64,000 nucleotides of DNA, from contig NZ_JAEUGD010000031.1 in the NCBI RefSeq assembly GCF_016775155.1, positions 124,001 to 188,000 on the forward strand. The letters are read 5' to 3'. The notes beneath the pieces were generated by a model. It worked only from the letters and a program-made list of their open reading frames with translations. It was not told where the DNA came from and made no database searches. The stretch comes from Fulvivirga marina (GTDB lineage: Bacteria > Bacteroidota > Bacteroidia > Cytophagales > Cyclobacteriaceae). Made by a program: the position numbers and the translations under genes. Below are positions 1 through 64,000 of the stretch, one piece after another (within the stretch, counting starts at the first letter, position 1; each line of letters opens with the position of its first letter).

Positions 1-24
1 GTATTCAGACTCTACGCAAAACTG

Positions 25-612
25 TTATATAGCCTTTACGTCTGAATTGATGAAATTATCGACTAATTCTTCTGCTTTTTTCAAAGACTCATCAAGATCT
101 TTATTGATGAGGGTAACATCAAATTTATCTTCAAATGTCATCTCAAACTTCGCCTTAAATACTCTTTGCGACAGGCTGTTTTCTGTCTCAGTCTGGCGAT
201 CCATCAAGCGATCTTTGAGTTCATCTATGGAAGGTACCTTTACAAAAACTGCCAGTGCTCTTTCTCCAAAATATTCCTTTAAGTGCAACCCACCTTTGAC
301 ATCCACATCAAAAATTACATGTCTACCTTCCTGCCAGATTCTTTCAACCTCCGACTTTAACGTACCATAGAAGTTACCAGCATATACTTCCTCCCACTCT
401 ATGAACTCTTCATTATCGATTTTCCTCTTAAAATCTCCAGGGGTGAGAAAGTAATAGTCCTTGCCATTCTCTTCATTTCGTCCACGTTTATCCCTTGTAC
501 AAGCGGATATCGAAAACCCTAGCTTAGGGTTGGTGGCCAATAAATGTTTTACAATAGTTGTTTTACCCGATCCGGATGGAGCGGAAAAGATAATAGCTTT
601 ACCGTTATGCAT
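25..612 (-). CDS. gmk: guanylate kinase
   Basis: Guanylate kinase (ATP + GMP to ADP + GDP), cytoplasmic, in purine nucleotide synthesis. At 195 aa it has the usual full length. The N-terminus carries the P-loop [10 protein letters not shown] (residues about 11-20), followed by the GMP-binding stretch with [20 protein letters not shown], where the family usually has STRxxRxGExxGxDYxF. The later motif [10 protein letters not shown] matches the conserved DIDxQG-type segment. The start lies 3 nt downstream of the anti-sigma-like stop codon, so it is probably co-transcribed with the sigma/anti-sigma pair. The assignment is secure. Only the link to a stress-type sigma operon is unusual. Confidence 0.96.
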
Positions 613-615
613 TAT

Positions 616-912
616 TTATTCTTCAGCGCCTTGAAATACTTTGGACTTGATCTGGTCTACAAGGTCACTGGGTACCTCTTTATCGTAACATTTTTGCTTT
701 ATCAACTCTTTGATAGCCTTATCAACGTTATAGATCTCATAGTAAGGCATGCAGTTCTCAATATGTTTTTTGAAATATTCCTGCTCTTTAGGACCGGCTT
801 CTTCATCAAGAACCAGATTAAGTATCTTCAGACACTCCTTATGGTCTGGCTGAACGCCTTGAGCGTTCCTTGACGAACTTTCGTCAAATGAATCTGTAGA
901 GGATAATCCCAT
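616..912 (-). CDS. anti-sigma factor-like small protein
   Basis: A 98-aa soluble protein that directly follows an ECF sigma gene (7 nt gap). Its core (CLKILNLVLDEEAG, then KKHIENCMPYYE) resembles the ZAS-type anti-sigma fold with an H-x3-C arrangement, but the usual second C of HxxxCxxC is not present, so zinc binding is uncertain. There is no membrane segment, so it would be a cytoplasmic regulator. Position and size support an anti-sigma role. The sequence support is moderate, and a redox- or zinc-sensing function is only inference. Confidence 0.7.
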   Translation of the reverse strand: MGLSSTDSFDESSSRNAQGVQPDHKECLKILNLVLDEEAGPKEQEYFKKHIENCMPYYEIYNVDKAIKELIKQKCYDKEVPSDLVDQIKSKVFQGAEE

Positions 913-919
913 AAACTAT

Positions 920-1501
920 CTAATTTTTGTATCCCATTTTTTTTGCATAATCGCTGAGCCTCTCTTTCAAGAGGTTTCTCGCTCTGTGTAATCTGGATCT
1001 TACTGTACCTATGGGAATATCCAAAATTTTGGCCATCTCATCATACTTAAAGCCTTCCAGGTCACAAAGAATAATAACTGTCCTAAAATCAACATCCAGG
1101 GAATTAAGCGCATTGGAGATTTCATCTCCAATCATATCCTGTACCGTCTCAATACGCAAATCCGTGGTTATAGATTGATCAACATCTTCAGAGTTATAAA
1201 AAGTTTCAACCTCCTGATAATCCACCTTAGAAGGCTGTTTACTTTTCTTCCTAAAGTCGTTAATAAAGCTGTTTTTCAGTATTCGAAACAACCACGCTTT
1301 GGCATTAGTTCCTTTTTCAAACGATTCGATAAACCTGTACGCTTTGAGATATGTATCCTGTACCAGGTCTTTGGCATCATCTTCATCAAAAGTTAACCTG
1401 TAAGCAAAGTTATACATTGAATCTATATGAGGGAGAAACTCCTTTTCAAAGGTCTTTTCCTTCTCTTTTTGCGAATAACTTTGTCTTCTAGTCTCGGACA
1501 T
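920..1501 (-). CDS. ECF RNA polymerase sigma-70 factor
   Basis: A 193-aa group IV (ECF) sigma factor. Sigma region 2 is visible around residues 25-95 (YNFAYRLTFDEDDAKDLVQDTYLKAY, then AWLFRILKNSFINDFRKKSK). Region 4 lies at about 130-185 (ALNSLDVDFRTVIILCDLEGFKYDEMAKILDIPIGTVRSRLHRAR), with the helix-turn-helix that reads the -35 element. It heads the minus-strand operon sigma, anti-sigma-like gene, gmk. The ECF family call is certain. Its signal and regulon cannot be read from the sequence. Confidence 0.95.
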   Translation of the reverse strand: MSETRRQSYSQKEKEKTFEKEFLPHIDSMYNFAYRLTFDEDDAKDLVQDTYLKAYRFIESFEKGTNAKAWLFRILKNSFINDFRKKSKQPSKVDYQEVETFYNSEDVDQSITTDLRIETVQDMIGDEISNALNSLDVDFRTVIILCDLEGFKYDEMAKILDIPIGTVRSRLHRARNLLKERLSDYAKKMGYKN

Positions 1502-1745
1502 TGGGTCAAAAATAATAATTATGGATTAATTTATGGTCTAATATCTGTTATTACTTTCCTATACGTAAACCATTTCTTTTTGTGTCTAATATATACGCAA
1601 TTAAAACTGGTCATAGATGTCTCTTATTTTGTTTCAGACAATTCACCATAATGAGAACAACGAAATAAGCATTTGGTTAAGTGCTTCTTAGAAATTAGGA
1701 AATATTACAGGAATTCAAAATGACAAGAATCATTAGCTTTGTCCG

Positions 1746-2468
1746 ATGAAAATCACATCACGCACTTATGGCAATCACCAATGGAGAATACTCAGTTCTC
1801 CTGAAAACATAGCTCTATTTGAGGTAATTGCTCAAAAAAAGTATGCGTTGATAAACCCGCTGAAACAACACCATCGGAGCCTTGTATACCACATTGAAAT
1901 CAATGGCAAGGCATATGTATTAAAAGTACCTCTGGAAAAGAATAAGAGGAAGTGGATCCGGTTCACCACACTTTTCAGAGACGGTGAAGCCTTCAAAAAC
2001 ATAAAAGGAATGCTTAAGTATGAGGAGCTTGGCTTGCATACTACCAAGCCTGTTTTAGCTGCCGAAAAACGAGTATCCGGAATGGTAACAGACTCGTGGT
2101 TACTCTACGAATACCTTGATGGTGAACCTTGTCTGGATCACGAAGAGTATTACCCTTTGGTGATCGATGAATTGAAGTTGATCCATGAACGTGGCTATCT
2201 TCACGGAGATCCTCAGATACGTAATTTTTTATTCAAAGACGGAAACATTTTCGTTATTGACAGCAACCCAAAACCAATAGGTCTTACTGGCTTTTCTCGT
2301 GCTTACGAATTTGCCTACCTCAGAAAAAGTGCTCCGGGTATAGAAAAGTATTTCGGAGAAATCAATGATTGGTGGCTTTACCGCCTGGCTTACTGGTACG
2401 ACATCTATGAAAGGAAATTTGTACGCACCAGAAGAAAAATAAAGAAACTAATTCTTTTTAAGAACTAG
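1746..2468 (+). CDS. RfaY-like lipopolysaccharide core kinase family protein
   Basis: A 240-aa cytoplasmic protein with a protein-kinase-like fold, most like the LPS core heptose kinase (RfaY/WaaY) family. Visible features are a Lys-containing N-lobe strand (KAYVLKVPLEKNKRKW), a hinge-like LLYEYLDGEP, a catalytic-loop-like YLHGDPQIRNFL and a metal-binding-like FVIDSNPKP. It lies alone on the plus strand, divergent from the sigma operon, and its 3' end overlaps the next gene tail-to-tail by 21 nt. The adjoining polytopic GT-like genes fit a role in envelope glycan modification. The exact substrate is unknown. A TAGCTTTG box at 1734-1741 lies so close to the ATG that the mRNA could be almost leaderless. 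Confidence 0.72.
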   Translation: MKITSRTYGNHQWRILSSPENIALFEVIAQKKYALINPLKQHHRSLVYHIEINGKAYVLKVPLEKNKRKWIRFTTLFRDGEAFKNIKGMLKYEELGLHTTKPVLAAEKRVSGMVTDSWLLYEYLDGEPCLDHEEYYPLVIDELKLIHERGYLHGDPQIRNFLFKDGNIFVIDSNPKPIGLTGFSRAYEFAYLRKSAPGIEKYFGEINDWWLYRLAYWYDIYERKFVRTRRKIKKLILFKN

Positions 2469-3935
2469 GTATTCCTCAGTCCGGAAGTACTCTTTATAAT
2501 AAGGGCTTTTAGTTATTTCCCATTCTTTAAACCAAGGAAAGTTCTTGTCATTTTTTCTTTTGGTGTCAACCACAATATAATCCATCCCGAACTCTGCAGC
2601 TATTGTCATTAACTCTTTCTGAGACAGCTTACGTTTCTCCTGATCTTCGATATATTCATATGTTTTGAAAGAGCATATTTCATAATCACCAATACCATTA
2701 TAAATAAACTCCCACGGTGCCAGAATTCTTGAACAGGGCTCCAATCGAGCCAGTAATTGCTCATGTGACGCTACAAAATCGCTATTCTTGCCATATATTT
2801 TGACAAACGACATTCCTGCAAAAACAAAATGCGCCACAACAGCAATCGTTAAAGCTGTTTTTACCACAACTGATTTTGAATCTCGCAAGTGATAAATCAC
2901 TAATCCGGTAATCATCACCATAAATGGCATCAGATACACGAGGTAACGTGGGCTATGACCACTTGTAAACACACCAACCGTGATTATCAGAATAATTGTA
3001 TATGCCAACAACCTGTAATACTGTTGCTTTAACAACCTAAACCTCGTAATAAGCGCCAATATGAAAAGTCCACTAACACCCCATACATCCTGATCCCAGA
3101 AGTAACGTTTGTGCTCATTAAGCAGACGTGCAATATTATTCCATATAATACCAAATATACCTCCCTCAATCTTCTCCCCAAACGAATCCTGGTGAGTTGG
3201 CCAGTGCTGCATTTGGTACTTGTAAGTTTCGATGCTATCCATATCCCATAGGCCAATTGAATAAATGGAGCATACCAAACCTGTAGTTACAGAATAAATA
3301 ACCAGCCCCTTCCACTGCCTGAAAAACAGTAAAAACAAAAATCCCGCAATCGGAAATACCAGAGCATTAAGGTGTGTAAGAAAAGCCAACCCGGCAAACA
3401 CTGCCCCTAATATGTAACGCTCTACTTTTTTATTTTCGATCGATTGGTATAAAAAAACGAATGACAAAAAGCCCAAAGTCATTACCATCACTTCGGGTCT
3501 GAACATAAAACTTCTATGAATTAGCTCAGGAATGCCCAAAAACAGCACTAAAATCAAAAGCGCCAATTGACTCGAGTTATTCAGGTATTGCTTGCTAAAG
3601 CGATAAACAAAGTAAATGCACGCAAGAAAAAGTAAAAAAATGAAGGTCTTAAATATATAAACATTCCAGCCAAAAAGAGTGATCAGCAAAGCTCCGGTCC
3701 AAACAAACAACTTATGAAAAATAAGCATGTCACTGGACCAGTTAAAAACCCCCGGCATGCTTTTCAATTTCACATTTCCTTCTTTCACAAGCCAGTAGGC
3801 CTGCTCTCCAAACCATGGCTCATCCTGCTGAAGGTATCTGTGGTAAAGGCTGATTAAATACAGGATTGCTAGTAAGCTTATGATACTAATCAGGAACTTC
3901 CTTGAAAAAAAAGTGTTGTGAAATCTTTCGATCAT
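2448..3935 (-). CDS. polytopic glycosyltransferase family 39-like protein
   Basis: A 495-aa integral membrane protein with roughly ten to twelve hydrophobic helices. After the first helix comes an acidic periplasmic motif, QQDEPWFGEQAYWL, as expected for lipid-phosphate-sugar-dependent ArnT/PMT-type (GT-C) transferases. A soluble C-terminal domain of about 100 residues follows. The likely role is transfer of a sugar from a polyprenyl-phosphate donor to an envelope component. Substrate and donor cannot be read. It converges on the kinase-like gene and diverges from the next membrane protein gene. Confidence 0.75.
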   Translation of the reverse strand: MIERFHNTFFSRKFLISIISLLAILYLISLYHRYLQQDEPWFGEQAYWLVKEGNVKLKSMPGVFNWSSDMLIFHKLFVWTGALLITLFGWNVYIFKTFIFLLFLACIYFVYRFSKQYLNNSSQLALLILVLFLGIPELIHRSFMFRPEVMVMTLGFLSFVFLYQSIENKKVERYILGAVFAGLAFLTHLNALVFPIAGFLFLLFFRQWKGLVIYSVTTGLVCSIYSIGLWDMDSIETYKYQMQHWPTHQDSFGEKIEGGIFGIIWNNIARLLNEHKRYFWDQDVWGVSGLFILALITRFRLLKQQYYRLLAYTIILIITVGVFTSGHSPRYLVYLMPFMVMITGLVIYHLRDSKSVVVKTALTIAVVAHFVFAGMSFVKIYGKNSDFVASHEQLLARLEPCSRILAPWEFIYNGIGDYEICSFKTYEYIEDQEKRKLSQKELMTIAAEFGMDYIVVDTKRKNDKNFPWFKEWEITKSPYYKEYFRTEEYLVLKKN

Positions 3936-3945
3936 AGGAAAGTAA

Positions 3946-3953
3946 TATATTTG
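3946..3953 (+). promoter_or_regulatory. TATATTTG -7 box
   Basis: An exact match to the Bacteroidota -7 consensus TAnnTTTG. It lies 40 nt upstream of the following ATG at 3994, which would give a 5' leader of roughly 30 nt. The -33 element is not clear (TTTC at 3926-3929 is the best candidate). Confidence 0.35.
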
Positions 3954-3993
3954 ACCCTTCTTTTTAACTTCATGCTTTTGAGGATATGCAATT

Positions 3994-5586
3994 ATGAGAA
4001 ATTATTTGGCAAAACCATTTGTTTGGGGAACGGTTTTATTTTTGGTAATTGTGTTGGTACAGCTTACCCTATCATTTGATAAAAATGGGGGACGCTTAAT
4101 ATATCCAATTGATGACACTTATATTCATATAGCCATAGCCCGGAATTTCGTTGAATTCGGACAATGGGGAATAAGCAAATATGAATTTTCCTCTACATCT
4201 TCTTCTCTGCTATTTGGCTTAGTACTGGCATTTTTCTTTAAATTATTTGGAGCGGTAGAGATTATACCGTTATTGCTTAATATCCTTTTCTCTATTGGTT
4301 TAATCTATACCGCAGAACGATATCTTAGCAGTCAGAAAATAGATAAATATATAATTATCATCACATCAATATGTCTGGTGGTGTTTACGCCACTAACGTC
4401 CATGGCCGTTAGCGGTATGGAGCATACTCTTCACATAGTCCTTACTATATGCTTTGTATTTGAGGGTTCAAGAATCCTTTCAAAAGAAAATATTACGTTT
4501 AAAGACATAGTACTTGTTTCAATTTTAGGTGTGTTAATTGCCATGGTTAGGTATGAGGGACTTTTTCTCATTGCCACATTTAGTACAATTTTCTTTTTAA
4601 GAGGATACTATATCAAAAGTATCGTCTTTTGTTTAATCGCCATTAGCCCAGTTATCATATTTGGACTTATATCGATAGAACAGGGTGCATATTTTTTACC
4701 CAATACTATTATTGCTAAAAGTAATGCCGGAGAACTCTCCGACAATAAATTATGGGATTTTATATATAAAACAGGTGATAAATTCCTATATCATATAAGC
4801 CGGTTGTACCTTACGGTGCCTATCGTATTGTTATCATTTATTTTATACTATGAACGTAAGCAAAAATGGTCATTAATTTACTATACAGCCTTAATGACTC
4901 TGGCAGCTATTTTACTTCATTCTGCTTTTGCCAGTGTCGGAAGGTTCTTCAGATATGAAGCATACCTGATGGCCCTATCTGTTTTTTCCATTGCATTGTG
5001 GGTCGGGTTGCACAAAGAGAACATAGCTGCTTATTTTAAGAACTATCCCTATCGTACAGTTTTAATAGTTCTATTATTGATGGCACCTGCTGTAAAAAGA
5101 TCATATAGAAGTATAGGTCGTACAGTGCAGGCTACTCATAATATTCATGATCAGCAAATTCAGATGGCGCAGTTCCTCAATCAAAACTACAGTGAGGCCA
5201 CCGTTATGGCCAATGATATAGGTGCCATCGCTTTTTTTAACCCTGACCTGAAGGTTATCGACATGGTCGGACTTGGAACACTTCAAACTCTTGACCTGAT
5301 AAGAAAATCAAACAGTGATCAGGAAATGAGACATGGCTATCAAAAAATCGCTAAGGAAAACCACGCCAGCCTTGCATTAATATATGATCATTGGTTTGAA
5401 GGACAAATTCCTGAACAATGGAAAAAAACTTTTACATGGACTATAACGAATAATGTCATTTGCGGGGGGACTACAGTTTCATTTTATGCCACTGATCCGA
5501 AAGAAGTTGATGAGTTAATGAAAAGTAATAATAATTATTCTTTGCCAGATGATGTAGAAGTAAAAAAATTAGACTTAAGTAATTAA
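3994..5586 (+). CDS. polytopic membrane protein, probable GT-C glycosyltransferase
   Basis: A 530-aa protein with an N-terminal membrane anchor (about residues 9-28) and about ten further hydrophobic helices up to residue 370. A soluble C-terminal region follows. The first periplasmic loop contains YPIDDTYIHIAIARNF, an Asp-Asp motif in the place where GT-C enzymes keep their catalytic acidic residue. The C-terminal soluble part includes ANDIGAIAFFNPDLKVIDMVGL, a segment often seen in these Bacteroidota membrane proteins. The substrate is unknown. Codon and base composition look more AT-rich than the neighbours. The stop overlaps the M43 protease stop by 4 nt on the opposite strand. Confidence 0.62.
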   Translation: MRNYLAKPFVWGTVLFLVIVLVQLTLSFDKNGGRLIYPIDDTYIHIAIARNFVEFGQWGISKYEFSSTSSSLLFGLVLAFFFKLFGAVEIIPLLLNILFSIGLIYTAERYLSSQKIDKYIIIITSICLVVFTPLTSMAVSGMEHTLHIVLTICFVFEGSRILSKENITFKDIVLVSILGVLIAMVRYEGLFLIATFSTIFFLRGYYIKSIVFCLIAISPVIIFGLISIEQGAYFLPNTIIAKSNAGELSDNKLWDFIYKTGDKFLYHISRLYLTVPIVLLSFILYYERKQKWSLIYYTALMTLAAILLHSAFASVGRFFRYEAYLMALSVFSIALWVGLHKENIAAYFKNYPYRTVLIVLLLMAPAVKRSYRSIGRTVQATHNIHDQQIQMAQFLNQNYSEATVMANDIGAIAFFNPDLKVIDMVGLGTLQTLDLIRKSNSDQEMRHGYQKIAKENHASLALIYDHWFEGQIPEQWKKTFTWTITNNVICGGTTVSFYATDPKEVDELMKSNNNYSLPDDVEVKKLDLSN

Positions 5587-6755
5587 GGAATAATTAACTT
5601 AGACACTGTATACCCATGTTGCCCCTCTATATGAATAAGTAGCATACTTCCGGAAATGTCATTTGATAAGGGGATGTTTATTGTTTTTCTTCCAACTCTT
5701 TTTTTATCTACAAATACTAACCCTGTCAAATTAACTATTTTATAAGCATAAATTAATTGACTGGAATTAATCACAATTTCATTTCCGGCAAAATGAATTT
5801 TCACCATCTGTTTATCAATATTCTTTGAAGATAAAACTATTGATGAAGTAATTACATCCGATCTAAATTTTTTGAGGTTTTCATGCATTAGTAAGGCCTG
5901 ACCTTTAGTAAATAAATTCATACAACTATCATCTGAAAGATCCATGAAATTCTGAACCATATCAAGAGTACCGCAGCTTGTTTTACCTAAATCACATCCG
6001 GCAGACGGCGCTTCTTGTAAGGGGGTATCGGAAAGTCCATCATCAACATCACAGGACTGCCCGTCTCCCCATAGATGGGTCAACCCCAACCAATGCCCTA
6101 TTTCATGAGTAGCGGTCCTTCCCTGACTATATTCCTCTGCCAAGTTTCCTTGAGTTCCAAATGCCTTATAATCAATCGCCACGCCATCCACTAATGAATC
6201 CGTACCAGGAAACGTGCCGAATCCATAAAAGCTATCAGCTAAATTCGTAACATAGATATTTAAGTACCTTCTGGTGTCCCATACATTTTTACCCCCCAAT
6301 GAATCAAAAAACAAACTGTTATCACCCTCAAAAAAAGGCTTATCTGTAAAAGTTCGGGTAATTCCATTAGTACTATAACCAAGGGGGTCCGAACTGGCCA
6401 GCTTAAAAAGTATTCCGGCATCTGCTGCCACTGACTTAAAAACTTCCAATGTTAAGGAGGCATCTGTATTTAACCTGCGGTAATCCCTGTTAAGCGCATT
6501 AATTTGAGAGTGAATTTGTTCATCAGGAATGTTTTGTTCGTCAGTTGAATATACAACATGAACAACCACATTTATAGTTAAAACTTCATTTTCTAAACGT
6601 GTTGATCCATGCCCATGCTTATAAGCATTGTTAATGGGCTGTTCCTGCTGAACGAGACATCTTGACTTCTGCCCATACACAAAGCATGGGACAATTAGTA
6701 GAATAACGCCACAAATCCGATTTAGCATTACCATCATTGAACATAACAAGCTCAC
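5583..6755 (-). CDS. secreted pappalysin-type (M43) zinc metalloprotease
   Basis: A 390-aa secreted endopeptidase. The zinc site HEIGHWLGLTH is the extended HExxHxxGxxH of the metzincins, and the flanking sequence (YSQGRTATHEIGH; LWGD; VQNFMDLSDDSCMNLFTKGQ with the Met-turn) is typical of M43. The N-terminus is a signal peptide. A GTG at 6755 overlaps the upstream TGA (GTGA), but ATGs at 6737 or 6728 would give a neater signal peptide. The C-terminal 80 residues end in a short beta domain with GYTVSKLIIP, probably a diverged T9SS sorting domain. It is the last gene of the ten-gene minus-strand cluster and may process cluster products or act on extracellular substrates (inference). Confidence 0.88.
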   Translation of the reverse strand: MSLLCSMMVMLNRICGVILLIVPCFVYGQKSRCLVQQEQPINNAYKHGHGSTRLENEVLTINVVVHVVYSTDEQNIPDEQIHSQINALNRDYRRLNTDASLTLEVFKSVAADAGILFKLASSDPLGYSTNGITRTFTDKPFFEGDNSLFFDSLGGKNVWDTRRYLNIYVTNLADSFYGFGTFPGTDSLVDGVAIDYKAFGTQGNLAEEYSQGRTATHEIGHWLGLTHLWGDGQSCDVDDGLSDTPLQEAPSAGCDLGKTSCGTLDMVQNFMDLSDDSCMNLFTKGQALLMHENLKKFRSDVITSSIVLSSKNIDKQMVKIHFAGNEIVINSSQLIYAYKIVNLTGLVFVDKKRVGRKTINIPLSNDISGSMLLIHIEGQHGYTVSKLIIP

Positions 6756-9601
6756 AAATTAACAAACCTAAATACTTTGCTCTTACCTGAAAACAATACC
6801 TTTAGATAGTATACTCCAGGAGAAAAAGTACTGACATCAAAGCTGATGGTAGCTTCTTCAAGAGAGGTATCCCTTATTTCCAAAGCCCTTCCCCAAGAAT
6901 CATATATACCTATTTGAACTTTACTCTGCTTATTTAAGGTAATATCCAGATTTAATTCACCGTGTGTTGGGTTTGGATAAAGACCTGTTTTTAAAATCTC
7001 TGTAAAGAGCAATACTTCATCCTCCACTTGCTGCCTTAATAACCTGACAGTAATTGTTTTAATTCTGGTACTATTGCATTGTCCATCACTAACGATCAAA
7101 CTGGCATCATAACTCCCCTCCGTTAGATATACATGATATGGATCAGACTCAAAACTAGATACTCCATCTCCAAATGACCACTCATAACTTGCGGGTGACG
7201 GGTAGGACAGATCAATAAACTGCAAAGTATCGCCGACATCAACAATGCTTGATGCCAAAAACCGGGCAGTTATTGGCTTCGGATCATTTATAACATTAAT
7301 GGTATCTTTCATTATACAACCGCTGCTTCCTTCAACAGTCACAAAATATTGGCCAATACTACTCACCTCTAATACGTTTTGAGATGAAATTACGCCCGAT
7401 AGTGAACTCCACTCGTATAATGCCTTTTCAAAAAATGGCACCTCAAGCAACAAATTACTATTTACACATATTTTAACAGTATCCGGCAGATCGAAAGTTA
7501 AATCAACTATCTCAACTTCATCTCTAGCCAAACATCCCAGGGCATTAGTGACCTCAACCCAGTATGTGCCAGAATTGACCGCATTGAGTATCCTGTTTGT
7601 TGATCCGTCAGACCATAGGTACGTACTTCCCAAATTCCCGGCGTCCAGGCTTATACTCTCTCCATTACAGATGCCTTTATCCGCCCCTAAGTCAACCATC
7701 GGTTGATTTTCTGCATTTAAGCAATCACCAAATTCACAAGATTGTATTATAACAGTATGTGTTGCAGATTTTGTACACCCAAAGTTTGTTGATGCATCTA
7801 AGGTAACCTGATATGTTCCACTGTTCGTATATACTTTTTCAGGATGAATATCTGATGAAGACGTTCCATCCCCGAAGTCCCAGGTAAAGTTTAAACCTCC
7901 TGAAGAAATAGTAGTATTATTTGCGAAGAAAACAGGCTCATCAGCGCAGGCCGCTGTATAATCAAAGTCAACAACAGGAGCTTCATATATCTGAATTTGC
8001 TCCTGTATCACATCAGAGCACCCAGCATTGCTTACTACTTCAAGGCTTACTGTATACACTCCTTCCAACAAATATGAATGCGATGGATTCTGAAGTGATG
8101 AAGTTTTCCCATCACCAAAATCCCAGGAAAAAGAAAGACCATTGGTACTTAAAATAGTTGAATCTACGTCTGATAAGTTCTGAAAGACCACGTTTTCCCC
8201 CATACAGGCATTGTTCACAGAAAACGCTGCTATTGGATAAGGCGCCACATAAACATCCATAAGTTCAATATCAGAACAACCATACTCACTCTCTGTGGTC
8301 AGTTCAACTGTATACTTTCCGGGAGAAGGATATTCATACTGCGGGTTCATTTGTGCCGATATATCCGTATCGGTCATTGGGTCACCAAAATTCCAACTAT
8401 GGGTAAGATTTCCTTCTCCTGAAGAGGTATTGGTAAAAGAGGTTGTTTCGCCTATACAAACAATAGCAGATGTAAAGGAAGAAGATGGAATTTGCCTTTC
8501 GATTAATTGAATAGTATCTGAATTTTCACAACCACTCTGGTTACTAACAACCACACTATAGGTTCCTGAACTTGAAACTGATATGATTTGTGTTGTCTCC
8601 CCTGTAGACCATAAATAAGTATTTCCGGGATTACCTGCATCAAGCACAATATTATCCCCAGCACAAAAGTTGACCACGGGTTCTCCCAAATCTACAGTTG
8701 GTGCTGAGGAACAGTTAGCATCTGCCAGGGTAAGCCATACAGCATTAGTAAGATTCTGACCCGTAACTTCAATAATATTTGAAGCTGTATTGATTATTCC
8801 TCCCAACTTTTCCCAGGTAGTTCCGTTATCTGAAGATGAATATATTGCAAGGTCACTTTCAGCAATTCCATTCAGCTCTGGGGTCAAATAAGAAAATTTC
8901 AAGCTTTGAATAAAATCTCCTCCAATCAACTGCACTTTATACATTCTTGCAATACTCCCATCAGACACACTGGCAGTTGATGTATGTAATCGCTGAATGA
9001 TAGTTCCTCCGCTGATATCACCTTCAAGGTACAATCCCAAACCTCCAAGACTTTCTGAAAATGATGGATTCGAATTTACAACATAATTAAGATAACCACT
9101 TCCGGTGCTGTATATTCTGTTGTTATCGGTTTCTAATTCCAATACACCACTAAACCCCAAATCAATAAAACTATTGTTAAGGTTCAGACTTCCGTTGGAA
9201 AGAGACAAATTATTCTCTACAGATATATTTCTTTGAAGATTAACAGTGCCTGCAGATTTATTTAAATTCAGATCATAGAAAGTTAATTGCGAGTTCCCTG
9301 AAATAGCCTGATCCATTGACCCATTCATTATGACCATTCCATTATTATCAAGAAAAAGCTCAAAACCCGAATTGTTAAGTATATCACCAGTAATCCTGAC
9401 CTCCCCAACATTTGTAACTTGAGGATCAAAATTAGCATTAAGGGATCGAGGTTCATTTTGATAGTCTCCCTGTATGTTAAGGCTGGTACCAGGCAATATA
9501 TAAATAGCGGCACCCTCATTGTACAGAGTTGACTGTGCATGTACCAGAGCTGTACAAAGCAAGCACAACAAAGTAGTTTGAAAAATAATATTTCCCTTCA
9601 C
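6752..9601 (-). CDS. PKD-repeat T9SS-targeted surface protein
   Basis: A 949-aa exported protein with a signal peptide (MKGNIIFQTTLLCLLCTALVHA). A beta-rich N-terminal region (about residues 25-300) is followed by an Ig-like repeat of the form GNTYLWSTGETTQ, seen again near residue 650. Four PKD domains with WxFGDG-type motifs lie near residues 370-440, 450-540, 545-610 and 770-840. The C-terminal 80 residues (GLYPNPTHGELNL ... GVYYLKVLFSGKSKVFRFVNL) form a type A T9SS sorting domain, so it should cross the outer membrane and be anchored or released. It is probably a structural or adhesive protein. Its stop overlaps the start of the M43 protease gene, which suggests coupled translation. Confidence 0.87.
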   Translation of the reverse strand: MKGNIIFQTTLLCLLCTALVHAQSTLYNEGAAIYILPGTSLNIQGDYQNEPRSLNANFDPQVTNVGEVRITGDILNNSGFELFLDNNGMVIMNGSMDQAISGNSQLTFYDLNLNKSAGTVNLQRNISVENNLSLSNGSLNLNNSFIDLGFSGVLELETDNNRIYSTGSGYLNYVVNSNPSFSESLGGLGLYLEGDISGGTIIQRLHTSTASVSDGSIARMYKVQLIGGDFIQSLKFSYLTPELNGIAESDLAIYSSSDNGTTWEKLGGIINTASNIIEVTGQNLTNAVWLTLADANCSSAPTVDLGEPVVNFCAGDNIVLDAGNPGNTYLWSTGETTQIISVSSSGTYSVVVSNQSGCENSDTIQLIERQIPSSSFTSAIVCIGETTSFTNTSSGEGNLTHSWNFGDPMTDTDISAQMNPQYEYPSPGKYTVELTTESEYGCSDIELMDVYVAPYPIAAFSVNNACMGENVVFQNLSDVDSTILSTNGLSFSWDFGDGKTSSLQNPSHSYLLEGVYTVSLEVVSNAGCSDVIQEQIQIYEAPVVDFDYTAACADEPVFFANNTTISSGGLNFTWDFGDGTSSSDIHPEKVYTNSGTYQVTLDASTNFGCTKSATHTVIIQSCEFGDCLNAENQPMVDLGADKGICNGESISLDAGNLGSTYLWSDGSTNRILNAVNSGTYWVEVTNALGCLARDEVEIVDLTFDLPDTVKICVNSNLLLEVPFFEKALYEWSSLSGVISSQNVLEVSSIGQYFVTVEGSSGCIMKDTINVINDPKPITARFLASSIVDVGDTLQFIDLSYPSPASYEWSFGDGVSSFESDPYHVYLTEGSYDASLIVSDGQCNSTRIKTITVRLLRQQVEDEVLLFTEILKTGLYPNPTHGELNLDITLNKQSKVQIGIYDSWGRALEIRDTSLEEATISFDVSTFSPGVYYLKVLFSGKSKVFRFVNL

Positions 9602-9611
9602 TGATAATGCT

Positions 9612-10463
9612 TCAAAGTTTCATAATAAAAGCCAACACATAATAGGGAGGACGATTTTCATGGGCTTGGCTTGAGCCTGCGGTCGCAGTAGCTCCAAGTA
9701 TAGTATGCGTATGTGAACCAGCTGTACTTGTAGTTGGATCGGCTATATTAAAACCATTTTGACCCGTTGGAGAATATACAACGTTAGATCCTCCCGCGCC
9801 ATGTTGATCCATAGGCACGGTGTGAGTATGATTTCCTGCAGCTTGGGTATATAGAGTTCCATTGCCATGGCTATGGCTAGGCATTTGAGACTGTGTTAAG
9901 GTGACAGACTCACTACCACCTGTCTTTCCGTTTGTGGCTCCTCCTGTACTTCTATTTCCAGGTTGATTATAATCTGTAACCGAAGGATTGTAACCAATAA
10001 TAAATCGACCTCGCAAATCCGGTGTACCATTGGTTCCGTTACATAATGCCCAACCTGTAGGAGGTGTACTCCCGGACCACATAATTATTCCTCCTTTTGG
10101 AACCGGGCCATTTCCTGAAGCATTTAGCCCGTAGCTGGTAGCACTGACCTCACCTGTCACATTAACATCTCCTGTATGACTTATATCACTGCTACCGGCA
10201 CTTCGTACCATTTCATTGAGAGCAAACCAACCCGCATTGTAAAAATAAAATCGACTTTCATCCTTATTATAAACCAGTAAGCCCTCAGCCGGAGAACTAA
10301 TGAGTGTCATTTCTGCACTCGTCATCCTTGGAATCAAAATTCCTTTATCATTAGCATTTATATCCAAAATTGACGATGGATCTGGATTAGGATTGTTAAC
10401 CCCAACCTGCCCAAACAACACTGAAGTAAATAAATACGCACATAAAAAAAGTAATGTTCTCAT
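9612..10463 (-). CDS. secreted phage tail-collar domain protein
   Basis: A 283-aa protein with a signal peptide (MRTLLFLCAYLFTSVLFGQ). The N-terminal part is a Bacteroidota surface motif (VGVNNPNPDPSSILDINANDKGILIPRMT). From about residue 120 it has a tail-collar domain: GGIIMWSGSTPPTGWALCNG, TPDLRGRFIIGY, MPSHSHGNG, NHTHTVP, GSHTHTI and a closing ENRPPYYVLAFIMKL. The His-rich motifs are typical of collar/short-tail-fibre folds that trimerise around metal ions. No other phage genes are near, so this is a cellular surface protein using the fold and not a prophage remnant. It is embedded in the cluster between the Fn3 and PKD genes (gaps of 30 and 10 nt). Confidence 0.86.
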   Translation of the reverse strand: MRTLLFLCAYLFTSVLFGQVGVNNPNPDPSSILDINANDKGILIPRMTSAEMTLISSPAEGLLVYNKDESRFYFYNAGWFALNEMVRSAGSSDISHTGDVNVTGEVSATSYGLNASGNGPVPKGGIIMWSGSTPPTGWALCNGTNGTPDLRGRFIIGYNPSVTDYNQPGNRSTGGATNGKTGGSESVTLTQSQMPSHSHGNGTLYTQAAGNHTHTVPMDQHGAGGSNVVYSPTGQNGFNIADPTTSTAGSHTHTILGATATAGSSQAHENRPPYYVLAFIMKL

Positions 10464-10493
10464 ACTAAAAAAATATTTTTAATCCTGTAATTT

Positions 10494-12485
10494 TCATTCA
10501 ATTAGTTCAGCTATTATGCCTGACTTAATAACCTCGCCATCATTTTGGTAACACCTCACCTCATATTTATATGTATGGCCTTCTGACAAATCTTTGTCAC
10601 GATATTGCATATCTTTTAACAAACCTGTTACAGGTCGTAAAGTATTTTCCGCCTCTCCTTTGTAGATAATAAATCCTTTACATTCTTTTCCTTCGTATTC
10701 CCAGATGATATCCAGTTGCTTCTTCCGCTTATTATATTTCAGCTTTACCTCCTTAAATTTGCCGCTTACCTGTTTTATAGCAATCTCCGCTTTCATCACA
10801 TTCGAAAATTCTGAGGCATTTCCACTACTATCTACAGCCTGTAGCCGATAGCTAAAATTACCTCCCGTTGATGCTTTAATCTTATAAATGTTTTCAGAAG
10901 CTGGGATCTCTGCAACGGCATTCCATAGATCTCTTTCCTTTGAACTTTGGAGCACATACCCTTTTACATCTGGTTCAGGGTTTTTAAGCCAAAGGATTTC
11001 AATGGAGTCACCTGACACTAGCACTTGTTTGATAAAGGGTTTTACCGGTGCCGTGACATCCGGCATTCTGGCTCTGACGACTTTTGATGGTTCACTTCTG
11101 TTGTATGAAGTATCCACTGCCACAATTTTATATAGAAATGTATTTTTAGCATTCTTAGGCAATGTTTGAGTAAAAACGTTCCCTTTTAAAGGTTGGGAAT
11201 TTAAAAGCACATAATTCTTACTGTCATTTTCATTAACTGTTCTAAAAATTAAGTACCCTCTCAAGTCAGGTTCTTCATTGGCTGCCCACGATAAAACAAA
11301 CTTCCCTGTGTCTGACTTTATTGTAACACCTTCAGGTGATGCAGGAGGAATCACATCTTGAACTTCAACATAAACCGGGGAAGACACCCCTTCATTCCCA
11401 GCATAATCCACAGAGGCTACAGTGTAATAATAATTACCCGGGTAAGCTACCTGATCGAAAAACACCGTATCTGAATGAGCCAGTAAATTAGAATTTACCA
11501 AATCATACGGCCCGTCAGAGAGTACGCTTCTATATACATTGAAACCGGCCAGGTCTTCTTCCGGAACAATATCCCAGGACACCTGAATATTTAATGTATC
11601 CACTTTTCTAAGTAAATTAACAGGTGCTTTAGGTGGAGTCACGTCCTCGACCTGAACTTCTACCGTCTCAGAGCGTTGAGTTTCACCTCCAAAGAAGTCC
11701 GTTCCGGCTATTTGATATTTATAAATCACGCCCTGACGCAAGCTATCATCCCGGTACATTATACCAGATTGAGGGGCATTGGCATCTTCGTTTTCGGAAA
11801 GCACAATAGGCCGGCCATTTAGTTTTATTTCTTTACCATCTATTGATGATGTCCGGTAAACGTTTACCCCATAAAACCGCCCCTCTTCAGCAAGCCATGA
11901 AAAATTGGCCGTATAGTCTTCCAAACTTGCCTTAAAGGATTGAACAGGTGCTTCAGCCATATACTCACCGGCCGTTATTTCAGGTGAAGTAGCTAATACC
12001 GATTCTTCTCCATTATTAATGATCCGAACCTGGTACTGATAGGTGTCACCCCAATTTATACTCGCATCATCGTACTGTATGCCCAAAAACCGACTGAACT
12101 CCATGCTCTGAAATGACTTGATAAATAAATTGATCAACAAAAAGCCCTCCGCCTGTTCCGGATTATCATTCATGATCTCTACCATTACCTCCAGATCCTC
12201 ATCCTCCTGCAAGGCCTCCATTGACACTGTGCTTTTCTTTAAGACCGGTGTGGAGTTTAGCTTTGTCCATTCATCTTCACTGGACTGTCTGCGGTATACA
12301 TTAACACCCTCAGGATACCATAGTTGTTCTGTATACCACTTGACGTTGATAACAGGCGACTCCAATGATGTATTGGGTGCGTTCTGTACCAGAACTCTTC
12401 CTGTTTGGGCGAAGAGGGAACTAGCAGTTAGAGTTAACAGAATTATCGATAGTATTTTCACAAAAAAATTCATATAATATTTCAC
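10494..12485 (-). CDS. secreted multi-fibronectin type III protein
   Basis: A 663-aa exported protein with a signal peptide ending SSLFAQ. The rest is built of about six Fn3-like units, recognisable from recurring motifs such as LNIQVSWDIVPEEDLAGFNVYRS, FVLSWAANEEPDLRGYLIFR and IEILWLKNPEPDVKGYVLQSS. There is no enzymatic motif and no clear T9SS domain at the end. It is probably a surface scaffold or binding protein. It lies 35 nt downstream of the small 158-aa gene and 30 nt upstream of the tail-collar gene in the same transcription unit. Confidence 0.84.
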   Translation of the reverse strand: MKYYMNFFVKILSIILLTLTASSLFAQTGRVLVQNAPNTSLESPVINVKWYTEQLWYPEGVNVYRRQSSEDEWTKLNSTPVLKKSTVSMEALQEDEDLEVMVEIMNDNPEQAEGFLLINLFIKSFQSMEFSRFLGIQYDDASINWGDTYQYQVRIINNGEESVLATSPEITAGEYMAEAPVQSFKASLEDYTANFSWLAEEGRFYGVNVYRTSSIDGKEIKLNGRPIVLSENEDANAPQSGIMYRDDSLRQGVIYKYQIAGTDFFGGETQRSETVEVQVEDVTPPKAPVNLLRKVDTLNIQVSWDIVPEEDLAGFNVYRSVLSDGPYDLVNSNLLAHSDTVFFDQVAYPGNYYYTVASVDYAGNEGVSSPVYVEVQDVIPPASPEGVTIKSDTGKFVLSWAANEEPDLRGYLIFRTVNENDSKNYVLLNSQPLKGNVFTQTLPKNAKNTFLYKIVAVDTSYNRSEPSKVVRARMPDVTAPVKPFIKQVLVSGDSIEILWLKNPEPDVKGYVLQSSKERDLWNAVAEIPASENIYKIKASTGGNFSYRLQAVDSSGNASEFSNVMKAEIAIKQVSGKFKEVKLKYNKRKKQLDIIWEYEGKECKGFIIYKGEAENTLRPVTGLLKDMQYRDKDLSEGHTYKYEVRCYQNDGEVIKSGIIAELIE

Positions 12486-12520
12486 CTAAAAAATATTCCC
12501 ATAACCACTTACATAATTAG

Positions 12521-12997
12521 CTATAAAGATTTTGATAATTGATTCATTCTAGCCGATGCGTATACTTGGGAATACTTCCCCCAATAATCTTTTATTTTTC
12601 TAATGATCCAATCAATATCAGATTCACTTATTTTGGTTTCGTCCAAATAATTTTTTAGTGGTTTGGGAATTTTCGTTTGTAAACTTCTCTTTACTGACAT
12701 ATTAAGCATCTCGTCTAAAACCAAAATGCTCTTATCAGCATTATATAGTTCTCTTAATTCATTTAAGGCATCAATTAACCGTTTCCAACTATTCTTGAAA
12801 TTCTCAAACTCAAGCAAGCCTTCCTGTATACTAGTTTTATTACCAGTTCTCAATAGCTGCCGACTCTTATTAAGTAACACTATATTTTCCCCTACAGCGG
12901 CTCTAAAGTAGTCAAACAAGGGATCCATAATCCTATAAACAACATCAGCCTTACTTAAGCCTGGATTATCTTCTATATATTTAATAATGTGTTTCAT
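12521..12997 (-). CDS. small cytoplasmic protein, candidate immunity partner
   Basis: A 158-aa helical protein with no signal peptide, unlike the exported products around it. I recognise no family. It begins MKHIIKYIEDNPGLSKADVVYRI and contains DESDIDW-like acidic segments (ISESDIDWIIRKIKDYW). Its ATG overlaps the TAA of the upstream 301-aa secreted protein (TAATG), so the two are translationally coupled. A small cytoplasmic protein coupled to a secreted candidate effector, inside a surface-protein cluster, suggests an immunity or chaperone role. This is inference only; nothing in the sequence names the function. Confidence 0.6.
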   Translation of the reverse strand: MKHIIKYIEDNPGLSKADVVYRIMDPLFDYFRAAVGENIVLLNKSRQLLRTGNKTSIQEGLLEFENFKNSWKRLIDALNELRELYNADKSILVLDEMLNMSVKRSLQTKIPKPLKNYLDETKISESDIDWIIRKIKDYWGKYSQVYASARMNQLSKSL

Positions 12998-13902
12998 TAC
13001 CTCATTATCTCAAAAATTACCTCATACCCATAGATTCCATCAACATTTTCCGTTAACTTCTTTACTTCCTTTAAATAACCGAACCCTCTGCTTCTGGCAT
13101 AATCCCCAGTGATTGTTTCAAATACCGCCATGGATTCATCCATCCTTTCCAGTGCCTCCTCGAAACGAATAAGATTAATAGACTTGTTATCGGGAAGATC
13201 TGGATATAACTCACTATTTTTCACCCACAAAGCCTTGATACCGTTTACATTATTTCTCCCGAAATGATACAATGCCATATCTAATGCATCTTCCGAAACA
13301 CCCTTTATTTGTTGGTTATTCATCCCAGTCGGCTTCTTTAAATTACCAATCAAATACCCTTCTTCAGTTAATCCAATTTTCCCAAACATATCTTTACTAT
13401 TAATATTTGGGCCTGTTTTATATTTAAAACTAAATGTAAGTTCATTGGAGTAACCTGTACCTAAGTCATTATTAGTAGTTTTTTGCATAAAAAATATTCC
13501 ATCTTGCCTCTCGTAAGTGAGTAATGCATTCTCTTTCTTGATAAAGAGTTTAATTTTCTCCTCAAAACTTAATTTGCCCCCTCCTGTAACTCCATGAACC
13601 CACTGTTGCCAGCCTTTATTTTTTATATCAGCTGATACCTGATCCGCCGCCTTTCCGGGATTGTTTTCCAAGTAATTACTTACAAATCGAATATCATCAA
13701 TTTTATCAGAGAGATCTGTAATTTCAGCATTGTCAAGAACCTCCCAGGCATTAACTAACTTAGCATCCTCATCAATAGCATCCGTAAGCAATTTCCCGGC
13801 TTCAGTACTTTCATCAGTGGCGGCTTTAAACCTCTCCCATTGACATTGGCCAAATCCACTAAACGTGATAAGTGTCAGTAAAAAAATAAATAGAACTCTC
13901 AT
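12997..13902 (-). CDS. secreted candidate effector/toxin-like protein
   Basis: A 301-aa protein with a signal peptide (MRVLFIFLLTLITFSGFGQ). Residues about 25-85 form a helical segment with LLTDAIDEDAKLVNAWEVLDNA and YLENNPGK, a linker I recognise from the region just before the C-terminal domain in Bacteroidota polymorphic toxins. A related copy ends the upstream protein (LVEAWTQLNRVG). The C-terminal domain (about 110-301) has no family I can name. Its end (AVFETITGDYARSRGF ... YGYEVIFEIMR) resembles the closing segment of several such toxin-type domains. It is coupled to a small cytoplasmic partner. The effector role is a hypothesis. Confidence 0.6.
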   Translation of the reverse strand: MRVLFIFLLTLITFSGFGQCQWERFKAATDESTEAGKLLTDAIDEDAKLVNAWEVLDNAEITDLSDKIDDIRFVSNYLENNPGKAADQVSADIKNKGWQQWVHGVTGGGKLSFEEKIKLFIKKENALLTYERQDGIFFMQKTTNNDLGTGYSNELTFSFKYKTGPNINSKDMFGKIGLTEEGYLIGNLKKPTGMNNQQIKGVSEDALDMALYHFGRNNVNGIKALWVKNSELYPDLPDNKSINLIRFEEALERMDESMAVFETITGDYARSRGFGYLKEVKKLTENVDGIYGYEVIFEIMR

Positions 13903-13922
13903 ACTCTCTTTCCCAAAAACTA

Positions 13923-16166
13923 TTATTTACATTGAAAATTTTTCACCCGTTCTAGCACCTCCGGATTTCTTCTTAAGCGGTCATTTACACCTACTCTATT
14001 TAATTGCGTCCAAGCTTCTACCAGTTCAGGAGCCTCATTGTACTTAACCAGTAGCTTATCGTTGGCCAGTATATCATCTAAAAGTTTACTGCTCTCTAGT
14101 GGATCTAAGACATCGATATTTGCCAAAAGCTTAGGATTTTTAATATTATCTCGCGCTCCTGGCATTTCCAAAAGCTTAGTAATTTTAACATCATCGACTC
14201 TAAAAATTGCAGCGAGATAATATCTATCTGCATCTTTAGGAAAGAGTTTACCTATATTAGAAATGGCTTCTGCACCAAGTCTGGTCAACTTCACCTCTCC
14301 ACCAGTAGCAAAAGGCACCGCCATTCCGGCAGCATAAAATGATGCATTTGCATAGTCACCCTTAGTCAAACTATAAATCGTTCCTGCAAAATCGAATACT
14401 ATATCCAATCCCACAACGGAGAATACGACTGAGCCAGCATCAATCACGGTTTCTATCGGATCTGGCACTACCCACAACGCCTCATCGGGAATATTATATT
14501 GACTTATAACCTCTGAGCGAAAACCTGTATATTCTTCATAGATATGATTTGAAACAAATTCATGTATATATTCACGGATGTAAGACTCTTTAATATTTTC
14601 CTCTATAGCTACATATTTATAATCGCTTAGCTCCCTCTCCTGCTCCATTAACTCGTGATACCTTGTGAAGAAGTGAATATTTGCTGCCCGGTTAAAAGTG
14701 GTTGGGTGAGCATTTAGTTCTTTAACTTTTTCATAATATTTATTAGCTACACTAATGTTTTTATCTTCAAAATACCTGAAGGTAAGTACTCTATCTTGCC
14801 CGGTAATATACGATGAAGCTGTCTTTTCCACGTATTCAAGTTTGCCATCAAAGCGCATTATAAAGCTCAAAATGGTGTAGGGTTTGGCAAGGCCTGAATA
14901 GACTTCATTAAAGTACTCCAGCAAGTCCGTTAATGCTTTGCCATTTCCGTTCTCTCCGTACCCACTATTTCCTGGAAAAGGGAAAAATACATCTTTAACA
15001 CCTAAAGCCCCTGTATTATATCTAATGCTTGCATCTTCATATACAGTGTATGGTATCGTTATAATTAATTCGGTTTGACTAGCTCCCGCCTCTTTATTTA
15101 CGTCTTCGCTAAATTTCTTCCAATCAACCTTATCCAAATAATACTCAACTTCCTTAATGATGACATAAATAGAATACTTGCCATCGGTTTCCTGATTAAA
15201 TGCTTTGATCTTGTCTTCGATATGTTTGGAGTTAGAGGGATTTATTGCATTAAATTTCTCTGAGATACTCACAAATCCGTTTGAACCTTTTAATTGTTTA
15301 AATGACGCAACAAACCGGCTTACATCACTGGCGTAATTAGCCGCCTTTTTTTCTTTTGTATCCTCCACATAAGCTGCAAGAGGTTTTTGATTAATAATGG
15401 TAAGCTTTGAAGCATCAGCAAGTGTAAATTCATCTGTTGTTTCCGACTGCGGTTCATCTCCTTTATAATCCCTCAACCCCTGTATATAAGCATCCACATG
15501 TTTTTCAAACACTTCATTATGATCCTGTCCTGCATATTTAAAAGAAGAAACTTTACCATTCATCTGCTCTTTGAGTCCGGAGAATGCTTTACCGGGATAT
15601 ACTGCACGTTGAAAAGCATGAGTAGGCACAAGATCTTTATCTTCAGTTTTACCGAGGTAATAAAGCGTAAGGGGTGTAATTCCCAAGAGGGCATGCCTTC
15701 CTGTTTCATCTTTGGTCAGATCACTCTGATTATATGCAGCTTTAATTGAAGCCTCAATGATTTCCTGCGTGTTAATGGGGGATTCCTTGGTAGCAGAAAC
15801 TTTTTTTCCATCACTGGAATATCTGAAATCCAAAAGATGCCCATTTAGCAATACATAGAGTGATATTGCATTCTGCTCAGCCAGCTCAACAAGCTTTTTA
15901 TTTACGCTTTCAGTTTCTGTAACAAACGGCTTCCCAATCGCTTTTACATGTGTCTCCTTGTTCAGAAAGTCGACATCTGACAGGTCTATAATGTAATTAT
16001 TCTCAGCACTCTTTCCATTACGCTCATTCCAAGTATTTTGAGCTATTTGTTTGTTCAACCTTTCTGTTATGATCTTCACCAGCTCCGGATTGCCATCATT
16101 GGCCGTAGCTATGGCAGTAATAAAAGATAACAAAAAGGCTAATCTGTATCGTTTTTTATTCGGCAT
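13923..16166 (-). CDS. large secreted protein with pre-toxin-like C-terminal region
   Basis: A 747-aa protein read from ATG 16166 (MPNKKRYRLAFLLSFITAI, a compact signal peptide preceded directly by AGGAG). An upstream ATG at 16193 would add nine residues and deepen the overlap with the preceding gene. The N-terminal 550 residues are of unknown fold. Residues about 565-640 read GLDIVFDFAGTIYSLTKG, then NASFYAAGMAVPFATGGEVK. This hydrophobic, Gly/Ala-rich pattern is typical of pre-toxin linkers in polymorphic toxins. The end has the LVEAW helical linker, but the protein stops there (NFQCK) without a toxin domain. The next gene starts 20 nt later and carries the same linker, as if the effector part were a separate gene. 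Confidence 0.65.
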   Translation of the reverse strand: MPNKKRYRLAFLLSFITAIATANDGNPELVKIITERLNKQIAQNTWNERNGKSAENNYIIDLSDVDFLNKETHVKAIGKPFVTETESVNKKLVELAEQNAISLYVLLNGHLLDFRYSSDGKKVSATKESPINTQEIIEASIKAAYNQSDLTKDETGRHALLGITPLTLYYLGKTEDKDLVPTHAFQRAVYPGKAFSGLKEQMNGKVSSFKYAGQDHNEVFEKHVDAYIQGLRDYKGDEPQSETTDEFTLADASKLTIINQKPLAAYVEDTKEKKAANYASDVSRFVASFKQLKGSNGFVSISEKFNAINPSNSKHIEDKIKAFNQETDGKYSIYVIIKEVEYYLDKVDWKKFSEDVNKEAGASQTELIITIPYTVYEDASIRYNTGALGVKDVFFPFPGNSGYGENGNGKALTDLLEYFNEVYSGLAKPYTILSFIMRFDGKLEYVEKTASSYITGQDRVLTFRYFEDKNISVANKYYEKVKELNAHPTTFNRAANIHFFTRYHELMEQERELSDYKYVAIEENIKESYIREYIHEFVSNHIYEEYTGFRSEVISQYNIPDEALWVVPDPIETVIDAGSVVFSVVGLDIVFDFAGTIYSLTKGDYANASFYAAGMAVPFATGGEVKLTRLGAEAISNIGKLFPKDADRYYLAAIFRVDDVKITKLLEMPGARDNIKNPKLLANIDVLDPLESSKLLDDILANDKLLVKYNEAPELVEAWTQLNRVGVNDRLRRNPEVLERVKNFQCK

Positions 16167-17616
16167 CTCCTGCAACAATGTTAATTTGTTCATTCACATA
16201 GTTTATCACCATGGCTTTAAGCTCTGTTCTGTTCTCTGGCTTGCGGGTCATATTAAGAATCAGATCGGCTATCAGTTCAGGGCTATTGTCCCTAATGCTT
16301 TGGGCAAACCGGTTAATGGTCTCCTGATCATCAATAACTCCTGCAAGAAACGTTTCAATATTAATCTCAAGCACAACTCTGGCTGCAGCCAAAAAAAACT
16401 GACGATGCGACTCTATCATTGCATTTATATTCTCATCGCCCCTTAAGGCTATCAAATCAGCCTGGGTTCCTTCAAAACTGTCCTCTACCTCCTCAAAATA
16501 TATAATATTATTATCGCCTTCCTCAGCATTAACCGTAAGCTGATAACCTTCACTCTGTAAATAGGTAGTATGTTGCTGCCCAATCGCCTCTTTCAGCCCC
16601 TCTTGCGCCGTGGTTAAAGAATCAATTTTCTCTCTCGCGGCCTGTACTCTTTCCCTAATAACCTCTTTAAGTAATTCCTTTAATATTTCTTCAACATCGA
16701 GATTAAACTCCTTCACAATAACATTAACTGAAATAGATCCGTCAGCAGATGAAAGTGTGACCACCTTCTGCCCTACTTCGCTAACATCAACACTCGCTGT
16801 CATTCCATCTGGATTAATTACTCCCTCCCACTCTACAGTTTCACTATCTGTTATAGCTCGTAGCAGAATCGGTTCTTCATTTTTCCAGACCTCTATATTA
16901 TTTCCATGCACATAGTTCTGATCATTGAATCGTAGAGCAAGATTTGGAATCATTGAATTACCCAACAGCTCCTTAATTCTGGTCATTCCCTTAAAAAGCA
17001 CTTTATTAACAGTTTCTTTAGCACCTGCGGGTGCGGAAAACTCCTGAGAAGTCAATTCGGCATTCATTTGACTTGCAACCTCATTTAGATTTATATCAAT
17101 TTGTTCACTGCCCGATAGGGTAATCTTCACTTTATATAGGGTAAGTTCATTATTAGGTACAAAAATCACATTGGAAACTATATAAGGAGCATTTTTCGAA
17201 TCATCCCTTGCCAGTGAGATTTCATTTAACTTTTTAATAGTCCAATGCTGATCTTCTATTAAGCCATACGGATAGAAATTAACAAAAGAAGACTCTTTAA
17301 ATTCATAAATCTCACTTTGCAACTCTCCATTAAAAAGAAATGCACCCGCTATGTCGCCAAGTTCTGAAGCTCCTTCGGCCAGTCCTTCCAGATCAACACG
17401 ATCATTCACATCTACATTAGAATAAAGAGAATATACAGTTACCCAATCCCTTAACCGTCTAAAGAGTTTTCTTTTGTCTACAGAGTCTGCAGGTATGATT
17501 GAATATGAAACTGACATTGATTTATCAATTATTTCATGCCCTGTATAGGCCTGCCCCCATTCAGGTATCAGTATCAGTGCAAATATCAATATGCTAATGG
17601 TTCTATATACCATCAT
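16156..17616 (-). CDS. secreted protein of unknown function with Ig-like region
   Basis: A 486-aa protein with a signal peptide (MMVYRTISILIFALILIPEWGQA). Residues about 220-300 look like a beta-sandwich (GVINPDGMTASVDVSEVGQK, VTLSSADGSISVNVIVKEF). A charged helical segment follows (EEILKELLKEVIRERVQAAREKIDSL). I recognise no enzymatic motif. The ATG overlaps the TGA of the giant TANFOR gene (ATGA), and the 3' end overlaps the next gene, so it is translationally embedded in the cluster. It probably works with the giant protein or the pre-toxin-like protein at the cell surface (inference). Confidence 0.68.
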   Translation of the reverse strand: MMVYRTISILIFALILIPEWGQAYTGHEIIDKSMSVSYSIIPADSVDKRKLFRRLRDWVTVYSLYSNVDVNDRVDLEGLAEGASELGDIAGAFLFNGELQSEIYEFKESSFVNFYPYGLIEDQHWTIKKLNEISLARDDSKNAPYIVSNVIFVPNNELTLYKVKITLSGSEQIDINLNEVASQMNAELTSQEFSAPAGAKETVNKVLFKGMTRIKELLGNSMIPNLALRFNDQNYVHGNNIEVWKNEEPILLRAITDSETVEWEGVINPDGMTASVDVSEVGQKVVTLSSADGSISVNVIVKEFNLDVEEILKELLKEVIRERVQAAREKIDSLTTAQEGLKEAIGQQHTTYLQSEGYQLTVNAEEGDNNIIYFEEVEDSFEGTQADLIALRGDENINAMIESHRQFFLAAARVVLEINIETFLAGVIDDQETINRFAQSIRDNSPELIADLILNMTRKPENRTELKAMVINYVNEQINIVAGDAE

Positions 17617-20600
17617 ATTTCATGTTCAAGTTCTGCATTGAATTTCAAAGTAACTATGCTAAGCAGCCGCACCCTTCCTTTGAGTGTTCCCATCAACTTA
17701 GAGGGTTTGGGTTCAAATATCAGAAGCAAATCTCCCTGGGCATAAAGCTCCAGTACTGAGAAACTCTTCCACTTTTTAAGCTTAAGCTTATAGTTTATCA
17801 AAACATTAGCCCAAAGATCAACCCAAACACCGGCACGAAGTAGTGCGAAATCAGGCTTGTAGCGTACCGCAGCAACTACACCAAACGCAATACCCGCATC
17901 CAGTGCGACATTGGCTTTAACGACGGCAAAATTCATTGTAGGGCTCTTTGCATAGATAGAGTACTGCACACCAAGCCCCAACTCAGCCTCACTCTGACTA
18001 ACCATTAACCATCCCGTAGGTGCCCATCCGGCACACCCAGGTTGTACCAGTATCCTGTCATCACGGTTACCGATCTCAACTCTCCACTTCCCGGGTTTGG
18101 TATCTACGAGCACCGAAGCATTAGCACAAAGCTGCCCGGGCTTTTTTATCTCGACTTTCCCGTAGCCAATAAAATGTTTCTCTGCTGAGTTATAATGAAA
18201 ATAAAACTCCCCTTTAACCGCTGCATTTTCATCAATTTTATTGACTTCAGGGGCCTCATTCATTATTTGAATGTTCCCATCAAAAGTAATTGTATAATCT
18301 CCACTGGTACGGGTATTCATTTCTCCCGCCACATCGAGACGCATCGTTTTCCCATCGTTGTTAGAGTCGAAGAAGATCAGGTTCAGGTAAGCTCCGTATT
18401 TATTTCCTTTATCAGGAAGAATGCTTTTTACCGGATCGTCAATCATATGATGGTAAAATCTTCCGGAAATACCTACTAATTGAGCAGGCCCCATATTAAT
18501 CGGTTTATCCAAAGGCCGTGCTTCTTTTTGAAGAGCCTCCCCAGGCTTACTGTTATCACCGGGAGGTGTAATCTGGCAGAACCAATAGCCGAAATCGTCT
18601 TTTTTACCGTTGATATAAACTGCCTCAAGACCAAATTTTGTGGGTAGTTTAAAATCAAAGCTCATATCCCCACGCCAGATATCTCCGTAGTCCGGATCAT
18701 CAGCAGTATAAGAAATATACCCTCCAAAGCTTACTATTTTAGTATCTACAGATACAAAAACCGGATCCAGGGCAAAAATATCACGTAAATCAGGGTCCTT
18801 AAACTTCTCTCCGACTGTAGCAAAATCTATGGGTACATCTATGCCTGTAACCTGACTGATTGCATTATTTAGCTCATCTCCCAATATTTGCTGAGCCTGA
18901 TCGGCTAAAGCGGCGGTAAGCAAATCCTCCGCTCCACGTTTTATCCGACCAACTATATCACCTGTATTTATATTGGAAAGTATCTCACTTCCGGTTGAAG
19001 AAATCATGCCTGAAACATTATCAAAACTTATTTGCTCAAGCGTTTTATCTCCAATTTCTTTTAAGAGGTCTCCTGTACTACGAGACAACTGCCTCAGTAT
19101 AGCGTCAATATCCTGACCCTCTAAGGCAGCTACAACGGCATCAGTGCTCTTTTCCTGGATATGGGCATTAATTTTAAGAGCTATGTCCTCAGCAATAAAT
19201 GTGGTTATAGGTGAAGTAATATTTTGATCTACCGATAATATAACAGCCTGATTAACTTCACTAATTACCGCATTGGCCACTGTCTCTCCTAAATCTTCAA
19301 TGGCTGGCGATAGATCAACTTTGTCATTTTTTACCGTATTGGCTATCTCTTTGGTAATACCATTGACAAGTGCAGAAACCTTATCTGACACTTCGCTGGT
19401 CACTATATCAGTTAGCTCCTTAACTTCACTCCTTATTCTATTATTTACATTGTTTGCTCTGGATGTAATGGAATCCCGGACTTTAGCAGTTAACTCTTCC
19501 ACTACACGTTCTACCATATCTCTTACCAGCTCCTGCTGCCTGGCATTAAGATGAGACATAATACCACCAATTTCCCTATCCTTCGGGTTTACTATATCAC
19601 CTCCGGTATATAACTCTGCCGTAACACTTTCAATATTGTTTGTGCTGGAAGAGCCTGAAGTAAGCCTTTGCAAATCATCCTGGACCTTGTTTGTAATTTG
19701 AAGCTGTCGTGCATCCAACCTATCTTTCAAGTCTTTTTCCGCGGAAGAATATTCAGCCTGAACCGCCTGGAAATCCACACTACCATCTTCATTAAAAAAG
19801 TTTAATTCACCTTCAGCAGCGTATCCTTCCCCGTCTGATGCCACCAGCAAGTCATTGGGCATAATAGTATAAACATTGACGGCAGGAGGGCCGTTATTCC
19901 CTGCAACATCATCCCCTAATACTGCTTTTGCTGCTATGGCAAATGAGTAAAGTTCATTAAACCTACCTGCGGCAATGGCATCTATAGTAATATCATATTC
20001 GCTTAACTTCCCTATAACCTGATAGTCCAAAGGCCTGACCCCGTTTGGTCTGTCAAAGCCAATACGGTAATCCCCCCAAGCTTTAAAACCCGTTACAGAC
20101 TGTAGCTCTACACCCATAATGGGCCATTCCAAATCCACAGTCATGTTAATTAACTTCTTATCCTCAAATACACCTCTGGAGATAGTAAGCTTTACTTCCT
20201 GTTCACCTTTACCCTCATTAAAAACGTAAGAACTTCCTTCCAATCCTTCAAGGTAACCTGGCTGGATTCCATCATTGGTAATTGATGCTGAAAATTCAAA
20301 GCCACTATCAACGCTAAAAACCGGTATTAACAACTCCCCCTGTATATTTCCGGAGTTAACATGATTATCTACAATTTCCAGTTCTATATTTTTCAGATCC
20401 GATGGGAATTTATTGAAAGTAGCTTTGTGACCGAAAGATTCGGAAAACTTGAAATCTATACCATCGGCATCAAGAAGAGCCGTGGCCTTATTATCCCGAT
20501 TCTTGCCAAATTCACTATATACCTCCTGATTTAAGGCAAGCTGAGAGTAATCATCTATAAAACTTTCATAGTATACCTGAAGATCTTCTATAAAAAGTCC

Positions 20601-22589
20601 TTTCCAGGATTGGTCTGCTTGGTTCTCATAAGCCAGCGTATCTTCAGAAAAATCAAAAACTACAACTTTCGGATGCAAAAATATTCCGGTATTTTCCACC
20701 AATAATATATTGTTGAGAAGTGTGAGGGAATCGCTTTTGAAAAAGAACAATTGATTTGTCTCAGGAAAAGGTATGCGAATAGATCCTTTAAAGCTTCCCT
20801 TTATTTTTTCCGGAAGTTCAACCTTGCCCTTAAACCTTTGACGGAAGGTGTTATCCTTTATTAGGAAATCTGATTTTTCATCAAGTTGAAGCTCATACCC
20901 ATAGGGTTCTAATAATTCGAAATTATTGGCATTACTTAAAAGCGCTGACCCTAAGAGAGTAAACCTATCATAGTTTAGCCATGTCCTGACTGATCTTACA
21001 ACTGCCTTTTCTGTAGAATTTACCGGATGGGGCAAATTCCAGTTAACTTCCCCTTGAATATCAAGGCCTTCCTTGTTGAGCCTTAATTTGCGGGCAAGAA
21101 AAACAGCCTCTCCATTTATTTCTTCTTCGGGTGTGAGCTTAATTTTCTTTATTTCAGGATATTCGTAAATAATGTCTCCTTCCTCTAAAACCCAATAACT
21201 AGCAATCCTTTTTAGTCTTAGGTTTTCTAATTTAACCTCCAGGCTATCAGTCTTGCTCACTCTGATCTTACCCGTTCCGCTAAAGTTCAATGAATCATTA
21301 TTAGCAGAAGTTAGCACCCTGACTTTATGAGTTCCTGCATAAAACCAGTCAACGAGGGGTGGGCCTTTAAATGTCCAAACTTCGCTTTTAGCTACTTCCT
21401 GATTTTGAGTCATAGCAGTTACCTGCCACGCATAGTCCGCCGCAGGTTTTAGCTTTTTACTAAGCACCACATCCATCCCTCGCTGTGAAAGGGTAGGTGA
21501 AGTTACCTGTGAATGCCATAAAGGAGTGCTAACCATTGCTTCTTCAGGTTGCTGCCCTTCTTCAAGGTTGACAATATCAACCCTGTATTTAAATAATTGC
21601 TGATCCAGCTTCTTATCAGGCGCAGACCATTTAAAGTACAGCAAATCCTTTTTGCCGAAGAGTTTCCCATTATCAGGTTCCACAAGATCTATTTTCCCTC
21701 CTTCAGGATAGCCATAGTGAAACCAGCAAACCTCGCTCAACCCATTATTCTTATAAAGGTCCCTACCACCGATATCCTGGGCCGATATCTGATAGACATA
21801 TGTCTTTCCTATATCTAAAGGTGGGGCTGAGAGATCATAGATGAAGGACGGGGCCTGCAAAACATCCGACCTGAATATCTCGAGAACTTTTCCATTATTA
21901 ATTGCTGTAAATGGATCGGCATCAGGGTCGGTAACTTCGTAAACAATCAATCTATACTCAGTTCCTAATGAATTAGGAGATAGTGAATTTGATAATTGCC
22001 ACTGAAAAGAAATATTTTGTGGTAAAGATGGATCAATAACGGCACCACATAATGGGCTTATAACCTTTGGCGGATCATTTAAATTCAGCCAGGCTGTAGC
22101 GCATGAAGTGTTAGAAAGTAATTTACCAGTAGAGTAATCAAGTATTTCAATACAAAAAGTATAAAGACCTTCCGGCAACTTCCCATTTTTGTACACGGTA
22201 GCCCCTCCCCCTGAAATAATCATATTATTCGGATTGAGATAACCTGCAAGATCAGCCCCTAAAAGCTGCGTAGTTACACCCGGCACCACTGTAATGGGTT
22301 GAGAAGGAAAATAATCAGGCTTGGTTTCCAGACGCAAAGCTGTACTTTCAATGCGAACTCTAAGTTTTACTGTCCAGGTTGGTTCATTAAAATCATTAAA
22401 AACAAAACTTGTGCTTAATAGATTACTTCCCGGCTCAATGTAATCGCTAAGGTAAGTCGAGTAAGGAGCATTGACCATGGTACTGGCCGAAACAGGGAAT
22501 TTCTGCTGCCCAATCAGTTGAGTAACACTCAGTAAGAACAGAAAAAATATTACAGCTAATTTCCCGGGATTATTAATTCTACTAATCAT
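17613..22589 (-). CDS. giant TANFOR-type surface protein
   Basis: A 1658-aa exported protein. After a signal peptide, residues about 28-175 match the TANFOR pattern (APYSTYLSDYI, LPEGLYTFCIEILDYSTGK, SCATAWLNLNDPP). Fn3-like units run to about residue 430 (NISFQWQLSNS; YAWQVTAMT). A long beta-rich region follows. Residues about 940-1265 are an unusual hydrophilic helical stretch with heptad-like repeats (VNNRIRSEVKELTDIVTSEV). The last 390 residues are again beta-rich, ending in alternating strands that could approach a membrane (ALLRAGVWVDLWANVLINYK). It lies 5 nt after the outer-membrane barrel gene. It is probably a surface scaffold. The biochemical role of TANFOR proteins is not known to me. 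Confidence 0.82.
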   Translation of the reverse strand: MISRINNPGKLAVIFFLFLLSVTQLIGQQKFPVSASTMVNAPYSTYLSDYIEPGSNLLSTSFVFNDFNEPTWTVKLRVRIESTALRLETKPDYFPSQPITVVPGVTTQLLGADLAGYLNPNNMIISGGGATVYKNGKLPEGLYTFCIEILDYSTGKLLSNTSCATAWLNLNDPPKVISPLCGAVIDPSLPQNISFQWQLSNSLSPNSLGTEYRLIVYEVTDPDADPFTAINNGKVLEIFRSDVLQAPSFIYDLSAPPLDIGKTYVYQISAQDIGGRDLYKNNGLSEVCWFHYGYPEGGKIDLVEPDNGKLFGKKDLLYFKWSAPDKKLDQQLFKYRVDIVNLEEGQQPEEAMVSTPLWHSQVTSPTLSQRGMDVVLSKKLKPAADYAWQVTAMTQNQEVAKSEVWTFKGPPLVDWFYAGTHKVRVLTSANNDSLNFSGTGKIRVSKTDSLEVKLENLRLKRIASYWVLEEGDIIYEYPEIKKIKLTPEEEINGEAVFLARKLRLNKEGLDIQGEVNWNLPHPVNSTEKAVVRSVRTWLNYDRFTLLGSALLSNANNFELLEPYGYELQLDEKSDFLIKDNTFRQRFKGKVELPEKIKGSFKGSIRIPFPETNQLFFFKSDSLTLLNNILLVENTGIFLHPKVVVFDFSEDTLAYENQADQSWKGLFIEDLQVYYESFIDDYSQLALNQEVYSEFGKNRDNKATALLDADGIDFKFSESFGHKATFNKFPSDLKNIELEIVDNHVNSGNIQGELLIPVFSVDSGFEFSASITNDGIQPGYLEGLEGSSYVFNEGKGEQEVKLTISRGVFEDKKLINMTVDLEWPIMGVELQSVTGFKAWGDYRIGFDRPNGVRPLDYQVIGKLSEYDITIDAIAAGRFNELYSFAIAAKAVLGDDVAGNNGPPAVNVYTIMPNDLLVASDGEGYAAEGELNFFNEDGSVDFQAVQAEYSSAEKDLKDRLDARQLQITNKVQDDLQRLTSGSSSTNNIESVTAELYTGGDIVNPKDREIGGIMSHLNARQQELVRDMVERVVEELTAKVRDSITSRANNVNNRIRSEVKELTDIVTSEVSDKVSALVNGITKEIANTVKNDKVDLSPAIEDLGETVANAVISEVNQAVILSVDQNITSPITTFIAEDIALKINAHIQEKSTDAVVAALEGQDIDAILRQLSRSTGDLLKEIGDKTLEQISFDNVSGMISSTGSEILSNINTGDIVGRIKRGAEDLLTAALADQAQQILGDELNNAISQVTGIDVPIDFATVGEKFKDPDLRDIFALDPVFVSVDTKIVSFGGYISYTADDPDYGDIWRGDMSFDFKLPTKFGLEAVYINGKKDDFGYWFCQITPPGDNSKPGEALQKEARPLDKPINMGPAQLVGISGRFYHHMIDDPVKSILPDKGNKYGAYLNLIFFDSNNDGKTMRLDVAGEMNTRTSGDYTITFDGNIQIMNEAPEVNKIDENAAVKGEFYFHYNSAEKHFIGYGKVEIKKPGQLCANASVLVDTKPGKWRVEIGNRDDRILVQPGCAGWAPTGWLMVSQSEAELGLGVQYSIYAKSPTMNFAVVKANVALDAGIAFGVVAAVRYKPDFALLRAGVWVDLWANVLINYKLKLKKWKSFSVLELYAQGDLLLIFEPKPSKLMGTLKGRVRLLSIVTLKFNAELEHEI

Positions 22590-22594
22590 TTTAA

Positions 22595-24274
22595 TCAGTT
22601 AGAAAAATTAAAATTATATGTTATACCTCCTCTGAATTCCGAAAAGGAGGGCACTCCTTCAACATTCGCCTCTCGCCTGAGAAGTGAAAGATCCATAGAA
22701 AAGACATGCTTTTGCTTGTATTTCAATGAGCCGTTTAATCGTGCTATGATATTTGTACTAATTAAACTGCCTTGATTATAAGATTGGATCAATGATGATG
22801 ATACTGAAACTCTCAGAAGTTTCTCAAGCAGCAAACGACTAGCCATTAACGAGGGACCTCCCGAAAGACTCTCAACACCATTAACTTCATTGCTGTTTAC
22901 ATTAAAATTGGTGGACAGGTTTAAATTTCTCTCTGTATAATTAACTGTATACCCGACGTTACCATTATAAAAAACGGATAGGTTATCCTGATTATCATCG
23001 GCATTTTGGTAACTACCATTTAATGACAAACTTTTCTTAATTGACTCACTGCCGAAATTATAGCTAATACTGCTGTTTATGCTATTGGTAACCTGAAGGT
23101 ATAGCAAGGTATCGATTTGGTCAAACTCTGATTGTTGAAAAAATTGCGTAAGAGTAGAACTTGTACTAAAATTGCTATAGCCTGCCGTAACATTGACACC
23201 ATTAGCCAGACTTAAAGAAGAGTTAAGGGATCCAATAAACCTACGGACATCCGATTCCTGATCTCCATTTAAATTATTCCGTTGAACGCCAGCGCTGGTA
23301 GATAGACTAAGTTTTCTTTTAAACATGCGCCAACCCGCTGTGCCGGAAATATCCTCAATATCGTTTATGAGAAAAGGCGACCCCAAAGTCCTATACTCCG
23401 GATCTATTCGTCTATACTTCAAACCAAACTGAAAACTACTTGCGCTATATACCAATTCACCCTTATATGCTCCGTTGAATTGAGAAGACACTCTTGGGGT
23501 AAATAAACCTCCAACATTCTCAGCATATTTATAGTCTCTCAGCTCCGTTTCTGGTGAACGAATGTCAGAAGTAAAAGCACTCAAAGCATACTCAGCGGAA
23601 AAACTTACTCTCTCTAAAATTTCCCTTTTCAAATTCAGCCCCAACACTAAATTTTCCGAAGGTGTGATACCCAATTCCGCCGTAATTGAATCATTAATTG
23701 AATACCTGTCATCCTTGGCCCTAAATGAAATAATATCTACTTCTCCCTTCTTCTGCACAAGGGTCACTTTGCTGCCATATGCCCATCGCTCAAATGAAGG
23801 CAACCCAAATTCCAGATCATTTATATTCCCTTCCAATCGAGCCTTGGCCAAACGGCCATAGAAACCACTTACCCTAACAGGTATATTTTCCGGGGATACC
23901 TCTATACCCGCTCCAAGAAATATATTACCTCCATAGGTAAATTCAGAAAACTGCATACTCCTGTACCCCAAATGAAGGGTTACAAATTTGTAAGTCGGGC
24001 TTATACCAAACTGATTAAAGGGCAGAGGGTATCGAAAACTTTGATCCTGCTGACTAATTGTAGCTGAAAATGGCGCAGAAATTCCTTTGTATGAAAAGGT
24101 GAGATTACCTGAAAGCAACCAATAAAACGGATCTCTCCTAGCCTCAATACCTGAAACACCATACCTCATGGCGGTGGCATTGATACCTCCAGATATTTTA
24201 AGCTTCCCTTGAGCAGTACCCTGCAAGGAGATTAAAATCAAAATTAACGCAACAAAGCAACTAAAACGCGACAA
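22595..24274 (-). CDS. outer-membrane beta-barrel protein, first gene of the cluster
   Basis: A 559-aa protein with a signal peptide (MSRFSCFVALILILISLQGTAQG). The rest is alternating hydrophobic/polar beta-strands with aromatic girdles (FKYKRRIDP-type strands, LSYNFGSESIKKSLSLNGSYQN), ending in an aromatic residue motif (GGITYNFNFSN), as expected for an outer-membrane barrel. No plug, OmpA or TonB-box motif is visible. As the first gene of the operon, 5 nt before the giant TANFOR gene, it is a good candidate for the membrane anchor or conduit of the surface assembly (inference). Confidence 0.8.
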   Translation of the reverse strand: MSRFSCFVALILILISLQGTAQGKLKISGGINATAMRYGVSGIEARRDPFYWLLSGNLTFSYKGISAPFSATISQQDQSFRYPLPFNQFGISPTYKFVTLHLGYRSMQFSEFTYGGNIFLGAGIEVSPENIPVRVSGFYGRLAKARLEGNINDLEFGLPSFERWAYGSKVTLVQKKGEVDIISFRAKDDRYSINDSITAELGITPSENLVLGLNLKREILERVSFSAEYALSAFTSDIRSPETELRDYKYAENVGGLFTPRVSSQFNGAYKGELVYSASSFQFGLKYRRIDPEYRTLGSPFLINDIEDISGTAGWRMFKRKLSLSTSAGVQRNNLNGDQESDVRRFIGSLNSSLSLANGVNVTAGYSNFSTSSTLTQFFQQSEFDQIDTLLYLQVTNSINSSISYNFGSESIKKSLSLNGSYQNADDNQDNLSVFYNGNVGYTVNYTERNLNLSTNFNVNSNEVNGVESLSGGPSLMASRLLLEKLLRVSVSSSLIQSYNQGSLISTNIIARLNGSLKYKQKHVFSMDLSLLRREANVEGVPSFSEFRGGITYNFNFSN

Positions 24275-24609
24275 CGGTGAGTATTATAGTTTAAAAAACA
24301 AAGTGCAATATAGAATAAAAAACCAGTGCCTATAATTTAAATACCAGCAGAACTCTTTCCAAATAATTTTTTATTCAAATGAGATTTTAATGCCTTAACT
24401 TTTAAAATTTGTAACCCATAAAATGAGAAATTTTAATTATTTCTGTTCACCTTATGTTCAAATATGAACAAAACTACGCTCCCTGTCCCTTCACATTTAA
24501 CCTAATTATCCTCTTTGGGCATTTCCTTATTTTGGCACGATAATGGTTAACAAAAGAAAGAAACTAGTTAAAACTCAATTTTACTAAGGTTAATTTTGAA
24601 ATTTATCAC
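24275..24609. other. intergenic region upstream of the ten-gene cluster
   Basis: About 335 nt, AT-rich, without a convincing reading frame. It should hold the promoter of the minus-strand cluster. On the minus strand TAGTTTTG (plus 24469-24476) matches TAnnTTTG exactly, but no good TTG lies 18-20 nt upstream. If it were used, the 5' leader would be about 190 nt. I see no other structure. Confidence 0.35.
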
Positions 24610-24649
24610 AAAACAAAAGAGCGCTAACTTTTTAGCGCTCTTTTGTTTT
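24610..24649 (-). terminator. strong hairpin terminator after the VWA gene
   Basis: A perfect 18-bp inverted repeat, AAAACAAAAGAGCGCTAA (24610-24627) against TTAGCGCTCTTTTGTTTT (24632-24649), with a 4-nt loop. It lies 16 nt beyond the stop of the minus-strand VWA gene. The A/T-rich outer stem gives U-tracts on both strands, so it could work in both directions and insulate the downstream cluster. Confidence 0.85.
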
Positions 24650-24664
24650 CAGGCTATTTCCCCT

Positions 24665-26515
24665 CTACTTTCTTGCTAATAACAAGCCTGACTTCACAAG
24701 ATTTATAAACTCTATTCTATACCCCTCCTGATCTTTTCCTTTAGCAGACTGGGCCATCTTAATCACATCATCATAAGTCAAATTGCCTTTAAACTCAGAA
24801 TCGCGAAGTAGCATACCAAATCCCGCAACAGCTGCAGACCAACGGAAGTTATCTGAAGTTTTCTCTATGTTTACATGGCTATCCAGCAATGCATGGGTTA
24901 TCAATTTACTCTGATCTCCATCAGGTTGTTTATACCTAAGTTTTATAGTCATCAGTTCTTTTGACTTCATAGCCTCAGAAGAAATTTTACTTTCCTGGTA
25001 TTTCAAATCATCGATAGGATCAAATTGACTATCTACACCTACAGGAATAATCTCATACAATGCAGTAACGGTATGGCCTGCTCCCAACTCTCCTGCATCC
25101 TTCTTATCATTATTGAAATCTTCATTTTTCAGAGCCCTGTTTTCATAACCAATCAGGCGGTAAGCCTTTACTTTTGCAGGATTAAATTCCACTTGTATTT
25201 TCACATCTTTAGCAATGGTGAATAACGTTCCTCCAAACTCATTCACAAGCACTTTTTTCGCTTCAAGGATATTATCAATGTATGCATAATTTCCGTTCCC
25301 CTTATCTGCTATGGTTTCCATTTTAGAATCCTTATAATTACCCATACCAAAACCAAGTACGGTAAGAAAAATACCATCATTACGCTTCTCTTCTATTAGT
25401 CGCTCCATCTCCGCATTACTTGAAGCTCCAATATTAAAGTCTCCGTCAGTTGCAAGAATAACCCTGTTATTACCACCTTTCTTAAATTGCTCTTTAGCCA
25501 CCTTATAGGCCAGTTGAATACCGGCACCTCCAGCGGTAGAACCTCCGGCCTCCAGCTTATTGAGGGCATTAAGAATGGTTTCTTTATTATCACCACCTGT
25601 CGATGGAAGTACAAGTCCCGCAGCCCCGGCATACACTACAATCGCCACATTATCCTGAGGCCTTAGCTCATCCACTAACAGTTTGAATGCGGACTTGAGT
25701 AAGGGTAATTTATTAGCTGCATTCATAGACCCAGATACATCCAGTAAGAACACAAGATTTGATGGAGGTAAGTTCTTAGTAGGTATTTTACGCCCCTGCA
25801 AGCCTATGTGTACCAGCTTGTGCCGATTATTCCAGGGTGCAGTTGAAATCTCAGTATTGACCGAAAAAGGATCGGTACTTTCAGGTTGCTTATAGTCATA
25901 GCTGAAGTAATTGATCATCTCCTCAATTCGTACCGCATCTTTGGGCGGAAGCTGGCCATTATTCAAAAACCTCCTCATGTTGCTGTATGAGGCCGCATCT
26001 ACATCTATTGAAAAGGTTGATAAGGGATTTTTCAATGCTCCATGAAAGATATTTTCATGTATGGCATCATATTCCTCAGTATTATGAACAGGATAACTTT
26101 CTGTCTCATACATCACAGGCGCTCCGCTCATATCAGCAGGCCGGGTAACAGCGTAACTCATATCTTTCTTTTCTTTTCCGGGTTTTCTCTTATTTGTTAT
26201 CACTACCTCTTCAAGCTTCCTTACATCGGGTTCCATGGTTACATTTATCTCTGTCTTTGAGCCAACCTTAACTTCCTTAGTAACATAACCTATCATGGAG
26301 AACACCAGTATTGGAGTTGTTCCTGATACCTTCAGGCTATAGTACCCATTTATATTTGTAATCACTCCGGTGGTTGTCCCTTTAAGCACTACATTAACAC
26401 CCGACAGCGGGCTTCCACCTTCAGTAGCTGTCACAGTTCCTGTAACAACCCTTTCCTGAGCATACATCACATATGATATGATGAGCAACATGATAAATAT
26501 TCCGATCCTTTTCAT
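24665..26515 (-). CDS. VWA domain protein with CarboxypepD_reg module
   Basis: A 616-aa exported protein. After the signal peptide it has a CarboxypepD_reg beta-sandwich (residues about 20-100: VTGTVTATEGGSPLSGVNVVLKG) ending in KLEEVVITNKR. A VWA domain follows at about 245-410 with an intact MIDAS motif (LLDVSGSMN ... ATDGDFN). The C-terminal 180 residues correspond to the DUF3520-type end of the YfbK family. VWA domains bind ligands through a divalent metal. The role here is unknown. It is transcribed divergently from a sigma/TonB-like pair whose second member shares the CarboxypepD_reg module. The three may form one regulatory unit (inference). Confidence 0.88.
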   Translation of the reverse strand: MKRIGIFIMLLIISYVMYAQERVVTGTVTATEGGSPLSGVNVVLKGTTTGVITNINGYYSLKVSGTTPILVFSMIGYVTKEVKVGSKTEINVTMEPDVRKLEEVVITNKRKPGKEKKDMSYAVTRPADMSGAPVMYETESYPVHNTEEYDAIHENIFHGALKNPLSTFSIDVDAASYSNMRRFLNNGQLPPKDAVRIEEMINYFSYDYKQPESTDPFSVNTEISTAPWNNRHKLVHIGLQGRKIPTKNLPPSNLVFLLDVSGSMNAANKLPLLKSAFKLLVDELRPQDNVAIVVYAGAAGLVLPSTGGDNKETILNALNKLEAGGSTAGGAGIQLAYKVAKEQFKKGGNNRVILATDGDFNIGASSNAEMERLIEEKRNDGIFLTVLGFGMGNYKDSKMETIADKGNGNYAYIDNILEAKKVLVNEFGGTLFTIAKDVKIQVEFNPAKVKAYRLIGYENRALKNEDFNNDKKDAGELGAGHTVTALYEIIPVGVDSQFDPIDDLKYQESKISSEAMKSKELMTIKLRYKQPDGDQSKLITHALLDSHVNIEKTSDNFRWSAAVAGFGMLLRDSEFKGNLTYDDVIKMAQSAKGKDQEGYRIEFINLVKSGLLLARK

Positions 26516-26621
26516 AATTCTTAATTTTTGGTAAAAACTTCACTATCATGATGCAGGCGTTTTCGGAATTCCATAAACTGTTATGATTTTTTTTTAGATT
26601 AGGAACTTAGTCACTATTGAG

Positions 26622-27197
26622 ATGTCAAATTCCCCAGCCTCACATACTGAAGAGAAGAAACTTATACACCTGTATAAGCAGACGGGGAATATGGAATATG
26701 CCGGAAGACTCTTCAACAATTACATGCACCTAGTTTATGGTGTTTGTCTAAAGTATTTAAAGAATAGAGAAGAAAGTCAGGATGCCGTAATGCAGGTTTT
26801 TGAAAAACTCACGGATTCCTTAAAGAAACATGAGGTTGAGAATTTTAAAAGCTGGTTATATGTTTTGAGCAAGAATCATTGCCTGATGAAGTTAAGGTCA
26901 AAAAAATACCAGAGTGAAAGAACTGTCGTAGATATTTCTGAAATGAATATGGAAAACACACTGATCATGCATCATAATAATGAGCCAGCTCTAGAGGATG
27001 ACCTCAGCAGGCTGGAAAAATGTATTGAAGAACTACATAATGAACAGAAGCAGTGCGTTCAGTTGTTTTACCTTGAAAGTAAATCGTATAAAGAAATAGA
27101 GATACTTACCAGGTTTGAACTAAAAAAGGTTAAAAGCTATATTCAAAATGGTAAGAGGAACTTAAAGAACTGTATGGAAACAAAAAGTGAGCAATAG
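26622..27197 (+). CDS. ECF-type RNA polymerase sigma factor
   Basis: A 191-aa sigma-70-like factor. Region 2 (HLVYGVCLKYLKNREESQDAVMQVFEKL; FKSWLYVLSKNHCLMKLR) and region 4 (CIEELHNEQKQCVQLFYLESKSYKEIEILTRFELKKVKSYIQNGKRNLK) are both recognisable. Its 3' end overlaps the next gene by 11 nt, so the two are translationally coupled. The downstream gene begins with a short cytoplasmic domain and a membrane segment, as expected for a membrane anti-sigma factor. Confidence 0.92.
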   Translation: MSNSPASHTEEKKLIHLYKQTGNMEYAGRLFNNYMHLVYGVCLKYLKNREESQDAVMQVFEKLTDSLKKHEVENFKSWLYVLSKNHCLMKLRSKKYQSERTVVDISEMNMENTLIMHHNNEPALEDDLSRLEKCIEELHNEQKQCVQLFYLESKSYKEIEILTRFELKKVKSYIQNGKRNLKNCMETKSEQ

Positions 27198-28653
27198 AAA
27201 AAACGATATTGGAAGCACACTATCTCCCAAGGTCATTGAAAAATACCTTAATGGAGGACTAAGTCATAAAGAAATGCATGAGGTAGAAAAGCTCATGCTC
27301 AATTCTGACTTCGATGCAGAAGCTATGGAAGGTTTTGAAGAGGTAGGAACATCGACAATGCAACAAGACCTTTCTCTGCTAAAGCAAAAGATTGATCATG
27401 AGGTGAAGCCAAAACGAAACATTATAATCTGGATTAAAATAGCTGCTTCGGTTGCCCTATTGGCCATTACGACGGCGATATTATTTAATATAGATTTTTT
27501 TAATCCTGCAAAGCAATTAGCGAAATCAGAGGTTGAGGAGAAAGTAAAGCCCAATACAGGTATCTCAGAAAGTGGAACTACCCCGCAACCTGCACCTATT
27601 CAGGATAGCCTAATAGCTTTAAATAAGAAGGAAATAGAAAAAGAAGCAGATACAGAAGCTAGAGAAAGTAAATCTGAGCGACAAAAACCATCTATTACTA
27701 CAGATAATAAAATCGTTGAACAGCCTGGTGCAGACATGGCCATGGAACCAGAGCCTTTAGTAGAAGCAAAAGAGGAGCCCGCCGAACTGACAAAAGTTGA
27801 GAAAGAGCTGGCAATGACCGAAGATGTCGATCATATTGCTTATGAGGATGTTGAAATCGAGATGGTTGAAGAAGTGGTTGCTGATGAGGTACCGGATCCT
27901 GAAATTGAAGAGGCGTTGAAAGGTAAAGTTGCGGGGGTTCAGGCAACAGAAAATCCAAGAGCTGTCTCTAAGGCCAAGAAAAAAAGAGAAGAAAGTAAAG
28001 CAATGCTTCGTAGTGCAACACAAGAGGAATCAGTCTCCCAAAACGTAAGAGGACAAGTAACCTCTACCGATGATGGAACAGGCCTACCAGGTGTAAATGT
28101 GATCATAAAAGGTACCGCAACAGGTACGGTAACGGATTTTGAAGGTAATTATGCATTAAATATCCCGCAGGGAACAGACCCTACGTTAGTGGTCTCCTTT
28201 ATTGGGTTAAACCCTAAAGAGATTAATGCAGCCGGCCAAAGCGTGGTAAACATTGAAATGGAGCCGGATGCAACTCAACTATCGGAGGTAGTGGTAACAG
28301 CTATGGATGTGGAAAGAGAGCAAAGATCATTAGCGTATTCTGTACAGACAATAGAAATGGACAAGGACAACAGGGCTGACATAGTACCTGCAAGCCCTGA
28401 AGGGGGAAAGTCATCATTTAAAAATTATCTTCAGGAAAATGCCAAGCCCATTAATGGACGGGAAGGCAAGGTAGTGGTTGAGTTTGAAGTAACTCCCACA
28501 GGTGATCTTATTAACTTCAGGATTGTAAGAGGTCAGGGTGCAGTCCTTAACAAGGAGGCCATTCGCTTAATCAAAGAAGGCCCCAAATGGAGCCCTGCTT
28601 TGCGTAACGGTACCCCTGATCAGGATAAGATCAGGGTTAAAGTAAAATTTTAA
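27187..28653 (+). CDS. membrane anti-sigma/TonB-like mosaic protein
   Basis: A 488-aa protein starting at GTG 27187. It has a cytoplasmic N-terminal domain of about 75 residues (PKVIEKYLNGGLSHKEMHEVEKLM, an anti-sigma-like position) and one membrane helix (about 78-101, IIIWIKIAASVALLAITT). An acidic, E/V/P-rich periplasmic spacer follows, then a short plug-like motif EEALKGKVAGVQATE. After it come a CarboxypepD_reg module (about 285-360) with a SusC-style tail QLSEVVVTAMDVEREQRSLA, and a C-terminal TonB domain (about 410-488, GKVVVEFEVTPTGDL). The parts are individually familiar. Their order in one chain is unusual. It may sense the state of an outer-membrane partner and control the sigma factor. 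Confidence 0.82.
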   Translation: MSNRKNDIGSTLSPKVIEKYLNGGLSHKEMHEVEKLMLNSDFDAEAMEGFEEVGTSTMQQDLSLLKQKIDHEVKPKRNIIIWIKIAASVALLAITTAILFNIDFFNPAKQLAKSEVEEKVKPNTGISESGTTPQPAPIQDSLIALNKKEIEKEADTEARESKSERQKPSITTDNKIVEQPGADMAMEPEPLVEAKEEPAELTKVEKELAMTEDVDHIAYEDVEIEMVEEVVADEVPDPEIEEALKGKVAGVQATENPRAVSKAKKKREESKAMLRSATQEESVSQNVRGQVTSTDDGTGLPGVNVIIKGTATGTVTDFEGNYALNIPQGTDPTLVVSFIGLNPKEINAAGQSVVNIEMEPDATQLSEVVVTAMDVEREQRSLAYSVQTIEMDKDNRADIVPASPEGGKSSFKNYLQENAKPINGREGKVVVEFEVTPTGDLINFRIVRGQGAVLNKEAIRLIKEGPKWSPALRNGTPDQDKIRVKVKF

Positions 28654-28686
28654 TTTCTCCTTACCGGTTCAATCCAGTTTACCCTT

Positions 28687-30390
28687 TTATTCAGGAGTTT
28701 TTTCACCTGGCCAATCATTTTTAAAATCAACCCAGTAGTCTTTTACTGTCTTCTTCATTTCATCATGCAATAGTAAAATACCAGCAAGGTTAGGCAGCGT
28801 CATCAATGCGATTGTTATACCTGATAGTGTCCAAATAATTGTTGTATCTGCAAATGAAGCGAAGAAGAAACCTGTGACATATAGCAGTCGATAATAAACA
28901 ATGTATTTGCTGCCAAAAAGATAAGTTGTAGCTCTATCACCATAATACGACCATGAAATAGCTGTTGAAAAAGCAAAAAGAACCAATCCTAATGATACAA
29001 TGTACTGCCCCCAATCGCCGAGAAAACTTCTCTTAAAAGCCTCAATGGTAAGAGGTGCACTATGCACAAGGGATTCTCCTTCAAAAACAACTGCACTACT
29101 AGGGTCTATTACATCTCCATTAGCCACCTCCAGCGTACCCGTATATAGACCATCGGCATTATAAACTTTCACATTATCAGCGATAGAACGGGCATGTACT
29201 AACGTAACATCACTCATTACCACTCCATTCTCAATTTTCAACTCACCTGTATATTGTGTCATACCTTGCCCTTCAACAAGATATTCATAAAGTTTTTGTT
29301 TATCTTCTGGCTTATTTTCATCAAACTTAGAAGTAAGCACATCAAGCTCAGTATATTCGAACTGGTTGGGCATTTTATCTTTCCATGCACCAGAAGAAAG
29401 AAGTACTAAACCTGTAAGAGTACATATAACTATTGTATCGATGAAAGGCTCTAATATTGCCACCATACCCTCTGAAACCGGCTCATGAGCTTTTGCTGCT
29501 GCGTGAGCAATAGGTGCAGATCCCTGCCCCGCCTCATTAGAAAACAGTCCTCTGTTTACACCTCTGTTAAATGCAAACGCTAGGTTTGCCCCTAAAAATC
29601 CACCTACAGCAGCTGATCCAGTAAACACATCAGAAAAGATCGAAACTATTGATGGCCAAATATTTTCATAGTTTGTAGCGATAACGGCCAAAGCACCAAT
29701 GAAATAAATAATCGCCATTGAGGGCACCAACTTTTCAGTCACTTTTACAATTCTGGTGATACCTCCAAGGATTACAAGTGCTAGAATTACTGCAAGTACA
29801 GCTCCTGTTATCCACTGTTCTATACCAAAGGAGGTGAATATTGAGCTTGCGATCTGGTTGATCTGCGGAAGGTTCCCAGTACCGAATGAAGATAAGATTG
29901 TTGCAAAAGCGAAGATCCCACCCAACCAGGCAAGGTTCAACTTTTTCCCAAAAAGCTTGAATTCAGCATTCTTCATATAGTACATTGGCCCACCTGCAAT
30001 ACGCCCAGTTTCATCCTTTTCTCTGTACTTATGAGAGAGTGTCACCTCCACAAACTTTGTAGTCATCCCTAAAAAAGCAGTGACCAACATCCAAAACAAG
30101 GCTGCAGGACCTCCCAGGTGTATAGCAAGGGCAACACCACCAATATTACCTGTCCCCACTGTTCCTGAAAGAGCTGTTGCAAGAGCCTGAAAATGCGATG
30201 CATCCCCCTCATCTCCTGTTCGATCAAACTTCCCTTTCACAATTTTTAAAGCGTGACCAAAATATCTCAGTTGAGGAAAACCAAGATAGAAGGTAAAGAA
30301 TAATCCTGTTCCTAATAGTGCGTATGGAAACCAAACAGCACTGCCTATGTAGCTATCAATAAGAACAAGAAAATCGTTGAGCGTCTGCAT
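28687..30390 (-). CDS. alanine/glycine:cation symporter (AGCS family)
   Basis: A 567-aa inner-membrane sodium or proton/amino-acid symporter. The hallmark [26 protein letters not shown] is split across residues about 85-110, and [25 protein letters not shown] is intact, both diagnostic of AGCS. Most family members are 450-500 aa. Here residues about 345-450 form an extra soluble segment between membrane helices ([38 protein letters not shown]). The gene converges on the TonB-like gene 33 nt away with no clear terminator between them. Confidence 0.93.
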
Positions 30391-30536
30391 AATTTATTAT
30401 TCGTTTTTTTGCACGAATGGCAAATCTAATAAATTAATCATGATGGCAAAACCGTTTTTATTTCGTGAATTCCAAACCTATTCAAAGTTCCATTAAAAGT
30501 TTTTAGATAAAAGTCAAAAAAAATCGCCCCTAAACT

Positions 30537-30544
30537 TAACTTTG
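30537..30544 (+). promoter_or_regulatory. TAACTTTG -7 box
   Basis: Exact match to TAnnTTTG, 20 nt before the ATG at 30565. No -33 element is obvious. It probably drives the small secreted-protein gene. Confidence 0.4.
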
Positions 30545-30564
30545 CAAAATTTTCAACGTTTGAA

Positions 30565-31131
30565 ATGCTTATCCACACAGTTTTATTAGTGAAGAATTTA
30601 GCGGTAATTATTTTAATATTTTTTGTTAGCGGCATTTCGCTAACTGCCCGGTCTCAATCCTTAGATGTAATCAAAAATATCAGGAATGAATTATTTTATA
30701 CGGATTTCAATTTTAACAAGTGTGAGAAATACTATAATTATATTGTAAGTCTCAATGATAAGTCACCATTGATTCAAGCCTACCAGGCAGCAGCGGAATC
30801 GCTAATGGCAAAGCACTCTTGGAACCCCCTAAACAAATTTTCTTATCTAAAAAATGCTCAGGAGCTCCTCAATGATGCGGTGAAAGCTGACGAGGAGAAT
30901 CCGGAAATACGTTTTCTAAGGTTGTATATTCAACGAAGTATACCTTCTTATATGGGTATGAGTGGCGATATTGCAGAAGACAAAGCTGCCATACTCACAC
31001 ACCTTGACAAGTTAAATGTAGAAGAATTGGGCCGTGATATTGCCACTTATATAGCCACCTATATGGCAGCCACAGACCTTACTACAGCCCCTGAAGCCAG
31101 TTTAATCAAAGAAAAGCTAGAAGTTAATTAA
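30565..31131 (+). CDS. small secreted or periplasmic protein of unknown function
   Basis: A 188-aa protein with an N-terminal hydrophobic signal segment (residues about 9-28, NLAVIILIFFVSGISLTARS). The rest is helical with paired helices (SPLIQAYQAAAESLMAKHSW; FSYLKNAQELLNDAVKADEENPEIRFLRLY), resembling TPR-like repeats. I recognise no family. It converges on the LytTR gene, with the two stops overlapping by 4 nt. Confidence 0.72.
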   Translation: MLIHTVLLVKNLAVIILIFFVSGISLTARSQSLDVIKNIRNELFYTDFNFNKCEKYYNYIVSLNDKSPLIQAYQAAAESLMAKHSWNPLNKFSYLKNAQELLNDAVKADEENPEIRFLRLYIQRSIPSYMGMSGDIAEDKAAILTHLDKLNVEELGRDIATYIATYMAATDLTTAPEASLIKEKLEVN

Positions 31132-31874
31132 ACTACTTTCTTACGTATCTGCTTGGCATAGGTCCTACTTACAGGGAAGCTCTTTCCATTTTCCATTTTT
31201 ACGATCAGGCCACCATTAAAGTGTTTTTCTATCTCTTTTAAATAATTAAGATTGATAATAGTAGAGCGGTGTACTCTTATAAATACATCTGGGTTAAGCT
31301 TTTCCTCCAACTTACCTATACCTGAAGAGCTCAAATACTGATCATTCTTTGTAGTTAATATAGTATAATCACCGGAAGCTTCGAGATGCACAATGTCTTT
31401 AACCTCCAAGTTGAGCAGTTTCTCTGATTTTTGCACGAACAGGTGGCTTGAATATTTACTTTCTTCACCGCCCGATTTAATATTCATCAATAAATCCTCT
31501 ACATTGGTTTGCTCTGCTTTTATGCGCTCTGTAGCCCTTTTTATCGCCAATTTAAATCGCTCTTCATCAAGAGGTTTAAGCACATAATCCACTGCATTCT
31601 TATCAAAAGCCTGAATAGCATACTGATCATAGGCCGTAGTAAAAATAACATAAGGTTTATGAGTGATCGCCTCCAACACGTCAAAGCCGTCCATGCCCGG
31701 CATCTGCACATCCAGAAAAATCAGTTTTGGTTTTAATTTATCGATTTTCTCAACAGCATCTTTTCCTTTTGAGCATTGGCCAATGACCTCAACTTCGGGG
31801 TAAGGTTCAAGAAATTCTACCAGCAAATCACGGGCTAATTTCTCATCATCTATTATCAGGCAATCTATTTTCAT
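31128..31874 (-). CDS. LytTR-family response regulator
   Basis: A 248-aa regulator. A receiver domain occupies residues 1-120, with acidic DDE near the start, phospho-acceptor Asp in LIFLDVQMPGMDGFDVL, Thr/Lys positions in YVIFTTAYDQYAIQAFDKNAVDYVLKPL. A LytTR DNA-binding domain occupies about 145-248 (KDIVHLEASGDYTILTTKN; IRVHRSTIINLNYL; FPVSRTYAKQIRKKV). It lies downstream of its probable kinase with 136 nt between. Target genes cannot be read. Confidence 0.95.
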   Translation of the reverse strand: MKIDCLIIDDEKLARDLLVEFLEPYPEVEVIGQCSKGKDAVEKIDKLKPKLIFLDVQMPGMDGFDVLEAITHKPYVIFTTAYDQYAIQAFDKNAVDYVLKPLDEERFKLAIKRATERIKAEQTNVEDLLMNIKSGGEESKYSSHLFVQKSEKLLNLEVKDIVHLEASGDYTILTTKNDQYLSSSGIGKLEEKLNPDVFIRVHRSTIINLNYLKEIEKHFNGGLIVKMENGKSFPVSRTYAKQIRKKVV

Positions 31875-32010
31875 GGTATGGTTTTAATTTATTTATCAAT
31901 GGGTTTATTGGTCATGTTGGTTAAAGTATTTCCTCAAACCAGAATCAGTAAGAAATTAGAACAATACGTCATATTACTATACTGCAACAACCCAGTTCAT
32001 TTTTAGTTAA

Positions 32011-33132
32011 TCAAGCTGATACTGCTTCAAGTGCTCTATTAGTCTCCACCTTTTGCTCTTCTTGTTCAGGGGGTAAAATGAAGCTCACTGTGTAGCCATC
32101 CTGACGTGCATTAATGTGCAAACCTGCATATTTTCCATAAATACTCCTTAATCTTTTATCAGAATTTTTAAGCCCCACACCTGTAGAATTGCCATCCAAA
32201 ACCTTCTTAGCATTTACCCCAAGTCCATCATCCTTTATCTCAAAATATATACCCCCACTTATCCTTCTCACCATAAGCTTGATAGTACCTCCTTCATCCT
32301 TAGGAGCAATACCATATTTCACTGAGTTTTCCACCAAAGGTTGTAATACCATCGGTGGAATACCGACACTCAGACAAGTTGGTTCAACATCAAGTTCATA
32401 CTTTAAACGGTCACCGAATCTCACTTGTTGAATTTTGATATAATTTTCAATAAAGTCAAGTTCATGGATTAATCTTACCTTATCACCTGAGTGAGAATCA
32501 AGTGCATACCTAAATACGTCAGATAATTGCGTAATAACTTTCCGTGCCTTTTCCTTACTGGTGCTAATGAGTGTACTGATAGAGTTCAGTGTGTTGAATA
32601 AAAAATGAGGATTGATCTGAGACCTAAGCAACGAGAGTTCCATTTCCTTATTTTTAAGAGCCAACTCACTCTTTTCCTGCTCTTTCTGCCTAAGACTCTC
32701 AAAGTATTTAATGATGTAATAAACTGCAACTGTTATCAGATATTGATCATAGATCCGCATAGCATCCCAACTTAGGAGATCAAGCATGTACTCCTTCCAA
32801 TCGTCGAAATAAACCAGCCCATCAAGATAATAATCAAAATAATAAGAGAGGTAGCTGATACACATAAAGTAAAAAAACACCCCGAAGAGGTGCCCTACCA
32901 CTTGCACTGGAACTTTGAACTTAAACAACCAGTTGGTATATATAAATGTGAGTCCTACCAGTATACATACAGTTTCGAACAGGTAAAAACCATTCCATAA
33001 AACTGAAGTTGTGTAAGGTCTAAAAGCCTGCCATTCAATAATAGAACTCACAGCATAGTTGATAGCATACCAACCACAGATTAGCAAATAAGCTATCTTC
33101 CAAATCTTCGGTATCTTCTCAATTATAGTCAA
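32011..33132 (-). CDS. LytS-type sensor histidine kinase
   Basis: A 373-aa membrane kinase. Four or so hydrophobic helices occupy residues about 12-140, followed by a coiled segment (LRQKEQEKSELALKNKEMELS). The His_kinase motif is LRSQINPHFLFNTLNSIS, with the phosphorylatable His. The ATPase domain is recognisable by PMVLQPLVENSVKYG and IKDDGLGVN. It is upstream of, and presumably signals to, the LytTR regulator at 31128-31874. No extracellular sensor domain is visible, so the signal is probably sensed within the membrane. Confidence 0.94.
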   Translation of the reverse strand: MTIIEKIPKIWKIAYLLICGWYAINYAVSSIIEWQAFRPYTTSVLWNGFYLFETVCILVGLTFIYTNWLFKFKVPVQVVGHLFGVFFYFMCISYLSYYFDYYLDGLVYFDDWKEYMLDLLSWDAMRIYDQYLITVAVYYIIKYFESLRQKEQEKSELALKNKEMELSLLRSQINPHFLFNTLNSISTLISTSKEKARKVITQLSDVFRYALDSHSGDKVRLIHELDFIENYIKIQQVRFGDRLKYELDVEPTCLSVGIPPMVLQPLVENSVKYGIAPKDEGGTIKLMVRRISGGIYFEIKDDGLGVNAKKVLDGNSTGVGLKNSDKRLRSIYGKYAGLHINARQDGYTVSFILPPEQEEQKVETNRALEAVSA

Positions 33133-33298
33133 AGGCTAATACTTTTATTATACTAATTTAAGCATTCAAACTTATATTAGAGATGATTTAAAAATTTCTT
33201 TAGTTATATATTTTTAGAAAAAGATGCGTTAATTAAGAATAGTTCAAATTATAAGATGTAATATCCCCCTTTCAAAATAGTTATCATAACAACAAATA

Positions 33299-33329
33299 TT
33301 GACAAAGTGCAGTTTCGTTTACATCTTTG
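33299..33329 (+). promoter_or_regulatory. TTG-N20-CATCTTTG promoter
   Basis: A TTG at 33299-33301 and CATCTTTG at 33322-33329 (one mismatch to TAnnTTTG) are separated by 20 nt. The expected start near 33336 precedes the ATG at 33369 by about 33 nt. This supports that ATG over the TTG at 33327, which lies inside the -7 box. Confidence 0.5.
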
Positions 33330-33368
33330 ACCTTTAAAAGCCGGCACGGCTTACAAACAAATCACTAT

Positions 33369-34583
33369 ATGCGGCTTTTATGTCTCACATTGCTTTTATG
33401 CGTCATACATTTTTTTGCGCATGCCCAGTCTACGATTACAATTTCGGGAAAAATTGTAGATCGGGAGACAAGCGAGCCATTAATTTTTGCCTCTATAGGT
33501 ATAAGAGGTAAACCCATAGGCACAATATCAAACTCAATAGGTGAATTTGATTTCCATATACCATCCAACCTTAAAAATGAAATTTTAGTTATTAGCATGC
33601 TGGGTTATGAAAATATGGAGGCGCCCATAAGAAACCTTTTGCTAAAAGACACCGTTATTTTCAGGCTTAACAAGGCCGTACAAATGCTTGATGAAGTGGT
33701 GATCCAAGACTCACTAAATGGTGGTGACATTGTAAGCATTGCCCTTAACAGGATAGAGGAAAACTACCCTATGACACCATTTTTACTAGATGGCTTTTAC
33801 CGTGATTTGAAAAAAGTAGGTGGTATATATTTCTCATTATTAGAATCAGCTGTAAAAATTTATGATGAGGATTATAAAGAACCTAGAAACAAAAACAGAC
33901 TAAGAGAGCGCGTAGCTCTTATGGAGGTTCGTAAAAGTTTGGGGTATAACAATAAGTTTACGAAGTATTTTGACCAGAGCAACCTGCTTGAAGAGTTACT
34001 ATTGCATAACAACATTAGATACAGGCAGTTCCCATCAGAACAGTTGTTTTTCGATAGCTTTAAAAGGCTGAGAACATCATATTATAATGGACACCGCGTC
34101 TTTGTGGTTTCTATTGACGCTGACTATCACCTAAAGCTGTATATAGCCACTCAAACTTATGCTATCATCAGAATGGAGTTTGAAAGAAGCTACAATGATG
34201 CCATCATCAGGCGTAAAAAAAACCTGGTTAGTAAATACATTAGCGATAAGAAGGTCATAGATTTTAAGGAGTATGATGGCAAAATGTACCTTAGCTATAT
34301 GAACCTGACTTCCAAAATCAATTGGTATGATGAAAATACCAATAAATTAAAGTTTGAAACTGAATTATTCCAGGAGTTGCTAATCAACAAGATACACCCC
34401 AACCCAACGGAGCGAATAGGAAGCACTGAAAGAATGAAAAGATATGGACTCCAGTATCAGGATGAGAAGTATAACAAAAAATTCTGGGACAACTATAATG
34501 TCATAAAAGACACTCCTCTGGACAAAGAAATAGTCAATGATCTGGAAAAGCTAGGTAGTCTGGAAGAGCAATTTGAATACTAA
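33369..34583 (+). CDS. secreted CarboxypepD_reg-like protein
   Basis: 404 aa from ATG 33369 (MRLLCLTLLLCVIHFFAHAQ, a clear signal peptide). An in-frame TTG 42 nt upstream overlaps the promoter and is unlikely. Residues about 20-100 form a CarboxypepD_reg beta-sandwich (ISGKIVDRETSEPLIFASIGIRGKPIGT ... MLDEVVIQD, written here in separate parts). The remaining 300 residues are a conserved Bacteroidota region of unknown function found behind such modules. It is probably periplasmic or outer-membrane associated. Confidence 0.82.
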   Translation: MRLLCLTLLLCVIHFFAHAQSTITISGKIVDRETSEPLIFASIGIRGKPIGTISNSIGEFDFHIPSNLKNEILVISMLGYENMEAPIRNLLLKDTVIFRLNKAVQMLDEVVIQDSLNGGDIVSIALNRIEENYPMTPFLLDGFYRDLKKVGGIYFSLLESAVKIYDEDYKEPRNKNRLRERVALMEVRKSLGYNNKFTKYFDQSNLLEELLLHNNIRYRQFPSEQLFFDSFKRLRTSYYNGHRVFVVSIDADYHLKLYIATQTYAIIRMEFERSYNDAIIRRKKNLVSKYISDKKVIDFKEYDGKMYLSYMNLTSKINWYDENTNKLKFETELFQELLINKIHPNPTERIGSTERMKRYGLQYQDEKYNKKFWDNYNVIKDTPLDKEIVNDLEKLGSLEEQFEY

Positions 34584-34590
34584 TCTAAAA

Positions 34591-34622
34591 ATCAGGTAAC
34601 TTATCGCCTTGTATTACCTGAT
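34591..34622 (+). other. inverted repeat after the CarboxypepD_reg gene
   Basis: ATCAGGTAA (34591-34599) and TTACCTGAT (34614-34622) form a perfect 9-bp stem with a 14-nt loop, a few nucleotides after the stop codon. No T-tract follows, so it is more likely an mRNA 3'-end or processing structure, or an operator-like site, than a terminator. Confidence 0.5.
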
Positions 34623-34640
34623 ATCTCATCCAGCTTTCTA

Positions 34641-34734
34641 CTTTCAGTTAAAACAACGTACTTAGAGTCAATTAAAAGCCAACTATAGACACGAAAACAC
34701 CCCGGTGGCCAAGGCGCTTCCGGGGTGTTTTTTT
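34641..34734 (+). ncRNA. candidate sRNA, family B copy 1 (with intrinsic terminator)
   Basis: The plus strand holds a stretch that recurs on the minus strand at 40362-40449. Shared blocks are CTTTCAGTT, then CTTAGAGTCA, then AAAGCCAACTATAGAC, each followed at equal distance by a GC-rich hairpin and a T-tract. Here the terminator stem is AAACACCCCGG (34695-34705) with CCGGGGTGTTT (34720-34730) and eight Ts. Conservation extends at least 45 nt upstream of the hairpin, which a plain terminator would not need. It could be a free sRNA or a 3'-end-derived one from the upstream gene. A weak promoter (CTTG-N19-CAGCTTTC) lies near 34609-34638. Confidence 0.6.
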
Positions 34735-34782
34735 AATCGATTTTCTGGCTGCTTGTTTTTAGTTTACCAATTACCAATCAAT

Positions 34783-35775
34783 TTATAGCCAATTATGCTT
34801 TTTAGACTCCTCCAATAGGGCCTGCTTTTCTATAGGAACAACACCTACGTGCTCACACACCAACCCTCCTCCAAGGTTAGAAAGCGCAGCAATAAGAAAA
34901 GGTGATAAGTTTAAAGCTACAGCAATTGCGGCAATGCTAATTACAGTATCCCCGGCACCAGACACATCTGAAATTTCACGAATATGCGCTGGTATCAAAT
35001 GCTTCTGCCCGCCATACTGAATATACACTCCTCTTTCAGAAAGTGTTATCAAACTACCCTGGCTGTTTAGTTTGGAAATCAACGTCTCAACAGAACGTTC
35101 TATTTCAGCCTGATCATTTTTCTCAAAGTCAACCTTCAAACCTTCCTTAAGCTCTTTTAAATTGGGCTTAAACAAAGTCACCCCTTTATAATTAAGGAAA
35201 TTTCGTTTTTTTGGATCTACCACCACGGGTATGTTATTACTCTCTGACAGCTCAACTGTCTTTTTAATGAGATTTTTACTGATTACTCCTTTGTCGTAAT
35301 CTTCAAAAATAATAACATCAGCAGTTGGAAGTACTTGTTTAATTTGCTTCCAAAGGTGGTCTTCTTCCTGTTTGCTCAATAGTCTATCCGTCTCCTCATC
35401 CACTCTCACCACATGCTGATGCGCAGTCATGATTCGAGTTTTTACCGTAGTTGGCCGTTCAGTGCTAAACACAATGCCTTCTGATGAAATATTTTTTTCA
35501 TGTAGCCTTTCTATAAAACGCTTTCCGTTATCATCATCTCCCACTACCGCACATAAGATTGGCTCAGCTCCTAACGATTGTATATTGAGTGCAACATTGG
35601 CAGCTCCACCCAATCTGAAGTCCCGTTTCGTAGCTCTAACCACAGGAACGGGAGCTTCAGGAGATATTCGTTCTACAGCACCCCAGATGTAGGCATCCAC
35701 CATTACATCTCCTATGATCAATACCTTCAGTTTATCAAAGGCAGCAAATATCTCTTCAATGGATTTATATGGCAT
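34783..35775 (-). CDS. rfaE1: D-glycero-beta-D-manno-heptose-7-phosphate kinase (HldA/RfaE1 type)
   Basis: A 330-aa PfkB-family kinase corresponding to the kinase half of HldE, which phosphorylates heptose-7-phosphate at C1 in ADP-heptose synthesis for LPS core. Motifs seen are VLIIGDVMVDAYIWGAVERISPEAPVPVV, in two shorter blocks, the GGAANVALNI ribokinase box, FEDYDKGV, and DVSGAGDTVISI with the catalytic Asp near the C-terminus. The cytidylyltransferase half is absent, so a separate RfaE2 must exist elsewhere. Its start overlaps the aminotransferase stop by one base. Confidence 0.9.
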   Translation of the reverse strand: MPYKSIEEIFAAFDKLKVLIIGDVMVDAYIWGAVERISPEAPVPVVRATKRDFRLGGAANVALNIQSLGAEPILCAVVGDDDNGKRFIERLHEKNISSEGIVFSTERPTTVKTRIMTAHQHVVRVDEETDRLLSKQEEDHLWKQIKQVLPTADVIIFEDYDKGVISKNLIKKTVELSESNNIPVVVDPKKRNFLNYKGVTLFKPNLKELKEGLKVDFEKNDQAEIERSVETLISKLNSQGSLITLSERGVYIQYGGQKHLIPAHIREISDVSGAGDTVISIAAIAVALNLSPFLIAALSNLGGGLVCEHVGVVPIEKQALLEESKKHNWL

Positions 35776-36986
35776 TAAGACAATTGGCTTAAAGCTTCCT
35801 TAATTCGTTTTAGAGCTTCACGGAGTTCTTGTTCAGATGCTGCATACGAAAGTCTTACACAATCAGGATCTCCGAAAGCTTCACCTGTAACCAGAGAAAC
35901 ATGTGCTGTTTCCAAAATGTACATACACAAATCACTGGCATTGTTTATTTTAAGTTCTCCGGCTGACTTCCCAAAGTATGAACTTACATCAGGAAAGAAA
36001 TAAAAAGCGCCTTTAGGCATATTGGTTTTGATACCAGGAATTTCCTTCAATAGTTCATATACTAATTGTCTTCTTTCTGCATAAGCTCTAGCCATCTCCT
36101 TGGTCGGACCAAGATCACTGGTCAATGCAGTAAGGGCAGCTCTTTGAGCAATAGAGCAATTGGCAGAGGTGATCTGTCCCTGCACTTTGTTGCAGCCTTT
36201 GGCAAGCCATAACGGCGCACCAACGTAGCCTACTCTCCACCCAGTCATAGCAAAGCCCTTAGCAAAGCCATTCACCGTCACAGTGCGATCGATCATGCCA
36301 GGGAGTGAAGCCATGCTTACTTTCTCTTCCGTATAGTTAATGTGCTCATATATTTCATCAGCAATAACTATGACGTTTTCATGCTGCTTAATTACTTCTG
36401 CTATCTCCTCCAGTTCTTTTCTTGTAAAGACAGAGCCGGTAGGATTACAAGGTGAAGAATAAATAACAGCCTTTGTCTTATCTGTAATAGCTTCATTCAA
36501 CTGCTGGGCAGTAGCTTTGAAGTCATTTTCAATACCTCCTTTAATAAAAACAGGTTTTCCTTCTGCCAGTTCAATAAGTGCAGAATAACTCACCCAGTAT
36601 GGAGAGAACACAACAACTTCATCTCCTGGGTTAAGTAGTGCCAGCATAACATTAGCAATAGACTGTTTTGCTCCGTTAGAAACCACAATATTCTCAGCCT
36701 TGTAAGCTATTTTATTTTCGTCATTCAGTTTTTTAGCTATGGCCTCTCTCAAGTCCTGATAGCCGGGCACGGGTGGATAAGCAAAATATTTACCTTCATC
36801 AATAGCCCGTTTAGCTCCCTCTTGTATGTGTTTAGGAGTCTTGAAATCGGGCTCTCCGAGACTAAGACTTATAACATCAATACCTTGGGCCTTAAATTCA
36901 CGGGCCTTTGCCGCCATAGCTAGCGTGGCGGACTCTTCCAGATTCATAATGCGATCTGACAGTTGGAAGGTTAATAATTCACTCAT
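35775..36986 (-). CDS. PLP-dependent aminotransferase (aspartate aminotransferase type)
   Basis: A 403-aa fold-type I aminotransferase of class I/II. Visible residues include SLGEPDFKTP near the start, SNGAKQSIANV (cofactor phosphate region), YSSPCNPTGSVF, IADEIYEHINY, NGFAKGFAMTGWRVGY with the PLP-binding Lys, and the C-terminal substrate Arg in CVRLSYAAS. The most likely reaction is aspartate + 2-oxoglutarate to oxaloacetate + glutamate, though prephenate or other acceptors are possible in this subfamily. It is upstream of, and coupled with, rfaE1. Confidence 0.92.
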   Translation of the reverse strand: MSELLTFQLSDRIMNLEESATLAMAAKAREFKAQGIDVISLSLGEPDFKTPKHIQEGAKRAIDEGKYFAYPPVPGYQDLREAIAKKLNDENKIAYKAENIVVSNGAKQSIANVMLALLNPGDEVVVFSPYWVSYSALIELAEGKPVFIKGGIENDFKATAQQLNEAITDKTKAVIYSSPCNPTGSVFTRKELEEIAEVIKQHENVIVIADEIYEHINYTEEKVSMASLPGMIDRTVTVNGFAKGFAMTGWRVGYVGAPLWLAKGCNKVQGQITSANCSIAQRAALTALTSDLGPTKEMARAYAERRQLVYELLKEIPGIKTNMPKGAFYFFPDVSSYFGKSAGELKINNASDLCMYILETAHVSLVTGEAFGDPDCVRLSYAASEQELREALKRIKEALSQLS

Positions 36987-37181
36987 TTTTGTTTGTATTT
37001 TAAAAACGAGCCAAAATTATCGATTATACCATTCACTTACCACAAAATTGAAATACTTTTAATATCAGGACATATAGATGTACTTCATTCAAAATCAAGC
37101 CTTTTGGATCTACAGAAGTTGCGAGAAGTATAATTTTATTAAAAAATGACCAAGACTGATATTCCTTAAACATCAGACAAA

Positions 37182-37796
37182 TTAATCTTGCTGATAGGCC
37201 GTCCTGCTCAAGATGCTTCTTCCCAGAGTAATTTCATCAGTATACTCCAGCTCTCCACCTATGGGTATGCCCCTGGCAATGGTACTTATTTTTACACCAA
37301 ATTGCCTCAGTTTTTTGGTAAGGTAAAATGCAGTAGTATCCCCTTCCATGGTAGGGCTAAGTGCAAATATCACCTCTTTTACCTCATTTTTATTATTTTC
37401 TATACGCTGTAGCAGTTGATCAATATTGAGTTCCGAAGGGCCAATTCCTTCAATAGGAGAAATGACTCCTCCTAAAATATGATATAACCCAGTATATTGA
37501 GCTGTATTTTCAATAGCCAAAACGTCTCGAGTATCCTCTACCACACAAATTATTGACCTATCACGCCTGTGGCTAGCGCAGATATTACACACCTCATCGT
37601 CTGAAATATTATGACAATCCTTGCAGTACTTGATTTTGGTCCGCAATTCTGTAAGTGCTTCCGTAAGTTCGGCTGTAGTGCCCTCCGGCTCTTTCAACAA
37701 ATGTAAGACAAGCCTCAAGGCAGTCTTTTTCCCAATCCCAGGTAACTTAGAGATTTCTCCAACCGCATTTTCAATTAATCTAGAAGGGTATTCCAT
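37182..37796 (-). CDS. recR: recombination mediator RecR
   Basis: RecR of the RecFOR pathway, which helps load RecA at single-strand gaps. I place the start at ATG 37796 ([20 protein letters not shown]), matching the family; a TTG 12 nt upstream would add four residues. The N-terminal helix-hairpin-helix ([12 protein letters not shown]) is followed by the four-Cys zinc finger [16 protein letters not shown], a Toprim domain ([16 protein letters not shown]) and the C-terminal [17 protein letters not shown]. Length (204 aa) is normal. Confidence 0.97.
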
Positions 37797-37928
37797 ATCT
37801 AACCTCAAAGATATGTAACACCGCGATAAACAAAAAGATTATCTAGTATCCTGAATTATTAGTAAATATAATTGTGGCAACCTCGAGAGAGGCCTTAAGG
37901 AAATGATATTTTGCAGTTACATTAAGTA

Positions 37929-38204
37929 TTATATAACCCGAGCATCGATACCTTCATCACAAATTGCCTCCTGCATTGGCTTGAGGGTTTTAAGAAGGCC
38001 TCTTTTCACTGAACACTTGCCTTTAAAATGAATTATATAAGCACATTGCTCAGCCTGCTCCACTGAATGATTACATACACGAACCAATGTATCAATCACA
38101 TGATCAAATGTATTGACATCATCATTGAACACCATGAGGTCTTTGATATCTGCAACATCATCTAAAACTTCAACAAGTTCTTCTTCTTTATATCCGAAAT
38201 CCAT
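37929..38204 (-). CDS. clpS: ATP-dependent Clp protease adaptor ClpS
   Basis: A 91-aa ClpS adaptor, which delivers N-degron substrates to ClpA/ClpC. The core VFNDDVNTFDHVIDTLVRVCNHSVEQAEQCAYIIHFKGKC matches the family, including the Asn-Asp pair and the His of the N-degron pocket, here given as overlapping known motifs NDDVNTFDHV and HFKGKC. Length is normal. It stands alone between recR and the divergent symporter gene. Confidence 0.95.
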   Translation of the reverse strand: MDFGYKEEELVEVLDDVADIKDLMVFNDDVNTFDHVIDTLVRVCNHSVEQAEQCAYIIHFKGKCSVKRGLLKTLKPMQEAICDEGIDARVI

Positions 38205-38271
38205 ATAGAGCCTTAGTTTGTTGTCAAAAGTAAAAAAAAATTACAACTTTAGCCGGAATATTCCATGATTT

Positions 38272-39735
38272 ATGACTCCAACTTTAGTAATAACTGTAAT
38301 TGCCGTCTATTTTGCTTTATTAATTACCATTTCTCTTATCACCACCAAAAGAAGCGATTCAAGCACCTTCTTTACCGCTAACCGGCAATCACCGTGGTAC
38401 TTAGTAGCTTTTGGAATGATCGGAGCATCACTGTCCGGAGTTACATTTATTTCCGTACCGGGATGGGTTGCTGATACTCAGTTTGCATACATGCAAATGG
38501 TACTAGGATACTTGCTCGGCTATCTGATTATAGCCACAGTATTAATGCCTATGTACTACAGGTTAAACCTTATCTCCATCTATGGTTATTTAGAGCAACG
38601 TTTCGGATTCTGGTCCTATAAAACCGGGGCCTTTTACTTTCTGCTTTCAAGAGTGATCGGCTCTTCCTTTAGGTTATTTCTGGTTGCTGGCGTTCTGCAG
38701 ATATTCCTGTTTGATGCCTGGGATGTTGACTTTTCTGTTACCGTGTTAGTAACTATAGTACTCATTTGGCTATACACTTTCCGAGGAGGTATAAAAACAA
38801 TCGTATGGACGGACACACTTCAAACATTATTTATGCTCTCTGCAGTAAGTATTGTGATTTACCTGATCAGCAAGGACCTTAACCTTTCCCTGGGCGGCAT
38901 TACCTCAGCCATCAAAGAAAGTGAATATTCTCAAATATTTTTCTGGGACTGGCAGACAGGAAAGAATTTCTTCAAGCAGTTTTTTGCGGGTGCCTTTATT
39001 GCTATTGTGATGACTGGCCTGGATCAGGATATGATGCAAAAGAACCTTACTTGTAAAAATCTTGGTGACGCACAAAAGAACATGTTCTGGTTTTCGATTA
39101 TCCTTGTATTTGCCAATCTACTGTTCCTGTCGATGGGAGCGCTACTATATATATATGCAAATAGCAATGGCATACCTCTTCCGGAAAGAACCGACAACCT
39201 ATTTCCCATGCTGGCCAGGGACCATTTCAATATCATTGCAGGCATAGTCTTCCTTTTGGGAATAATCGCAGCGGCCTATTCAAGTGCTGATTCAGCTCTC
39301 ACAGCACTTACCACTTCTTTTTGCGTAGATTTCCTCAACTTTAAAGAACACGAAACCACTCTGGCATTTCAGCATAAACAAAGGAATACGAGACTTATAG
39401 TACACCTAGGCTTCTCATTGCTTATGTTTTTGGTGATTATTCTTTTTAAGAAAATAAATAACGATGCCGTAATAAGTGCAGTATTTACAGCAGCAAGTTA
39501 CACCTACGGGCCTTTGCTAGGGTTATATTCCTTCGGTTTATTTACGAAACTTCAAGTACGGGATTATGGAGTTCCTATAGTATGCCTCATCTCTCCAGCA
39601 CTTTCTTACTGGCTAAACATTAATTCTGAAGAGCTACTGAATGGCTATAAATTCGGCTTTGAAATACTGATTGTCAACGGCGGGATCACCTTCGTGGGAT
39701 TGCTGTTACTTTATAAAAAAAGAAGCCGTCCCTAA
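38272..39735 (+). CDS. sodium:solute symporter (SSS family)
   Basis: A 487-aa inner-membrane sodium-coupled transporter with about 13 helices. Family signatures include GMIGASLSGVTFISVPGWV near the N-terminus, the long helix pair around YLEQRFGFWSYKTGAFYFLLSR, VIWLYTFRGGIKTIVWTDTLQ, TGLDQDMMQKNLTCKN and AAYSSADSALTALTTS, the last close to the sodium-site serines. The substrate is unknown. The stop codon (39733-39735) lies inside the stem of the opposite-strand terminator of the first sRNA-like unit, so the gene end and that RNA are tightly linked. Confidence 0.92.
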   Translation: MTPTLVITVIAVYFALLITISLITTKRSDSSTFFTANRQSPWYLVAFGMIGASLSGVTFISVPGWVADTQFAYMQMVLGYLLGYLIIATVLMPMYYRLNLISIYGYLEQRFGFWSYKTGAFYFLLSRVIGSSFRLFLVAGVLQIFLFDAWDVDFSVTVLVTIVLIWLYTFRGGIKTIVWTDTLQTLFMLSAVSIVIYLISKDLNLSLGGITSAIKESEYSQIFFWDWQTGKNFFKQFFAGAFIAIVMTGLDQDMMQKNLTCKNLGDAQKNMFWFSIILVFANLLFLSMGALLYIYANSNGIPLPERTDNLFPMLARDHFNIIAGIVFLLGIIAAAYSSADSALTALTTSFCVDFLNFKEHETTLAFQHKQRNTRLIVHLGFSLLMFLVIILFKKINNDAVISAVFTAASYTYGPLLGLYSFGLFTKLQVRDYGVPIVCLISPALSYWLNINSEELLNGYKFGFEILIVNGGITFVGLLLLYKKRSRP

Positions 39736-39811
39736 CCAGGGGACGGCTCAAAAACTGTTCTCGTTAAAACCAACTAAAAACGAGTGATACAGCTTCTTTT
39801 CAACCTAACCA
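39713..39811 (-). ncRNA. candidate sigma54-dependent sRNA, family A unit 1
   Basis: Minus-strand unit. From the predicted start (about 39811) it reads GGTTAGGTTGA. A hairpin follows with outer CTGT/ACAG and inner CTCGTT/AACGAG pairs (plus 39755-39758 with 39789-39792, and 39760-39765 with 39779-39784), displaying the loop UUUUAGUUGGUUUU. A terminator ends it: stem AGCCGTCCC/GGGACGGCT (39724-39732 with 39740-39748), then TTCTTTTTTT on the minus strand. Predicted length is about 95-100 nt. There is no reading frame of note. A- and not T-runs follow the hairpin on the plus strand, so the RNA is minus-strand. Confidence 0.72.
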
Positions 39812-39821
39812 GTTTGATAAT

Positions 39822-39837
39822 TACAACACTCATGCCA
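39822..39837 (-). promoter_or_regulatory. sigma54-type -24/-12 box, unit 1
   Basis: Minus strand TGGCATG-AGTG-TTGTA: GG and G(T) separated by exactly 10 nt, against the sigma54 consensus TGGCACG-N4-TTGCW. The -12 C is T. Predicted start about 39811, just before the conserved GGTTAGG. Confidence 0.65.
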
Positions 39838-40075
39838 GAACTAAAATGGTTATTAAAACACCTTAAAAACAGCAAAAATAGCCATCAACTGTCCCTTCAA
39901 GAGAAAGTTATCCCAAAATGAAGCTCTTTAAATTTTATTCACTAACTATCATTGACACTAAAAACTTGCCGAGACATAAAAAGCAAATGGTGTGAGAACT
40001 TAAGGAAACACATAGAGAGTAAAATACGGACAGAAGGTAAAGCCAGGTTATCAAAATATAGATTTTGCTGAAGCA

Positions 40076-40169
40076 TAAAAAAGCCATCCCTAACCAAGAG
40101 ATGGCTTTTTACTGCTTCTCGTTAAAACCAACTAAAAACGAGTGATAACAGCTTGTTCAACCTAACCGA
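40076..40169 (-). ncRNA. candidate sigma54-dependent sRNA, family A unit 2
   Basis: Minus-strand unit, close to unit 1 in sequence. It starts near 40168-40170 with TCGGTTAGGTTGA. A hairpin with CTG/CAG and CTCGTT/AACGAG stems (plus 40112-40123 with 40137-40151) again displays UUUUAGUUGGUUUU. The terminator stem is AAAAGCCATC/GATGGCTTTT (40079-40088 with 40100-40109), with inner pairs that are G-U on the minus strand but C-A mismatches on the plus strand. A short T-run follows. Predicted length is about 94 nt. No protein-coding potential is seen. Confidence 0.74.
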
Positions 40170-40178
40170 TAAAAGAAT

Positions 40179-40194
40179 TACAACACTCGTGCCA
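40179..40194 (-). promoter_or_regulatory. sigma54-type -24/-12 box, unit 2
   Basis: Minus strand TGGCACG-AGTG-TTGTA. The -24 half is a perfect TGGCACG; the -12 half has TTGT in place of TTGC. GG-N10-G spacing is exact. This is the best match of the four. Confidence 0.68.
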
Positions 40195-40349
40195 GTCGTT
40201 AATCATGATTGAGCCAGTATTCAGGGTCATTCAAGCACTTCAATCGAACCAAAAAGAGAAAAAAACCAATTTGATTTACTTATTTCTGAAAGGTGATGTA
40301 GCAGTTTGAGGAAAGATGAAAGTCAGCATGCAATACCCTCATTTCACGC

Positions 40350-40491
40350 TTGTAAACAAAAAATCCCCTGAAGGCCTGGCTCCAGGGGATAATTCGTTGT
40401 CTATAGTTGGCTTTAATGACTCTAAGGTAATAGGAGCAATTAAAAACTGAAAGGTTCTATCGACAAACCGCCTAATCCACTGTTAAAGAGC
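40350..40491 (-). ncRNA. candidate sRNA, family B copy 2
   Basis: Minus-strand relative of the plus-strand element at 34641-34734. Conserved blocks are CTTTCAGTT (plus 40441-40453 region), CTTAGAGTCA and AAAGCCAACTATAGAC (plus 40399-40426). A terminator follows: ATCCCCTG/CAGGGGAT (40363-40370 with 40383-40390), then TTTTTTG on the minus strand. It sits inside the family A array between units 2 and 3 but shares no promoter type with them. The 5' end is placed from the promoter-like sequence at 40498-40527, giving about 140 nt. A later start near 40450 is equally possible. Confidence 0.62.
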
Positions 40492-40497
40492 ACATAA

Positions 40498-40527
40498 CAA
40501 AGATGGGTGTGCCTAACAAGTGACAAA
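40498..40527 (-). promoter_or_regulatory. TTTG-N18-CATCTTTG housekeeping-type promoter for family B copy 2
   Basis: On the minus strand TTTG (plus 40524-40527) and CATCTTTG (plus 40498-40505) are 18 nt apart, the spacing expected for Bacteroidota -33/-7 elements. The -7 box has one mismatch and equals the one proposed at 33322. Confidence 0.45.
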
Positions 40528-40540
40528 GCAATAGAACTAT

Positions 40541-40637
40541 AAAAAGAAAGGCCGCCCCTAACCAAAGGACGGCCTAGCTGTACATGCTAAAACCAACTAA
40601 AACCAGTGTACAGCTTTTAGTTTGACCCAAACTAACT
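40541..40637 (-). ncRNA. candidate sigma54-dependent sRNA, family A unit 3
   Basis: Minus-strand unit with the clearest fold: three stems in a row. 5' stem TTAGTTTG/CAAACTAA (plus 40617-40624 with 40628-40635, loop of three); middle stem AGCTGTACA/TGTACAGCT (40576-40584 with 40607-40615) carrying the shared UUUUAGUUGGUUUUA in a 22-nt loop; terminator stem AGGCCGTCC/GGGCGGCCT (40549-40557 with 40567-40575), which has a G-U pair on the minus strand and a C-A mismatch on the plus, then TTTCTTTTT. The middle stem differs completely from units 1 and 2, yet the loop is the same. Confidence 0.76.
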
Positions 40638-40645
40638 CACTGATA

Positions 40646-40661
40646 ATCAATAGGCATGCCA
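40646..40661 (-). promoter_or_regulatory. sigma54-type -24/-12 box, unit 3
   Basis: Minus strand TGGCATG-CCTA-TTGAT, with GG and G(A) 10 nt apart. Predicted start near 40635, at the base of the 5' hairpin. A near-palindrome TCTCAATTTGAGA lies about 60 nt upstream (40714-40726) and might be an activator site (weak). Confidence 0.58.
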
Positions 40662-40949
40662 ATACAAAAACCCCTCAATATGACAAATTCGGGCATTTAT
40701 TTTATAAATATCATCTCAATTTGAGAAGGTAATTCCCAGAACGATCTTGTCTGATTTTACACTCAATCAGCTCGTCCTTTTAGAGGAAAATTACTTATAT
40801 ACTCCTCTCTCAAAAAATCACAACAACCTCAAAATTAGTAATTTACAAAGTTTAATATTAGCTTCTTTAGCAAAAGATCAAAAAATGAAGAAAATACACA
40901 GCAATAGGACGGCAAGATAAAATCCAAAGGTGTGATATTCTAACAACAC

Positions 40950-40991
40950 AAAAAGGCCGTCCCTAGCAGGGGACGGCCTAAAAACGAAATT
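40950..40991 (-). ncRNA. minimal or decayed family A unit 4
   Basis: A sigma54-like box is followed after about 20 nt by the family-type terminator, AGGCCGTCCC/GGGACGGCCT (plus 40954-40963 with 40970-40979), and TTTTTGTGTTG on the minus strand. The middle hairpin and the UAGUUGG loop are missing, so a transcript would be only about 40 nt. It may be a deletion product or a minimal transcription stop. Confidence 0.55.
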
Positions 40992-41001
40992 TTAAAATAA
41001 C

Positions 41002-41017
41002 AACAAGTAGTGTGCCA
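41002..41017 (-). promoter_or_regulatory. sigma54-type -24/-12 box, unit 4
   Basis: Minus strand TGGCACA-CTAC-TTGTT, GG-N10-G spacing exact. Predicted start A at about 40991. Confidence 0.55.
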
Positions 41018-41141
41018 AATCCATGCTTAAAACAATATTTAGATTCCATCTGGGGGAAATTTATCGCTACCGAAGAACAGCCCAGAAATTTTTAAACGAA
41101 GAGCACCCTTTAATAAATAACAAAAAAGGTTTGAGATTCTC

Positions 41142-41480
41142 TTAAATAGCCAACTCAATGGCAGGGTCCCAAAATCTGGCTTTGAAGTCCACAACCTTAT
41201 CCTTATTGATTTTAATATTTTCAGACTCCAACAATCTTTGCATTTCATTTGGATCGTCAAAGTGATTTTTACCCGTTAGAAGTCCTTCACGGTTGACCAC
41301 ACGATGCGCTGGAACATCCTGCATACCATGTGCAGCATTCATAGCCCAACCTACCATGCGCGCACTCCCTTTAACACCCAGATAGTTAGCTATGGCTCCA
41401 TAACTAGTAACCCTTCCTTCAGGAATTAGCTTTACTACCTCATAGACGTTTGCAAAAAAATCTTTGTTCTTATGCTCCAT
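41142..41480 (-). CDS. MGMT-family alkyltransferase-like protein without the active Cys
   Basis: A 112-aa protein equal to the C-terminal DNA-binding domain of O6-alkylguanine-DNA alkyltransferase (FANVYEVVKLIPEGRVTSYGAIANYLG, here as two motifs; GSARMVGWAMNAA). The catalytic PCHRV motif is PAHRVV, so the methyl-accepting Cys is Ala. This fits the ATL group, which binds O6-alkylguanine and hands lesions to nucleotide excision repair. Length is typical for ATL proteins. No operon partner is visible. Its 3' side leads into the sRNA-like array without an evident terminator. Confidence 0.9.
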   Translation of the reverse strand: MEHKNKDFFANVYEVVKLIPEGRVTSYGAIANYLGVKGSARMVGWAMNAAHGMQDVPAHRVVNREGLLTGKNHFDDPNEMQRLLESENIKINKDKVVDFKARFWDPAIELAI

Positions 41481-41602
41481 TGATGCAAATGAAATTAATT
41501 ATTTTGACGGCCATTATTTTTGGACTATTTTAAAATGGCGAAAGCCTTTTTAGGCTTTGCATAGATAGTTGCAATTTAAATTCATTTTAATAAAACTGCT
41601 CA

Positions 41603-42445
41603 ATGTTTCAAAAAATAGCCATAGCGATAGCTTTCTCTCCCAGGCTGCAAACCTTGTTGGCTGAGGCAAAGCGAACTCAGGAGCTATTTAATGCTGAATT
41701 GTTACTAATCCACGTAGGAACACATACGGATAAGGACGATCAGTTTATGAAGGAGAACCTGAAACAGGCAGGGCTGAATAATGGCCGAGTACATGTAGTA
41801 TGGGAATCTGGCAACCCTGCAACAGAAATACTGGCCTCCTGCCGCCGAGAAAAAGTAGACCTGCTCGTAGCCGGCGCACTCAAAAAAGAAGACTTCATTA
41901 CTTACTACCTGGGGTCTGTTGCCAGGAAAATATTAAGAAAAGCTGATTGTTCGGTATTAATGATCACTGAACCCTCCGCTGAGAGCGATCCATTTGAGAA
42001 AATTGTAGTTCATGCCGAAAACAGCCCTTACGCAATAGATGCTATAAGAGCCGGTGTTTATATTGGCAAATCGCAAAAAGCAAAACAGCTCCACATAGTT
42101 CGGGAAATAAAACTTTATGGCCTGGCAATGTCGGTAAGTGGTGAGCTTACGGAGGAAGAGCTATCAGAAACACGCAGAAACATGGTTAATGATGAGATTC
42201 GAAATGTTGAAAAAATACTGGAAAATATGGATACGGAGGGATTGAAAATAAATATCAAAGTTATGTCGGGCAAATCTGGTTTTGAGCTCGCAAAATTTTG
42301 CAGCCGTGTAGATGCTGATCTCCTGGTTGTTGGCTCACCACACCGTAAATTAGGCATATTCGACAGGATGTTCCCCCATGACCTGGAATATATCTTTGCA
42401 GACCTGCCCTGCGATTTACTCATTTTACACCCAAGAAAGAAATAA
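41603..42445 (+). CDS. tandem universal stress protein
   Basis: A 280-aa cytoplasmic protein with two UspA-like halves. The first (residues 1-140) has the alpha/beta pattern and VDLLVAGALKKEDFITYYLGSVARKILRKADCSVLMI. The second (145-280) ends VDADLLVVGSPHRKLGIFDRMFPHDLEYIFADLPCDLLIL. These are quoted only as recognisable blocks such as GSVARKILRKADCSVLMI. The antiporter gene begins on the base after its stop (TAAATG), so the two are probably coupled and function in ion or pH stress. Confidence 0.9.
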   Translation: MFQKIAIAIAFSPRLQTLLAEAKRTQELFNAELLLIHVGTHTDKDDQFMKENLKQAGLNNGRVHVVWESGNPATEILASCRREKVDLLVAGALKKEDFITYYLGSVARKILRKADCSVLMITEPSAESDPFEKIVVHAENSPYAIDAIRAGVYIGKSQKAKQLHIVREIKLYGLAMSVSGELTEEELSETRRNMVNDEIRNVEKILENMDTEGLKINIKVMSGKSGFELAKFCSRVDADLLVVGSPHRKLGIFDRMFPHDLEYIFADLPCDLLILHPRKK

Positions 42446-43714
42446 ATGGATAAGCTTAACCATAGCGAAGTTATTAATTTACTTATCCAACTGGGAGTTA
42501 TACTTAGTTTCGCAAGGCTAATGGCCGAATTTGCGCGTAAGTTTAACCAACCCGCTGTAGTTGGTGAGATTCTTGCCGGTATAATACTTGGCCCTACTAT
42601 ATTAGGCAATGTAAACCCGGAAATTTTTGCCCTGTTGTTTCCCTCTACTGGAGCCTCTGCTGTGGTATTGGATGGCTTCATTCAGATTGCTGTAGTGCTT
42701 CTGCTATTCATTGCAGGATTGGAGGTGGATCTCCATATCGTCTGGCAGCAAGGGAAGCAAGCCTTATCTGTTAGTATGATGTCACTGATTGTACCATTTG
42801 TGGCTGGCTTTATTATTACATGGTTCTTTCCTGATCTCTTTGGCTATGTAGAAGAAGAAAAGAAACTGGTCTTTGCCATGTTTATTGGTACCATGATGGC
42901 CATAACGGCCCTTCCAGTGGTAGCTCGGGTCTTAATGGATCTCGAAATTTTCAAAACGAGAATGGGGATGCTCATCATTGCTTCGGCAATGATCATAGAC
43001 CTCCTGGGCTGGATCATTTTTACGGTTATACTGAATATGATGGGCAACGCCTCCGAAACACTTAGCCTTGGCCGAACTATATGGATCTCAATAGGTTTTA
43101 CCATTTTAATGCTAACGGTTGGCAAAGGATTAATCAATAAGTCCTTACCATGGATCAACAAAAGACTGGCATGGCCAGGTGGCTTGCTTTCACTTTCTCT
43201 GGCATTATGTTTCTTGGCAGCAGCTTTCACTGAATATGTGGGTATTCACAGTATTTTCGGGGCCTTCATTATGGGAGTAGCCCTTGGAGATTCAAAGCAT
43301 CTTTCAGAAAGAGCAAAAGAGATCATTCATCAGTTTATCAACAATATTTTTGCTCCACTATTTTTTGTGTCTATAGGCTTGGGCATTGATTTCATCTCTA
43401 GCTTTAACCTACAAATTGTACTGGTGTTGCTGATCACTGCGTTTATATTCAAAATATTTGGTGCGACACTTGGTGCCAGGATGGGCGGACTTACAAAATA
43501 TGATGCTTTTGCAGTTGGTTTTGGCATGAACACCCATGGTACTTTAGAGGTAATTCTAGCCGCAATTGCACTTCAAGCTGGGTTGATCACCGACGAAATA
43601 TTTGTTGCAATACTTGTATTGGTAGTAGCTTCAATCCTTGCATCAGCACCTCTAATGAAGTACTGCCTGCAGCTTAATGCATCAAATAAAAAGGATTCAC
43701 TCAATGAAGAATAA
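42446..43714 (+). CDS. CPA2-family cation:proton antiporter
   Basis: A 422-aa inner-membrane protein with about 12 helices of the Na+/H+ exchanger fold. Typical features are QPAVVGEILAGIILGPTILG in helix 2, LLLFIAGLEVDL, the unwound-helix region around AITALPVVARVLMDLEI, and HSIFGAFIMGVALGD with the conserved Asp. A TrkA-type regulatory domain is not present. It starts directly after the Usp stop codon, which suggests that stress sensing and ion exchange are co-expressed. Confidence 0.92.
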   Translation: MDKLNHSEVINLLIQLGVILSFARLMAEFARKFNQPAVVGEILAGIILGPTILGNVNPEIFALLFPSTGASAVVLDGFIQIAVVLLLFIAGLEVDLHIVWQQGKQALSVSMMSLIVPFVAGFIITWFFPDLFGYVEEEKKLVFAMFIGTMMAITALPVVARVLMDLEIFKTRMGMLIIASAMIIDLLGWIIFTVILNMMGNASETLSLGRTIWISIGFTILMLTVGKGLINKSLPWINKRLAWPGGLLSLSLALCFLAAAFTEYVGIHSIFGAFIMGVALGDSKHLSERAKEIIHQFINNIFAPLFFVSIGLGIDFISSFNLQIVLVLLITAFIFKIFGATLGARMGGLTKYDAFAVGFGMNTHGTLEVILAAIALQAGLITDEIFVAILVLVVASILASAPLMKYCLQLNASNKKDSLNEE

Positions 43715-43881
43715 TAATGAACATATGATGAGTATAAAATGTTACCCAATTAATACCAAGAACGCTTTTACTCAGTTAAATATCTTTATCTTCTACCATT
43801 CAAACATTAATAATGTTATTAGCAGAGTAGAGTTGGCTTAAGGTAACCTCATTGAATACATTTGTAAAATATATAAAAAGC

Positions 43882-44319
43882 ATGGCTATGTTTAAGAATC
43901 ATAAAGATAATAAAGTGTCTCAGGACCTTATCAACTCCAATAATATCATTGGTAAGGGGAGCACTTTTAATGGAAATATAGATACTTATGGCAATCTTAG
44001 AGTAGAAGGAAGAATTATTGGTAATATTCGCTCCAAATCAAAAATCGCCGTAGGTCAATCAGCTGTCATAGATGGTAATATTCTGGCCCAGGTTGCAGAA
44101 CTCGAAGGCGAAGTTAAAGGGTCCGTTGAAGTAACGGATGTCCTTATTTTAAAACCCACTTGCAGTATCTCTGGTGATATAATTGCTAACAAGCTAGTAG
44201 TAGAAGCGGGGGCAAAATTTGATGGAAAATGTAAAATGGGGACTGCCAAAAGCAAGGTTGATTTTGAATCCAAACCGGATGATAAGAAGTCTCCATTAAA
44301 AGCTGCAAGAAACGGCTAA
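43882..44319 (+). CDS. bactofilin-like cytoskeletal protein
   Basis: 145 aa from ATG 43882 (MAMFKNHKDNKVSQ). A TTG at 43852 would extend it by ten residues but gives a poorer start. The core (about residues 30-125) is a right-handed beta-helix typical of bactofilins: IGKGSTFNGNIDTYGNLRVEGRIIGNI, SVEVTDVLILKPTCSISGDI and EAGAKFDGKCKM are recognisable parts. Such proteins polymerise without nucleotides and organise the envelope or cell shape. A strong terminator follows. Confidence 0.9.
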   Translation: MAMFKNHKDNKVSQDLINSNNIIGKGSTFNGNIDTYGNLRVEGRIIGNIRSKSKIAVGQSAVIDGNILAQVAELEGEVKGSVEVTDVLILKPTCSISGDIIANKLVVEAGAKFDGKCKMGTAKSKVDFESKPDDKKSPLKAARNG

Positions 44320-44347
44320 TCAAAATTTAAAATAATCACACATTAGC

Positions 44348-44380
44348 AATGAGGCTGCCAAAAAAGCAGCCTCATTTTTA
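44348..44380 (+). terminator. terminator after the bactofilin gene
   Basis: An 11-bp stem, AATGAGGCTGC (44348-44358) with GCAGCCTCATT (44366-44376), then TTTTATTT on the plus strand. Confidence 0.85.
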
Positions 44381-44395
44381 TTTGTAACCTATAAC

Positions 44396-44866
44396 CTATT
44401 TCACTATCATTCTTCTCAGCACCTTCTGATTTTTAGTATTTACCTCATACAGATAGATCCCTGGCTTCAAATCAGCTATATTCACCTGCAGGGCATAAAT
44501 CCCAGCCCCTTGTTGGCTTTTACCCATAATATCCTTTACCAAATTACCCTGAAGATCTGTAATCGAAATGTTAACTTGAGATTGTTCGGCCAGTACATAA
44601 TGAATTGTAGTCTGGCTACCCGCAGGGTTTGGATAATTCCCTATTAACAAAACAGGCTGCTTTTTAACTGAATTTGAAAATGTCTGTTCCGGGGCACTCT
44701 CTCCATATAAATTAGTTACAGTCATTGGTAATGAAGTCTGGTTTAACCGCGCATCTCCACTGTTCACATACCAGCTTTCGCCATTTTTCTGTCCGGCAGG
44801 AAGCGTTTTAACATCACCTACGTAGTACCAATCAGCCTGAGCTTTGCTATTGTTCAAAGTAAGCAC
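44396..44866 (-). pseudogene. T9SS cargo protein lacking a signal peptide, probably decayed
   Basis: A 156-aa frame starting at GTG 44866. The end is a complete type A T9SS sorting domain (IGNYPNPAGSQTTIHYVLAEQ, in two parts; GIYLYEVNTKNQKVLRRMIVK). The start, MLTLNNSKAQADWYY, looks like the end of a signal peptide (cleavage after AQA), but its hydrophobic core is missing: in this frame a TAA lies four codons upstream of the GTG. In the neighbouring frame ATGGTTATTTTGTGC encodes MVILCLL, as if a base change had split the signal peptide. Without export the T9SS domain is useless, so I treat it as a relic. Confidence 0.6.
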
Positions 44867-45263
44867 AAAATAACCATGTTACTTGAGACCGGTATTTTTA
44901 ATATGAGGGTTAAACAAGCCTACAAGCCATGTCAGGAAGCCTTCTGAAATTCCGGTAAATTAGCCATCAACTCTTTTGCAAGCCTGTGTTTTGTTTAAAT
45001 GAAGGAATTATGAACAAAAAACAGGTAATCTGATGGTCAACAAGTTCTGGATTCACAAAGCTTATTCCACATTTTTATGACACAATAATCCTCAGCTACT
45101 AGGATGAAGTAAGAAAAGAACTTATTTTTAAGTCATCTGGGATAAGTCACAGCTGGATTTTATTTTAAACAAAGCGTACCAGAAACTATTATTAAATATT
45201 TATGAGTCGTGCGCAACCGTTTTATATAAAATTTTGTTTATTTTGTAGTATAAATCTTTTTGT
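44867..45263. other. 397-nt intergenic region
   Basis: AT-rich, no convincing reading frame. Its left part holds the broken signal-peptide remnant described for the T9SS gene. Its right end, just before the ATG at 45264, has TTATTTTG (45238-45245), one mismatch from TAnnTTTG. I see no other structure. Confidence 0.35.
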
Positions 45264-45485
45264 ATGAAAATTGTCGAGCCGTTATCCTTAACAATTGCAA
45301 AAACTCTGGCTGATTTGCTGGAGGATAGTATTTCAAGTATAAGCCTTGATGTATTGGCCTATAAACTTAATGCTACATCGGGAGATGTAAGAAAAGTGAT
45401 CGAAAGCTTTTCTCAAAAAGGGCTGGTCCGATTAGTAGATAATCAAATCTATCTTACCGAAGAAGGGCAGTCTAAAGTGGCATAG
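45264..45485 (+). CDS. small winged-helix-like protein
   Basis: A 73-aa protein whose pattern resembles a small winged helix: helices LTIAKTLADLLED and ISLDVLAYKLN, then VRKVIESFSQKGLVRLVDNQIYLTEEGQSKVA with a beta-wing at the end. This suggests a DNA- or protein-binding adaptor of the MarR/archaeal HTH type. It is 10 nt upstream of the next gene and probably co-transcribed with it. No catalytic motif, and no name can be given. Confidence 0.65.
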   Translation: MKIVEPLSLTIAKTLADLLEDSISSISLDVLAYKLNATSGDVRKVIESFSQKGLVRLVDNQIYLTEEGQSKVA

Positions 45486-45495
45486 TCTCCTTCCC

Positions 45496-46164
45496 ATGAT
45501 ATTCGAAAACCCTTATCTACCTTACCTATTTACCTTTATTGCCGCCTACCCCATCTCAATGCTTGAGTATGGGCACCGGAAATTTAGAAAGAATTACCTA
45601 TTACTTTTTAAAATTTCTTTTCCATTCCATTTATACGGTATAGCACATGGCCTGTTAGCAACATTCATTTATTGGGTATTATTCAAAAAGAATCTACTCC
45701 CTGGGGGAGAAGTAGCGGCCATACTTAACCCATTGACTATCGGATTAGGAATAAAAGGTATTACCAACCTCAATTTTTACAATATTGTATCCTCTAAGGG
45801 AAAAGAACCATCAGATGATAAAGTACAGATCATCCCTGTAGGCCCTAAACTGGTTATGGACTCCATTGAAAAGTATTGTGAAACATTGATCGAAGATAAT
45901 CATGACCATTACCTGGATGCCTATATCCATAAATCAATTGAAGCATTAAGGCAGATTCCGCCGGCAACTATAAGTCAGGAAATTCAAAAGTATTTACCTC
46001 ATAGCCTACCCAAGATTGTAAGGGAAACCTTCATGGAAGAAGTGAAGCAGAACATTGGGGACAACAATGGTGATCTTTATTTTGCTATGAGGCTTTTCGC
46101 TAATCAATATGGCCTTAACCGGTATAAAAAATTTGTGACTCACATCACCCGAAAAAGGCAATGA
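45496..46164 (+). CDS. protein of unknown function with N-terminal membrane segments
   Basis: A 222-aa protein. Residues 7-25 (YLPYLFTFIAAYPISMLEYG) and about 40-65 (FPFHLYGIAHGLLATFIYWVLF) are hydrophobic, so it is probably membrane-associated, with a soluble helical C-terminal part (about 110-222). I recognise no family. Its tight linkage to the winged-helix-like gene suggests they act together (inference). Confidence 0.6.
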   Translation: MIFENPYLPYLFTFIAAYPISMLEYGHRKFRKNYLLLFKISFPFHLYGIAHGLLATFIYWVLFKKNLLPGGEVAAILNPLTIGLGIKGITNLNFYNIVSSKGKEPSDDKVQIIPVGPKLVMDSIEKYCETLIEDNHDHYLDAYIHKSIEALRQIPPATISQEIQKYLPHSLPKIVRETFMEEVKQNIGDNNGDLYFAMRLFANQYGLNRYKKFVTHITRKRQ

Positions 46165-46367
46165 GGAGCGGGCAGAAATTGGCGATCCGATCAATTAACC
46201 ATTACCTCTGGTAACAAAGGTTTTTCTACTCCAGCCCCCCATTTAAGTCTTAATGCTATTGAGTTTCGTTGCTTTTACAAGCTCCTTCTCATTGAAGAAG
46301 GATAAAGGTGGGGTAGCTCTCTATAAGCCTGTATCCAAGCCTGGCGCATGTTAAAGCCCACATAAAC

Positions 46368-46778
46368 CTAGGCTACAGAGTTTTTAGCATCGCCTACCAG
46401 ATAATCAAGCTATGGCCCGATGTGAATATCCATATCATCACCTAATTTAAATGTGGCCAATACGGATATATCCGGATAACCAAGATTAAGCTTATTCTCA
46501 CCTTGAAATCCAAGTACATTGTATTCTGCTTTAACTCCTTTGGTAGAGTAATTTAATTCGGGTTGAATGGCAAACCCGAGAGCAACCATCAATAGGGTAT
46601 AAATAGCGATATGGAATCCCGTCCTCACATTCTCATCTTCCACATCATCTATATGGAAGTTACTTAAGTTCAAACCTCCTTTTATACCTCCTCGCGGTGT
46701 CTGAGCCATTACTGGTGATAGGTGGGCTAAAAGTAGTGTCGTTGAAAGTACTGCCATTCTAAATGGGTTCATAGTCAT
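46368..46778 (-). pseudogene. decayed porin-family outer-membrane beta-barrel gene
   Basis: The start is intact: signal peptide (LSTTLLLAHLSPVMAQ), then GIKGGLNLSNFHIDDVEDENVRTGFH, here as GIKGGLNLSN and RTGFH, and FAIQPELNYSTKGVKAEYN, typical of small Bacteroidota OMP_b-brl proteins of about 200 aa. The frame stops after DMDIHIGP at TAG (46410-46412). Read through the stop, LDYLVGDAKNSVA continues as the expected next strand before a second TAG at 46368-46370. Beyond this, similarity breaks up. A Tyr codon (TAT/TAC) turned to TAG would explain the first stop. Confidence 0.72.
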
Positions 46779-46936
46779 TATACTTTTTGATTATGGAAAT
46801 CAAATGAAACAACTATGCCATATACTCAAAATCTGCACTATTCGCCAATTTCAGCAGATTTTAGGCATATTTAACTACTTTCATTCAGAAAAAAATGTGT
46901 AATGGATTTCCCACCCTGTAGACCTTATCTACAATA

Positions 46937-48718
46937 TCAACCTGAAAGCTTTCGCCACATGGCTACCAGCCATGCTCCTCCTCCGATACTGATTAGGCTT
47001 AGCACTATGGCCGGCATGGTATTTTGATATATCCAATAACCGGAAGCAAACAGTGCACAAAAAACGGTGATACTGCCAATGAACACACTTAATACCTGTA
47101 AGCTCAGGTTGTTTTTGACCTCAGGGATATCAATATTATCATTCTTGGCATTTCTCACTACCGACTCCCACCCCGGGCCAGCAGGCTTTACTTTCAGATA
47201 AAACTCCCTCAGCTTCTCCTTACTGGTAGGTCTGGTAAGCATGGTTGCGACAAACCAAATACCGGTGGTAATGGTAATCCCTAACAACAGTCGGTAATGG
47301 TTAGGTATAGGATCGAACCCAAGGCCTTCATGCACAAATTCAAAATACACTGCTATAAAAAAGGATGCTACCATACCTGCTAACTCCGTGTAGGCATTAA
47401 TTCTCCACCAAAACCAACGTAAAATGAATATGAGGCCTGTACCTGCACCGATTGTCAATAGAATACGGAACGCCTGAATGGCATTTTCAAGGTAGAGTGC
47501 CATAATCGCAGCAAAGACCATCAGTAATACCGTGGAAAGCCTGCCCAGATTTACCATTTCTTTATCAGAAGCTTCCGGGTTCACAAATCGCCTGTAAACA
47601 TCATTAACTACATATGAAGATCCCCAGTTTAGGTGCGTTGAAATAGTTGACATAAATGCGGCTATCAACGAAGCTATTACCACTCCCAACAGACCATGTG
47701 GCAGATAAGTAAGCATGGCCGGATAGGCAAGGTCATGCTGAACTATGCTGGGATCAAGATGTGGAAAAGCTGCCTGAATGGACTCAAGCGTAGGAAAAAC
47801 AACGATGGAAGCCAGAGCAATAATTATCCAGGGCCATGGCCTCAAAGCATAGTGGGCTATGTTAAAAAACAATGTGGCCCCGACGGCATGCTGCTCATTT
47901 TTGGCAGACAGCATCCTTTGTGCAATGTACCCGCCTCCTCCGGGCTCTGCACCAGGGTACCATACGCTCCACCATTGTACCGCCAGCGGTATGATGAACA
48001 AGGGGATCAGGGTTTCTGTATCATTAAAGTCAGGTAGAATATTCAATTTCGGGATCACCGCCTCATGCGAAAGCATATTGGTCATGCCACCAACTTCAGG
48101 AAGGTTTACAATAACATACGAGGCCCAAATGGAGCCGATCATAGCAATAATAAACTGCACAAAATCAGTGATCAAAACACCTTTTAGCCCTCCCAAAGAG
48201 CTATAAATAACCGTAACAACTGAGGCTATAAGCAGAGTTTGTATAGGAGAAAGACTGAGCAAAACCCCTCCTATTTTAATCGCTGCCAGACAGACCGTTG
48301 CCATAATCATAATATTAAAAAACACTCCCAGATAAATGGCCCGGAACCCTCGAAGAAAAGCTGCTGCACGACCGCTGTACCTGAGTTCATAAAACTCGAG
48401 GTCAGTAAGTACTTCTGACCTTCTCCATAATTTGGAATAAACGAAGACCGTAAGCATACCGGTCAGCAAAAAGGCCCACCATTCCCAGTTACCTGACACA
48501 CCATTCTGACGTACGATATCGGTTACGAGGTTGGGTGTATCTGCTGAAAATGTGGTGGCCACCATGGAAACACCCAACAACCACCAAGGCATATTCCGGC
48601 CTGATAAAAAGAATTCGGATACACTGGAACCTGCCTGCCGGGCAACGACAATTCCTATTACCAACGAGATTACAAAAAATGCAATTACGGAGATCCAGTC
48701 AATGGTTTCTAAAATCAT
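46937..48718 (-). CDS. sodium:solute symporter of the GlcNAc locus
   Basis: A 593-aa SSS-family transporter with about 14 helices. It carries SVSEFFLSGRNMPWWLLGVS, SADTPNLVTDIVRQNG, GGLKGVLITDFVQFIIAMIG and AAFMSTISTHLNWGSSYVVND, all SSS hallmarks. It is the last gene of the minus-strand amino-sugar locus, 12 nt after the NagX-like gene, so its likely substrate is N-acetylglucosamine or a related amino sugar imported into the cytoplasm. The substrate is inferred from neighbours only. Confidence 0.9.
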   Translation of the reverse strand: MILETIDWISVIAFFVISLVIGIVVARQAGSSVSEFFLSGRNMPWWLLGVSMVATTFSADTPNLVTDIVRQNGVSGNWEWWAFLLTGMLTVFVYSKLWRRSEVLTDLEFYELRYSGRAAAFLRGFRAIYLGVFFNIMIMATVCLAAIKIGGVLLSLSPIQTLLIASVVTVIYSSLGGLKGVLITDFVQFIIAMIGSIWASYVIVNLPEVGGMTNMLSHEAVIPKLNILPDFNDTETLIPLFIIPLAVQWWSVWYPGAEPGGGGYIAQRMLSAKNEQHAVGATLFFNIAHYALRPWPWIIIALASIVVFPTLESIQAAFPHLDPSIVQHDLAYPAMLTYLPHGLLGVVIASLIAAFMSTISTHLNWGSSYVVNDVYRRFVNPEASDKEMVNLGRLSTVLLMVFAAIMALYLENAIQAFRILLTIGAGTGLIFILRWFWWRINAYTELAGMVASFFIAVYFEFVHEGLGFDPIPNHYRLLLGITITTGIWFVATMLTRPTSKEKLREFYLKVKPAGPGWESVVRNAKNDNIDIPEVKNNLSLQVLSVFIGSITVFCALFASGYWIYQNTMPAIVLSLISIGGGAWLVAMWRKLSG

Positions 48719-48730
48719 GAATAGGGGGTG

Positions 48731-49840
48731 TTAAACTTTGATAATAATATTTCTTTTGTATAAAACCCATGTAGGGATAAACATCACGAGTGTAAAGAGC
48801 ATTGCATAAATAAAGGAGGGCAAATAGGGGTCTGTAATAAAAGATGATAACCCTCCAAAAAGCCACTCTTGTACACTTAGATTTTCTGATAATTTTAAGG
48901 CCACAATCAGACTGGCCATAAGCATAGATAGCATGTATACGAATAAGGCATTCATCCCAAAGGCCTTAAACGGGGTCCAGTATTTGCTACGAAGCATCTT
49001 AACATCAAGAAGCCAATAGAGGAATGCCAGAAAGTGCATGGCTATCCCGCCTGTATAGAGTACATAGGAGCTAGTCCATAAACTCTTATTGATTGGAAAG
49101 AAAAGGCTCCAGAAAAGAGCTACCACAATCAAGATATTAGCCGCGACAAACAATTTGATCAATTTGTCTTGCGGAGTTAAATCCTTATTACTGATCCACT
49201 GACCGGCAACCATCCCTAGCATTCCAGTCACGATAGCTGGCAAAGTACTGAGTACACCTTCCGGGTCCCATGTTTTAGTCACCGTCCACATATGTCCCTG
49301 CAATAACATTGAGTCTATCCATGCGGCAAGATTTGCTCCTCGCTCAAGACTTCCCGTATCCACACCCGGTACAGGTATGATCAGGAACATCAACCAATAA
49401 ATGAGTAAAATTATACTGCCTATAGCGATCTGGGTTTTACGATTAGTTTTTAGGAAAACAACAGCACAAACCAAAAACACAATGGCTATTCTCTGAAGCA
49501 CACCAGGAATCCTTAGTTCGTACAAATCAAAATATGGAAATGCATTTAAGAAGAGGCCTATTAAAAAAAGGGTGACACTCCTCTTGATAATATGCTGTAT
49601 TACTTTCTTATGGTTTTCTTTCTGATTGGCCACACGGCCAAGCGAAAGGCAAATGGCAACGCCCACTATGAACAGGAAAAACGGAAACACCAGATCAGTA
49701 AGTGTGCAGCCATGCCAGCTCGCGTGTAAGAGTGGCGGATAAACCGTAGACCATGATCCTGGGTTGTTGACCACGATCATGGCTGCTATGGTTATTCCAC
49801 GAAACACGTCTAAAGAAAGTAATCTGTTACTCTTGCTCAA
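48731..49840 (-). CDS. nagX: NagX-like membrane acyltransferase (HGSNAT family)
   Basis: A 369-aa polytopic inner-membrane protein, relative of heparan-alpha-glucosaminide N-acetyltransferase. The start RLLSLDVFRGITIAAMIVVNNPG, followed by HASWHGCTLTDLVFPFFLFIVGV, is diagnostic, with the His of the transferase motif. About ten helices are expected. NagX is a known member of GlcNAc operons in other bacteria, possibly acting in transport or modification of GlcNAc. The start overlaps the GH20 stop by 14 nt. Confidence 0.85.
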   Translation of the reverse strand: MSKSNRLLSLDVFRGITIAAMIVVNNPGSWSTVYPPLLHASWHGCTLTDLVFPFFLFIVGVAICLSLGRVANQKENHKKVIQHIIKRSVTLFLIGLFLNAFPYFDLYELRIPGVLQRIAIVFLVCAVVFLKTNRKTQIAIGSIILLIYWLMFLIIPVPGVDTGSLERGANLAAWIDSMLLQGHMWTVTKTWDPEGVLSTLPAIVTGMLGMVAGQWISNKDLTPQDKLIKLFVAANILIVVALFWSLFFPINKSLWTSSYVLYTGGIAMHFLAFLYWLLDVKMLRSKYWTPFKAFGMNALFVYMLSMLMASLIVALKLSENLSVQEWLFGGLSSFITDPYLPSFIYAMLFTLVMFIPTWVLYKRNIIIKV

Positions 49841-52544
49841 GTGATGTCCGCTCCTTAAAATTTTTATCTACAAGTACCAATTTTGCAAAACCTGCGGGCA
49901 TATGAAAAACCGAGAGATTCATATAATCAAAATAGCGATATTGATGATATACATCGTCTCTGTCATTCACGCAAAGGTCAAGGCCCATCACCAATTCGTC
50001 TTTTGGCGACTTCCCGATCTCTTTCCAGCTAATAGCTACTTCCACCTGGTACCCCTGATCTTTATCCGAAGGGTCATTCACAGTACCTGACACCTTCACC
50101 GCGGTTTTTGCATTGCCATTCCAACTGTTGTTGTATTCGCCATTCTTCAAACTTCCGCGATCATCAATAATAGCATTCATCACGTTAACATGGTATGCCA
50201 GATCATCATCTTTCCAATCTTTGGTCTGATCAAAATCCGTATCAAGCAAAAACTCGATACCATCATCCATATGAAGACCTTCTTTATCTCGTGAATTGGC
50301 AAGTGCCTGTAAATTAGAATTCTCAACCTTGAAGGCAAAATACAGGTTCTTTTTATCCCACTTTATCGCAAACTGGCATGTATCACTCCAGTTCAGGTGT
50401 TTTGATGGAACGAAGTAATTCCAGGTAACATCTTTCCAGTCAGACAGTTCCCCATCAACTGTAACGTTATCCTCAACCCGATAGGCTGCAAGCACTCCTG
50501 AACTCCTTTTGACCAACTGCTTGATGGAACCAACTACCTGTAAGTCGGTTCTTCCACCCTGCTCACGGCTTTGCTCCAATTTAGCCATTGCACTGTTATA
50601 GTTATTCAGCTGGCTCATTACATCACCTTCGTTCAACTTACCGTCTAAAGCATCAAGTCCAATTTTCGCTATGGCTGATAGGTTAGCAGACAAGTCATTT
50701 ACCGACCAAAGCACCGGAGATCTAGCAATTACAGGAGTTAATTTCTCATGGTTCTCCTTCCATAGCTGAAGCCATTTCCTGATTTCTTCTTCGGTTTCGC
50801 TTTTACCATTAAGATAATCCACCACCAGTCTTCCAAACACTCTGGCATCTGGTGCATCAGCAATGGCAGCATCCGCAAAAAGAACAAATGGAGAATAAGT
50901 CTTGTACATAGCACCTCCCGGGTTTCTTCTGTAACCCTTTAATGGTTCCACCACATTTGACAGTACCTTCAATGCCGTTACATCCTGCTGCATGGCAAGG
51001 TTGCGTAGTATTACATCGCGGTTCCTGATATGTGTAAGTTCATGTTCTTCAAGCAATAAGCTTATTTCTCCCATTCTTTCATACATGCTATCCACATCCC
51101 TCACTTCTGCAGGAGACCATAAGCGCTCAGCAATAGCAGCCGTTCTGGGCCAAATCCTGGAATCTACAGTGGTAGGTGTCACCAATTCACTCCACATAGT
51201 AGCCTCACCTCCGAGTATATTTTTCTTCTGCTCATCTGTAAGCCTGGAGTTTGCGGGTATAGGATCATTCAGATAGTGCTTGTAGGCAGGTTTCATCAGA
51301 TCGATATAGTACCCGTTAGACAAAATGGTTTTATAACCGAGGCTGGCGGCTTCAGCCAAACCCTCCTGACCTCTCCACGAATGTATAATTGCATTTTTTG
51401 GCAGATCCGGCTGTAAAATTTCGTCCCAGCCTACCATTTTCTTATTCTGCTTATCCAGCACCTTTAATAATCGCTTATTGAAATAGTTCTGAAGTTCATG
51501 ATTATCCTTTATTCCATTTTTCTTCATAAACTTCTGGATATCCTGATTATGATCCCAGTGATGTCCTTCATTCTCGTCTCCACCGATATGGAAATAGCTA
51601 TCAGGGAACAATGCTGCCATCTCCGTGAAAAGATTTCCCAACACCTCATAGGTCTTTTCATTGGTTGGGTCCAGAGTCGGATCAAATATTCCTGAGTTTC
51701 TCTCTATAGAGTAAGGCCCTGGAGCACTTGCCAGCTCTGGAAAAGCAACCAGCCAGCTTGAAGCATGACCAGGAACATCGAATTCAGGATAAACTCTTAT
51801 ACCACGTTCATTGGCATAACGAATGATCTCTTTGATGTCCTGTTGGGTAAAATATTTTCCATCAGAAGCTTTTTCATGAAGTTGCGGGTAGACTTTACTT
51901 TCCACTCTAAAGCCCTGATCATCCACAAGGTGCAGATGAAGCACATTCATTTTGACAGCAGCCATTCCATCCAGGTTGCGTTTAACAACATCTATGGGGT
52001 GAAAATGTCGAGACACATCCATCATCAGACCTCTCCATGGAAACCGAGGCTGATCTTTAATCTCAACCGCTGGAAAATAATAGCCTTCCTCATCTGCCTT
52101 TAACAGTTGAAGAAGGGTCTCCATCCCCCTCAGGGCACCTATATCAGTGATTGCGGATAATACAACCTGATTCTCATTAATGGATAATTGATAAGATTCA
52201 TCTTCACCAAACCGGATTTCTCCCGGACGTTGCGTTTTGATTACCAAACCTGCATCTGCTTTAGGTGCAGGAGTAACAAATTCCTGAGTAAAGAAAAAGC
52301 CTGTCTTCTTATCCAGCCTTCGCAACATCCGTGTCGCCTGTGCAAATAACCTCTCATGGGCTTTACCCTCATGAGTTATGGAAAAATCCTTATTTAATCT
52401 GAATTTCCCCTCCTTTACCTCCACACTGGCCGGATAAGGCATGAGTGTCAGATCGTCGTGGGTGACGCTATCTGTGCCCGAGAAACCTAACCCAGAACCC
52501 AGACACAGTAACATCACGATTAAACTCCGTTTTATATTCATCAA
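49827..52544 (-). CDS. beta-N-acetylhexosaminidase, GH20
   Basis: A 905-aa exported hydrolase that removes terminal GlcNAc from chitin oligomers or glycans. After the signal peptide comes a GH20b domain (about 35-160). The catalytic TIM barrel follows, beginning FPWRGLMMDVSRHFHPIDVVK, in which the Asp-Glu pair lies in SYFHIGGDENEG (near residue 320) and a conserved Trp in NAIIHSWRGQEG. The C-terminal 200 residues (VDGELSDWKDVTW ... DDGIEFLLDTDFDQ) form a CBM9-like sugar-binding domain. It lies 15 nt after nagB. Confidence 0.94.
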   Translation of the reverse strand: MMNIKRSLIVMLLCLGSGLGFSGTDSVTHDDLTLMPYPASVEVKEGKFRLNKDFSITHEGKAHERLFAQATRMLRRLDKKTGFFFTQEFVTPAPKADAGLVIKTQRPGEIRFGEDESYQLSINENQVVLSAITDIGALRGMETLLQLLKADEEGYYFPAVEIKDQPRFPWRGLMMDVSRHFHPIDVVKRNLDGMAAVKMNVLHLHLVDDQGFRVESKVYPQLHEKASDGKYFTQQDIKEIIRYANERGIRVYPEFDVPGHASSWLVAFPELASAPGPYSIERNSGIFDPTLDPTNEKTYEVLGNLFTEMAALFPDSYFHIGGDENEGHHWDHNQDIQKFMKKNGIKDNHELQNYFNKRLLKVLDKQNKKMVGWDEILQPDLPKNAIIHSWRGQEGLAEAASLGYKTILSNGYYIDLMKPAYKHYLNDPIPANSRLTDEQKKNILGGEATMWSELVTPTTVDSRIWPRTAAIAERLWSPAEVRDVDSMYERMGEISLLLEEHELTHIRNRDVILRNLAMQQDVTALKVLSNVVEPLKGYRRNPGGAMYKTYSPFVLFADAAIADAPDARVFGRLVVDYLNGKSETEEEIRKWLQLWKENHEKLTPVIARSPVLWSVNDLSANLSAIAKIGLDALDGKLNEGDVMSQLNNYNSAMAKLEQSREQGGRTDLQVVGSIKQLVKRSSGVLAAYRVEDNVTVDGELSDWKDVTWNYFVPSKHLNWSDTCQFAIKWDKKNLYFAFKVENSNLQALANSRDKEGLHMDDGIEFLLDTDFDQTKDWKDDDLAYHVNVMNAIIDDRGSLKNGEYNNSWNGNAKTAVKVSGTVNDPSDKDQGYQVEVAISWKEIGKSPKDELVMGLDLCVNDRDDVYHQYRYFDYMNLSVFHMPAGFAKLVLVDKNFKERTSLEQE

Positions 52545-52559
52545 TAGTTCAGTCTACAA

Positions 52560-54512
52560 TTAAAATTTATATCTCTTAAAGCCTTCTATTGCCTCATATT
52601 CCGGCAGACCCAGTTTGTCGTACAACATGGCCGTAGCATGGTTTCTATCTTCTGCACGCATCCAGAACTCCCGGGGGTCAGAGCCAGGGAAAAGGGCCGT
52701 ATCTTTTTGAGACTGATGTTTGAATATGGCCTTTCTTTTTCTGGTAAGCTCATCTGGGCTAATAGGTACTGCCATTTCAATGTCATTGGTATCCCACTCT
52801 TGCCATGCTCCTCTGTAGAGCCATACCCAGCAATCATTCATCCACTCCTCTTCTTTTAGCCTTTCTATGGCTTCGAAGATCGCTGCGAGACATACCCTGT
52901 GCGTACCATGAGGGTCGGAAAGATCTCCTGCTGCATACACCTGGTGAGGTTTTATTTCTCTCATCAGATTCATTATGATGGCAATATCCTCTTCTCCTAA
53001 AGGTTTCTTTTTAACCAAACCGGTTTCATAGAAAGGCATATCCAGGAAATGAGCCTTGTCATCACTTAACCCTACATAGCGGCAGCCTGCCTTGGCTTCA
53101 CCTCTTCTGATGAGTCCTTTAATGGCTTGCACCATCTTGCTGTCCACATCTCCGGGCTTTTTGTTTTTAATGGTCTCTACAATGTCTTGGTACGTTGCTT
53201 TACCATCCTGATTGCTGATATCATATTCCGCATTAAAGTCACGGAAGAAGTCTGCAAAGCGAATTACGTCTTCATCAAAAACCGCAATATTTCCGGAAGT
53301 CTGGTAAGCTACATGCACATCATGTCCCTGATCTACCAGGCGTATGAATGTACCTCCCATAGAGATCACATCATCATCCGGGTGGGGACTGAATATCAGC
53401 ACTCGTTTTTTCTCAGGATTAGCCCTTTCCGGCCTGTGGGTATCATCAGCGTTTGGCTTACCTCCCGGCCAGCCGGTAATGGTATGCTGAAGTTCATTAA
53501 AGATCTGAATGTTGATATTGTAAGCAGGACCATGTTCTGCAACAAGATCACTCATACCATGGTCATTATAATCACGATCGGTAAGTTTCAGGATTGGTTT
53601 TTCCAGTTTAAGACTCAACCAGATTACAGCTTTCTTTGCCAGATAGTTATCCCACTTGCAGGTTTTTACCAACCATGGGGTTTTCTCACGTACCAGCTCA
53701 GCAGCTGAACCGTCATCAAGTACCATGGTAGTATTGGGGTGGCTCTGCAAATAGGTAGCAGGTACACTATCTGTAACTTCACCTTCTACGGTGCGGCCAA
53801 TGATCTTGGCTTTACCTTCGCCCCACGCCATGAGTATGATGCGCTTTGCCTTCATAATGGTACCTACCCCCATTGTAATAGCTCTTCTCGGCACATTTTC
53901 TTCACCGAAGAAATCGCTGGCGGCATCCAGGCGGGTAATGTGGTCAAGGGTGATCAGCCTGGTTTTGGAATTGATATGCGAACCCGGCTCGTTAAAACCT
54001 ATGTGCCCTGTTCTACCGATACCAAGGATCTGCAAATCTATTCCCCCCAGGTCTTTGATCATCTGCTCATATTGCTGACAGAAAGACTCCACCAATTCAT
54101 AAGGGAGTGTTCCGTCAGGTATGTGTATATTTTCTTTATCAATGTCTATATGGTCAAATAAGTACTCATTCATGAACCTGACATAGCTCTGTAATGCATC
54201 CGGCTCCATAGGGAAGTACTCATCCAGGTTAAATGTTATTACATTCTTAAAACTCAACCCCTCTTCTTGATGTAGCCTTACCAGCTCATTGTACACTGAA
54301 GTAGGTGAAGATCCTGTAGCAAGACCAAGGACACAATGCTCTCCTGCTGCTTGCTTTTTCCTGATCAAATCAGCTATCTCATTAGCTATTGCCAGAGAAG
54401 CCTGCGTAGAGTTATCAAAAATCTCGGTATGTATTTTTTCAAACTTCGTTTTTTCCGTTAAGCCGGCAGGCTGATGTGCCAGGCTCCTATGTTCTTCCAG
54501 TGTTTTTGCCAT
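52560..54512 (-). CDS. nagB: glucosamine-6-phosphate deaminase fused to a PIG-L deacetylase-like domain
   Basis: A 650-aa cytoplasmic protein. Residues about 25-300 are NagB: VLGLATGSSPTSVYNELV, FNLDEYFPM, and ILGIGRTGHIGFNEPGS with the catalytic His, converting glucosamine-6-phosphate to fructose-6-phosphate and ammonia. From about 365 a PIG-L/LmbE-like domain follows, KRVLIFSPHPDDDVISMGG, carrying the zinc motif HPDDD and later DPHGTH. PIG-L enzymes remove acetyl from GlcNAc groups. No nagA lies in this locus, so the second domain might supply the deacetylase step. The fusion itself is known in Bacteroidota. Confidence 0.93.
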   Translation of the reverse strand: MAKTLEEHRSLAHQPAGLTEKTKFEKIHTEIFDNSTQASLAIANEIADLIRKKQAAGEHCVLGLATGSSPTSVYNELVRLHQEEGLSFKNVITFNLDEYFPMEPDALQSYVRFMNEYLFDHIDIDKENIHIPDGTLPYELVESFCQQYEQMIKDLGGIDLQILGIGRTGHIGFNEPGSHINSKTRLITLDHITRLDAASDFFGEENVPRRAITMGVGTIMKAKRIILMAWGEGKAKIIGRTVEGEVTDSVPATYLQSHPNTTMVLDDGSAAELVREKTPWLVKTCKWDNYLAKKAVIWLSLKLEKPILKLTDRDYNDHGMSDLVAEHGPAYNINIQIFNELQHTITGWPGGKPNADDTHRPERANPEKKRVLIFSPHPDDDVISMGGTFIRLVDQGHDVHVAYQTSGNIAVFDEDVIRFADFFRDFNAEYDISNQDGKATYQDIVETIKNKKPGDVDSKMVQAIKGLIRRGEAKAGCRYVGLSDDKAHFLDMPFYETGLVKKKPLGEEDIAIIMNLMREIKPHQVYAAGDLSDPHGTHRVCLAAIFEAIERLKEEEWMNDCWVWLYRGAWQEWDTNDIEMAVPISPDELTRKRKAIFKHQSQKDTALFPGSDPREFWMRAEDRNHATAMLYDKLGLPEYEAIEGFKRYKF

Positions 54513-54526
54513 TTCTTCTAGTTTTA

Positions 54527-55501
54527 TTAATTTACAATTACCATCTGATTTTCAAGGTGTTCCCACACCAATGCTCCTCCACCCAATACGGCCATTTCAT
54601 CGTCTTTCAAGGCCGAAGGAAGAAGTACTATCGGATCAGGATATGTGCTATACAAATATTTTTTGATGCTTTCGAGTGTTGGTTCGAGCAGCAGCGGGCC
54701 TGCATTGGCCACTCCGCCTGCAAGAAAAATTGCTTCAGGATTGAACATAGCCACCATATCGGCCAGTTTATACCCAAGAATATCACCGGTAAACTCCAGC
54801 ACCAGCAAAGCCATTTTGTCTCCACGAAGAGCTTCCTGTCCTATTACGGTCGGGCTTAACTGACCTGCAGGAATGGACCTTAGAGAAGAATCTTCTTCAT
54901 ATTTGGAGAGTAATTTCATGGCGGTACGGACTATACCCTTAGCTGAAACGTAGGCTTCCAGGCAGCCCTTTTTACCACATTGGCATTCGCGCCCACCTAC
55001 TTTTGCAGAAGTATGCCCCAGTTCGCCTGCTACATCGTTTTGACCATGTACAAGCGCCCCTGACATATAAATACCACAACCCAATCCTGTACCTATGGTT
55101 ACCGAAAGGAAATTGTTCATATGCCTGGCAGCTCCAAATTCCTTTTCACCAACAGCAGCGAGATTGGCATCGTTGGTAACAATAACCGGTACGTTAAAAT
55201 AATTTTGCAAATAGCCCCGAAGGTCTACCGGACTGTTCCAAAGCAGATTCACTGCTCCTTCTACAACTCCCGTAAAGAAGTTTGCCTTTGGAGCACCAAT
55301 ACCAATGCCCAAAATCTCACCTTCCTGCCCAAGATCAGCCACCAGCTGATCAATGTGGTTACTAAGAGCCACAAGGAAAGCCGTTTCATCCGGGAAATCG
55401 CGGGTTGTGAATCGCGATTTGCTCAGTATCTGCCCATCGCGGGTTACTGCTCCCAGTTTAGTGCTTGTGCCGCCTACATCTATGCCTACTGCTATGGCCA
55501 T
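54527..55501 (-). CDS. ROK-family sugar kinase, probably GlcNAc kinase
   Basis: A 324-aa ROK protein. The ATP site appears as VGIDVGGTSTKLGAV at the start, the sugar-binding GELGHTSA and the zinc motif CQCGKKGCLEAY (CxCGxxGCxE) in the middle, and AIFLAGGVANAG near the end. There is no N-terminal DNA-binding domain, so it is a kinase and not a repressor. Placed between SusD and NagB, it most likely makes GlcNAc-6-phosphate or glucose-6-phosphate (substrate by context only). Confidence 0.88.
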   Translation of the reverse strand: MAIAVGIDVGGTSTKLGAVTRDGQILSKSRFTTRDFPDETAFLVALSNHIDQLVADLGQEGEILGIGIGAPKANFFTGVVEGAVNLLWNSPVDLRGYLQNYFNVPVIVTNDANLAAVGEKEFGAARHMNNFLSVTIGTGLGCGIYMSGALVHGQNDVAGELGHTSAKVGGRECQCGKKGCLEAYVSAKGIVRTAMKLLSKYEEDSSLRSIPAGQLSPTVIGQEALRGDKMALLVLEFTGDILGYKLADMVAMFNPEAIFLAGGVANAGPLLLEPTLESIKKYLYSTYPDPIVLLPSALKDDEMAVLGGGALVWEHLENQMVIVN

Positions 55502-55549
55502 TTGACTTTGTTTTTCTATTAGTTTTTTGTTTTGCTTCCATTGTCAAAA

Positions 55550-55626
55550 GGCAAGAGTTGCCCACCCCTGCCTATTTACAGGGTTACACTGAGTGGCTGA
55601 ATAGAATCCGTAGATATCTATTCAGC
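55550..55626 (-). promoter_or_regulatory. hairpins in the susD to ROK-kinase gap
   Basis: The 167-nt gap between susD and the kinase gene holds GCTGAATAGA (55596-55605) with TCTATTCAGC (55617-55626), a 10-bp stem extendable outward by GAGT/ACTC (55591-55594 with 55630-55633), and a smaller GGCAA/TTGCC hairpin (55550-55554 with 55558-55562). No T-tract follows the larger stem on the minus strand. An mRNA processing or stability element that lets susCD be expressed above the downstream genes is the likeliest role (inference). Confidence 0.5.
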
Positions 55627-55668
55627 TTAACTCAATGCGACAAGGAATATCTTTGATTTACTGTTTTA

Positions 55669-57204
55669 TCAGTCTACATCCCACCACACACTTGTTGTCA
55701 TCAAATCGGGCTTACCCCCATTTGCTGCGGCCACATTATCCGCATTTAATGTCAACTCAGAGGTAGGGTATACCAGTCTTGAAGGTACTTTGCCATCTGT
55801 CAGGTTAGACAGATATTGAGCACCTACCTGGTCAGGTATCAAGTTCGTTCTTCTGGCCAGCGCCCAGGCTTCATAACCGTTATTCAACAGGGACAACCAA
55901 CGCTGTCTCCATACTTTCTCAAGGTTTTCAGCGGTCGTTCCTGCCAATACAGCTTCAGGCTCATTAGCTATAAAGTCGTCAGCATCACCTCCATCAACTC
56001 CGGCATAACTCATATGAGCTTTTATACCTGATTGGTACAAGTTTTCTGCATCTCCGGCAAAGCCTAACAGTGCAGCCTCAGCCTGAAGGAAATATGATTC
56101 TGATGCAGTAATGATGTAAGCAGGTACAGGATCATTCTTCTTTTCTCCTCTTAATAACCCTGTTGGTTTAGATACATAACCATATTTTGGAGGTGCCACC
56201 AGGTTAGGCTCAAGACCCGCGTATGTACCAGGTACACTATCCGCTTCCATGGCAATTTTTTCAAGTCTTGGGTCATTGTTGTCTTGTAGGAGTCCTACAA
56301 CTTTATCACTAAGCGCCCAACGAGCTTGATTATATTCAAATGAATGCCACACATCTTCCTGGCCGCCCATCAACTCATTAGGGTCACTAAGGAAAAGCCC
56401 GTCCTGAGCTCTGTAAAATACTGCTTCGTTACCGGCATCAATCAAAGGGTTGGCTAAAGCATCAGTGATTACACCATTAATAAATGAACCATCACCGGCT
56501 GCTTCAAAAGCACCTCTTGAGCGCAGGGCCATTCTTAATCTTAAGGTATTGGCAAAAGCTATCCAGTTAGCAGGAGTACTTTGGTATAGGAAATCACCAG
56601 TTGAAAATGATAACTCCGAAGCACCTTCCAACACATCAATTTGAGCGCTGAGGTCTTCTATGATTGCTTTGTAAATATCCTTTTGACTATCATAAGTAGG
56701 CTTATAAGCCACTTCTGACCGAGGTTTGATCACATCTGTATAAGGTATATCACCATACATATCTGTCATTTTCTGATAAAACCACCCCGAGATGATCTTT
56801 ACCACGGCCACTTCCTCCTTATCCTCTTCAGGATCAAGCAATTCACGAAGGGCATTTAAGTGTCCTGCCACTTTAATGTTAGACGACTCCCATACGTTAT
56901 CAGTCCACCCCTGATTGTTGGTGTAGGCTGTACCTGGGAACCAGGCCATATCGGCAAAGTTGTAAACATAGTGGTGCGCAAACTGAGAAGAATAGATGAT
57001 GTTACCTCTCCAGGTAATGAACCTAGGCTCACCGAAAGCATAGATCTGAACGGTTGCCATCACACGTCTTGGTGATGCTGTGTTCGGGTCAATTCCATTA
57101 GGATTCGAATTGATCTCCTCAAAGTTTCTGTCACATGAAGTGATCAGGAAAAGTGAGAAGAAGAATACTGCTCCTTTTATTATATTGATATTTAATCTTT
57201 TCAT
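55669..57204 (-). CDS. SusD/RagB-family outer-membrane lipoprotein
   Basis: A 511-aa surface lipoprotein of the SusD-like_2 type, which binds glycan and closes the lid on its SusC partner. The lipobox FFSLFLITSC gives a Cys near residue 24. NSNPNGIDPNTASPR follows, and helical TPR-like segments include SSQFAHHYVYNFAD, IISGWFYQKMTDMYGDIPY and YILTASESYFLQAEAALL-like YIITASESYFLQAEA. It is 33 nt after the SusC gene. The cargo is probably chitin or GlcNAc-containing oligomers, by operon context. Confidence 0.93.
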   Translation of the reverse strand: MKRLNINIIKGAVFFFSLFLITSCDRNFEEINSNPNGIDPNTASPRRVMATVQIYAFGEPRFITWRGNIIYSSQFAHHYVYNFADMAWFPGTAYTNNQGWTDNVWESSNIKVAGHLNALRELLDPEEDKEEVAVVKIISGWFYQKMTDMYGDIPYTDVIKPRSEVAYKPTYDSQKDIYKAIIEDLSAQIDVLEGASELSFSTGDFLYQSTPANWIAFANTLRLRMALRSRGAFEAAGDGSFINGVITDALANPLIDAGNEAVFYRAQDGLFLSDPNELMGGQEDVWHSFEYNQARWALSDKVVGLLQDNNDPRLEKIAMEADSVPGTYAGLEPNLVAPPKYGYVSKPTGLLRGEKKNDPVPAYIITASESYFLQAEAALLGFAGDAENLYQSGIKAHMSYAGVDGGDADDFIANEPEAVLAGTTAENLEKVWRQRWLSLLNNGYEAWALARRTNLIPDQVGAQYLSNLTDGKVPSRLVYPTSELTLNADNVAAANGGKPDLMTTSVWWDVD

Positions 57205-57237
57205 AGCTTTAATATTTTTTTATAAAAGGTTCCTCTC

Positions 57238-60200
57238 TTAGAATTCCACTGTTAATTGAAATCCATGACTTCTCGTTGGAGGAAGACCATAACTATCTAT
57301 CCCTTGCAGGTTGCCACTGCTAAAGCTTGATTCAGGATCGATATTATCTGTTTTCTTATGAAGTATTGCCAGGTTTCTGGCCACATAACCTACCTTAACT
57401 CTATTGATAAATGTGTCATTAAACATGCTTGATGGCAAAGTATAGCTCAATGATAGTTGTCTCAGTTTTACGTAGTCAGCATCATAAACCCAAGCTTCGG
57501 AAATACCACCTAGTCTGCCCCAGTAAACGTTAGGATCTACACCTCTTGCCGCAACAGTAGGGTCAAGGGTTCCTCCTTCATTACCATCAGCATCAACTAC
57601 TGTAGCTCCGGCGGGCACCATTATACCATTACCTCCAGAGTAGTACGCTCTACCATTAAGTGTTTCCTCGAGCACACCCATGCTGTGCATATCGTTTTCA
57701 GTCAGAGAATAAAGCTGACCTCCTGAACGGATATCGATAAGGAAACCAAGGCTGAATGATTTGTAGCTAAAGGTATTATTTATACCTGCTAAGAAATCAG
57801 GGTTAGAGTTACCTATTACACCCACTTCACCGATTACTGGCAATCCATCTTGTCCGTAAACAATGTTACCATTGTCATCACGGGTATAAGTAGACCCTAC
57901 CAGGTCTCCATAAGGACGACCCGTGCTGGCAAATACCTGGATACGGTTGTTAAAATCACCACCCAAACGCAGGTCTTCCAAATCATACTCTGGTGCCAGG
58001 CTTAGCACTTCAGACGTGTTTTTAGAGTAAGAAAGTCTGATATCCCAAGTGAAATCTCCTTTCTTTACAGGTTGTGCTGTTAAACCAAGTTCAACTCCTT
58101 TGTTCTGAATTTCTCCACTATTAACTACTACAGTCTCGCTTCCCGTGGTTTTAGAGATACCCACATTGAAGATCTGATCTTTAGATTTTGAGTTGTAATA
58201 AGTCAGGTCAAGCTTGATCCTATTGTTAAGGAAACCCAGTTCAGTACCGAATTCTACTGAAGTAGTTTGCTCTGGCTTCAGGTTCGGGTTTTTCAAAGAA
58301 ATACCGTACTGACTTCCTTCATATGGAGTAGAGCTACTCTCATTTCCATAGTAAAGGAATACTTCTCCATTATAAGTATCCTGAGAAATGATGTATGCAT
58401 TGTACAAGTTGTAAGGTGTAGTACCATTACCTACTTGTGCCCACCCAGCTCTCAACTTGGCAAAAGACAGTACGCCCCCGTCAAGGTTGAGCATATCACT
58501 AAGTATGGCTGTGGCTGTAACAGATGGGTAAAAGAATGAGTTATTATCGGCAGGAAGCGTTGAAGACCAATCATTACGGCCAGTAGCTTCGATAAATACT
58601 ACATCCTTGAACCCAAACTGAAGTGAACCAAAAACAGAGTTTACCTTTTCGTCGCTTTTCAGGGTACTCCCTACTTTATTTTCAAAGTTGTTGATGGAGT
58701 TCAAACCCGGAGCTACCTGATCGTTGGCAATTATAAATGTGCGGTCGCCAAAAATTCTGTTCTGGCTCACACCTATGTTTGCTCCTAAAGAGAATTGCTC
58801 GCTAAGGTCTTTGCTAATATTTAAGATCGCATCATAAGTACGTCTGGTTTGCTTTGAGTTTTGAACCGTCATAGTTCCATCATAAGCCTGTGGATTTGCT
58901 CCAATAGGACTGATGTCCTCAACATCGAATACGGAGTAGTCCTGAGAAGCTCTTACCTGGAAGTTCATCCAGTCCGTAAGATCGTATTTCAATGTGATCA
59001 ACCCGAGGTAGTGGTCACGTGAATCCTTATTCAACTCTCTGTCGGCAAGGTAGAATGGGTTAATACCGTAGCCCCAGTTGTTAGACTCATATGCACCAGG
59101 TAAGCCTGAGATCGGCGACGCAGAATATTGCTCAGCAATATCAGCACTGATACTTCTTGGCTTTAACAGGAACCCTTGCATAGGGTTAAATCTTGACTCA
59201 CCAAATTCTAAACGGTTGGTAGCATCAGTCTTGGTGTAAGTAACTTTAGTGTCTACATAAAACTTATCAGTGATGTTTGACCCTAACCTCAGATTAAATG
59301 AGTTTCTTTTAAAATCAGAACCAGGGTTGATCCCTTTGTTATCCAGATTGGTATAACCTAATCTGAAAGTAGCTCTGTCATTTCCTCCGTTAACTGATAT
59401 TGAGTTAGTGGCGGTAACACCGGTACGGAAGAAGTTATCAAAGTCATCGCCGGCAGCTGCATAAGGAACAGTACCCTGACCATCAAACCTCGCTACCTGA
59501 AGAGAAGGATTTATTGCAGGTCCCCAGCTTCCTACAGCATCAATATCATGAACTGCTTTTTGCTGAGCACCATCGTAGCGTCCCTGACCGTATTCGTTTT
59601 GAAAATCAGGATTGATCAAAGGACTTTCAAAAGTCAGGTTGGAGTTAAGCGTTACGCCTATCCCTTTTCTATTGATACCTTTCTTAGTTGTGATCAAAAT
59701 CACACCATTAGCACCTCTGGAACCGTATAATGCCGCAGCGTTTGGTCCTCTAAGTACTGAAATGGATTCGATGTCTTCCGGATTGATATCCTGAATAGGA
59801 GAGCCGTAATCTTTGTTTCCTGAAAAGTCAGCTCCTTCACCTTCACCACTATTAAGTACAGGCACACCATCTACCACAAACAGGGCCTGGTTATCTCCCA
59901 GTAGTGATGAGTTTCCACGGATAACTACCCGCGTAGATGACCCTGGCCCGCCATTGGTTTGAGAGATCTGCAAACCGGGGACTTTTCCTGACAGAGAGTT
60001 AACAAAGTTTACTTCTTTGGCCTCGGTTAGCTCTTCGCCTTCAACCTCCGAAACCGCATACCCAAGCGACTTCTGCTCACGCTCAATACCCAGGGCAGTA
60101 ACCACAACTTCTCCCAGTTGTGTAATGTCTTGTGCTAGTGCAACATCGATCGCAGACCGGTTGCCTACGTTAACTTCCACGGTTTTGTAACCGATGAAAG

Positions 60201-60417
60201 AAAAGATCAATTCGGAACTTTCTTCCGGGACCTCAAGGCTATACGCCCCGTTGACGTCACTTGTGGTACCAATACTGGTACCTTTCACGATGATGTTCAC
60301 TCCTGGTAGCGGAGCTTGCTCATTCTCATCGATAATCTTACCGGAGACCTGACGCTGCGCCATTACGTTTAATGTAAGCAGCGGCACCAGTAAGCCAAAT
60401 AGTAAAAACTTTTTCAT
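57238..60417 (-). CDS. SusC/RagA TonB-linked outer-membrane receptor
   Basis: A 1059-aa TonB-dependent transporter. After the signal peptide, a CarboxypepD_reg module (about 22-100: VSGKIIDENEQAPLPGVNII) leads via QLGEVVVTALGIEREQKSLG to the plug (about 115-235, with LSGKVPGLQISQTNGGPG and VLRGPNAAALYGSRGANG). The 22-strand barrel fills the rest and ends with an aromatic residue (GFQLTVEF). With SusD it should import GlcNAc-type oligomers into the periplasm. It opens the minus-strand locus and is divergent from a LytS/LytTR pair. Confidence 0.95.
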   Translation of the reverse strand: MKKFLLFGLLVPLLTLNVMAQRQVSGKIIDENEQAPLPGVNIIVKGTSIGTTSDVNGAYSLEVPEESSELIFSFIGYKTVEVNVGNRSAIDVALAQDITQLGEVVVTALGIEREQKSLGYAVSEVEGEELTEAKEVNFVNSLSGKVPGLQISQTNGGPGSSTRVVIRGNSSLLGDNQALFVVDGVPVLNSGEGEGADFSGNKDYGSPIQDINPEDIESISVLRGPNAAALYGSRGANGVILITTKKGINRKGIGVTLNSNLTFESPLINPDFQNEYGQGRYDGAQQKAVHDIDAVGSWGPAINPSLQVARFDGQGTVPYAAAGDDFDNFFRTGVTATNSISVNGGNDRATFRLGYTNLDNKGINPGSDFKRNSFNLRLGSNITDKFYVDTKVTYTKTDATNRLEFGESRFNPMQGFLLKPRSISADIAEQYSASPISGLPGAYESNNWGYGINPFYLADRELNKDSRDHYLGLITLKYDLTDWMNFQVRASQDYSVFDVEDISPIGANPQAYDGTMTVQNSKQTRRTYDAILNISKDLSEQFSLGANIGVSQNRIFGDRTFIIANDQVAPGLNSINNFENKVGSTLKSDEKVNSVFGSLQFGFKDVVFIEATGRNDWSSTLPADNNSFFYPSVTATAILSDMLNLDGGVLSFAKLRAGWAQVGNGTTPYNLYNAYIISQDTYNGEVFLYYGNESSSTPYEGSQYGISLKNPNLKPEQTTSVEFGTELGFLNNRIKLDLTYYNSKSKDQIFNVGISKTTGSETVVVNSGEIQNKGVELGLTAQPVKKGDFTWDIRLSYSKNTSEVLSLAPEYDLEDLRLGGDFNNRIQVFASTGRPYGDLVGSTYTRDDNGNIVYGQDGLPVIGEVGVIGNSNPDFLAGINNTFSYKSFSLGFLIDIRSGGQLYSLTENDMHSMGVLEETLNGRAYYSGGNGIMVPAGATVVDADGNEGGTLDPTVAARGVDPNVYWGRLGGISEAWVYDADYVKLRQLSLSYTLPSSMFNDTFINRVKVGYVARNLAILHKKTDNIDPESSFSSGNLQGIDSYGLPPTRSHGFQLTVEF

Positions 60418-60549
60418 AAATATTAGGGGTTGATTCTGAACCTCAATTTGACACCGAATTGACGAAAAATAAAGTTTAAGGCTTTTTATTAGCTGAATGG
60501 CAGGAGTTTATAGCTGTTTGGTAAATTTTGATATACGGAGAGAAACATA

Positions 60550-60564
60550 CCCCTAAGCCAGGGG
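60550..60564. other. small hairpin in the divergent susC/kinase region
   Basis: CCCCT-AAGCC-AGGGG, 5-bp stem, in the 181-nt space between the divergent starts. It could be a leader structure of the kinase mRNA or a binding site. No clear promoter boxes were found around it. Confidence 0.3.
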
Positions 60565-60598
60565 CAGACCATTAAGAATTAATACCAAAAAAATTAGT

Positions 60599-61738
60599 AT
60601 GTTTATTTTAGATCATCATAAAAGCACTGAACTGATGGAGGCATTTACAATATCATTGCGCGAAAAGGAAAACACCACCGACATAAAGAAGGCGGTGATC
60701 AGGTTAGTGAAAAAACCGTTGGTATATCATCTGGTTTTCTGGATCAGTTACTTCCTTTTTAATACGCTCAGGTGGGGGAGTTACTTTGATGACTACTGGT
60801 ATTCTCTACATTCCAATCTTGTCGAATTTCCAATCCACATTATATTAGTATACATTAACCTTTATTACCTGCTGCCCCGGTATATCCCCAACAGATTGCC
60901 CAAGTATCTGGTGTTACTATTCTTTGCTATACTGGCCATGTCTCTGGTACGTATAGTACTTAACTACCAGTTTGTAACTACAGAAGTATGGCGTGAGTCG
61001 GTAATCAAGGAGCAATCCTTATTTGGGTATAATTATATAATTGCTGTTTTTATTGGAGAACTGTATGTGGTGGGACTCACCACCGCCATAAAACTTATTA
61101 TAGATTGGGTAAGAACTCAAAGACGAGCAAGAGAACTGGAGCGAAGGAACCATGAGACAGAACTGTCATTTCTAAGATCTCAGGTTCAGCCTCATTTCTT
61201 TTTCAACACATTAAATAACCTCTATTCTTTGACACTTGACAAATCAGATAAAGCTCCGGAAACGGTATTAAAACTTTCTGACCTGATGAGCTATGTAATC
61301 TATAAAGGTAAAAACAATAAGGTCAGCCTGGCAGAAGAGGTTACACACATTCAAAACTACATCGATCTGGAACGGCTAAGGTATGGAGACAACCTGGTTG
61401 CCGAAATAAATATATCCGGAAACATCCAGGGCAAATTTATTCCTCCACTTATACTTATGCCTTTCGTAGAAAATAGCTTTAAGCATGGCGCTCTTTATAA
61501 AAATGGAGCCATGCCTATAAGTATTAGTCTGAACATCAATAGTAATGTGCTTTATTTTAAAGTGAAAAATTCCAAAGGAAGTAAATCGCGCCATGAGCAG
61601 AGTAGTAATTCCGGCATAGGCATTCAAAACACCCTGCGAAGATTGGAATTGTTGTATGATAAAAACTTCAATCTTGATATCATTGAGGACGAACACTCTT
61701 ATCAAATAGCGCTTAAAATAACACTCGATGAAAATTAA
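60599..61738 (+). CDS. LytS-type sensor histidine kinase next to the GlcNAc locus
   Basis: A 379-aa membrane kinase with four or so hydrophobic helices in residues about 45-170, a coiled linker (RRARELERRNHETELSFLR) and the His_kinase motif LRSQVQPHFFFNTLNNLYSL with the His acceptor. The ATPase part has LILMPFVENSFKHG and a short G-box GIGIQNTLRRLELL. ATG 60599 is taken; an ATG at 60635 (MEAFTISL) is also possible. The downstream LytTR gene overlaps its end by 11 nt. Divergent placement suggests it controls the SusC operon. Confidence 0.93.
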   Translation: MFILDHHKSTELMEAFTISLREKENTTDIKKAVIRLVKKPLVYHLVFWISYFLFNTLRWGSYFDDYWYSLHSNLVEFPIHIILVYINLYYLLPRYIPNRLPKYLVLLFFAILAMSLVRIVLNYQFVTTEVWRESVIKEQSLFGYNYIIAVFIGELYVVGLTTAIKLIIDWVRTQRRARELERRNHETELSFLRSQVQPHFFFNTLNNLYSLTLDKSDKAPETVLKLSDLMSYVIYKGKNNKVSLAEEVTHIQNYIDLERLRYGDNLVAEINISGNIQGKFIPPLILMPFVENSFKHGALYKNGAMPISISLNINSNVLYFKVKNSKGSKSRHEQSSNSGIGIQNTLRRLELLYDKNFNLDIIEDEHSYQIALKITLDEN

Positions 61739-62444
61739 TTGCCTCATAGTGGATGATGAACCCTTGGGTATCAATGTGATAAAGAGGCACCTAAAAGGGT
61801 TTGATGATTTCGAAATTGTTGCCTGCTGTAGCGATGCCATGGAGGCTTTCCAGGTATTGAAGGGCAACAACAAGATACACCTGATGTTTCTTGACATCAA
61901 TATGCCGGAACTAAGTGGTATTGACTTCATCAAGAGCCTTGACTCCAAGCCGCTGGTGGTAATCACAACCGCTTACCGCGAGTACGCCGTGGAGAGTTTT
62001 GAGCTAGACGTATTTGACTATTTGGTCAAACCCATAGCTCTCTCCCGCTTTGTAAAAAGCATAGATAAAGTCACTGAATATTATCGCGCCTTCAACTCGG
62101 CAAAAGGGAAAACAAAAGAAGAAAATGATTATATCTTTCTGAAAGTAGATAAGAAGATAGTAAAAGTGTTCTTCTCAGAAATACTCTACATCGAAAGTCT
62201 CAAAGATTATGTTAGAGTAGTTACCCAATATGAAAATTTTATTACTCACCACAATTTAAGAAGTATTACCAAAGCCCTTCCTGCAAATAAATTTATCCGT
62301 ATCCATCGCTCATATACTGTTGCTACAGACAAAATCAGAGCTCTGGAAGGCAATATTGTAGAGGTGCTGGACAAAAAACTACCCATAGGTAGAAATTACC
62401 AAAAAAAGATCAAGAAGAAGATACTGGATGAAGGAAATTACTAA
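61728..62444 (+). CDS. LytTR-family response regulator
   Basis: A 238-aa regulator. The receiver domain (1-120) carries DDEPLG near the start, the phospho-Asp in HLMFLDINMPELSGIDFI and the conserved Lys in VFDYLVKPI. A LytTR DNA-binding domain (about 135-238) includes ILYIESLKDYVRVVTQYEN and FIRIHRSYTVATDKI. Its gene overlaps the kinase gene, so the pair should be made together. Likely target: the divergent SusC promoter (inference). Confidence 0.94.
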   Translation: MKINCLIVDDEPLGINVIKRHLKGFDDFEIVACCSDAMEAFQVLKGNNKIHLMFLDINMPELSGIDFIKSLDSKPLVVITTAYREYAVESFELDVFDYLVKPIALSRFVKSIDKVTEYYRAFNSAKGKTKEENDYIFLKVDKKIVKVFFSEILYIESLKDYVRVVTQYENFITHHNLRSITKALPANKFIRIHRSYTVATDKIRALEGNIVEVLDKKLPIGRNYQKKIKKKILDEGNY

Positions 62445-62529
62445 CCGCTCATATGATTCATTCACCTATCACTTCTACAGGTAATCTAAAACTTATATAT
62501 TAGAGCTCCCCTAAGAAACGATTCATTTC

Positions 62530-62537
62530 TAAATTTG
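62530..62537 (+). promoter_or_regulatory. TAAATTTG -7 box
   Basis: Exact match to TAnnTTTG, 30 nt before the ATG at 62567. No clear -33 element upstream. Confidence 0.35.
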
Positions 62538-62566
62538 TAGTTATCAGAAGGAAACGATCCTAATTA

Positions 62567-64000
62567 ATGAGAAATATTTTTATTCTGCTTGTGCTTGGAT
62601 GCTTTCAGTTGGCTCATGGGCAAACAACTCCATATTTTGTATTTCCAGACAATTTTGCCTGGAATGTAATTGAGGAGGGGGACACATTGGAGTTTGATCT
62701 TAAAATACACCCGGGTAATTCAAAAGACTACCTCTATTCCATCTATGGTGACCGCGGTTTGTCCTTACGTTTTGATTCGCTCGGCAGCTTCTTCTGGTCT
62801 CCGTCTTATGACTTAGTAGACAGGGTCCGTGAAAAAGAAGAGTTCAGTGTGATCTTTGAGGCTGTATCAAAGGACGGTAAAAAAATAAGGAAGGAAGTAC
62901 CCTTCACTGTGCTTCATAAAAACAGGCCCCCTGTGGTTGATGAGCTTCCGGTTTTCTATGTAAAACAATATTCAGCCAATGAATTTAACCTCAATCAGCT
63001 CAACCAAATCAGAGATCTTGATGAAGATCCTATAGTTTTTAAACCTATTTTATCTGCTATGCCGGAAGGTGCCGACCTTACCGAGCTTGGCATCTTTACC
63101 TGGAAACCATCAAGAAACCAGTTCAGAGCTTTGAGGCGTGAACCACTAAAGGTTTCATTCATTGTACAAGACCAGCCAGAGAAATCAGAGGTTACAGGCA
63201 CTTTGGTAATAGCACCTACGCAGCTAGACCTTCCTCCTGAAATTACAATGGTACCCAATGACACACTCCTCACTATAGATGAAGACGAGGTGCTAAATCT
63301 GAATTTTTATGTATCTGACCCCAACGGAGATGATAATATCAAAGATGTAGGATTTGTTTCTAACGACATGCGGGTATCAAAAACCTCTCTAAAACGAAAC
63401 ACTGCTACACAATGGGAGTTTACCTGGATCCCTGGTTATGACTTTGTAGGTGAAGCTGAAAGCAGCAGCCTCGTAGAGTTGATCTTTTATGTTATCGATG
63501 AATCAAACAAAAGGTCTGAAAGGGCTCTGAACGTTAAGATAATGGACACAGAAAACCTGGAGCAAAAAGACCAGAGATTATACAGTAAATACAGAAGTAT
63601 GTTGGTTCAGACTATGGACCTCATAGACCAACTGGACGAAAACCAGAAAAGGCTAAACAAACAGCTAAGACAAGCTAAAAAGGGAAAAAGAAAAAGGTCT
63701 ATACTTAATGCCTCTCTAGGTGCCATCACTGGTGTATCACCCGTGTTTATGGAGAATGACAGCAAAGATTATGTCACAGGGGTTGGAGGTACAGCTGTAA
63801 TGACCCTGGGTACTCTGGAAGCCACCGAAGTACTTGGCCGGTCAAAAGATGATATTATGGAAAAGCTCAAGCTTAATATTGATATTAGAAACCAGTTACA
63901 GGCAGAGGGTGACCAGTTTGCAAGACAATACGCACTAAAGTCACAGCGAAGGGATAAAAACTTTTATGTAGACATTGATAAGCTTAAAGCTCAGCTCAAC
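62567..64000 (+). CDS. secreted Ig-like/coiled-coil protein (3' end outside window)
   Basis: An open frame of at least 478 codons from ATG 62567 to the window end, no stop. The signal peptide is MRNIFILLVLGCFQLAHGQ. Repeated beta-sandwich units follow, of the cadherin/Ig-like type (EEGDTLEFDLKIHPGNSKDY; NQIRDLDEDPIVFKP; IDEDEVLNLNFYVSDPNGDD). From about residue 325 comes a charged coiled coil (DQLDENQKRLNKQLRQAKKG), then a Gly/Ala-rich segment (LNASLGAITGVSP). I cannot name a family. It is probably periplasmic or surface-exposed. It follows the LytTR gene by 122 nt. Confidence 0.75.
   Translation, partial: MRNIFILLVLGCFQLAHGQTTPYFVFPDNFAWNVIEEGDTLEFDLKIHPGNSKDYLYSIYGDRGLSLRFDSLGSFFWSPSYDLVDRVREKEEFSVIFEAVSKDGKKIRKEVPFTVLHKNRPPVVDELPVFYVKQYSANEFNLNQLNQIRDLDEDPIVFKPILSAMPEGADLTELGIFTWKPSRNQFRALRREPLKVSFIVQDQPEKSEVTGTLVIAPTQLDLPPEITMVPNDTLLTIDEDEVLNLNFYVSDPNGDDNIKDVGFVSNDMRVSKTSLKRNTATQWEFTWIPGYDFVGEAESSSLVELIFYVIDESNKRSERALNVKIMDTENLEQKDQRLYSKYRSMLVQTMDLIDQLDENQKRLNKQLRQAKKGKRKRSILNASLGAITGVSPVFMENDSKDYVTGVGGTAVMTLGTLEATEVLGRSKDDIMEKLKLNIDIRNQLQAEGDQFARQYALKSQRRDKNFYVDIDKLKAQLN

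Follow-up and report, generated by a model that had tools for sequence, protein, structure and literature searches.

The gap between a symporter gene and an MGMT-like gene of Fulvivirga marina, within the 64-kb stretch of DNA that we analysed (the window), contains no ORF of more than 57 amino acids lying entirely inside it according to the ORF listing, and a 73-residue frame (41039–41260, minus strand) merely overlaps the MGMT-like gene, in line with the initial annotation, which had described the region as free of protein genes. The gap holds four minus-strand units (u1 to u4; repeats at 39712, 40070, 40538 and 40942), with four hairpin terminators, of which those of u1, u3 and u4 were scored in a terminator scan and that of u2 is the inverted repeat I1 of the repeat analysis. 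The features are as follows.

38272–39735, plus: symporter gene
39716–39811, minus: predicted u1 sRNA; 5′ seed GGTTAGGTTGA at 39800–39810, hairpin loop TTTTTAGTTGGTTTTA with core 39766–39776, terminator 39723–39749
39824–39837, minus: u1 sigma54 promoter TGGCATGAGTGTTG; predicted start 39811
39890–39906, minus: u1 palindromic enhancer-like site; score 13.4, centre -61 from the box
40074–40168, minus: predicted u2 sRNA; seed 40157–40167, loop core 40124–40134, terminator about 40080–40109
40181–40194, minus: u2 sigma54 promoter TGGCACGAGTGTTG; predicted start 40168
40245–40261, minus: u2 weak enhancer-like site; score 6.0, not above threshold, centre -59
40354–40426, minus: family B element, a short separate multicopy unit with its own terminator
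40540–40635, minus: predicted u3 sRNA; altered 5′ seed GTTTGGGTCA, loop retained at 40589–40599, terminator 40549–40575
40648–40661, minus: u3 sigma54 promoter TGGCATGCCTATTG; predicted start 40635
40712–40728, minus: u3 palindromic enhancer-like site; score 15.3, centre -59
40954–40991, minus: u4 relic; little beyond the terminator (40954–40979) past the predicted start
41004–41017, minus: u4 sigma54 box TGGCACACTACTTG; predicted start 40991
41142–41480, minus: MGMT-like gene

A promoter-like box and a terminator on the same strand had been proposed for each unit, together with a family B element in the larger step between u2 and u3, and all of these are found. The proposal of four sRNA units stands in part: u1 and u2 are intact, u3 has an altered 5′ end, and u4 is left with its promoter and terminator, the seed and most of the hairpin being gone. 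The last is apparently a deletion relic; a sister species still carries the unit intact (L031:6222).

Promoters and phased upstream sites

The boxes of the four units are sigma54 -24/-12 elements (TGGCAYN5TTG, minus strand; 39837, 40194, 40661 and 41017), and they are the only four exact matches in the 64-kb window, compared to 1.37 expected, a count of four being reached by 4 of 100 shuffles. Counting 26 nt from the T of the box gives exactly the starts of the initial annotation (39811, 40168, 40635 and 40991). Sigma70-type promoters show no excess in the region (8 found, 10.2 expected) and were rejected for these units, whose boxes are of the sigma54 type. Of all 57 matches of the R1 model of the RNA, which itself contains no promoter, 49 have a strict box at most 75 nt upstream, compared to an average of 0.035 and a maximum of 1 in shuffled upstream sequences; a laxer form of the box raises the count to 52. 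The strict box is absent from the other 8, and none of the copies seen in G010 has one. The 5′ motif starts 28–30 nt past the T of the box in 21 of 22 aligned copies, which came from a scan requiring a box. The gene rpoN is present in a single copy in all 15 genomes of the genus.

Further upstream, a palindromic enhancer-like motif (tTTCCCAAaTTGGGAAa) scores above 6 at 49 of 53 promoters, and all 49 centres lie at -59 to -63, -69 to -73 or -79 to -81 only, three windows spaced 10 nt, or one helical turn, apart; this spacing was not used in training the motif. On mononucleotide shuffles the fixed motif is found at an average of 4.3 of the 53 promoters (maximum 12), and EM on 20 shuffled sets yields motifs too, covering 7–36 of the 53 sequences with 6.0–10.4 bits compared to 12.5 for the real one. 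A motif scan found no phased enhancer at u4. Strong matches to PF00158 provide 11 activator candidates, among which the motif is too weak to pick one.

A covarying RNA family of the genus

The predicted RNA, which we term family A, is about 95–100 nt long. Compensatory changes on both sides are seen in all three of its helices, with 130 covariation cells in the model-fitted alignment compared to 37.2 in shuffles, and 31 compared to 13.2 for 22 unfitted rows. Its two predicted single-stranded modules are a nearly invariant hairpin loop and a 5′ end conserved at about +1. A small protein was considered and rejected for these RNAs, as the longest frames in the 22 aligned copies are 2–26 codons, each with a TTG start, and are not conserved.

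Matches to R1 are found in 15 of 15 Fulvivirga genomes, at 1–9 places each at E ≤0.05, some of them weak, and one cluster adjoins the same symporter gene in G000, G001, G002, G006, G014 and G007. The initial annotation had raised the case of homologues that conserve their terminators only; in distant species it is the terminator loop that differs, and box and hairpin loop are retained in most copies shown, with two copies carrying the loop without a box. A pattern scan of genome contigs gave 40 stretches, of which R1 at E ≤1 matches 15 and none of the other 25. Fourteen of the 15 come from records that bear the label Fulvivirga or Flammeovirgaceae, with best E-values of 2.6e-5 or better, and the remaining one (L135, E 0.51) was treated as chance. 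A wide distribution was rejected, the family search of 196 genomes giving only 7 weak matches outside the genus, a single one of which (G111, L060) has a sigma54 box upstream. Identity with a known RNA family was likewise rejected: no Rfam model reaches its gathering score in the window or at 15 loci that bear the seed, and the low-scoring hits between 39600 and 41150 were treated as chance; none of those with E ≤5 carries the name Qrr, in a library that presumably contains a Qrr model.

Candidate targets and competing readings

The seed pattern TCAACCTAAMC occurs 42 times in the F. marina genome compared to 5 for the reversed control. Six genomes together contain 99 sites; near an ATG (-20 to +30 nt; ORF ≥100 aa) there are 23 on the complementary strand and none on the seed strand; with a wider window (-20 to 70 nt; three genomes) the counts are 10 and 5. 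Metalloproteases make up 11 of the 23 target-like genes (7 M57, 3 M4 and 1 astacin), the M57 genes being found in five species. The remaining 12 are not metalloproteases, and some target-like genes are not obviously exported, for instance an AraC-type regulator and an ABC/TerB protein. Before the M57 genes of G000, G001, G002, G004 and G011 the site is retained, although the leaders differ over much of their length; in comparison with the G000 protein, those taken from G004 and G011 show 53% and 37% identity.

The best duplex, between the u1 5′ end and an amylase leader, reaches -29.8 kcal/mol. With full-length u1 or u2, eight leaders from the same genome are not distinct from 40 control leaders (3–36 controls equal). 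Coevolution of seed and targets in distant species was tested once and not seen, the complement of the species' own variant 5′ end not being enriched in G003, G009, G012 and G013, and in G011, whose own copy of family A has diverged at the 5′ end, three target-like sites are nevertheless present.

Family A has what is generally looked for in multicopy trans-acting sRNAs, namely a promoter and terminator for each copy, a conserved seed and complements of it at start codons. We consider it probable, from these sequence features, that family A is a sigma54-induced, multicopy family of trans-acting sRNAs repressing exoenzyme translation, laid out like Qrr and unrelated to it in sequence. Each copy would be transcribed separately from its own sigma54 promoter, one enhancer-binding activator would bind the upstream palindrome in helical phase, and when its signal is on all copies would fire together. 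The 5′ end (GGUUUAGGUUGA type) would then base-pair directly ahead of the start codon, at UCAACCUAAACC-type sites of mRNAs that encode secreted metalloproteases, enzymes of glycan degradation and other exported proteins, blocking their translation, and the hairpin loop UUUUUAGUUGGUUUUA may provide a second module for pairing, directed at a small number of other mRNAs and at the family B RNA. We infer the production of the RNAs, their pairing and repressive effect, and the identity of activator and signal.

Many seed sites have other surroundings. In the F. marina genome, 28 of 41 are neither inside an ORF nor at a complementary-strand start; 4 of these are family A, and at the remainder the seed lies in other intergenic places. 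The partner of the target sites is not necessarily family A, because among 30 seed-bearing loci inspected the sigma54 box occurs at the 4 family A copies only. The RNAs could be genuine products of sigma54 promoters whose main role is that of decoys, GGUUUAGGUUGA copying a motif of many leaders and 3′ regions and titrating away a protein that binds RNA, or a further RNA, much as the small RNAs CrcZ and CsrB titrate their partners. The 24 other motif-bearing places outside ORFs fit this, as do the frequent position of the motif in or adjoining a predicted hairpin and its presence, in other species, in an Iso_dh leader and next to a Metallophos gene. However, a protein decoy does not predict the complement directly before start codons with a strand bias of 23 to 0, and no candidate factor was identified, which makes this reading rather unlikely.

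We hold it equally doubtful that family A chiefly sponges, or is sponged by, multicopy family B. The invariant 5′ tail of family B (TTAAAGCCAACTATAGACAACGAA) is complementary to the family A hairpin loop, with 13 contiguous and 4 further pairs at -19.1 kcal/mol, equalled by 0 of 2000 tail shuffles. It also pairs strongly with the changed loops of G006 (-20.2 and -15.9) and with one of G007 (-20.3), and family B is present in 15 of 15 genomes of the genus, at 1–13 places each. However, with whole A RNAs 0.5–3.2% of shuffled tails and 0.5–6.1% of shuffled A sequences equal the real pairing, pairing is weak with the second loop of G007 (-11.1) and with that of G010 (-10.3), the family A loop has a slightly better partner than family B at another position of the window, and the mini copies of G004 lack the hairpin. 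Family B also occurs in 30 of 148 genomes of the taxonomic family, 26 of them outside the genus, where family A has only its few weak matches. Loop-complement sites beyond A and B were rejected, AAARCCAACTA having 39 matches compared to 30 for the reversed control, no clear excess; at 30 loci inspected, 4 loop-complement sites precede a start codon on the complementary strand and 0 on the other.

Elements of these readings may combine, A and B, with their different promoter types, forming one circuit in which the A seed represses exoenzyme mRNAs, the A loop captures or is captured by B, and some two dozen other seed places compete; this is possible, and we advance it tentatively. A repeat element or terminator array lacking any RNA function, as the tandem copies and the relic might suggest, is scarcely credible given covariation in all helices, the conserved loop and synteny, the phased enhancers and the strict boxes.

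Relation to known small RNAs

The trans-acting sRNA reading places family A beside several known systems. Qrr RNAs are activated by LuxO in quorum sensing and depend on Hfq. The Qrr-like layout put forward in the initial annotation is borne out by the boxes at most model matches, covarying helices, near-invariant loop and conserved 5′ end. Vibrio likewise has several Qrr sRNAs of comparable length, which pair with mRNAs and are each transcribed from a sigma54 promoter of their own that has an activator site. Here a sigma54 promoter lies at all four units of the window and the activator site is predicted as the phased palindrome; in contrast to Qrr of Vibrio (PMC10162802), family A has no Rfam match in the window, belongs to another phylum and forms tandem clusters, and its predicted targets look like exoenzyme mRNAs directly. 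CrcZ and CrcY of Pseudomonas are also sigma54-driven small RNAs, but are protein decoys with A-rich repeats, and none were seen in family A.

The initial annotation knew of no Bacteroidota counterpart. This holds only in part, since FopS and GibS of Bacteroides thetaiotaomicron are multicopy paralogous sRNAs acting near start codons in extracellular carbon use; what sets FopS apart, in the portion of its description available, is canonical sigmaABfr promoters, as opposed to sigma54 boxes, and binding by RbpB (PMC11697453). A similar case is Rfp18 of Flavobacterium psychrophilum, whose predicted targets include metalloprotease mRNAs, although its deletion lowered rather than raised two protease mRNAs, and which the accessible part of the report does not describe as sigma54-dependent (PMC9723704). 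By title and abstract, the open-licence literature yielded no sigma54-driven multicopy sRNA family of Bacteroidota, and family A of Fulvivirga is apparently undescribed.

With seed, target sites and enhancer in hand, the activator, its signal and exoenzyme control are directly testable. Should the transcripts be confirmed, the layout of Qrr, with redundant sigma54 sRNAs and phased activator sites, would have evolved more than once, in this case in a phylum about whose regulation by sRNAs little is known, and the circuit of A and B, if true, would amount to an RNA switch controlling extracellular digestion that arose independently of Qrr.

Four minus-strand units beside a symporter gene

Within the 1.4-kb gap between a symporter gene and an MGMT-like gene there is no ORF of more than 57 aa lying wholly inside, which bears out the initial annotation in calling the region free of protein genes. 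The minus strand of the gap carries four units (u1 to u4), every one of them having both a promoter box and a terminator hairpin.

Features of the locus and the family B elements
38272-39735, plus strand, sodium:solute symporter gene (PF00474), one flank of the gap
41142-41480, minus strand, MGMT-like gene (PF01035), the other flank
40354-40426, minus strand, family B element in the larger unit step
34664-34738, plus strand, second family B copy in the window

Sigma70-type promoters were rejected for u1-u4, a scan of the gap region giving chance-level results; all four boxes are sigma54 -24/-12 elements. Exact matches to TGGCAYN5TTG in the 64-kb window number four, identical with the four unit boxes, compared to 1.37 expected, and four were reached in 4 of 100 shuffles. 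Counting from the boxes reproduces the starts predicted earlier (39811, 40168, 40635 and 40991), and the family B element does lie in the larger step between units, where it had been placed.

Three parts make up the RNA of these units, family A, in 5′ to 3′ order: a 5′ end rich in G and U, which reads GGTTAGGTTGA in u1 and u2, then a hairpin whose loop is TTTTTAGTTGGTTTTA, and last the terminator. The loop is retained in u3, where the 5′ end is changed, while in u4 the 5′ motif is gone and so is most of the hairpin. Since a unit with similar box and position in another genome (G014, L031:6222) is intact, we take u4 as a decayed copy; the claim of four promoter-terminator units holds for the boxes and terminators, and u4 falls short in the RNA between them. 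An encoded small protein can be dismissed, there being no conserved reading frame across 22 family A copies.

Family B is a short multicopy unit with a near-invariant tail, AATTAAAGCCAACTATAGACAACGAA, and a terminator, found in all 15 genomes of the genus and in 30 of 148 of the family. Tandem arrays are frequent, and the upstream boxes resemble TAnnTTTG, the promoter-element consensus of Bacteroidota. The tail complements the loop of family A (-19.1 kcal/mol), ranking among 21,324 window stretches below the family A antisense and one place near 62620. That place (about 62614-62626, minus strand) pairs with the loop at -19.6 kcal/mol, slightly better than family B.

Conservation and probable sigma54 control of family A

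BLAST identified a second family A locus (C38) in the own genome, F. marina, and matches in 8 of the 58 genomes searched, own included, of which two (G046 and G051) are short and outside the genus. The initial annotation had looked to covarying homologues for support, and comparison with related genomes supplied them: a model of the transcribed part only, built from 22 copies with the promoter excluded, matches all 15 genus genomes at E up to 0.05, at 1-9 places per genome, weakly in some (e.g. G010, G011), and compensatory changes occur in all three helices. Cells with changes on both sides number 130 compared to 37.2 in shuffles (57 sequences, alignment fitted to the model), or 31 compared to 13.2 (22 unfitted rows). 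Under stricter filters 11 family genomes out of 196 gave a match to the model, 4 of the 11 within the genus, and when a collection of 84,980 species, by its own description, was scanned by pattern and checked with the model, records labelled Fulvivirga or Flammeovirgaceae were the only ones with good matches.

A strict sigma54 box lies at most 75 nt upstream of 49 of the 57 model matches (maximum 1 in shuffles), and a laxer one at 52 (maximum 2). The five with neither are that of G010 and one each in G003, G004, G007 and G008, whose other copies do have a box. Family A is very probably a real sigma54-driven sRNA family.

One cluster adjoins the same symporter gene in G000 (the own genome), G001, G002, G006, G014 and G007. 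In G004, G006 and G007 a further copy or cluster is located about 1.6-2.9 kb away from rpoN; the own rpoN region has no family A copy. At L147 of G004, adjoining an RtcB gene about 9-10 kb from rpoN, are minus-strand mini copies with 5′ seed and terminator and no hairpin, three with sigma54 boxes (16241, 16707, 16978) and a fourth without (model match 16384-16448). A possible distant relative in another genus (L060, G111) has a sigma54 box and the loop.

The rpoN gene is single-copy in all 15 genus genomes, and searching the own genome for the sigma54-activator domain gave 11 strong matches. In a set of 53 promoters, which includes u4 and one false positive, 49 have upstream a palindrome, tTTCCCAAaTTGGGAAa, with a score above 6. 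The centres of these 49 sites, counted from the box, fall at -59 to -63 (32), -69 to -73 (8) or -79 to -81 (9) with none at other positions, in windows spaced by one helical turn. The motif was trained on the same 53 sequences from a hand-chosen seed word under a palindromic constraint, position being unused; when fixed, it scores in a mean of 4.3 of the 53 sequences after mononucleotide shuffling (maximum 12), and retraining on 20 shuffled sets gave weaker motifs (6.0-10.4 bits compared to 12.5) in 7-36 sequences. Sites are good at u1 and u3, that of u2 (score 6.0) is not above threshold yet in phase, and none was found at u4. We read the phased palindromes as the signature, at sequence level, of one enhancer-binding protein that would serve the copies together.

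Relation to described sRNAs

Family A is alike in layout to the Qrr RNAs of Vibrio and, since no Rfam model matches, is not a member, agreeing with the earlier view of a Qrr-like layout with unrelated sequence. The earlier remark that no described Bacteroidota counterpart was known holds for a sigma54-driven multicopy sRNA family, which is undescribed for Fulvivirga, Cytophagales or Bacteroidota among the matches listed from open-licence titles and abstracts, but not for multicopy sRNAs as such. The nearest described Bacteroidota multicopy family met, FopS of Bacteroides, has sigmaA-type promoters (PMC11697453), whereas those of family A are sigma54. A Flavobacterium psychrophilum sRNA, Rfp18, is linked to metalloproteases (PMC9723704).

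Candidate targets and other seed-bearing loci

The own genome contains TCAACCTAAMC, which complements the 5′ end, at 42 places, compared to 5 for the reversed control. TCAACCTAAAC outnumbers its control by roughly a factor of two or more in G000, G001, G002, G004, G005, G006, G007 and G014; the seven remaining members of the genus show no such excess, and beyond the genus it is clear only in G026 (9 compared to 3) among 43 genomes. We classified 99 sites from six genomes (G000 41, G004 14, G006 10, G002 14, G001 15, G011 5), assigning a site to a start when an ORF of 100 aa or more had its ATG within -20 to +30 nt: starts on the complementary strand account for 23 and starts on the seed strand for none, while ORFs contain 9 and the other 67 fall elsewhere. 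Widening the window, in three genomes, gave 10 on the complementary and 5 on the seed strand, the 5 being leaders with a sense seed.

By Pfam, the 23 target-like genes include metalloproteases (7 M57, 3 M4, 1 astacin), an alpha-amylase, a pectinesterase, a sortilin/BNR protein, a PLP decarboxylase, an AraC-type regulator, a TPR protein and an ABC/TerB protein; one has a DUF3892 match just under the cut-off and four have no match above it. Outside the 23, a GH9 gene of G004 has a site 36 nt before its ATG. The M57 site is retained in G000, G001, G002, G004 and G011, in leaders with much divergence around it. PLP decarboxylase genes have a complementary site for the seed in G004 (L275) and one for the loop in G000 (L207). 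With the first 28 nt of u1, 7 of 8 own-genome sites form better duplexes than 40 control leaders, which shows strength, not independence, since the 8 were picked by the 11-mer; with full-length RNAs they are not distinct from control leaders.

Among the 41 own-genome sites are 28 that lie outside ORFs and away from complementary-strand starts; four of these are family A and the remainder have the seed elsewhere between genes. Because there are 24 such intergenic places besides family A, and, of 30 seed loci inspected, none but the four family A copies had a sigma54 box, it is possible that family A acts as a decoy through its seed motif. One test for seed/site coevolution in distant species saw none. 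Other RNAs may use the same target sites.

Several other loci bear the seed. Small proteins of about 80-111 aa (L222, L225, L226, L227, L235, L236, L247, L251) are preceded by a leader element in which a strong GGAGG/CCTCC-type hairpin comes after GTTTAGGTTGA; for these proteins Pfam gave one without match and one sub-threshold HTH match. L238, L239, L268, L277 and L301 hold more units that resemble sRNAs, combining the family A 5′ seed with a hairpin; close pairs occur in the own genome (L238/L239, with no sigma54 box), in L277 and in L301. Sense seeds also occur in Iso_dh leaders (L270, L285) and before Metallophos genes (L272, L297) of G004, G006 and G002, by eye apparently inside inverted repeats (Pfam run on L270 and L272).

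The main action of family A is probably to repress exoenzyme mRNAs by way of its 5′ end. With activator and signal left unspecified, we are reasonably confident of the statement as a whole, that of a sigma54-driven sRNA family that would repress exoenzymes.
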